Assembly: GCA_024278345.1 (NCBI GenBank) | Contig: JAJRTK010000011.1 | Location: forward strand, 1 to 27,989 | Length of the DNA stretch: 27,989 nt | Direction of reading: 5' to 3' | From: a bacterium | GTDB taxonomy: Bacteria > CSSED10-310 > JAJRTK01 | Shown: one piece after another, positions 1 to 27,989 of the stretch | Position numbering within the stretch: position 1 is the stretch's first letter | How the letters are laid out: every line of letters begins with the position of its first letter | The notes under the pieces: generated by a model | Databases searched by the model: none | Told to the model about the DNA's origin: nothing | What the model saw: the letters and a program-made list of their open reading frames with translations, nothing else | Translations under genes and position numbers: made by a program

Positions 1-41
1 ATTCGCTCCTCCAACAGCTTGAAGGGGGGGAGCGCCCGTGA
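1..41 (+). CDS. 3' end of an upstream gene (partial)
   Basis: An open frame runs in from the window edge and ends at TGA 39-41, giving a C-terminal tail reading SLLQQLEGGERP. Its stop overlaps the GTG start of the next gene as GTGA, the usual geometry of translationally coupled genes. Only 12 codons are visible, so identity is unknown and the frame could be chance. Confidence 0.4.
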   Translation, partial: SLLQQLEGGERP

Positions 42-1057
42 AGAGATTTCTGTCTTTGAAGAGGTTCGAGGCCGGCTGCCCTGGTTTCTCCCTTGTTTTT
101 CTGTTGCTTTTCTTTTTTGTGGACGGAGTGGCTGTAGGGGCGCCGGAAGGGGAGAGCGGGACTTCTCCCAACACTGAGAAGTCGAAGCCGCCCGCAGTTT
201 CAGATTCGGCTGGCGGGAAAAGCGTTGCTGAAGCTATTGGTTCGAAGCAGGAAGAGGATTCCGCGGTGGTGGCTGGAGATGGGGGTCCAGAGTCTTCGGT
301 CATGGAGCAGCTTGGTGGGGTAACATCAGAGGATGGAACGTCGTTGCCTCCTGGATCGGCGGGTGGGCCGGAGCTTTCTTCTTGTGGAAAGGCGCGGGAA
401 CATTCCGCCCCTGGTGAGAGGGGCCTTTATCTCTATCGCCGGGGGCGCAGGCATGCCCTGTCGTTCGATGGCGCGAGGGTGGCCGTTTTCTTGAAACGCT
501 TTGAACCATCCCAGGCGGAGAAACTCTTGGAGGAGGGGCTTCTCAAAGGAGCCAACATCCTGTCGTCGAATCCCGCGGAAAAGCTGCTCCTGCTCCAGTT
601 GGCGGATGGCTCCAAGTTGGGCTGGAAAGAGCTTTCAGAGTGGATTGCCACCCGTCCGGAGATCGACTCGGCCAGTTTTGTTCTTTTGGATGAGGGCAGG
701 GAGCTGGTTTTGAGCAGGCGTTTCCTGGGACAGCTCTGTTCCTTCGTAAAACCTGGCGAGCTTCAGGGCCTTCTTGAGGAGTGGAAGGTCAAGTTGGTTC
801 GTGAACTGGAGGTGTCGCCGGGGTTGTTGTTGTTGGAAGTGGAATCGAGCGACCCTGGCCGTACCCTGGAAGTGGCGAACCGGTTTTGGGAGAGCGGATT
901 CTTCGAGGAAGTTTGGCCAGATTTCTTGACGGAGGTTTTTCCTCGATCTGGTGGTGGGGCTGGCAAGATCCCGGGATCCTTGGGGTTGCCTCCCGGGGCT
1001 GGCGAGACTCGGCCCGTGAAGGCGGATTCCGCCGGCTCGCCGGTTTCTCCGGAATGA
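38..1057 (+). CDS. Exported protein resembling a stand-alone subtilase (S8) N-terminal prodomain
   Basis: This 339-residue protein starts at GTG 38 behind a G-rich ribosome site (GGGGGAG, about 25-32). A basic start and hydrophobic stretch (about 17-35, FSLVFLLLFFFVDG) form a signal peptide. Residues 36-125 are low-complexity, rich in Gly, Ser, Pro and Glu. Residues about 128-305 look folded: LYLYRRGRRHALSFDGARVAVFLKR, split as LYLYRRGRRHALSFDG then ARVAVFLKR, and later FVKPGELQGLLEEW plus FWESGFFEEVWPDFLTEVFP. This pattern resembles the prodomain of fervidolysin/subtilisin-like proteases, where the last segment directly precedes the catalytic domain. Here the protein ends about 30 residues later in a Gly/Pro tail, with no catalytic Asp/His/Ser motifs. 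Prodomains of that family fold and inhibit the protease; a free-standing inhibitor role is inference. No second half of a protease follows at 1058-1142. The family match is by eye. Confidence 0.6.
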   Translation: MKRFLSLKRFEAGCPGFSLVFLLLFFFVDGVAVGAPEGESGTSPNTEKSKPPAVSDSAGGKSVAEAIGSKQEEDSAVVAGDGGPESSVMEQLGGVTSEDGTSLPPGSAGGPELSSCGKAREHSAPGERGLYLYRRGRRHALSFDGARVAVFLKRFEPSQAEKLLEEGLLKGANILSSNPAEKLLLLQLADGSKLGWKELSEWIATRPEIDSASFVLLDEGRELVLSRRFLGQLCSFVKPGELQGLLEEWKVKLVRELEVSPGLLLLEVESSDPGRTLEVANRFWESGFFEEVWPDFLTEVFPRSGGGAGKIPGSLGLPPGAGETRPVKADSAGSPVSPE

Positions 1058-1142
1058 ACAACATGCTATATCGGGTTGCCCCGCGGGTAGCTCGATGGAA
1101 TCGGAGCAGAAGCTCCATGAACCTAGATGAAGGAGAACGAGA

Positions 1143-2231
1143 ATGAGAAGAACGGTTCTCTCCATCTCTTTGCTGGTTGCCAGTGGAGCGGTGTTGACAT
1201 TGGGACAGCCAGTAAAGGCGGGTGAGGCGACAACGCGGGACATCGTGGTGTCCAGCGCCGAAAAGATCAAAAATGACAACGATGCACTGAGGATCAGTGT
1301 TTGGGCCGATCACGAGGACAGCACATACAGAATTGGCGAAAAGGCTGTTTTCTTTTTCAAGACAAACGTCGATGCCTACGTGACGCTCTTGAATATCGGC
1401 ACCAGCGGGACGATCACGGTGTTGTTCCCCAACAGTTGGGACAAGAAAAACTTCGTTCAGGGCGGCAAAGTCTATCGGCTTCCACCGAAGAGCGCCGATT
1501 ACCGGTTTGACATGACCGGGCCTCCTGGAACCGAGGTCTTGAAGGCCATCGCCACGCTGGATGCCCACGATTTTAGCGGACGGTTGCCTTCAGCCGGAGA
1601 TTTTCGGCAGGTCAAGGGAAGTGGTTCCGACTATCTGGAGCGCGACATCAAGCCGGTGCTGGACAAGAAAAAGAAACAGGATTGGGCGGAATACACCAAG
1701 GTGATCCGGACGGTGGAAGGCCGGCATCGGGTCGATAGGGATGACCGTCGAAGGGATCGCGACGACCGGCGGCGACGCCGCGGGGACCGACGGGAGCATC
1801 GCTCCCTCAACGTCGAGGTCTGGACCGACTATCCGGACTATCGCCCAGGGGACGAAGTGGTCTTTTATGTCCGGGCGAACTTGGATTGTTACTTGACGCT
1901 TCTCGATTTCGGGACCAGCGGAGAGGTGAAGATCCTTTTCCCCAATCGGTACGACAAAAAGAACCACATTCAAGGGGGCAAGACCTACCGAATTCCGGCC
2001 AAGGGCGCCAAGGAGGCTTACCGAGTGGAGGGTCCCCGGGGCACGGAGATCATCCGGGCCATTGCCACACTTGATGATGAACCGGTTTATCGGGGCAGCT
2101 ACAGCTACTCCGACAGCGACTACCAGAGGTGGGATTCGAGGTCCGCGGAGCGGGATATCCAGGTGGTTCACGACCGCGTGAAACGCCGCTCTCGCGTTGC
2201 GGAGACGGTTCTCGAGATCGAGATCGAGTAG
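1143..2231 (+). CDS. Exported tandem DUF4384 protein
   Basis: This 362-residue protein begins at ATG 1143 behind AAGGAGA (about 1130-1136). Residues 1-26 form a signal peptide ending VKAGEA. Two DUF4384 domains are visible, about 49-142 and 222-312. Each has the core of a hydrophobic strand, then TLLNIGTSG / TLLDFGTSG, then a LFPN segment (ITVLFPNSWDKKN; VKILFPNRYDKKN), then QGG and a YR[LI]P strand. The repeats are so alike that an internal duplication is evident. The linker (about 192-220) is almost pure Arg/Asp. DUF4384 is known mainly as a C-terminal partner of caspase-like domains and kinases, with no established biochemical role. Two of the following caspase genes carry the same domain, so this is probably a structural or adaptor partner. 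Location is inferred as periplasm or outer surface. Confidence 0.85.
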   Translation: MRRTVLSISLLVASGAVLTLGQPVKAGEATTRDIVVSSAEKIKNDNDALRISVWADHEDSTYRIGEKAVFFFKTNVDAYVTLLNIGTSGTITVLFPNSWDKKNFVQGGKVYRLPPKSADYRFDMTGPPGTEVLKAIATLDAHDFSGRLPSAGDFRQVKGSGSDYLERDIKPVLDKKKKQDWAEYTKVIRTVEGRHRVDRDDRRRDRDDRRRRRGDRREHRSLNVEVWTDYPDYRPGDEVVFYVRANLDCYLTLLDFGTSGEVKILFPNRYDKKNHIQGGKTYRIPAKGAKEAYRVEGPRGTEIIRAIATLDDEPVYRGSYSYSDSDYQRWDSRSAERDIQVVHDRVKRRSRVAETVLEIEIE

Positions 2232-2250
2232 TTGGACGGCGGTGGAAGCT

Positions 2251-2296
2251 GTGAGGGGGGCTGTTCGGTCATTGCATGGGCGAACAGCGCTCTCAC
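2251..2296 (+). other. Long intergenic hairpin between the DUF4384 and caspase genes
   Basis: A perfect 8-bp stem, GCTGTTCG (2260-2267) with CGAACAGC (2281-2288), encloses a 13-nt loop. An outer arm, GTGAG (2251-2255) with CTCAC (2292-2296), extends it imperfectly. There is no immediate T-run (a T-rich stretch comes only about 25 nt later), so it is not a standard intrinsic terminator. It may be an mRNA processing or stabilising structure. Confidence 0.5.
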
Positions 2297-2339
2297 CCTC
2301 CGGTCGTTCCTGGATCTTTTTCTTGAGGCGGAGGAGCCA

Positions 2340-4187
2340 ATGGAAGAGAATAGACTCACTAGATCCCAAGTTGGTTGCCTTGCCGGCAGCCTCTTGTTCC
2401 TCTTGGCGGCTGCAACTTCCGTCCAGGGCGCTAGCCGGGCGCTCTTGGTGGGTGTCGGCATCTATGAAAACCACGATATCCCCGTGTTGAAGGCCATACC
2501 CAATGACTTGCGGCTGATCCGTGGGGTCCTGGAAACGAAGTACGGGTTCGAGGGGCGTATCCAAGTGCTCCGAGACGAACAGGCGACCAAGGAAAGAGTG
2601 TTGGCCACTTTCAAAGAGTGGCTCATCCAGGGGACGGCTCCCGGTGATGTGGCGGTCTTCTATTTTAGTGGCCATGGCGCTCAGATCCCCGACGGCAACG
2701 AGGACGAGAAGGATGACAAGTTGGACGAGGTTCTTTGCCTCTACGACTTTGGCAAGAAAGGAGAGACCGATTCCTCCGTTGGCGCCTTCGTCGATGATGA
2801 GCTCCAAGGTCTCGTGAAGCAGCTAGAGGGGAGAACCATCTTCTTGATCATCGATTCTTGCTATTCTGGCACGATCCAGCGGTCATTCTTGCCCACCAAG
2901 GGACTTTCCCGGTCGGTCTTTGTCCCTGCTGGCGAGGTTGGCGGTAGCTTGCCCCACAAGGGATCGCCGGGTTTCCCGTCACTGGATCAAACCGATCTGG
3001 ATCTCGACGATCTGCTCGACGATGAAGGTGATGGCGGTCTGGAGGCTCGCCAGGACAATCTCATTGTTCTGGCTGCGGCCCAGAGCAACGAGCAGGCGGC
3101 TCAAGTCTTTCTTCCCGGTGGCAATCAAGTTGTGAGCGCCTTCACCTACGGCTTGGTCAAGGGCCTCGATGGCGGCGCCGCCGATGGTGTCGGAGGCCCC
3201 AAAGACGGGCGCGTCTCTTACGAAGAGCTTTGGGAGTATACTCGCGTGGTGCTCAACAAGCTTGGCAAGCGGCAGACGCCTTTCGTCGATCCGCCCCTGG
3301 AATCCACTTCTCTCCAAAAGTCGGTCTTCGCCTTTGTGGGTCCCCCCTCTCCTCCGGGCCAGAGCGCGGAATTGACCGCGCCGAGGATCGCCATGGAACC
3401 ATTGGTGGTCACCGTCACTGGCGCACCATCTTGTGGGGCCAAGACTGAGGCTGGACTCCAGGGCTTTTTGAAGAAAACCGGTTTTGTCCAGGTGGCGACA
3501 TTGGGTCAGCGGCACCAGGCAAAGCTCCACGCGGAATGTGGTGTCGCCGATTCTAAGGAGCTGAAGGTCCGGCTCATCGAAGAGGCGGACGTTCTCCATC
3601 CGGTGCGATCTCTTTCGATGCAAGGGGAACTCCTTGAAATGGCCATGGCCGAAGGTCTATCGGCGGATCTCGAGACTGCTTACGTCGGGGTGAACCTTCG
3701 GCGGCTTCAACAAAACCAGAAGGTGCCCGCTTTGGAATTCTGGGTGGAAGGCCCCAAGGGGAAGCTCAAGGAGCCGGTTTTCAAGTTCGGGGATCTTCCC
3801 AAGCTCAAAATGCGCAGCCAGAAAGCGGGGTTCCTCTACCTTTTTGTCACCAATAGCCAGGGGCAGATGGCGTTGCTGTTTCCCAACCGGTGGCGGAAGT
3901 CCCCGAGGATTGAAGCCAACACAGTTTTCATGATTCCGGAGATCGAAGTGACGCCTCCGGAGGGTTCGGACCTCCTCAAGGCGGTCCTGTTCTACGATGC
4001 TCCCGTGCAGTTTCCCGGGCTTCCCCTGGACAAGCTCGACCGGGAGGATTTCCTGGTGCTCGATCCCCAGGGCGGCATGGGGAAGAACCTGGCCCGCACG
4101 GTGGTGGAGACACTCTATGCTGCTTGCCAACCCGGAAAGACCAACTGGAATGCCGCGACGCTCCAAACCTGGGCCGTGGCCAAATAG
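2340..4187 (+). CDS. Exported caspase-like protease (peptidase C14) with C-terminal DUF4384
   Basis: The ATG at 2340 was chosen over in-frame TTG 2232 because GGAGGAG sits just upstream and the product (615 aa) then starts with a clean signal peptide (about 11-30, VGCLAGSLLFLLAAATSVQG). Residues 32-345 are a caspase fold: RALLVGVGIYEN, then the catalytic His in YFSGHG (H112) and catalytic Cys in IDSCYSG (C174). Acidic stretches near 120-130 and 240-260 are present. Residues about 360-480 are unassigned. A DUF4384 domain lies at about 480-556 (LYLFVTN, MALLFPNRW). The catalytic dyad is intact, so a Lys/Arg- or Asp-type endopeptidase is plausible, but specificity is not readable. It follows the tandem DUF4384 gene by 108 nt and precedes the TPR-OmpA gene by 63 nt on the same strand, suggesting one transcription unit. 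Confidence 0.9.
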   Translation: MEENRLTRSQVGCLAGSLLFLLAAATSVQGASRALLVGVGIYENHDIPVLKAIPNDLRLIRGVLETKYGFEGRIQVLRDEQATKERVLATFKEWLIQGTAPGDVAVFYFSGHGAQIPDGNEDEKDDKLDEVLCLYDFGKKGETDSSVGAFVDDELQGLVKQLEGRTIFLIIDSCYSGTIQRSFLPTKGLSRSVFVPAGEVGGSLPHKGSPGFPSLDQTDLDLDDLLDDEGDGGLEARQDNLIVLAAAQSNEQAAQVFLPGGNQVVSAFTYGLVKGLDGGAADGVGGPKDGRVSYEELWEYTRVVLNKLGKRQTPFVDPPLESTSLQKSVFAFVGPPSPPGQSAELTAPRIAMEPLVVTVTGAPSCGAKTEAGLQGFLKKTGFVQVATLGQRHQAKLHAECGVADSKELKVRLIEEADVLHPVRSLSMQGELLEMAMAEGLSADLETAYVGVNLRRLQQNQKVPALEFWVEGPKGKLKEPVFKFGDLPKLKMRSQKAGFLYLFVTNSQGQMALLFPNRWRKSPRIEANTVFMIPEIEVTPPEGSDLLKAVLFYDAPVQFPGLPLDKLDREDFLVLDPQGGMGKNLARTVVETLYAACQPGKTNWNAATLQTWAVAK

Positions 4188-4250
4188 AGGTCGAAAGGCG
4201 CCCCACCACCCAAATAGATTCCCCCCGCGGTTTGGTAAGGAGAAGAAGCA

Positions 4251-5228
4251 ATGGATGAACGGAGAGTAGCATTGGCGGCGCTCGCCACCATGATCTGGCT
4301 GGGAGCAGGTCCGGTTTTTTCGGCATCTCCATGTTCCCAAGAGGCCACCAAGTCGTATCGAGAGGGTCGGCGTCTTTTCATAGGAAAGGAGTATGGAAAG
4401 GCGGAGCAAGAGCTTCGGCGGGCCAAGAACCTTTGCCCCGGACATGCCCTGACGTTGACCTATTTGGGGTTGGCATTGGCAAGAGGGGCGGCTTCGGTTC
4501 CGGCGCTCCAGCGGAAGGCCAAGCTGGATGAGGCCAGGGATCTGTTCCAAAGGGCGTTGGGGCTTCGGCCGGGCTTGCCGCGGGTCAATATGGCCTTTGG
4601 GACACTTTACATGGTGGGAGGAGACTACGCTTCCGCCGAAGTGAAGTTCCAACAGGCGGTCTCGAAGTTGGAACGGCTGCTGGAGATTGTCTCCAACGAA
4701 CAAAAGAGAAGGGCTTACGGGAGTCTCTTAAGGAGGGCGCGGGATGGGCTGCAAGTTGCTCGCTCGCTGAAGACGGGGATGGCCAATGAGCTGAGCGAGG
4801 AAGAGCTGCTCTTGCGGTTTCTTCCCACCAAGGCGAACGAGAGGCCAAGGATTCCCTTCAAGATCCAGTTCGCTTTCGATTCGCCATCTCTCGAACCGGA
4901 CGGGCGGAAGATCCTGGATAGGGTTGCCAGGGTCCTCTCCAGGCCCGTTTTTGACGGTTCTGTTTACGAAGTAGGAGGCCACACCGATCAGTGTGGCGAT
5001 GCCAATTACAATCAATTGCTTTCAGAAAAGCGCGCGAAAGTCGTTCGGAAATACCTCGTGACGAAGGGGGTTCCTTCATCGAGGCTCCAGGCTCGAGGTT
5101 ATGGAAAAGCTGCTCCTCTTCTAAAGGAAAGCAAGGATTGCCGCGCCATGACAAGGGCTCAGAAGGATGCCGATTCGGTGCTGGCCAAGAATCGCCGGAC
5201 CGAGTTCACTTATCTGGGAGGCCAGTGA
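4251..5228 (+). CDS. Exported TPR protein with C-terminal OmpA peptidoglycan-binding domain
   Basis: This 325-residue protein starts at ATG 4251 after AAGGAGAAG. A signal peptide covers about 1-25. TPR-like helical repeats span about 30-150 (YREGRRLFIGKEYGKAEQEL; ARDLFQRALGLRPGLP; GDYASAEVKFQQAV). Residues about 203-323 are an OmpA-type domain: IQFAFDSPSL, GHTDQCGD (D246) and NQLLSEKRA (R261). The Asp and Arg are 15 residues apart, as in the diaminopimelate-binding pair of OmpA domains, so binding to peptidoglycan should be retained. Placed between two caspase/DUF4384 genes (63 nt after the first, 5 nt before the second), it could anchor or organise them at the cell wall; that role is inference. 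Confidence 0.9.
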   Translation: MDERRVALAALATMIWLGAGPVFSASPCSQEATKSYREGRRLFIGKEYGKAEQELRRAKNLCPGHALTLTYLGLALARGAASVPALQRKAKLDEARDLFQRALGLRPGLPRVNMAFGTLYMVGGDYASAEVKFQQAVSKLERLLEIVSNEQKRRAYGSLLRRARDGLQVARSLKTGMANELSEEELLLRFLPTKANERPRIPFKIQFAFDSPSLEPDGRKILDRVARVLSRPVFDGSVYEVGGHTDQCGDANYNQLLSEKRAKVVRKYLVTKGVPSSRLQARGYGKAAPLLKESKDCRAMTRAQKDADSVLAKNRRTEFTYLGGQ

Positions 5229-5233
5229 GGTCG

Positions 5234-6694
5234 ATGGCAAACAAGAAAACCGTTTCCCGGGCTTTTTTCTTCGTGGCAGGGCTCTTCTTTCTTCTTGGAA
5301 CCGCGAAATTGGCTGGGGCTGCCAAGAAGGCGCTTTTGATTGGGATCGATGATTACCAGATTGTTCGTGACATTATCGGCTGCCGGAATGATGTTCAGAG
5401 CATGGAGACTCTTCTTTCCACCAGCTTGGGTTATCGTACGGCGGACATCCGAAAGCTCTTGGATTCCCAAGCGAGCAAGAACCGCATCCTCAGCCTGATC
5501 CAGGAACATCTGGTGGATGGCGTAACGCCGAAGGATGAGGTAGTCTTTTTCTTTTCCGGCCATGGCACCCAGGTTCGGGATGAGAACGGTGACGAGGATG
5601 ACCGGATGGATGAAGCACTGGTGCCATGGGACACAAGAGTTCAGGGCGGGGTTCCCCAAAACCTGCTTCTGGATGACGAGCTTGGGGCGGCTCTTGCCGC
5701 CTCCGCCGCATCCAGGGTTCTGGTCATCGTCGATTCGTGCCATTCCGGGACCATCACAAAAGGTGGACTCTCTTCCAAAGAGGCCTGCCAAAGTGAGCAA
5801 ACGCTCAGGCTTCAACGTCTGGGCTCTCGATATCTGGACCTCTTCTGTGAACAGGGCAGTCCGCCACCGGCGAATCGGTCGTTGAGCCGGGATCTTACCT
5901 ATGTTGCCGAGGACTTGGGAGCATCAGTTGTGATGGTTTCAGCAGCTCAGCCATCGGAGCTGGCGATGCCGATACAAATCGATGGAGGACCCCACGGAGC
6001 CTTCACTTACTTTTTTACTCGTGGCGTGGCCGGGGAAGCGGACAAGAACGGGGATGGCCAGGTGAGCTTCGCCGAGGTCAAACAGTTCGTTGATCGCGAG
6101 GTGGAAAAGAAGGATCGGTTCGATGAGATCGACCAGAAGGTCTATACAGGCGTTTCGAACCTTGATGCTCCGGTTTTTCCACGCTCCACGCCGACGGCTT
6201 GGGAGGGAGTCGATCAGGGGGCCGGCGCTTTCGCCGTGAAGCTCCAGCCTTCGGGAAGAATCCTCAAAGCCGGCACGCCACTGACGTTCCAGGTGACTAC
6301 GGAAAAAGAGGGATACCTTATCTTGTTGGAGCGCTCACCCGCTGGCCGGCTTCGTGTGTTGGTCCCCAACGCCTACCAGGAGGAGGTCGGGCCGATCCAC
6401 CTGCGGCCAGGGACGACGAGGATTCCCGGAGAAATGGCCTTTTGGACGCTAGAGACCAGCGGTCCGTCGGGAAAATGGGAGTACAAGGCCATCGTCAGCC
6501 GAAAAAAAATGACCCATGCCCAGCTCGTGGCCGTGGACGAGGGATTTTTGCGCGCCGAGGGGAGTGCCGTGCCCACTCTCTTGCGGGGCGTGCGGGATCT
6601 TGTCATCGATGCCGGTCAGCCGGTGGGAGGAGTCCAAAGTTCCAAGGCTCCGCCCAAATATGGTGTGGGCGCGGCGGCGGTGGACATCCGTTGA
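5234..6694 (+). CDS. Exported caspase-like protease (peptidase C14) with EF-hand-like loop and C-terminal DUF4384
   Basis: The same frame is open from 4991, but that part overlaps the OmpA coding sequence. ATG 5234 lies 5 nt after the OmpA stop, has GAGG upstream, and gives 486 residues starting with a signal peptide (MANKK, hydrophobic 10-30). The caspase domain spans about 32-315: KALLIGIDDY, catalytic His in FFFSGHG (H110) and catalytic Cys in IVDSCHSG (C169). Residues 270-281 (DKNGDGQVSFAE) fit a 12-residue EF-hand calcium loop, seen in some bacterial caspases. DUF4384 lies at about 333-426 (GYLILLERS, LRVLVPNAYQ). It resembles the 2340-4187 product in architecture but lacks that protein's long middle region. 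The short gap implies co-transcription and probably coupled translation with the OmpA gene. Confidence 0.9.
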   Translation: MANKKTVSRAFFFVAGLFFLLGTAKLAGAAKKALLIGIDDYQIVRDIIGCRNDVQSMETLLSTSLGYRTADIRKLLDSQASKNRILSLIQEHLVDGVTPKDEVVFFFSGHGTQVRDENGDEDDRMDEALVPWDTRVQGGVPQNLLLDDELGAALAASAASRVLVIVDSCHSGTITKGGLSSKEACQSEQTLRLQRLGSRYLDLFCEQGSPPPANRSLSRDLTYVAEDLGASVVMVSAAQPSELAMPIQIDGGPHGAFTYFFTRGVAGEADKNGDGQVSFAEVKQFVDREVEKKDRFDEIDQKVYTGVSNLDAPVFPRSTPTAWEGVDQGAGAFAVKLQPSGRILKAGTPLTFQVTTEKEGYLILLERSPAGRLRVLVPNAYQEEVGPIHLRPGTTRIPGEMAFWTLETSGPSGKWEYKAIVSRKKMTHAQLVAVDEGFLRAEGSAVPTLLRGVRDLVIDAGQPVGGVQSSKAPPKYGVGAAAVDIR

Positions 6695-6767
6695 GCGGGA
6701 CCCTGCCTCGCCTCACTTTTTGGGCGCGGGACTCCTACAGGGCACAATTCAAGCATATTGCTTTCTT

Positions 6768-7024
6768 TTCTTTGGGTTGCGTTCCGCTCCCGGCGGCGGC
6801 AATCCAAGAGGGGAAGGAACCGCAAAGCCGATTGGCGCGGGCCTCTGCGGCTCACTTGCGGTGCAACGGATGTTTGGTCCAGTTTTTCGGTTTGCTGGGC
6901 CAGTATGTGGACTGGCGGGCGGAGCTGTTTTTTTTGTGGGCGGAAGCCGTGGCGTGGCGGGTGGCGGGAAGGCGAGTAGCGTGGGTGGGACGCCCACGAT
7001 GGGAGCGGAACCCAACCCAAAGAA
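6768..7024. repeat. 257-bp segment bounded by 24-nt inverted repeats
   Basis: The left end 6768-6791 begins TTCTTTGGGTTGCG and ends TTCCGCTCCC. The complement of 7001-7024 reads the same with one mismatch (C to G at position 13), so 23 of 24 match. The interior does not look duplicated and encodes no transposase. This could be a miniature element remnant or a pair of oppositely oriented short repeats. Confidence 0.55.
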
Positions 7025-7086
7025 GGCCATGCAATGCAGGGAAGTCATTCACTGTCGGGACGGACGACTGTTTGAGGATCTTCGGA

Positions 7087-7115
7087 TTGACGTTCCAGGA
7101 GTGCGATCCTATTCT
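7087..7115 (+). promoter_or_regulatory. Candidate sigma70-type promoter for the PEGA caspase gene
   Basis: TTGACG (7087-7092) and TATTCT (7110-7115) are separated by 17 nt, 65 nt before the ATG at 7180. The -35 box matches 5 of 6 consensus bases and the -10 box 4 of 6. Found by eye only. Confidence 0.4.
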
Positions 7116-7179
7116 GGTAGCCATTGGCCAATCGATCTTATGATGATGGCAATGGAGTGACTCCCAGGAGGGTGGAAGG

Positions 7180-9282
7180 ATGATTCGTTTCGAGCCCAAA
7201 GCAGGGAGCTTGCTACTTGCAGGCTGCGTTGTGGCAATCCTTGCGGCAGTTTCCGTGGCGAACGTTCTGGCGCAAGATGATCGGGGCTTTGGTGTGCGGA
7301 GGGCTTCGTCGTCGGCGGAGAAGAGAGTTGCGCTTCTTATAGGGAACACCGACTATCCCACAGCTCCGCTAAAAAACCCGGCGAACGATGCTCGGGCCAT
7401 GGCCCAAGCTCTTCGGGAGGTAGGGTTCGACGTCGTCATAGAAAAGCTTGACGCCACCCAGCGAGAGATGGACGATGCGGTAGAAGAGTTCGCCAAGCAG
7501 ATCACCAACAAGGGGGTTGCCTTTTTCTTTTATGCGGGACACGGGGTCCAGGTGAACAGCCGAAACTACCTGATTCCCGTGGATGCTCGTATCTCTTCGG
7601 AAAAGGATGTGAAGTACAAGGCGCTGGATGCTCAATGGGTTGTGGACCGGATGGACGAGGCGGGTGCGGAACTGAAGATCGTGATTCTGGATGCCTGTCG
7701 GAACAACCCTTTTACACGTTCGAGCCGCTCATCAGTGCAGGGATTGGCCGCCATGGATCCGGCGGATGGGACGATCCTGACGTATGCGACGGCGCCAGGC
7801 TCGGTGGCGTCGGACGGGACAGGAGACCACGGCCTGTTTACGGAGAAGTTCTTGCGGCACATGAAGACTCCCGGCCTTGATGTCTTCGGTGTATTCCAGC
7901 GCGTGGGCAAGGACGTGCGGCAAGCGAGTGGCAACAAGCAAAAGCCCTGGCTTCATACCTCTTATGTAGGAGATTTTTATTTTGTTTCGCCGAAGGCTTC
8001 GCCGCCTGCTGCGCCGCCCCGGCCGGCTTTGCCGGTGTCCGAGGCATCAGGGGTGCCGTCTCAGGGGGCAGTTTCCTCCGTGACGGCCATGGGCACGTTG
8101 CAGGTCTATTGTGATCAACCGGGCTGTGTGGTGACGGTCGATGGCAAGCAAGCGGGCAAGACGGTGATGGGGCAGTGGCTTCAGGTTTCCACGGTGGCGA
8201 AAGAGCTTGAGGTTGTGGTGAGCAAGGAAGGTTTCGAGGAGGTAAGGGAGCAATTCGTACTTTTGCCTGGGCCACCGCACCAGATCGTCGCCCAGCTTGC
8301 TGGGTCGAAGGTGCCGGCGGCGACTGTGGCCACGGTGGGAGCGCCCGCTGCGACACCTGTGCTTCGGCCGCTTTCGGAGCTGATGAAGAAGGCGGTGGTG
8401 GTGATCCGCTCCAATGTGGAGAACGACGACATTCTCATCGACGGAACCAGTTACGGGCCCACGACGAACAATGGTCGGAGGATCGAACTCAATGCCGGTC
8501 CCCACACCATCGAGGTGCGAAAAGAAGGGGGTTATACTTCTTGGAAGAAGGAGGTTCGTCTTCAGCCTGGTGAAGAGCTGCCTCTCTTTGCCGACGTTGT
8601 GAAGAGCGCCGGCTCAAGGGTCCAGAGGCCAGCCGTCTCAGGGCCGGCCTATCTTGTCGTCCGTTCCAACGTGAGCAACGACGCTCTCTCCATCAATGGA
8701 AAAAGTCATGGCGCCACGGGACCCCGTGCGATTCCCTTGGCACCTGGAGAGTATTCGGTGATGGTGGAGAAGAAGGGGTACGAGCGTTGGGAGGAGCTCG
8801 TTACGTTGGCCCCGGGCGAAACGCGGACCCTTCGTGCTCAGTTGGCTCGGATTGGCAGTACGAGGGCCCATCGCTCTGTGGCTTCGTCTTCGGTGGGGAA
8901 TGGGCTGGCCGGGCGCTGGATAACGGGGGCGTACGAGGCGAATGGTGCTCAGGGAACCCTGACCTTCGACGTGAACTTGAGTGGTGGTGCCCAGGTGTCG
9001 GCCACAGCGGTTGTTGTGCTTCAGATGGCTAATCCGTCGGGGTTCGGGACGGTTCAGATGTCGGTTTACCGGGCGTTGGCCGGTAGCTACTCCGGCAATC
9101 AGCTTTGGCTTCAGAGTGACAACTTGACGGTGACGAACACGGCGACGGGGCAGACTGAATCCACGTACAGTCCAGTGACCGTGCAAGGCAACCTCTCCGC
9201 GAACGGGATGACTCTGACGTTGGTTTGGAACAACGGTGTGACGAATATTCTTACCCGGGCCGCGGGTTTTGGCGGGAATTGA
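7180..9282 (+). CDS. Exported caspase-like protease (C14) with three PEGA-like repeats
   Basis: This 700-residue protein starts at ATG 7180 behind CAGGAGGG. A signal peptide covers about 1-32 (LLLAGCVVAILAAVSVANVLA). The caspase domain spans about 47-270: RVALLIGNTDY, catalytic His in FFYAGHG (H121), NYLIPVD, and catalytic Cys in ILDACRNNP (C173). These motifs belong to a different C14 branch from the two upstream caspases (YAGHG/DACRNNP rather than SGHG/DSCxSG). Three PEGA-like beta repeats follow at about 305-372, 405-472 and 489-556, each with a strand, a D/N-G-K/T turn, G-hydrophobic strand and KEG/KKGY. The last 125 residues (576-700, from AGRWITGAYEANG) are a beta-rich domain I do not recognise. 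PEGA domains are associated with surface or periplasmic proteins. The gene ends 6 nt from the convergent ABC gene stop. Confidence 0.9.
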   Translation: MIRFEPKAGSLLLAGCVVAILAAVSVANVLAQDDRGFGVRRASSSAEKRVALLIGNTDYPTAPLKNPANDARAMAQALREVGFDVVIEKLDATQREMDDAVEEFAKQITNKGVAFFFYAGHGVQVNSRNYLIPVDARISSEKDVKYKALDAQWVVDRMDEAGAELKIVILDACRNNPFTRSSRSSVQGLAAMDPADGTILTYATAPGSVASDGTGDHGLFTEKFLRHMKTPGLDVFGVFQRVGKDVRQASGNKQKPWLHTSYVGDFYFVSPKASPPAAPPRPALPVSEASGVPSQGAVSSVTAMGTLQVYCDQPGCVVTVDGKQAGKTVMGQWLQVSTVAKELEVVVSKEGFEEVREQFVLLPGPPHQIVAQLAGSKVPAATVATVGAPAATPVLRPLSELMKKAVVVIRSNVENDDILIDGTSYGPTTNNGRRIELNAGPHTIEVRKEGGYTSWKKEVRLQPGEELPLFADVVKSAGSRVQRPAVSGPAYLVVRSNVSNDALSINGKSHGATGPRAIPLAPGEYSVMVEKKGYERWEELVTLAPGETRTLRAQLARIGSTRAHRSVASSSVGNGLAGRWITGAYEANGAQGTLTFDVNLSGGAQVSATAVVVLQMANPSGFGTVQMSVYRALAGSYSGNQLWLQSDNLTVTNTATGQTESTYSPVTVQGNLSANGMTLTLVWNNGVTNILTRAAGFGGN

Positions 9283-9288
9283 TCGCGG

Positions 9289-11079
9289 TTAGGTTTCCAT
9301 TGGGGTCGGTTGCGCGGAGTCGTCGCCTTGGTGGTAGAGTCGTGCGTAGACGCCGCCCAGGTCTAGTAGTTGGCCATGAGTGCCTTGTTCCACGACTCGG
9401 CCCTGTTCCAGGACCACGATTTGGTCCGCGTTCTTGATGGTGGACAATCGGTGAGCAATGACAAGGAGTGTTCGCCCGTGGACGATGCGGCTCAGGGCTT
9501 CCTGGATCTTTTGTTCCGACTCTGAATCCAGGGCGGATGTTGCTTCGTCCAGGATCAAGATAGGTGGGTCCTTGACCAGCGCCCGGGCAAGGGCCAGTCT
9601 TTGTCTCTGGCCTCCGGAAAGGTTGGCGCCTCGGTCCCCAAGATGCGTATCCAGGCCATTTGGGAGAGCCTCGACGAATTCCCGGGCGGCGGCGGCCCGC
9701 AGGGCGCGAACCAGGACGGAATCGGGGACGTCTTTCTGTCCGTAACAGAGGTTTTCGCGCACTGTAGCGCGGAACAATACGGTCTCTTGGCTCACAAGCC
9801 CGATGTTATTCCGAAGGCTCTTGAGCTTGATCTCCTTCAGCGGGACATCCCCGATCTCGATCTGCCCAGCCGTTGGCTCGTAGAGTCTGAGAAGGAGATG
9901 CCCGATGGTGGTTTTTCCTGCTCCCGACGTGCCGACGAGGGCGATCATTTTGCCGGGTTCGAGCTCCAGATCCACACCATCAAGGACGGGTTGTTCGGTG
10001 TATTTGAAACTAACTTTTCGGAATCGCACACGGAATCTCCCGCCGGGCAACTCTTGTTCGCCGGTATCTTCTTCAGTCCGCGTGTCGAGGATCTCGAAGA
10101 TGCGGGTTGCGGCAGCCAGTGCCATCTGGAGCTGAGTCCCGGCTCTGGAGAGTGATTTGACTGGCTTGTACATGGCGAAAAGGGCGGCCATGAAGGCGAA
10201 AAAGGTGCCCGTCGTGGTTTCGCCCTGGAGCACTTCCAGGCCGCCAAGGTAGATGGTGGTTGCGATGAGAAGCGCGGCAAAAAGCTCGATGAGGGGCGCC
10301 GTCATCGCTTCGAGTCTTGCGGCGTTCAGGCTGTGATCGCGGTAGCCGTCATTGGCCTCGTCGAAAACGCGGCGTTGGGAAGGCTCCATTCGAAAACTCT
10401 TGACGATGAGGATTCCCGCCAGGGCCTCTTGGAGGACCGAGCTGAGCTCTCCCATCCGAATTTGCCCGTGGCCGCTGGCCTTTCGGATCCCCTCGCTAAG
10501 TCGAAGAAGAGGTGCCAGAAGTAGCGGTAACCCCACGATAGAGATCAGGGCGTAGCGCCAGGACAACCAGATGAGGGCCGCCGCCAAAAACAGCAGGGAA
10601 AGGGCTTCTTTGATGATTTCCGCCACCTGCCGCGACAGAGCCGTCTCCACTTGAGTCGTGTCGTGGAGCACGCGGCTCAGGAGATCCCCTGTACTCGCTT
10701 GCTGAAAGAAGCTGAGGGGCAGTCCCAGCATCCGCCCGAACAGTTCCCGCCGAAGATCCGCGATGACGTTTTGCCCCACTTGGCGCATGAGGTAGGTCGC
10801 CCCGAAGTTCGCCACTCCCTTGAGCAGGAAAATCCCCACTAGAATCAGAGGGATCTGTACAAGACTTTCGGGATCGTTCTCCACGAAAATCCGATCGAGC
10901 ATCGGCTTGATGAGGGGGAAGGGAAGCGCGCTGGAAAACCCGAAGAGGAGCATGGCTGCAAGAGCCAGAGCGACCCGAGTCGAGTAAGGTCGAACCCAGT
11001 GGAGAAGCCGGAGATAGAGCTGCATGAGGAACCGTTTGGGAGGGTGGTTGGTTTCTTCGCTGGTCCGGAAAGAAGCCAT
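9289..11079 (-). CDS. msbA: MsbA-like ABC exporter (lipid A / lipid flippase family)
   Basis: This 596-residue half-transporter fuses an N-terminal membrane domain (about 20-330, six hydrophobic spans) to an ATPase (about 350-590). The ATPase has Walker A GTSGAGKTT (383-391), signature LSGGQ (487-491), Walker B ILILDE (507-512) and the H-loop His in AHRLS (H543). Length and order match MsbA, which flips lipid A core across the inner membrane as a homodimer. Drug-type exporters share the layout, so substrate is inferred. Its ATG is 3 nt after the RND gene stop on the same strand, so they are one operon. No strong ribosome site is visible, consistent with coupled translation. Confidence 0.82.
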   Translation of the reverse strand: MASFRTSEETNHPPKRFLMQLYLRLLHWVRPYSTRVALALAAMLLFGFSSALPFPLIKPMLDRIFVENDPESLVQIPLILVGIFLLKGVANFGATYLMRQVGQNVIADLRRELFGRMLGLPLSFFQQASTGDLLSRVLHDTTQVETALSRQVAEIIKEALSLLFLAAALIWLSWRYALISIVGLPLLLAPLLRLSEGIRKASGHGQIRMGELSSVLQEALAGILIVKSFRMEPSQRRVFDEANDGYRDHSLNAARLEAMTAPLIELFAALLIATTIYLGGLEVLQGETTTGTFFAFMAALFAMYKPVKSLSRAGTQLQMALAAATRIFEILDTRTEEDTGEQELPGGRFRVRFRKVSFKYTEQPVLDGVDLELEPGKMIALVGTSGAGKTTIGHLLLRLYEPTAGQIEIGDVPLKEIKLKSLRNNIGLVSQETVLFRATVRENLCYGQKDVPDSVLVRALRAAAAREFVEALPNGLDTHLGDRGANLSGGQRQRLALARALVKDPPILILDEATSALDSESEQKIQEALSRIVHGRTLLVIAHRLSTIKNADQIVVLEQGRVVEQGTHGQLLDLGGVYARLYHQGDDSAQPTPMET

Positions 11080-11082
11080 AGG

Positions 11083-14000
11083 CTATCGTGCTGGCCAGAG
11101 GCTTCCAAGCACGCGGCGCCAGAAAAGACGTAGTTCGTCAAAAAGCGTGTAAAAATAGGGAGTCAGGAGCAGGGTCGCCAGTGTGCCAGCCACCAACCCT
11201 CCAATGACCGCTCGCCCAAGGGAGTTGTAAAGAATTTCCGATGAGGTGCCGGAGCCAAGTTGGAAGAGACCGAGTCCCAGGGATTTCAGAAGCTGGTTGA
11301 GCCGGTACTGGGTCTGGGTGGCGTCCAGTGCCATGGGCACAAGACCCAGAATTGTCGTGAGCGCTGTCATGAGGACGGGGCGCATTCTGTCCATACCGGC
11401 CTTGACGATGGCGGCGTTTCGCTCCCATCCCTGCTCACGGAGCTGGTTGATCCGGTGGACGATGACGATGGAATTGTTGACGACAACGCCGATGAGGACA
11501 ATGAGACCAACAGAAGCCAGCAAGTCCACGGGGGTCTGCGTTGCGGCCATGATCCAGACGAATCCAAGATAGGCGAAGGGCAGAGACAGGATGATGGTGA
11601 TGGGGTGAAGGAATGATTCAAAGAGGGCGCCCATGACCAGAAAGACAAGGACTGCCGCCAGCAGGCCGGACAGGTTGGCCTGATCCTGATCGTCGGTCAA
11701 GTTCTGGAAACGCTCTCCCAGCTTCCACTCGTATCCCCTGGGTAGGGCAAGGCCCTCCAGAGCCGATTTCAAGCGATCGCGGAGTTTTTCTACATCTTTT
11801 TCCTGACTGCTGGCCTTGAGCTCCAAGGTCGCCAGTCCATTGTAGCGGCGGATTTCGCCCAGCGCTTTTCGGAAGTGGAATTCGGCAAGATTCCCCAGGG
11901 CCGTAGAGGTCCGGGTCAGGCCGGTACTGGAGGCCGCTGCCGCTGAGGCGCTCGATCCAAGAAGAGTTGTCAGGGGCGCTGCCGTGCCGGAGGCGGAGAG
12001 TGAAGAAAAATCGGTCTCCCTACCAGCCGCCGGATCTGTTCTGGGCAGTGCGGGAATCGGAAGATTCTTGAGAGCGTGGAGGTTTTGCCTGTTTTCTTCC
12101 CCGAGTTGCAGAATAATGTCGTAATCCCCATTAGATGTCCGATAGACGCCGGCTTTTCGGCCGCGAACTCCAAGAGCGACGATCCCCGCCACGGTGCTGG
12201 CGTCAAGGCCCTGTCTCCAGGCACGTTGCCGATCAATCCGCAGATTGATTTCCTGGCGCTGTTCCTCGAGCCCTGTTTCCAAGTCTTCCAGTTCCTCGAG
12301 GCGTTCCAGGCGCCCTTGGACTTCCCTTACCAGACGTTCCAGCACGTCGGTGTCTTCTCCCTGCAAAAGGAGACTGATGGAAGAGTCTTCTTGCCGTTCC
12401 CAATTGAGAAGTACCCGCGTGCCTGGCATTTGGGGAAGTGATTCTCTTACCAGCTCGGTGATCTGTTCCGTGTCAAGCTTGATCCGTTGGGGCATAAGAA
12501 AGAGCTGGATGTCGCCGTGGATCGTGTCGAAGTTAAGGAAGATGTTTTTGATTTCCAGTTTTTTCCGGAGGCCTTCAAGGCGGTTCGCGACGCGGGCAAA
12601 TGCCCTCTTGGCCCCTTCGAGGTTTTGTGGTGACTCGAAATGGATGTGGAGAAACACCTTCCGTCGGTCCGATGGCGGATTGTCGGTTGTGCTGAGCTTT
12701 GACGCCATCGCTATGGTGACTGCCACCACCAGAAGGAGGCCAAGGAAAGTCTGGCTAGGTTTTTCAAGGGTTGCCTCCAGGAGCCGTCCGTAGCCAGTCT
12801 GAAGGCGGCTCAGAAGCCCGGCCTGTTGCCTGGTGGAGCGGACCTCGTGCATGGATGCGGTTGCCAGGGGGATGAGAGTTAGTGCCGTGAGCAAGGAGAC
12901 ACTGACGGAGATCGCAACGGGCAGTCCGATTTCACGCATCCAGATGCCCAGCCTTCCCGCCATGAAGACCAGGGGCAAGAAGACGATCACCGTGGTCACC
13001 GTCGCGGCGGTGATGGCGATAGCCACCTCGCTTGCTCCCTTGAGCGCCGCCGTCCGTGGCGGCATCCCCTCGTCTCGTAGCCGAAAGATGTTTTCTACCA
13101 CCACCACGGAATTGTCCACCAGCATCCCCACTCCGATCATCAGTCCGAGCATCGAACCGATGTTCAAGCTCATGCCAAGGAAGTAGAGAATCACGACGGT
13201 CACAAGGAGCGAGAGCGGAATCGCCGTCGTGATGAGCAAGGTCGGCCCAAGTCTTCCCAGGAAGAGCAGCAAAACGATGCAGGCGAAGACACCGCCCCAC
13301 AGCCCCGAGCTGGTAAGATTCCTCAGCGAGCTGGCCACACTCTGTCCCTGGTCGAAGAAAACCTGTAGCTGGAGAGGCCGTGTTTTGGGTGTTCTTGAAA
13401 ACCCCTCCAATGCCATCAAGACCTGTTGGCACACCTTCATGGTGCTGGCTCGCGACTCTTTCTTGATCTCCAGCATGACGGCAGGCTGGCCGTCCACCTC
13501 AATGATTCGTTCTTTTTCGGGCAGTTTCAGAGCGACATCCGCCACCGACGAAAGAGGAAGATCGGCTCCGGGAAGAGGCAGCCTCCGGATTTCCTCCAGG
13601 CTCCCGAACTGAGCAATGAACCGGACATAGTGTTGGATCCCCGCCTCCACAATGGAGCCCCCCGACAAAGTGAAATTGCCGTTGGGAATCGCCTGGAAGA
13701 GTTGACCAAGATTGATATTGTGGGCGTCGAGGCGGTTTTGATCCAACTCAATGAGGACTCTACGCCTACGAAGTCCACGGGCCTCGATGCTGGCAATTCC
13801 GTCGATCCTCCGGAGCTTCGGCAGAACTTCCTCCTCCAGGAGCTGGCTGAGCTTGTCCACGTTGCCTTCGGTTTGCCAGAACCCCACGGCCATGATGGGA
13901 ATGTCGGAGGCCTTCATTCGGAAGATGAAGTAGCGCTCCAAGTCCTCGGGAAGCTCTGGTTGGACCCGCTCCATCCGGTCTTTGACTTCGGAATAGACGG

Positions 14001-14343
14001 GATCGACAACGACGTCTTGCTTGAGGCGCAAAAGAACGACGGACCCGGTATTCGACGAGTAACTTTCCAGGCTTCTCACGCCTTTGATGGAGGCCAGGAT
14101 TTCTTCCACGGGCCGCGAGATCTTTTGCTCCACCTCTTTGGGAGTGGAATTCGGATAGGGAAGCTGGACCAGGAGCCCCGGCCAATCCAAGCCTTCAGGT
14201 AGCATGGCGATGGGCAACTTGAAATAGGCGACGCCCCCCAGAACAAGAGCCGACAGGAGGGTCATGAGCACCGTGACAGGACGGCGAAGAGCGAATGCCG
14301 GCAGCATTGCATTTCGTTCGATCAACGGAGACGCGTTGACCAT
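11083..14343 (-). CDS. RND-family efflux permease
   Basis: This 1086-residue protein has the RND plan: an N-terminal span (about 19-40), a large periplasmic loop, a membrane block (about 345-510), a second loop, and a final membrane block (about 890-1070). TM4 carries GMLVDNSVVVVEN, with D410 as the expected proton-relay acid; the equivalent in TM10 reads GVVVNNSIVIV. Both are typical of AcrB-like relatives outside the classic HAE1 group. An insert of about 30 residues sits between the last two membrane spans (about 1007-1037), and a Ser/Ala stretch in the second periplasmic loop. Start ATG 14343 follows GGGAGG. Such pumps need a periplasmic adaptor and outer-membrane channel; neither is encoded here. 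The substrate cannot be told. Confidence 0.88.
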   Translation of the reverse strand: MVNASPLIERNAMLPAFALRRPVTVLMTLLSALVLGGVAYFKLPIAMLPEGLDWPGLLVQLPYPNSTPKEVEQKISRPVEEILASIKGVRSLESYSSNTGSVVLLRLKQDVVVDPVYSEVKDRMERVQPELPEDLERYFIFRMKASDIPIMAVGFWQTEGNVDKLSQLLEEEVLPKLRRIDGIASIEARGLRRRRVLIELDQNRLDAHNINLGQLFQAIPNGNFTLSGGSIVEAGIQHYVRFIAQFGSLEEIRRLPLPGADLPLSSVADVALKLPEKERIIEVDGQPAVMLEIKKESRASTMKVCQQVLMALEGFSRTPKTRPLQLQVFFDQGQSVASSLRNLTSSGLWGGVFACIVLLLFLGRLGPTLLITTAIPLSLLVTVVILYFLGMSLNIGSMLGLMIGVGMLVDNSVVVVENIFRLRDEGMPPRTAALKGASEVAIAITAATVTTVIVFLPLVFMAGRLGIWMREIGLPVAISVSVSLLTALTLIPLATASMHEVRSTRQQAGLLSRLQTGYGRLLEATLEKPSQTFLGLLLVVAVTIAMASKLSTTDNPPSDRRKVFLHIHFESPQNLEGAKRAFARVANRLEGLRKKLEIKNIFLNFDTIHGDIQLFLMPQRIKLDTEQITELVRESLPQMPGTRVLLNWERQEDSSISLLLQGEDTDVLERLVREVQGRLERLEELEDLETGLEEQRQEINLRIDRQRAWRQGLDASTVAGIVALGVRGRKAGVYRTSNGDYDIILQLGEENRQNLHALKNLPIPALPRTDPAAGRETDFSSLSASGTAAPLTTLLGSSASAAAASSTGLTRTSTALGNLAEFHFRKALGEIRRYNGLATLELKASSQEKDVEKLRDRLKSALEGLALPRGYEWKLGERFQNLTDDQDQANLSGLLAAVLVFLVMGALFESFLHPITIILSLPFAYLGFVWIMAATQTPVDLLASVGLIVLIGVVVNNSIVIVHRINQLREQGWERNAAIVKAGMDRMRPVLMTALTTILGLVPMALDATQTQYRLNQLLKSLGLGLFQLGSGTSSEILYNSLGRAVIGGLVAGTLATLLLTPYFYTLFDELRLFWRRVLGSLWPAR

Positions 14344-14525
14344 CGGGGCCTCCCGGAATGGCCGCCCACGCTGACTTTTTCGGCTCGGGCGGAGAGGAAA
14401 TGGCTCTAGCTATGGAAGTCTTCCACGGACAGAGACCACCCGTTGCACCCGGTCCAGGGCGTTCTGGTTCCAGACGGCGCGGCGCACGGGGCTTCAAAGA
14501 CGGAAAAAAGTAGAGCCGATTTTCT

Positions 14526-14547
14526 TTCTTTGTGTTGCGCGCCGCTC
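14526..14547 (+). repeat. Degenerate copy of the 24-nt repeat seen at 6768 and 7001
   Basis: This 22-nt stretch starts TTCTTTGTGTTGCG and ends CCGCTC, matching the 6768 repeat at 19 of 22 positions. It lies in the 273-nt non-coding gap between the RND gene start and proC end. The match may partly reflect low complexity. Confidence 0.35.
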
Positions 14548-14581
14548 GCCTTCGTGCCCGCCAGACGGAGCGGTTGCCCCC

Positions 14582-14610
14582 AAAAACAGGGATCCACCGG
14601 GGACCGGTGG
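14582..14610 (-). terminator. Possible intrinsic terminator after proC
   Basis: On the - strand, 6 nt after the proC stop, CCACCGG/CCGGTGG arms (14594-14610) form a 7-bp stem with a 3-nt loop. Five T residues (the A-run at 14582-14586 on +) follow 7 nt later. The T-run is short and displaced, so this is a weak call. It would separate proC from the RND gene. Confidence 0.4.
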
Positions 14611-14616
14611 CGCCAG

Positions 14617-15450
14617 TCATCCGTCATTCTGGGCCATGGAGCTGAGCTCTTTGGACCGCTGAGTCGCCGTGACAACGGCGTTGATGAGCATGGGGCGGAG
14701 ACCGCCAATCTCCAGCTCATGGATCGCCGCGATGGCCGTTCCCCCCGGCGTCGTCACTTGATCCCGGAGAACCGCCGGATGGGTTCCCGTTTCGCGGACT
14801 AGAAGAGCTGAGCCCAGCACTGTCTGAGTGGCTAGCCGGAGCGCCACCTGGCGGGATAGACCCATTTTCACACCGCCATCGGTAAGGGCTTCGATGACCA
14901 TGTAGATATAGGCCGGTCCGCTTCCGGAAAGGCCGGTGACCGCATTCATGAGACCTTCGGCGACACGGCACACCGTGCCAACCGCCTGGAACATCTGCTG
15001 GGCCAGGCGCCCGTGATCTTCCGTGGCATGGCGGCCCAAGGCGATGGCCGTGGCCGCCGAATCCACCAAGGCGGGGATATTGGGCATGGCCCGAATGACC
15101 GGAGTGCCTGAACCGAGCGTTTCTTCGATCGAGCCCGTAGTGATTCCGGCGGCAACGGAGATGTAGAGCCGTTGGCTGTGGTTCTCGATGGAGTTGAGCT
15201 CCGCCAGAACCGTGGGCACTGTCTTGGGCTTGACACAAAGGAGGACGATCTCGGCTTGCTCCACCGCCGCCCGGTTGTCCAGTCCCGATTCAACGGCGAA
15301 CTCGCGGCTGAGATACTCCAGCCTCTCTTGGCTGGCGCAGGTGGCCACGATTTGGTCCGGCTTGGTGAGCTTGGCCTTGAGAAGACCTCCCAGCAAGGCT
15401 CCACCTATGTTCCCGGTACCGATGATAGCGATTCGATAGTTGCTCAGCAT
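14617..15450 (-). CDS. proC: Pyrroline-5-carboxylate reductase
   Basis: ProC reduces pyrroline-5-carboxylate to proline with NAD(P)H in the cytosol, the last step of proline synthesis. ATG 15450 gives 277 residues starting MLSNYRIAIIGTGNIGG, a standard Rossmann nucleotide-binding start; the frame is open further upstream (to 15522), but that leader has no family resemblance. The family signature DQVTTPGGTAIAAI lies at about 230-243, and GLSGSGPAY precedes it. Length is normal. The stop is followed by a hairpin. It lies 65 nt after the FN3 gene on the same strand, probably as its downstream operon partner, though no functional link is apparent. Confidence 0.95.
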   Translation of the reverse strand: MLSNYRIAIIGTGNIGGALLGGLLKAKLTKPDQIVATCASQERLEYLSREFAVESGLDNRAAVEQAEIVLLCVKPKTVPTVLAELNSIENHSQRLYISVAAGITTGSIEETLGSGTPVIRAMPNIPALVDSAATAIALGRHATEDHGRLAQQMFQAVGTVCRVAEGLMNAVTGLSGSGPAYIYMVIEALTDGGVKMGLSRQVALRLATQTVLGSALLVRETGTHPAVLRDQVTTPGGTAIAAIHELEIGGLRPMLINAVVTATQRSKELSSMAQNDG

Positions 15451-15515
15451 GGTGGGCAGGTCTCCAATAGGGTGCGCGGAGAGGCGAGGATCGTGTCTTT
15501 GTCGGCTCCAGGGCC

Positions 15516-16811
15516 TCACCAAAGCTCATCCTCCGTCTCGTCTTCAGTCTCGGGGTTGCTGACCGGTTCCAAGACGACTTTCAGAGTCTTGGAACGGCTG
15601 CTTTCCAAGCCATCGACCGCGTAAGCGGCAACTTGGAATTTATAGGTTGACCCCGGTTCGGCCTTTTGGAAGTTGAACCGGGGAATCGCCGTACGCCCTA
15701 TTGAAGTCCATTTGAGGCCGTGCTTCTGGTAGACGACGTAGCCACGCACGTCGGGATCATCAGAAGCTTTCCACTCCAAGACTAAGGTGCCGCTTGTTCC
15801 TTTGGCGGTCAGTTGCCTTGGTGGCAACGGCGGTGTCTGCGTAAAGGCTCGGACCGGGATCGAGGGAGCGGATTCCAGGCCGTCGAGATCCACTGCCACC
15901 AGCGAATAATAGTAGAGAGTCGCCGGTCGGGTGTCGAGATCGTGATACTTGGCGGAGCGGCTGCCCGCCTGTCCAATCTTGCGGTACCCCTTCTTGGGAT
16001 GGGTAGAGCGGAAAATGATGTAGTTGCTGATTCGGCGTTCCGGGTTTTCTTGCCACTGGAGCTTGATTCCTTGACTCGGTTTCTTGGCCGGCGCCACCTC
16101 CAGGCCGATGGGGGTAAGGGGAGGCGCGAAGGTCTTGGCGCTGGCGGCCTCGCTAAGGCTGCTTTCCAGGCCAGCTTCGTTCAGGCTCGTGATGCGGTAG
16201 GAGTACTGTGTGAGGTCTCGCAGAGCAGTATCCTCGAAGCGAGTCGTCGTTCTGCCGCGGACTGTCTTGATGAGACGGAGATCTTTTTTTCCAGGTTCGA
16301 GGCGATAGATACGGTAGCCGGTAACTTCGAGTTCAGGCCGTGCCCCCCAGCGGATCTCGATTTTACGTGGTCCACCGGTTGCCCGGAGCTCCTGGACGGG
16401 TTGAGGCTTGCCAAGGGTCTGGGCCGTCACTTCGGCGGATTTCCGGCTCTTTCGACCGTCGGACGCGAAGGATGCCATTGCATAGGTATATTCGCGGTTG
16501 TGCTTGAGGCGCCGGAAGGTCTTGCCTTTGTCGGTAAAAAGGCGCTTTCGCCAACCGTTGAGGGTTGCGACCTCCCGGAAACGTTCGTTTCCTTCGCGGC
16601 GGTAGATGATATAGCCGGCGACGTCGGGGTGCGGCGAAGGAGTCCATCCGATGGTGATTTTTTTTGGACTGATCTCCAGAATCTCAAGGTCTGTTGGAGG
16701 CGGGAGAGCTTCCCCGGGAGTCCCCTGCGTGGCCCCGAAGGCCGCGGGAGCCAGAATGAGCAACAGAAAACCAAGGGAGCGAAGGAAAACGCCGGGCCGA
16801 CCAGGGTTCAT
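15516..16811 (-). CDS. Exported protein with four fibronectin type III domains
   Basis: The frame is open to 17159, but that extension crosses the palindrome block. ATG 16811, behind GGGAGG, gives 431 residues with a signal peptide (about 8-27, LLLILAPAAFGA). Four FN3 domains follow at about 37-132, 135-228, 230-325 and 327-416. Each has the pattern PPxxL, a central W or WxxNP segment, GYxIYR (GYIIYRRE, GYRIYR, NYIIFR, GYVVYQ), a Y-Y strand and DGLES / DGRKS / EAGLES. A short acidic tail ends the protein. No enzyme or anchor domain is visible; it may be a surface or periplasmic binding scaffold. Function is unknown. Confidence 0.88.
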   Translation of the reverse strand: MNPGRPGVFLRSLGFLLLILAPAAFGATQGTPGEALPPPTDLEILEISPKKITIGWTPSPHPDVAGYIIYRREGNERFREVATLNGWRKRLFTDKGKTFRRLKHNREYTYAMASFASDGRKSRKSAEVTAQTLGKPQPVQELRATGGPRKIEIRWGARPELEVTGYRIYRLEPGKKDLRLIKTVRGRTTTRFEDTALRDLTQYSYRITSLNEAGLESSLSEAASAKTFAPPLTPIGLEVAPAKKPSQGIKLQWQENPERRISNYIIFRSTHPKKGYRKIGQAGSRSAKYHDLDTRPATLYYYSLVAVDLDGLESAPSIPVRAFTQTPPLPPRQLTAKGTSGTLVLEWKASDDPDVRGYVVYQKHGLKWTSIGRTAIPRFNFQKAEPGSTYKFQVAAYAVDGLESSRSKTLKVVLEPVSNPETEDETEDELW

Positions 16812-16981
16812 TGGAGCTTTGCCTCCCTGTTTCGGGAATGTACTGCCGATTCTTTGAAGAAAACGGGAACGCATCCTTGGGGGGCTTCTCGATGCAAGCG
16901 GCCTTAGGTACCGCCTTGCCCACCAAGCTATGGACGATGGCGACCGCCGGGACCTTTCAACGGCACTGGTCATATGTGGGT

Positions 16982-17077
16982 CCAGGGAGCGTGCTCCCTG
17001 GCGAGGTCCAGGAGCAGCGCTCCTGGCGGAGGTATGGAGGCGGAGCCTCCGCTGGGTTCCAGGGCTGGAAGCCCTGG
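16982..17077. repeat. Array of four adjacent GC-rich hairpins
   Basis: Four inverted repeats follow one another. They are CCAGGGAGC/GCTCCCTGG (16982-17001), CCAGGAGC/GCTCCTGG (17008-17026), GGAGGC/GCCTCC (17036-17050) and CCAGGGCT/AGCCCTGG (17059-17077), with loops of 2-3 nt. Arms differ but share CCAGG/CCTGG cores. Each can fold on either strand. Confidence 0.75.
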
Positions 17078-17201
17078 GGCTGAGCCCGAAATTCATTGGG
17101 TGGCCGAAACGATGACCGGGGCCCCTTTCAACCAGGCTTCGGTCCTCGGTTTCGTCCACCTGAGTGGTTCCACTTGAGGCGGGTCGCCCGAAACAAAAGA
17201 A

Positions 17202-17355
17202 GGGACCTATCAGATCCGGTTGACAAGTCCACGCACGAAAGGAACCAACCGTTCAATTCCGTGAATCCCGTCCAGCCCGCCACCGGCAAGATGCCGGTGC
17301 CACCAGGGCGGCGCCGCGGAGTGTAAAGCAAAAACGCGGGGATTTGATAGGTCCC
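17202..17355. mobile_element. 154-bp MITE-like element with 14-nt inverted ends
   Basis: The left end is GGGACCTATCAGAT (17202-17215). The right end is the complement of GGGACCTATCAAAT (17342-17355), so 13 of 14 positions match. Inside is a perfect palindrome, CACCGGCA-AGA-TGCCGGTG (17281-17299). There is no coding sequence. A second, inverted copy of its right half occurs at 27863-27937. No target duplication was established. Confidence 0.5.
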
Positions 17356-17468
17356 CAAAAGAAGACCCGCGCAGCGTGCAAAAAAAGGGTGGGGACCGGC
17401 GAAGCCGTTCACTGGACGCTTCCTTTTCTCTGTTTCCTCCCGTTGCTTTTCATTGCAACCGGTCCTAT

Positions 17469-17574
17469 CGTGCTCCCTGGCGAGGTTCATGCACCGAGGG
17501 GAGTGGAGATCATGGCCGCGAGCCATAACCGGCGCTCCTGGCGAAGCTCCGGAAAATGACCGGGACCTTTCAAT
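17469..17574. repeat. Degenerate hairpin/REP segment
   Basis: CGTGCTCCCTGGCGAGGT (17469-17486) repeats 16990-17007 exactly, but its pairing left arm is lost. A small hairpin ATGGC/GCCAT (17512-17526) and GCGCTCCTGGCGA follow, then GGGACCTTTCAAT (17562-17574), the same motif as at 16949. It reads as an eroded copy of the left hairpin array. Its right edge reaches into the last codons of the 17570 gene. Confidence 0.5.
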
Positions 17575-17869
17575 CCTCTCCTGGCGCCGGGTTTTCCTTC
17601 ACAGCTTCCACATAGAGAATCCTAAGTTGGGCAAGCATTTCGTCCAGGAGTTTTTCTTCCCTGCCATCGAGGTTTCCTTGGGTCTTCTCTTTGAGCATGG
17701 CCAGAAGATCGATGGTGTTACGGGCTTCTTCAAGGTTCAGACTTGATTCACCCGTCAGCGGGCTTGCGGTCTTGCCCAGACAGATGAGCGCGGACTGATT
17801 CAGGGAGAGTAAAAGACTAAGAAAATGCGCTGACTGTCGTTCTTCATGGGTGAGATCTTCAGGCTTCAT
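17570..17869 (-). CDS. DUF1844 protein
   Basis: ATG 17869 gives 99 residues (MKPEDLTHEERQSAHFLSLL); a longer version from TTG 17923 has no family resemblance at its start. The core (SAHFLSLLLSLNQSALICLG, then LNLEEARNTIDLLAMLKEKT and LLDEMLAQLRILYVEAVK) matches DUF1844, a small helical family of unknown function found in several diderm phyla. The motif ARNTIDLLAMLKEKT is the best marker. It follows the lipoprotein gene by 78 nt on the same strand, probably one operon. Confidence 0.8.
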   Translation of the reverse strand: MKPEDLTHEERQSAHFLSLLLSLNQSALICLGKTASPLTGESSLNLEEARNTIDLLAMLKEKTQGNLDGREEKLLDEMLAQLRILYVEAVKENPAPGED

Positions 17870-17947
17870 GCGTATTTCCCTGGGGAAGAGATCAAGGCGT
17901 GCCCTGGGTCTGCGTTCCAACAAGACACGCCAGGGAGGATCACCGTT

Positions 17948-19291
17948 TTAGCCAGGAGCTGCCGTTTTTTTCTTGGCTTTTGGCATCCGGCCTCGGAGCC
18001 AATCGACTGGGCTTGGACTAATCTTCTTCACGCCCTGGATCTCCAGCGGAGTGACCTCTTTCTCCTGGTTCACCAGGAAGATTCCATATTCTTCGGAGCC
18101 TGTCTTTCGACCGATGAAGAGCAGGGATTGCCCGTTGGGTGACCATGCGGCGGAGGCGAACTCATAGCCATTCGCTTCGGTAGAGAGCATGGTGTTTCTG
18201 GTGCCACCATAACTCGGGATGGTATAGAGTCCTTGGTCGGTAGCAAACAAAATGCGTTTGCCATCGGGGGACCAATCGATGGAACGTATCTGCTCGTTGG
18301 GGATGGATGCCAGGATTTCCCCGGTGTTGAAATCCGCCGAAAGCTTGAACAGATAGCCTATTGTGCCTTTCTTTCCATTGAGGTGAGAGCAGATCAGCCA
18401 TTCGCTGTCGGGGGAACTATCGAAGATCGTGTCGAAATAGGGCTTGTTTTTGGCATCGACGAAAGAAGTACTCTTGCCTTTGCCTTCGATTTCACCTTTT
18501 TGATCCGTGGCCCACAGGGTGCGCTCTTTAGAGAAAAGGACCAGGTCGTTTTCAGCCCAGAGAGGGCGTGCGGCCTTCGTAGACTTGTGGACCCGGGAAG
18601 ATTTTCCCGTTTTCGGATCGTAGACATAGATGGAACCGCGGCGGGAACCTCTCTTTGCGGGGCGCGTGAAGAGAATCTTCTTTTCTAGGACCGGTCGGTT
18701 TTCCTTGGCGCCGGGGCCCGGTGTCACCCAGGGATCGATGGCGTGGTCGATGAGTTTTTCCGCGGTTCCACCGGTTCCCGCAACCCGGAAAATCCCACGA
18801 TCCGCCGAAAAGTAGACGATTCCCGCCTCCGCGAAGGCGCGGTTAATATCACTCTTGAGGTAGTAGTTGGGGTCTTGCTTGAGAATCCACCGGAATTTTT
18901 CCAGGGGCTCCACAAGGGTGCCTTTTTTGTAACGGTTGCGGGCAAGAAGAAAAATGAACCGAAGCTGTTTCTTCTTCGCATCGATGGCTTCGCGAGTCCT
19001 GGGGTAATGCTCGATGACATATTCGACCTTTTTGAGGGCCTCATCATAGCTCTTGAGGTTGTACAGGGAATCCGCCCAGGCCATGTAGCATTGCCGAAGC
19101 TTTTCGTGGGCCTCTTCCACCGCGAGGTTCTGCTCGATCGATTCCTGGAAATTCTTGGCGGCTCCCTCATAGTTCTCGGACTGGAGGAGGAGGTCGCCTT
19201 CGCGGACCTTGGCTCTTTCACTGCAGCCCAACAGCCCCGCCGAGATGGAGCAGCAGAGGGCTGCAAGCAACGAGATCTTACGGATTTTCAT
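17948..19291 (-). CDS. Lipoprotein with TPR region and TolB-like beta-propeller
   Basis: This 447-residue protein has a signal peptide with lipobox LLGC (C23), so it should be lipid-anchored. Helical TPR-like repeats cover about 25-160 (REGDLLLQSENYEGAAKNF; KSYDEALKKVEYVIEHYP). The remainder, about 165-440, is a beta-propeller with repeats like those of TolB/WD40-like PD40 proteins (RSIDWSPDGKRILFATDQ; SAAWSPNGQSLLFIGRK; SSPDSEWLICS). TolB acts in the Tol-Pal envelope system, but this protein has no Tol partners here and an extra TPR part. A protein-binding envelope scaffold is likely; exact role is unknown. Confidence 0.85.
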   Translation of the reverse strand: MKIRKISLLAALCCSISAGLLGCSERAKVREGDLLLQSENYEGAAKNFQESIEQNLAVEEAHEKLRQCYMAWADSLYNLKSYDEALKKVEYVIEHYPRTREAIDAKKKQLRFIFLLARNRYKKGTLVEPLEKFRWILKQDPNYYLKSDINRAFAEAGIVYFSADRGIFRVAGTGGTAEKLIDHAIDPWVTPGPGAKENRPVLEKKILFTRPAKRGSRRGSIYVYDPKTGKSSRVHKSTKAARPLWAENDLVLFSKERTLWATDQKGEIEGKGKSTSFVDAKNKPYFDTIFDSSPDSEWLICSHLNGKKGTIGYLFKLSADFNTGEILASIPNEQIRSIDWSPDGKRILFATDQGLYTIPSYGGTRNTMLSTEANGYEFASAAWSPNGQSLLFIGRKTGSEEYGIFLVNQEKEVTPLEIQGVKKISPSPVDWLRGRMPKAKKKTAAPG

Positions 19292-19597
19292 CGGTTCATG
19301 AGCTCCTTAAAGGGCAAATCGGTGAAATGTTGGTGCTCGGGGCTTGCCGATACGGGGCCGTTCAGGGATTGGCGCCGGAGCGCAAGTGGAACCCACGTTC
19401 CGCCTTTTGGAGGAAAAATGGAAGCCTAGGATTAACTAGGACAATTCACTTGAAAGTTCAAGCCAACGTGGGATTCCTTGGAGGAGTCGTACTCTTCGGG
19501 CAGACTGTTCGAGCCCGTGTGGATTGGCAAAAGAAGCCATGGACAGCGTATGAGATAAAATGGATCACTTGCGGTTTGTCAGAAGAAAGAGGGTGCA
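19292..19597. promoter_or_regulatory. 306-nt divergent intergenic region
   Basis: It lies between the divergently transcribed lipoprotein gene and yicC and must hold promoters for both. No gene was found. It has a palindrome CTTGAA-AG-TTCAAG (19449-19462), possibly an operator. GGAACCCACGTT (19388-19399) and a near-complement, AACGTGGGATTCC (19465-19477), flank the palindrome's left side and right edge. Confidence 0.4.
19524..19561 (+). promoter_or_regulatory. Weak candidate promoter for yicC
   Basis: TTGGCA (19524-19529) is followed after 19 nt by TATGAG (19549-19554), then TAAAAT (19556-19561), ending 36 nt before the yicC ATG. Spacing is long and boxes imperfect. Confidence 0.28.
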
Positions 19598-20482
19598 ATG
19601 GCTCGGAGCATGACTGGATTTGGTCGAGGCGGCGCGTCCCGCCACGGTGTGACCGTCGGTGTGGAGATAAGGACCGTCAACCATAAGCACTTGAACGTGC
19701 AGGTCAATGCGCCGCGCGTTCAAAGCGAGGCGATTCACCGGCTGCGAAGCCGGGCGGTGAACGCTTTCCAACGAGGAGCCATCCAAATTAACTATTTTGT
19801 CGCCTTGGATGAAAGCTATGCGCCGCGTGTCGTTTTGAGCCGTCCTCTTGCACGGGTTTACAGGGATCGCCTTCGGGAGCTCGAGGATGAGCTCGGCGAC
19901 CCAAAAAGCCGTATTCTGGAGATCATTGCAAGTCTCCCGGGAGTGCTGGAGGTCCAGGAGCCCGAAATCCAACAGGATCTATTCAAGGAGCTTCTAGACG
20001 AGGCGATGGATCAGGCTATCGCCGGGGTTCGGGAACACCGGGAAGCCGAGGGCCGAATTCTCTCGAAAAATCTTGAGAAACGTTTCCACCGGATTCTTGA
20101 GCTCTTGGGGCACGTGGAAAAGCAGGGAGAAAAAAGTGCATTGGATCGTCAGAATCGCCTGCGAAAAAGAATCGGCGAACTGCTCCGGGAGTCGGCTGTT
20201 TCCGTCGATGCTCCGCGACTGGAAACGGAGATCGCGCTCCTGGCCGAAAAAGCCGATGTTACGGAGGAAATCGCTCGAATCCGGGCTCATGTCGCGCAGC
20301 TTCGAGGGCTTTTGCCCAGGGACGGAGCCGTGGGAAGGCGCATGGAGTTTTTGTGCCAGGAGATTGGAAGAGAGTGCAACACGATTTGCGCAAAGACGCC
20401 GGATGCTCGGATTGTTCAGGAAATCGTGGAACTCCGTTCAGAGACCGAAAAAGTCCGGGAGCAGGTGCAGAACCTCGAATAA
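19598..20482 (+). CDS. yicC: YicC/YloC-family endoribonuclease
   Basis: This 294-residue protein starts MARSMTGFGRG, the invariant family start, and has RTVNHKHLNVQV at about 27-38. The C-terminal signature (MEFLCQEIGRECNTICAK, then IVELRSETEKVREQVQNLE) is complete. Family members are cytoplasmic endoribonucleases that act on RNA. In the usual ANTIGSK segment this one reads CNTICAK, a minor variation. It begins a housekeeping run with gmk 67 nt downstream. That order is standard in many bacteria, although the small remA gene often found between them is missing. Confidence 0.95.
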   Translation: MARSMTGFGRGGASRHGVTVGVEIRTVNHKHLNVQVNAPRVQSEAIHRLRSRAVNAFQRGAIQINYFVALDESYAPRVVLSRPLARVYRDRLRELEDELGDPKSRILEIIASLPGVLEVQEPEIQQDLFKELLDEAMDQAIAGVREHREAEGRILSKNLEKRFHRILELLGHVEKQGEKSALDRQNRLRKRIGELLRESAVSVDAPRLETEIALLAEKADVTEEIARIRAHVAQLRGLLPRDGAVGRRMEFLCQEIGRECNTICAKTPDARIVQEIVELRSETEKVREQVQNLE

Positions 20483-20549
20483 TTCCGTATCGACCCCCGT
20501 TACACCGGGGCGAACGAGATCCAAGATTCACTTGAGAAGGAGACTTTGA

Positions 20550-21170
20550 ATGGGTCGCCAAGGCATCCTGTTCATCTTGTCCGCGCCATCGGGAGCCGGA
20601 AAAACCACAATCCGTAAAGAGCTGCTACGGTCCATGCCGGAGCTTTGCTTTTCCGTCTCCCACACAACACGCCCGGCCAGAGCTGGTGAGGTCGATGGTG
20701 TGGATTACTTTTTCGTTGCTCCCCGGAGTTTCCAGAAAATGGCCGAAGCGGAGGAATTCCTGGAATGGGCCGAGGTCCACGGCAATCGGTACGGTACCGC
20801 AAGGCGGCAGATCGCCCAAGTGGTGGACGCCGGAACCGATCTCCTCTTGGATATCGATGTGCAGGGCGCCGAGCAAATCGTTAGCAACTACCACTGGGGA
20901 CCTGTCGCCACCATATTCGTTTTGCCGCCAGACCCTGGAACTCTCCGTGCACGCCTCGCGGGAAGAGCTTCTGAAACTCAAGGAGACCTCGAAAAGAGGC
21001 TCCAGAATGCTCCAAAGGAAATGCTCCGCTATCTCGAGTATGATTACGTCGTTGTCAATGACGATTTGGAACGTGCAGTCTGGCAAACCGGTTGTATCAT
21101 TCAGGCGGAGCGTTGCAAGGCAAGTCGGTTTCACTTGGCGGATTGCTGGTACGGCTTGCTTGAACTTTAG
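20550..21170 (+). CDS. gmk: Guanylate kinase
   Basis: Gmk phosphorylates GMP to GDP with ATP in the cytosol. The 206-residue product begins MGRQGILFILSAPSGAGKTT, whose P-loop is SAPSGAGKTT (11-20). GMP-binding VSHTTRPARAGEVDGVDYFF follows at 36-55, and the lid region near RLAGRASE. Length is normal. ATG 20550 has GAGAAGGAGA upstream. It sits between yicC and rpoZ, as is usual. Confidence 0.97.
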   Translation: MGRQGILFILSAPSGAGKTTIRKELLRSMPELCFSVSHTTRPARAGEVDGVDYFFVAPRSFQKMAEAEEFLEWAEVHGNRYGTARRQIAQVVDAGTDLLLDIDVQGAEQIVSNYHWGPVATIFVLPPDPGTLRARLAGRASETQGDLEKRLQNAPKEMLRYLEYDYVVVNDDLERAVWQTGCIIQAERCKASRFHLADCWYGLLEL

Positions 21171-21273
21171 CTTCTGACTGCCGGGGGATAAGGAACGAAG
21201 GAACTTTGACGCGTGGCGCCAAGTTGTGCGGCAAACCGGTCACGCGGGTTGATCACGATTACAGGAGGAAAAA

Positions 21274-21492
21274 ATGACTCTGTTTTTTGAAGATGAACTT
21301 CCCGAAGATGTCCACAGCAGATATGAAGCGGTTGTGATTGCCAGCCGCCGGGCCAGAGAACTCCAGATGGGGGTCAGACCACTGGTCGAGGGTACCGATG
21401 ACCAGAAACTAACAACGATTGCCCTTCGAGAGCTTGTGGAAAGAAAGCTTGCTTACGAGTTTCGCGATCCTCTGGAGGAAGCCAAGAAGTGA
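21274..21492 (+). CDS. rpoZ: RNA polymerase omega subunit
   Basis: This 72-residue protein, behind a strong AGGAGG site (21262-21267), has the omega pattern: SRYEAVVIASRRARELQ, then KLTTIALRELVERKL. Omega helps assemble RNA polymerase by binding the beta-prime subunit. The N-terminus is short and acidic. Its stop overlaps the next gene's GTG start (GTGA, 21489-21492), implying coupled translation. Confidence 0.94.
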   Translation: MTLFFEDELPEDVHSRYEAVVIASRRARELQMGVRPLVEGTDDQKLTTIALRELVERKLAYEFRDPLEEAKK

Positions 21493-22316
21493 GAAAGGAG
21501 CTTTCTCGGTTGGCTCGAGAGCTCCAAGGCCATTTTCAGGGGCAAGAGGAGCTTGGAGCCACAGGGTTTCCGGTCGAGCTTCTGCCGCCTTCCTTGCCGG
21601 TGGCTGCTGGACGCGCTCACGGCTGGAATGGTCATCCGGCTGCTGTCATGGGCCGGGACGGGGTTCTTGCGTCCACTGATCCCACTTTTCGGCCCGTGCA
21701 TGCTGCCGTTTCGGCGGCAGGATGCCTGGCCGATCTACGGCGAACAACAGCGGGTTGCCAGAAGTGTCGGCTTTGTCAGACTCGGCGGAATGTCGTTTTT
21801 GGCGAGGGAGCTGTCGATGCCGATCTGGTCTTTGTCGGCGAGGGACCGGGCCATGATGAAGATCGCTTGGGTCGCCCTTTTGTCGGGCGCTCCGGCCAGT
21901 TGCTAGACCGTATCCTCATCGCCATGGGGTTGAGCAGGGAATCGGTTTACATTTGCAACATCGTCAAATGTCGGCCGCCTTCCAACCGAAACCCCAGGCC
22001 CGATGAAATTAAAAGCTGTGAGCCCTATCTACTGGCGCAATTGAACCATCTCAAGCCCAAGGTCATCTGTGCGTTGGGCACTTTTGCGGCGCAGACGCTT
22101 CTGGGGACGCGGGAATCCATTTCTCGGCTCCGTGGTCGCCTGTACCGCTACCATGACATCGAGCTCATGGCTACCTTCCACCCGGCCTACCTTTTGCGAA
22201 AACCGTTGGCCAAGAAACAGGTTTGGGACGACATGCAGAAAATCCAGGAGGTCTTGGGGATACCTCCCGGCAGCTATGTGGGCAAGGGGCCGTACCTTCC
22301 GCCCAAGGGGAAATGA
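21489..22316 (+). CDS. udg: Type IV (4Fe-4S) uracil-DNA glycosylase
   Basis: This enzyme removes uracil from DNA in base-excision repair. The 275-residue product starts at GTG 21489, overlapping the rpoZ stop, with AAGAAG upstream. The N-terminal 80 residues are a poorly conserved extension. Cluster cysteines are C90 and C93 (CQKCRLC), C161 (CRPP) and C177 (SCEPY), with the spacing of family 4 enzymes (68 and 16 residues). The active-site motif GEGPGHDEDRLGRPFVG lies at 117-133 and HPAYLL at 231-236. It occupies the slot between rpoZ and priA where coaBC is often found in other genomes. Confidence 0.92.
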   Translation: MRKELSRLARELQGHFQGQEELGATGFPVELLPPSLPVAAGRAHGWNGHPAAVMGRDGVLASTDPTFRPVHAAVSAAGCLADLRRTTAGCQKCRLCQTRRNVVFGEGAVDADLVFVGEGPGHDEDRLGRPFVGRSGQLLDRILIAMGLSRESVYICNIVKCRPPSNRNPRPDEIKSCEPYLLAQLNHLKPKVICALGTFAAQTLLGTRESISRLRGRLYRYHDIELMATFHPAYLLRKPLAKKQVWDDMQKIQEVLGIPPGSYVGKGPYLPPKGK

Positions 22317-22370
22317 GGCCCTGTTGTCGTTGTCTTGGGGGAACTTCCCGTGGGGAAGGGGTAGGGCCTC
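22315..22370 (+). other. Nested hairpin between udg and priA
   Basis: GAGGCCCT (22315-22322, overlapping the udg stop) pairs perfectly with AGGGCCTC (22363-22370). Inside, CTTCCC (22344-22349) pairs with GGGAAG (22353-22358). Only three T residues follow, so termination is doubtful. The structure ends 7 nt before the priA ribosome site (GGAGAG, 22378-22383), so it may influence priA translation. Confidence 0.5.
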
Positions 22371-22391
22371 TTTGTGTGGAGAGCCGGAACC

Positions 22392-24845
22392 ATGGATGAC
22401 GCCGCGAACGGGCGGAAGCTCATTGAAGTTGCCATCGAGCGGCCTGTCCCCCATACTTTTACTTACTGGGTACCGGATGAGCTGCGGGAGCGTGCCCTAT
22501 CGGGCGCTCGTGTCCTGGTTCCCTTCGGGCGGCGCGCCGAAATTGGAACGATTGTGTCGGAGGCCAAGGCTCCATCGCCAGAACGGGAGGCGAAGCTCAA
22601 GGCGATTGACGATGTTCTTGACAGTGAGCCGACCTTCCCGCCGGATCTCCTGAAGCTGCTGCTTTGGGCCTCTCGATATTATTTGGCCGCGCCAGGCCTC
22701 TGTTTCAAGGCCGCGTTGCCACCAGGTTTGAATCCTCGTGCATTGGTGGAGGCGTCCTTGGTGGCGCCTGGCGGCCAGAAGGGTCTGGGGGAATTGGCTC
22801 CCATGGAGCAAAAGCTCCTGGCGGAGCTCCACGGAGGTCCCCGCCGCGTTGACGCCCTGGCGCGGGATCTGGGGAAGTCCGGACTCTACCGCGCTCTTGG
22901 CCGATTGGAGGATCTGGGGCTACTGGAGCTCCAACGACGTTTCAAGGGACGCCGCAGGCGTCTGGCTCCTGAAAGCCTTTATCGGGTGGCCGTGACTCCC
23001 GCCGAGCTGGAGTTGGAGCTGGAGCATTCCCGTTCCCGGCGGGCTCCCCGGCGAGCCGAGGTCTTGGAATGGCTTGGTGCTCTTCAGGGAGAGCCGTTTC
23101 AGATCGGCGCTCTTCGTTCGGCCGTCGGGGCCTACGGCGCGAAGCTCTTCAAAGAACTGTTGGAGCAAGGGTTCCTGCTTCCAGTGAAGACGATGGAATC
23201 GGAGTTTGACGGACCCGAGGCACCCCATCCGCTGATGCCGGAGCAGTCCAAAGTCGTCGGCCGCCTGGCGGAGCTCGTATCGAGTCGGGAGTTCTCCACA
23301 CTTCTGCTCCAGGGCGTGACTGGAAGCGGCAAGACCGAGGTCTACCTCCGCGCAGCCGCGGCTGCACGGGATCAGGGGCTTTCCGCCCTCTTCCTGGTTC
23401 CCGAGATCGGTCTGACACCTTTGCTCCTGGCCCGGGTGCGCCGCCGATTTGCCGGCGGCGTGGCAGTTTTGCACAGTGGCCTTACCGAGGCCGAGCGTCT
23501 GGCTCAGTGGCGGCGTATCCACAGAGGTGGTGTCGATCTCATCGTCGGTGCCAGATCCGCCATCTTCGCCCCTATCCGTCGTCTGGGCATTATTATTGTC
23601 GATGAAGAGCATGACAGCTCTTACAAGCAGGATTCGGGTCATCCCCACTACCACGGCCGGGATCTGGCGGTCGTTCGAGGCCGAATCTGTTCCTGCCCCG
23701 TCATCTTGGGGTCGGCGACGCCGACACTGGAATCGCGCTACAATTGCCAGATCGGCAAATATGAACTCTATCGCCTTGATCGGCGGGTAAAGGGGTTGGC
23801 TCGCCCCACCATCGAGATTGTGGATCTTCGGAGCTCCCGGGCACGAGGAAGCTCCGGAACCCTCATTTCACCTCGCTTGCGCGATGAGATCGAGAAGCGT
23901 CTCAAGAAGCGGGAGCAGGTGATCCTCCTCCTCAATCGCCGAGGGTTTTCCACTGTCTTACTTTGCGAGGAGTGTGGGGACATTGTCGGTTGCGATCACT
24001 GTAGCGTGACAATGACTTTTCATCGTCAGGGTTCTGTACTGCGGTGCCACATGTGCGGGGCTGTCCGATCTCCGCCTCCTCGATGTCCCGCTTGCCAGCA
24101 TCCCGTCATCGACTACAAGGGCATGGGGACTCAACGTTTGCAGGAGGAGCTCCGCCGCCTTTTTCCGGAAGCAAGCACGGGCCGGATGGATCGCGATTCG
24201 ACGCGAGGCCGAAATGGGCATGAGCGGATTCTAAGCCAGTTCTCTGCCGGGAAGCTCGATATCTTGGTGGGAACCCAGATGTTGGCCAAAGGTCACCACT
24301 TCCCAAAAGTCACGTTGGTGGGAATCGTCGGCGCCGACCAGATTTTCAGCATCGCGGATTTCCGCGCCGCCGAGCGGGCATTCCAGCTCTTCACGCAGGC
24401 GGCGGGCCGAGCCGGGAGGTCGGCCTTGGGCGGGCATGTCATCATTGAGACCTACAGAGCCGATCACCCGGTCATCCGCCATTGCCGCACCCACGACTAC
24501 GAGGCATTCTTCATCCGAGAAATGGAGTTTCGAAAGGGATTCTCCTTGCCTCCCTTTTCTCGCCTGACCAACATCACCCTCTCCGCAAAACGCGCCGAGG
24601 CCGTGGAAAAAGTGGCTCACGAGCTTGCGCACCACCTCCGGGTGCAGCTTGCCACTATCGCTGATGTCATCGGACCCGCCTTCGCGCCGGTAGCTCGGAT
24701 CAAGGATCATCACCGCTTCCACATTTTGTTGCGCACACAGAGGCCCATGAGCTTCGTTTCCCGGCTGGCGAGGTGCCTGGGGGCGTTCCGCCTCAGCGGC
24801 GGAGTACGGATCGACACCGATGTTGATCCTGTGGCTATTCTTTGA
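22392..24845 (+). CDS. priA: Primosomal replication restart helicase PriA
   Basis: PriA reloads the replisome at stalled forks. ATG 22392, 8 nt after GGAGAG, is preferred to in-frame GTG 22374, and gives 817 residues. The N-terminal DNA-binding domain (VAIERPVPHTFTYWVPDEL) is followed by a helicase core: Walker A GVTGSGKTEV (about 308-317), DEEHD (about 403-408) and GSATPTLES. The zinc module spans about 524-568 with eight Cys in CxxC pairs (CEECGDIVGCDHC, then CHMCG and CPACQ). GTQMLAKGHHFP and AAGRAGR motifs VI follow. All motifs are intact. The final codons overlap a good promoter for def. Confidence 0.96.
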   Translation: MDDAANGRKLIEVAIERPVPHTFTYWVPDELRERALSGARVLVPFGRRAEIGTIVSEAKAPSPEREAKLKAIDDVLDSEPTFPPDLLKLLLWASRYYLAAPGLCFKAALPPGLNPRALVEASLVAPGGQKGLGELAPMEQKLLAELHGGPRRVDALARDLGKSGLYRALGRLEDLGLLELQRRFKGRRRRLAPESLYRVAVTPAELELELEHSRSRRAPRRAEVLEWLGALQGEPFQIGALRSAVGAYGAKLFKELLEQGFLLPVKTMESEFDGPEAPHPLMPEQSKVVGRLAELVSSREFSTLLLQGVTGSGKTEVYLRAAAAARDQGLSALFLVPEIGLTPLLLARVRRRFAGGVAVLHSGLTEAERLAQWRRIHRGGVDLIVGARSAIFAPIRRLGIIIVDEEHDSSYKQDSGHPHYHGRDLAVVRGRICSCPVILGSATPTLESRYNCQIGKYELYRLDRRVKGLARPTIEIVDLRSSRARGSSGTLISPRLRDEIEKRLKKREQVILLLNRRGFSTVLLCEECGDIVGCDHCSVTMTFHRQGSVLRCHMCGAVRSPPPRCPACQHPVIDYKGMGTQRLQEELRRLFPEASTGRMDRDSTRGRNGHERILSQFSAGKLDILVGTQMLAKGHHFPKVTLVGIVGADQIFSIADFRAAERAFQLFTQAAGRAGRSALGGHVIIETYRADHPVIRHCRTHDYEAFFIREMEFRKGFSLPPFSRLTNITLSAKRAEAVEKVAHELAHHLRVQLATIADVIGPAFAPVARIKDHHRFHILLRTQRPMSFVSRLARCLGAFRLSGGVRIDTDVDPVAIL

Positions 24846-24852
24846 TTATAAT
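24823..24852 (+). promoter_or_regulatory. Strong sigma70-type promoter for the def-fmt-regulator unit
   Basis: TTGATC (24823-24828) and a perfect TATAAT (24847-24852) are 18 nt apart, overlapping the end of priA. The def ATG is 105 nt after the -10 box. The sequence after it is AT-rich, unlike the surroundings. A small GTGGC/GCCAC hairpin (24885-24897) lies in the leader. Confidence 0.55.
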
Positions 24853-24957
24853 AAGAAATTAGCTTAAAAATAGTGTGGAGGCTTGTGGCCGAGCCACTGA
24901 GCGGGGGGAGCGAGGGAGATAACGAGGTCCGCTCCCCGACTTGCGGAGGGAAAAGTG

Positions 24958-25473
24958 ATGGCCATCTTGGAAATCGAGACTTTTGGGGCCGAGGTCTTGC
25001 GAAAAGTCGCCGAGCCCATCGAAAATATCGACGACGCGATTTTGAAGCTTGTGGAAGACATGTTTCACACGATGTACGAGGCGCCGGGAGTCGGACTGGC
25101 AGCGCCACAGGTGGGACATTCACTCCGTCTCGTGGTCATCGATCATGCGCTAGAAGAAGGAAAGCCTGGGGAACCCATGGCCCTCATCAATCCCGTGATT
25201 CTCTCCAGGGCGGAAGAGGAAGACCAGATGGAGGAAGGCTGCCTTTCGATCCCCGATGTCTCGGAGCCGGTGATCCGATCTCTTGCCGTGGACGTGGCAG
25301 CCATCAACACCGATGGCAAGGAGATCAAGTTGACCGCCGAAGGATTCCAGGCCCGGGTCATTCAGCATGAGCTGGATCACCTTGATGGAATCCTTTTTGT
25401 CGATAAAATCGTTTCTTTGCTCAAGAGGCGAATGGTCAAGAAGCGTCTGGCCAAGAAACTGAAGAGGCGTTGA
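24958..25473 (+). CDS. def: Peptide deformylase
   Basis: Def removes the N-formyl group from new proteins. ATG 24958 was chosen over GTG 24955 because GGAGGG is 7 nt upstream of it; the product has 171 residues. The three motifs are complete: GVGLAAPQ (44-51), EGCLS (93-97, metal ligand C95) and QHELDH (136-141, ligands H137/H141, catalytic E138). The basic C-terminus (KRRMVKKRLAKKLKRR) may aid ribosome binding. It is directly followed by fmt, the reverse step of the same pathway. Confidence 0.97.
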   Translation: MAILEIETFGAEVLRKVAEPIENIDDAILKLVEDMFHTMYEAPGVGLAAPQVGHSLRLVVIDHALEEGKPGEPMALINPVILSRAEEEDQMEEGCLSIPDVSEPVIRSLAVDVAAINTDGKEIKLTAEGFQARVIQHELDHLDGILFVDKIVSLLKRRMVKKRLAKKLKRR

Positions 25474-25475
25474 GA

Positions 25476-26411
25476 TTGCGCATCCTATTCATGGGAACTC
25501 CTGAGATCGCGGTGCCAAGCCTGGAGGCGTTGCATGAAGCTGGCCACGAGATCGCCCTTGTCGTCTGCCAGCCCGACAAAAAGGCTGGCAGGGGGCGCCG
25601 CCAGGTCTTGCCGCCGGTGAAGCTGGCCGCCTTGGAGCGTGGCTTCCTTCTTTTTCAGCCCAAGACGGTTCGCCATGCGGTTCCCCAGAGAAAGCTCCGG
25701 GATGCCGCCCCCGAAGTCATCGTCGTCGTAGCGTACGGGAAGATCCTCCCCTCGGAGATCTTGGAGCTTCCTCCCATGGGCTGTATTAACCTCCACGCCT
25801 CCTTGCTGCCGGAGCTCCGCGGCGCGGCGCCTATCCAATGGGCCATCGCTGCGGGTTACCAAGAGACCGGGGTCACAACCATGCTTATGGACGAAGGGCT
25901 TGATACCGGGCCGATTTTGCTCCAGCGACCGCTGCGCATTTCCCCCCGCGAGGATGCTCCTTCACTGGCTGGCAGGATGGGCGAGGCAGGTGCCCAGCTC
26001 TTGGTTGAAACCCTGGACCTCTGGAGTCGGGGCGGCATCGAGCCAAGGCAGCAGGATTCGGGAAAAGCGACGTTTGCCCCAATTCTCGCCAAAGGAGATG
26101 GCGAGATCGATTGGGGCTTGCCCGCTGTGGCCATCGATTGCCGCGTTCGGGGGTTTCGGCCGTGGCCAGGCTGTTTTTCGTGGTCTCCCAAGGGTCCTCT
26201 CAAGATCCATCGATGCCGGGTCGCCGAAGGCTCGGGCCCGCCGGGTCGCCTCCTTGAAATAAAGAAAGAGGGGCTATTGGTGGGAACTGGAAAAGGTGCG
26301 TTGCTGCTGGAAGAGGTGCAACCCCGCAGCCGCCGGCGAATGTCGGCCACTGCTTATGCCCGAGGATACGGAATCCGGGCTGGCTTGGATTTTAGGGGCG
26401 AGGCGGACTGA
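25476..26411 (+). CDS. fmt: Methionyl-tRNA formyltransferase
   Basis: Fmt formylates initiator Met-tRNA using 10-formyltetrahydrofolate. The frame opens at TTG 25470, but TTG 25476 is preferred: GAGG (25464-25467) is then 8 nt away and the protein begins MRILFMGTPEIAVPS, the typical family start. That gives 311 residues, 2 nt after the def stop. Catalytic residues N105 and H107 (INLHASLLPELRG) and D143 (GLDTG) are present. Its TGA overlaps the next ATG (TGATG, 26409-26413), so translation of the regulator is probably coupled. Confidence 0.95.
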   Translation: MRILFMGTPEIAVPSLEALHEAGHEIALVVCQPDKKAGRGRRQVLPPVKLAALERGFLLFQPKTVRHAVPQRKLRDAAPEVIVVVAYGKILPSEILELPPMGCINLHASLLPELRGAAPIQWAIAAGYQETGVTTMLMDEGLDTGPILLQRPLRISPREDAPSLAGRMGEAGAQLLVETLDLWSRGGIEPRQQDSGKATFAPILAKGDGEIDWGLPAVAIDCRVRGFRPWPGCFSWSPKGPLKIHRCRVAEGSGPPGRLLEIKKEGLLVGTGKGALLLEEVQPRSRRRMSATAYARGYGIRAGLDFRGEAD

Positions 26412-27802
26412 TGTCTTTGGGACGGATACTCATTGTCGATGACGAACCCAACATCCTCAAAAGTCTTTCTCGGGCCCTCTCCCTGGAGGGTTACGAGATC
26501 GACACAGCGGAGTCCGGTGAAACCGCCCTGGAAAAAGCCGGAAAGCAAGATTACGATCTCATCATGCTCGATGTGAGGATGCCGGCCGGCATTTCGGGGA
26601 TCGAGGTCTTGCGCCACGTCAAACAACGTTCCCCCGAGCAACTCCTTGTCATGATGTCGGGACACTCCACCATCGAGACAGCCGTGGAGGCAACGCGCCT
26701 GGGGGCTCATGATTTCCTGGAAAAACCCCTTTCCACGGAGAAGATTCTCCTCACGCTTCAAAATGCCCTGAAGTTCAAGAAGCTCCAGGACGAAAACGCT
26801 TCCCTGAGGAACCAGCTCGATCCCGACTATGTGATCATCGGTGAGTCACCGGTGATGACTGAGCTCATGGCCAAAATTGCGAAAACCGCCCCCAGTAACG
26901 GCCGCGCCTTCATCACGGGCGAAAACGGGACCGGCAAAGAACTGGTGGCACGCATGCTGCATTTCAAGAGTCTTCGCCGGGATCGTCCCTTCATCAAGCT
27001 CAATTGTGCCGCCGTTCCCACGGATCTCATCGAGAGCGAGTTGTTTGGCCACGAGCGCGGTTCCTTCACCGGCGCGTTCCGGAGCAGGAAGGGGAAGTTC
27101 GAGCTTGCCCACCGAGGAACTCTCTTTCTTGACGAGATTGGCGACATGCGCCTGGAAATGCAGTCCAAGCTCTTGCGCGTCTTGCAGGAAGGCGAGCTGG
27201 AGCGCGTCGGCAGCTCCGAGACCATCCGCGTCGATGTCCGGGTCATCGCAGCCACCAACAAGAATATCGAGCAGGAACTCCGGCACGGCAGGTTCCGGGA
27301 GGATCTCTACTACCGGCTCAATGTCGTGCCGTTCCTGGTGCCGCCTTTAAGGCTACGGGTCGGTGATATTCCCCTTCTTGCCCTTCACTTCCTGAAGGTT
27401 GCCCAGCGGGAAAACGTCAAAAAGGGTCTTCGCCTCATGGATGACGCACTGGAGGAACTTTGCCGGCACCGCTGGCCAGGCAACGTCCGGGAACTCAGAA
27501 ATATCATCGAACGGCTCGTGATTCTCAGTGGAGAGCCCGATATTCGCGCGGAGCACGTACGGGCGGTTCTTCCGGATTCGGATTTGTCTCCCGCGGAGCA
27601 TGGCGCCACCTCCGTGGGCCCTCTGAAAGAATGCGTCCGGCAGTTCGAGCGGCAGATGATCCTTCGGACTCTGCGCCGGGAAGGATGGAAGATTGCACAA
27701 ACCGCCCGGAATCTCGGGTTGGAACGGAGTCATCTCTACAAGAAGATGAGGGCATACGAGATCCGGAAACCCACTCTTGAGGACGGACACGGAGATTCTT
27801 AG
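26411..27802 (+). CDS. Sigma-54-dependent response regulator, NtrX/NtrC-like
   Basis: This 463-residue protein has a receiver domain (1-122: acidic D10/D11, phosphoacceptor D54, K105), a sigma-54 AAA+ domain (about 142-370) and a Fis-type helix-turn-helix (about 415-455, KIAQTARNLGLERSHLYKKM). AAA+ motifs are Walker A GENGTGKE (170-177), the sigma-54 contact loop GSFTGA (217-222; usual form GAFTGA, Ser is tolerated) and Walker B GTLFLDEIGD (236-245). The Walker A variant and HTH read most like NtrX. No sensor kinase is encoded in the window; it could follow elsewhere. Coupling to def-fmt by overlapping codons is the odd part. Confidence 0.93.
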   Translation: MSLGRILIVDDEPNILKSLSRALSLEGYEIDTAESGETALEKAGKQDYDLIMLDVRMPAGISGIEVLRHVKQRSPEQLLVMMSGHSTIETAVEATRLGAHDFLEKPLSTEKILLTLQNALKFKKLQDENASLRNQLDPDYVIIGESPVMTELMAKIAKTAPSNGRAFITGENGTGKELVARMLHFKSLRRDRPFIKLNCAAVPTDLIESELFGHERGSFTGAFRSRKGKFELAHRGTLFLDEIGDMRLEMQSKLLRVLQEGELERVGSSETIRVDVRVIAATNKNIEQELRHGRFREDLYYRLNVVPFLVPPLRLRVGDIPLLALHFLKVAQRENVKKGLRLMDDALEELCRHRWPGNVRELRNIIERLVILSGEPDIRAEHVRAVLPDSDLSPAEHGATSVGPLKECVRQFERQMILRTLRREGWKIAQTARNLGLERSHLYKKMRAYEIRKPTLEDGHGDS

Positions 27803-27862
27803 AAAGGGCACTAGAGCAACGGGTCCTTGCTGGCTCACTGCTAAGCCATACCCTCATTTTTT

Positions 27863-27937
27863 GGGACCTATCAAATTGTCGTGTTTTTGCTTTACAATTT
27901 TCTTCGCCGAAACGGTGGCACCGGCATCTTGCCGGTG
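27863..27937 (+). repeat. Second copy of the palindrome-bearing repeat, cut by the window edge
   Basis: It starts GGGACCTATCAAAT (27863-27876) and ends with the perfect palindrome CACCGGCA-TCT-TGCCGGTG (27919-27937). It aligns without gaps to the reverse complement of 17281-17355 over 75 nt, with 61 matches by hand count. The first 14 nt and last 24 nt are identical. A full copy would run to about 28016, past the window. Some similarity (CGGGCTGCACGG, 27948-27959) continues beyond 27937. Confidence 0.6.
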
Positions 27938-27989
27938 TAGCGCCCTCCGGGCTGCACGGAGCCGGGAAGGAGGCCCGCCCCAGCGGTGA

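What the first reader, a model, noticed from the sequence alone, without database searches (positions are those of the whole stretch)
38..9282. Candidate envelope caspase module: three C14 proteins with DUF4384, PEGA and OmpA partners
In under 9.3 kb, three exported caspase-fold proteins (H112/C174, H110/C169, H121/C173 all present) lie with a tandem DUF4384 protein and a TPR-OmpA peptidoglycan-binding protein. All carry signal peptides, unlike most bacterial caspase/metacaspase proteins discussed in defence, which are cytoplasmic. The OmpA protein sits between the two DUF4384 caspases. I infer a wall-anchored protease complex or cascade; role unknown.
Basis: partly seen in the sequence, partly recalled or inferred. 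Interest (0 to 1): 0.75.

Follow-up and report, generated by a model that had tools for sequence, protein, structure and literature searches.

The report
Wall-anchored bacterial caspase-like protease operon
An uncultured bacterium carries a gene cluster for exported caspase-like proteases paired with a protein that grips the cell wall; the same pairing recurs in at least five bacterial phyla, sometimes fused into one protein, but what it cuts, and why, is unknown.

Summary
Window 1143-6694 holds, on one strand, a tandem DUF4384 protein (B), a metacaspase-DUF4384 (C), a TPR-OmpA protein (D) and a second metacaspase-DUF4384 (E). A caspase-PEGA gene (F) follows after a 485-bp gap and is probably a separate unit. 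Catalytic His/Cys are intact in all three caspases, and all have signal-peptide-like N-termini (rule-based test). A second contig overlaps the window's start and adds a DUF4384 protein and a subtilisin-DUF4384, which overlaps gene A (38-1057) by 4 bp; A resembles a stand-alone copy of its propeptide. In 80 named loci chosen by the caspase alone, OmpA is adjacent or fused in 24 of 52 C14-DUF4384 loci, against 1 of 22 loci with C14 but no DUF4384. The association crosses at least five phyla and is scattered over the gene tree. Three single proteins fuse OmpA, C14 and DUF4384; nine gene pairs overlap by 4 bp. Wall-binding residues are kept in 35 of 37 OmpA proteins. I conclude that this is a wall-tethered, extracytoplasmic metacaspase module. 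The cascade idea is plausible but untested. OmpA in metacaspase operons was counted in 2012, so this is a new variant of a known kind.

The parts
1..41 (+). 3' end of the subtilisin-DUF4384 gene, whose body lies on contig G000:C451 (L056 277-2760, minus strand); its TGA stop (39-41) overlaps the GTG start of gene A (38) by 4 bp
   Evidence: C451 overlaps the window start over 317 bp with 2 mismatches; S8 7.6e-47 and DUF4384 1.2e-10; coordinates
38..1057 (+). Gene A: secreted protein resembling the subtilisin's N-terminal propeptide without a catalytic domain; probable inhibitor or folding helper of that subtilisin
   Evidence: No Pfam hit; colinear with the propeptide by BLASTP, E 0.002; Smith-Waterman 63 against 31 +/- 5 shuffled, 0 of 1000; signal rule
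1143..2231 (+). Gene B: tandem DUF4384 protein with an Arg-rich stretch (1722-1829) between the two domains
   Evidence: Pfam; linker; tandem relatives in L070, L087, L098, L148
2340..4187 (+). Gene C: exported metacaspase-like C14 with C-terminal DUF4384; H112 at 2673, C174 at 2859
   Evidence: Pfam; residues; alignments
4251..5228 (+). Gene D: exported TPR-OmpA protein, predicted peptidoglycan anchor; D246 (nt 4986) and R261 (nt 5031) match the diaminopimelate-binding pair
   Evidence: Pfam; residues compared with D271/R286 of A. baumannii OmpA (PMC6572160)
5234..6694 (+). Gene E: exported metacaspase-like C14 with C-terminal DUF4384; H110 at 5561, C169 at 5738; starts 5 bp after D
   Evidence: Pfam; PDB metacaspase hits; model matches Arabidopsis metacaspase 4, Z 21.4; residues
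7180..9282 (+). Gene F: exported MALT1/paracaspase-like C14 with three PEGA domains; neighbour, probably a separate transcription unit
   Evidence: Pfam; MALT1 hits; 485-bp gap holding the only promoter-like match of 1-9700 (number not above chance); other F-like genes lie elsewhere in this genome

Best explanation
The core (subtilisin-DUF4384, A, B, C, D, E) is an operon for an extracytoplasmic proteolytic assembly held on peptidoglycan. D is the anchor: its OmpA domain binds the wall and its TPR part, or the shared DUF4384 modules, hold the proteases. C and E are metacaspase-type cysteine proteases that, by family, should cut after Arg/Lys and may need Ca2+. DUF4384, an immunoglobulin-like sandwich shared by B, C, E and the subtilisin, is the common docking module, and B is a catalysis-free scaffold or substrate with an Arg-rich linker. 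A restrains or helps fold the subtilisin, which may activate or be activated by the caspases. The likely role is regulated processing of envelope or extracellular proteins in response to envelope stress or contact. Shown: gene content, catalytic residues, the operon-type arrangement, the recurrent OmpA partnership including natural fusions, and conserved wall-binding residues. Inferred: physical tethering, cleavage specificity, activation order, substrate and role.
For: Domains, dyads and fold. OmpA is next to or fused with C14-DUF4384 in 24/52 loci against 1/22 for C14 without DUF4384 (Fisher p 3.7e-4); by gene distance, 27/206 at 1-2 genes against 5/388 farther away (p 3.8e-9). OmpA+C14+DUF4384 single proteins occur in L071, L074 and L088, which puts the caspase on the peptidoglycan side. 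Nine OmpA/C14 gene pairs overlap by 4 bp. Wall-binding residues are kept in 35/37 OmpA proteins. The label is spread over the tree with at least 11 forced changes. Other DUF4384 proteins in such operons carry LysM or PG_binding_1. Other proteases: subtilisin-DUF4384, trypsin-like (L052), clostripain-DUF4384 (L092), and trypsin-C14-DUF4384 fusions reported in Rhizobiales (PMC6426788). Inhibitor-like genes: A, serpins in L098, L116 and L138.
Against: No activity, binding or expression data. About half of C14-DUF4384 loci have no OmpA neighbour; in a small second sample OmpA was adjacent in 1 of 4 loci. The 80 loci are the ones most similar to E, so the rate is for that kind. The order and the partner proteases differ between lineages, which argues against a rigid complex. 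Signal peptides rest on a rule of thumb. A resembles a propeptide only weakly and matches no inhibitor family. The Arg-rich linker of B is not general.
Confidence: 0.5

Rival explanations
1. A set of exported proteases for nutrient gain or general turnover in the periplasm or on the surface, grouped for common expression, with OmpA only keeping them on the cell; no regulation or cascade.
For: Several protease classes occur in and around such operons: S8, trypsin-like, clostripain, C14. All are exported by the signal rule in the window.
Against: Stand-alone DUF4384 proteins, serpins and a stand-alone propeptide point to control. Metacaspases are narrow cutters by family (own knowledge), poor as scavenging enzymes.
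Confidence: 0.2
2. A maturation protease for envelope or surface proteins, in the manner of PorU or sortase: the caspases process one class of exported protein at the wall.
For: Clan CD enzymes serve as processing proteases elsewhere (legumain and GPI transamidase are, with metacaspases, the fold neighbours of E). An autotransporter-type protein lies in the L074 operon.
Against: No shared sorting signal or secretion system was found in the operons. Hits of D to the type IX protein PorE are far below that family's cut-off.
Confidence: 0.15
3. A defence or killing system: caspases as suicide or fratricide effectors, as in cytoplasmic NLR-type and gasdermin-type systems.
For: C14 is a known effector domain of bacterial conflict systems (PMC7159879, listed). 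PADLOC's general caspase model gives partial matches.
Against: Exported, no NTPase or sensor partner; below the cut-off of the conflict-associated caspase family (63, 60 and 80 bits against 140); Zorya-type hits of D cover the OmpA domain only.
Confidence: 0.08
4. The caspases and OmpA are neighbours only because envelope genes cluster; there is no shared function.
For: Half of the C14-DUF4384 loci lack an OmpA neighbour.
Against: Sharp fall with gene distance, C14 without DUF4384 as control, 4-bp overlaps and three fusions.
Confidence: 0.07

Closest known systems
Bacterial metacaspases in OmpA-containing operons (Asplund-Samuelsson et al. 2012, PMC3501461)
   Same: They counted OmpA in 14 of 217 predicted metacaspase operons and found multi-metacaspase operons (up to three), and proposed extracellular action for some.
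   Different: In the text read here there is no module, no DUF4384 link, no fusion and no anchor role; this report ties OmpA to the DUF4384-bearing subset and adds the subtilisin, propeptide-like and serpin partners.
Trypsin-p20(QC)-DUF4384 proteins of Rhizobiales (Klemencic et al. 2019, PMC6426788)
   Same: A serine protease, a caspase fold and DUF4384 occur together, there in one chain.
   Different: There the caspase is a QC pseudo-variant; here the His-Cys dyads are intact and the serine protease is a separate subtilisin.
Eukaryotic metacaspases (Arabidopsis metacaspases 4 and 9, yeast Yca1)
   Same: Fold (Z 18-21), dyad, and the acidic region after the catalytic His in E.
   Different: Those are not exported with a DUF4384 and a wall-anchor partner.
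OmpA/Pal family peptidoglycan anchors
   Same: OmpA C-terminal domain with the Asp/Arg pair that binds diaminopimelate.
   Different: D has N-terminal TPRs instead of a beta-barrel (OmpA) or lipobox (Pal).

Membership tests
Peptidase family C14 (PF00656) | Profile match above the curated cut-off | tested here: met
   C 61.6, E 84.0, F 145.2 bits against 21.4
Peptidase family C14 (PF00656) | Catalytic His-Cys dyad | tested here: met
   C H112/C174, E H110/C169, F H121/C173; invariant in 46 aligned C14-DUF4384
Peptidase family C14 (PF00656) | Proteolytic activity | not testable with these tools
   needs purified enzyme
Metacaspase (p20 + p10) | Metacaspase fold including the p10 part | tested here: met
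   E model residues 6-271 align with 6w8r, Z 21.4, rmsd 2.5 over 203 residues, 30% identity; C judged by sequence only
Metacaspase (p20 + p10) | Arg/Lys specificity and Ca2+ dependence | not testable with these tools
   acidic residues conserved (D99, D102, E103, D123, D124 near-invariant; D143 invariant), activity not measured
OmpA-like peptidoglycan-binding domain (PF00691) | Profile match and diaminopimelate-binding Asp/Arg pair | tested here: met
   75.4 bits against 27.2; D246 and R261 at the same spacing as D271/R286
OmpA porin or Pal lipoprotein | N-terminal beta-barrel, or lipobox | tested here: not met
   D has signal peptide plus TPRs; scores below the OmpA (277) and Pal (125) family cut-offs
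Conflict-system caspases (EACC1-associated, NF047832) | Score above the family cut-off of 140 bits | tested here: not met
   63, 59.6 and 80.1 bits
Zorya (ZorB) | MotB-like protein beside ZorA | tested here: not met
   D matches ZorB models in the OmpA part only; none of the five other proteins tested (A, B, C, E, F) matches a Zorya model
Subtilisin propeptide / inhibitor I9-like (gene A) | Recognisable homology to a subtilisin propeptide | tested here: inconclusive
   Colinear BLASTP E 0.002 and shuffle test 0/1000, but no Pfam inhibitor match
Alpha-2-macroglobulin MG2 domain (for DUF4384) | MG fold and sequence | tested here: inconclusive
   2p9r Z 7.8, rmsd 2.2 over 78 residues, in the range common for beta sandwiches; MG2 4.2e-5 and A2M_BRD 2.6e-5 on one DUF4384 protein; Foldseek itself has no match at E 0.001 or better

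The most novel reading that the evidence does not exclude
A wall-tethered extracytoplasmic proteolytic cascade of bacteria, working like a simple complement or clotting system: zymogen caspases plus serine proteases (subtilisin, trypsin), restrained by serpins or propeptide-like inhibitors, and assembled through DUF4384 domains that are distant relatives of the macroglobulin (MG) domains of alpha-2-macroglobulin and complement.
Probability: 0.13. Interest if true: 0.88.

Novelty: new variant of a known kind. Interest (0 to 1): 0.6.

Why it matters
Bacterial caspase homologues are common but their natural roles are mostly open, and work has centred on cytoplasmic death and defence. A recurrent partner that fixes the enzyme at the cell wall gives a place, a compartment and concrete experiments (localisation, pull-down, substrate mapping). 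If the protease-inhibitor pairing is real, it would be a regulated extracytoplasmic proteolytic network in bacteria of several phyla.

Tried and rejected
A genome scan with E alone found no relative, and the first alignment was too diverse to search with; alignment A2 worked. A general Arg-rich linker in tandem DUF4384 proteins as conserved substrate: rejected, Arg/Lys content is 28% in B and 21% in L087 but 5-10% in others. F as part of the core unit: set aside for the 485-bp gap and the F-like paralogues elsewhere. One origin of OmpA linkage: not supported, at least 11 changes forced, and the label is no more clustered than when shuffled. C and E as a recent tandem duplication: not shown, both are long unplaced branches. 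RNA elements: none at Rfam gathering scores. A shared fold of known function for DUF4384: no Foldseek match at E 0.001 or better, and second-look matches stay under Z 8. Promoter and terminator scans were near chance. Published work on DUF4384 is almost absent: five papers in the library.
Full report
WHAT IS THERE. The window is G000:C211:1-27989 of a fragmented draft genome (6.06 Mb, 550 contigs, 88% complete). Its phylum is that of a genome deposited as Candidatus Schekmanbacteria: G003:C78 and JACPHN010000225.1 have the same length and gene order. Genes A-F lie on the + strand, followed on the - strand by an ABC transporter and an AcrB-like pump (named by eye). Pfam names B as two DUF4384, C and E as C14-DUF4384, D as TPR-OmpA and F as C14 with three PEGA. 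E starts at 5234, 5 bp after D. All of A-F pass a simple signal-peptide rule and five cytoplasmic control proteins fail it.

BEYOND THE WINDOW. Contig C451 (3.7 kb) overlaps the window start over 317 bp with two mismatches. It adds, upstream and in the same direction, a DUF4384 protein (282 aa) and a subtilisin with C-terminal DUF4384 (S8 7.6e-47) with the D, H and S motifs present. The subtilisin's stop overlaps A's start by 4 bp. A is colinear with the subtilisin's propeptide (BLASTP E 0.002; Smith-Waterman 63 against 31 +/- 5 for shuffled sequence, 0 of 1000). I read A as a stand-alone propeptide relative, probably inhibitor or folding helper; this is inference. The contig join rests on the overlap alone.

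IS THE GROUPING CONSERVED? I searched genome contigs with an alignment of C14-DUF4384 proteins, so OmpA played no part in choosing loci, and labelled genes with profiles built here. Of 52 loci with a C14-DUF4384 gene, 24 have OmpA as immediate same-strand neighbour or fused, and 33 have it somewhere in the stretch; of 22 loci with C14 but no DUF4384, 1 has it adjacent (Fisher p 3.7e-4). By distance from the caspase gene, OmpA makes up 21 of 114 genes at one step, 6 of 92 at two, and 5 of 388 farther away (p 3.8e-9 for 1-2 against 3 or more). In L071, L074 and L088 OmpA, C14 and DUF4384 are one protein. Nine OmpA/C14 gene pairs overlap by 4 bp, including the relative L100, where the order is DUF4384, a 264-aa frame, trypsin-like protease, DUF4384, TPR-OmpA, C14-DUF4384. 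The organisms include Alpha- and Gammaproteobacteria, Thermodesulfobacteriota, Verrucomicrobiota (L099), Myxococcota (L124) and the window's own phylum; a further locus of a Candidatus Entotheonella genome also has it (L148). On a tree of 46 proteins the linkage needs 13 changes and at least 11, so it is not a trait of one close group. Caveats: the 80 loci are those most similar to E, and in a small second sample OmpA was adjacent in one of four loci (one of these four, L147, was already in the first set as L081).

FUNCTIONAL RESIDUES AND FOLDS. The catalytic His and Cys are invariant in the 46-protein alignment. Thirty-five of 37 OmpA proteins in the loci keep the Asp and Arg, 15 residues apart, that bind diaminopimelate in A. 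baumannii OmpA (D271, R286; PMC6572160); D has them too. The E model has a confident caspase core and an unstructured stretch after the catalytic Cys (residues 155-198 of the model under pLDDT 50). It aligns best with Arabidopsis metacaspase 4 (Z 21.4, rmsd 2.5 over 203 residues). F is closest to MALT1 by sequence. DUF4384 alone is modelled at pLDDT 90 as a beta sandwich. The nearest solved domains by second look are complement C5 and the alpha-2-macroglobulin domain 2p9r (Z 7.8 each; 2p9r rmsd 2.2 over 78 residues), in a range common for such sandwiches; one DUF4384 protein also matches MG2 and A2M_BRD profiles weakly.

OTHER PARTNERS. DUF4384 is also attached to clostripain (L092), a protein kinase (L105), LysM (L092) and Sel1 plus a peptidoglycan-binding domain (L115). 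Serpin genes lie in the operons of L098, L116 and L138. Trypsin-C14(QC)-DUF4384 single proteins are published for Rhizobiales (PMC6426788). So DUF4384 recurs on exported proteases and wall-binding proteins, which is why I propose it as the docking module.

MECHANISM. Shown: exported-type genes in an operon-like row, intact dyads, a wall-binding partner with the right residues, and repeated linkage and fusion. Inferred: D tethers C and E; DUF4384 mediates assembly; the caspases cut after Arg/Lys; A controls the subtilisin; the role is regulated processing in the envelope. Rivals are plain scavenging proteolysis, maturation of surface proteins, and defence or killing. Defence fits worst: the proteins are exported, have no NTPase partner and miss the conflict-caspase cut-off.

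KNOWN OR NEW. OmpA was counted in 14 of 217 metacaspase operons in 2012, with its role left open, and sigma-70 and protease-inhibitor operons were noted there (PMC3501461). I found no paper that describes the DUF4384-linked, wall-anchored module (the library is partial). I therefore call it a new variant of a known kind.

Noticed in passing
L053:6418-9445 (G001) and L064:7203-10155 (G003:C143): ECF-type sigma factor, zinc-finger anti-sigma factor with a periplasmic part (DUF4384 in L053), and a C14 protein whose C-terminus looks like an outer-membrane barrel, in a row; sigma-70 beside metacaspases is known from Myxococcus (PMC3501461).
   Followed up: partly
L098:6947-8383, L116:11400-12647, L138:11584-12846: Serpin genes in operons with C14-DUF4384: a protease-inhibitor pairing in bacteria that deserves its own survey.
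   Followed up: partly
window 1722-1829: Arg-rich stretch RHRVDRDDRRRDRDDRRRRRGDRREHR between the two DUF4384 domains of B, a possible target of Arg-cutting caspases; partly shared with L087, not with others.
   Followed up: partly
G000:C451 (L056) against window 1-317: Two contigs overlap by 317 bp with two mismatches, as from strain variation that broke the assembly.
   Followed up: yes
L052:12370-13164: DUF4384-like gene of the Schekmanbacteria relative appears frameshifted (decay or sequencing error).
   Followed up: no
L096:4731-6077, L111:1-1302: DUF3160 proteins recur beside C14-DUF4384 genes (4 of 58 operon neighbours scanned); function unknown.
   Followed up: no
L130:8970-9848: A lytic transglycosylase (SLT) gene sits between a DUF4384 gene and a C14-DUF4384 gene; genes of similar size sit at the same place in L126, L139 and L144.
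   Followed up: no
L071:5262-7841, L074:428-3196: Long proteins (the L074 one with an autotransporter domain) stand at the head of the operons that hold the OmpA-C14-DUF4384 fusions.
   Followed up: no
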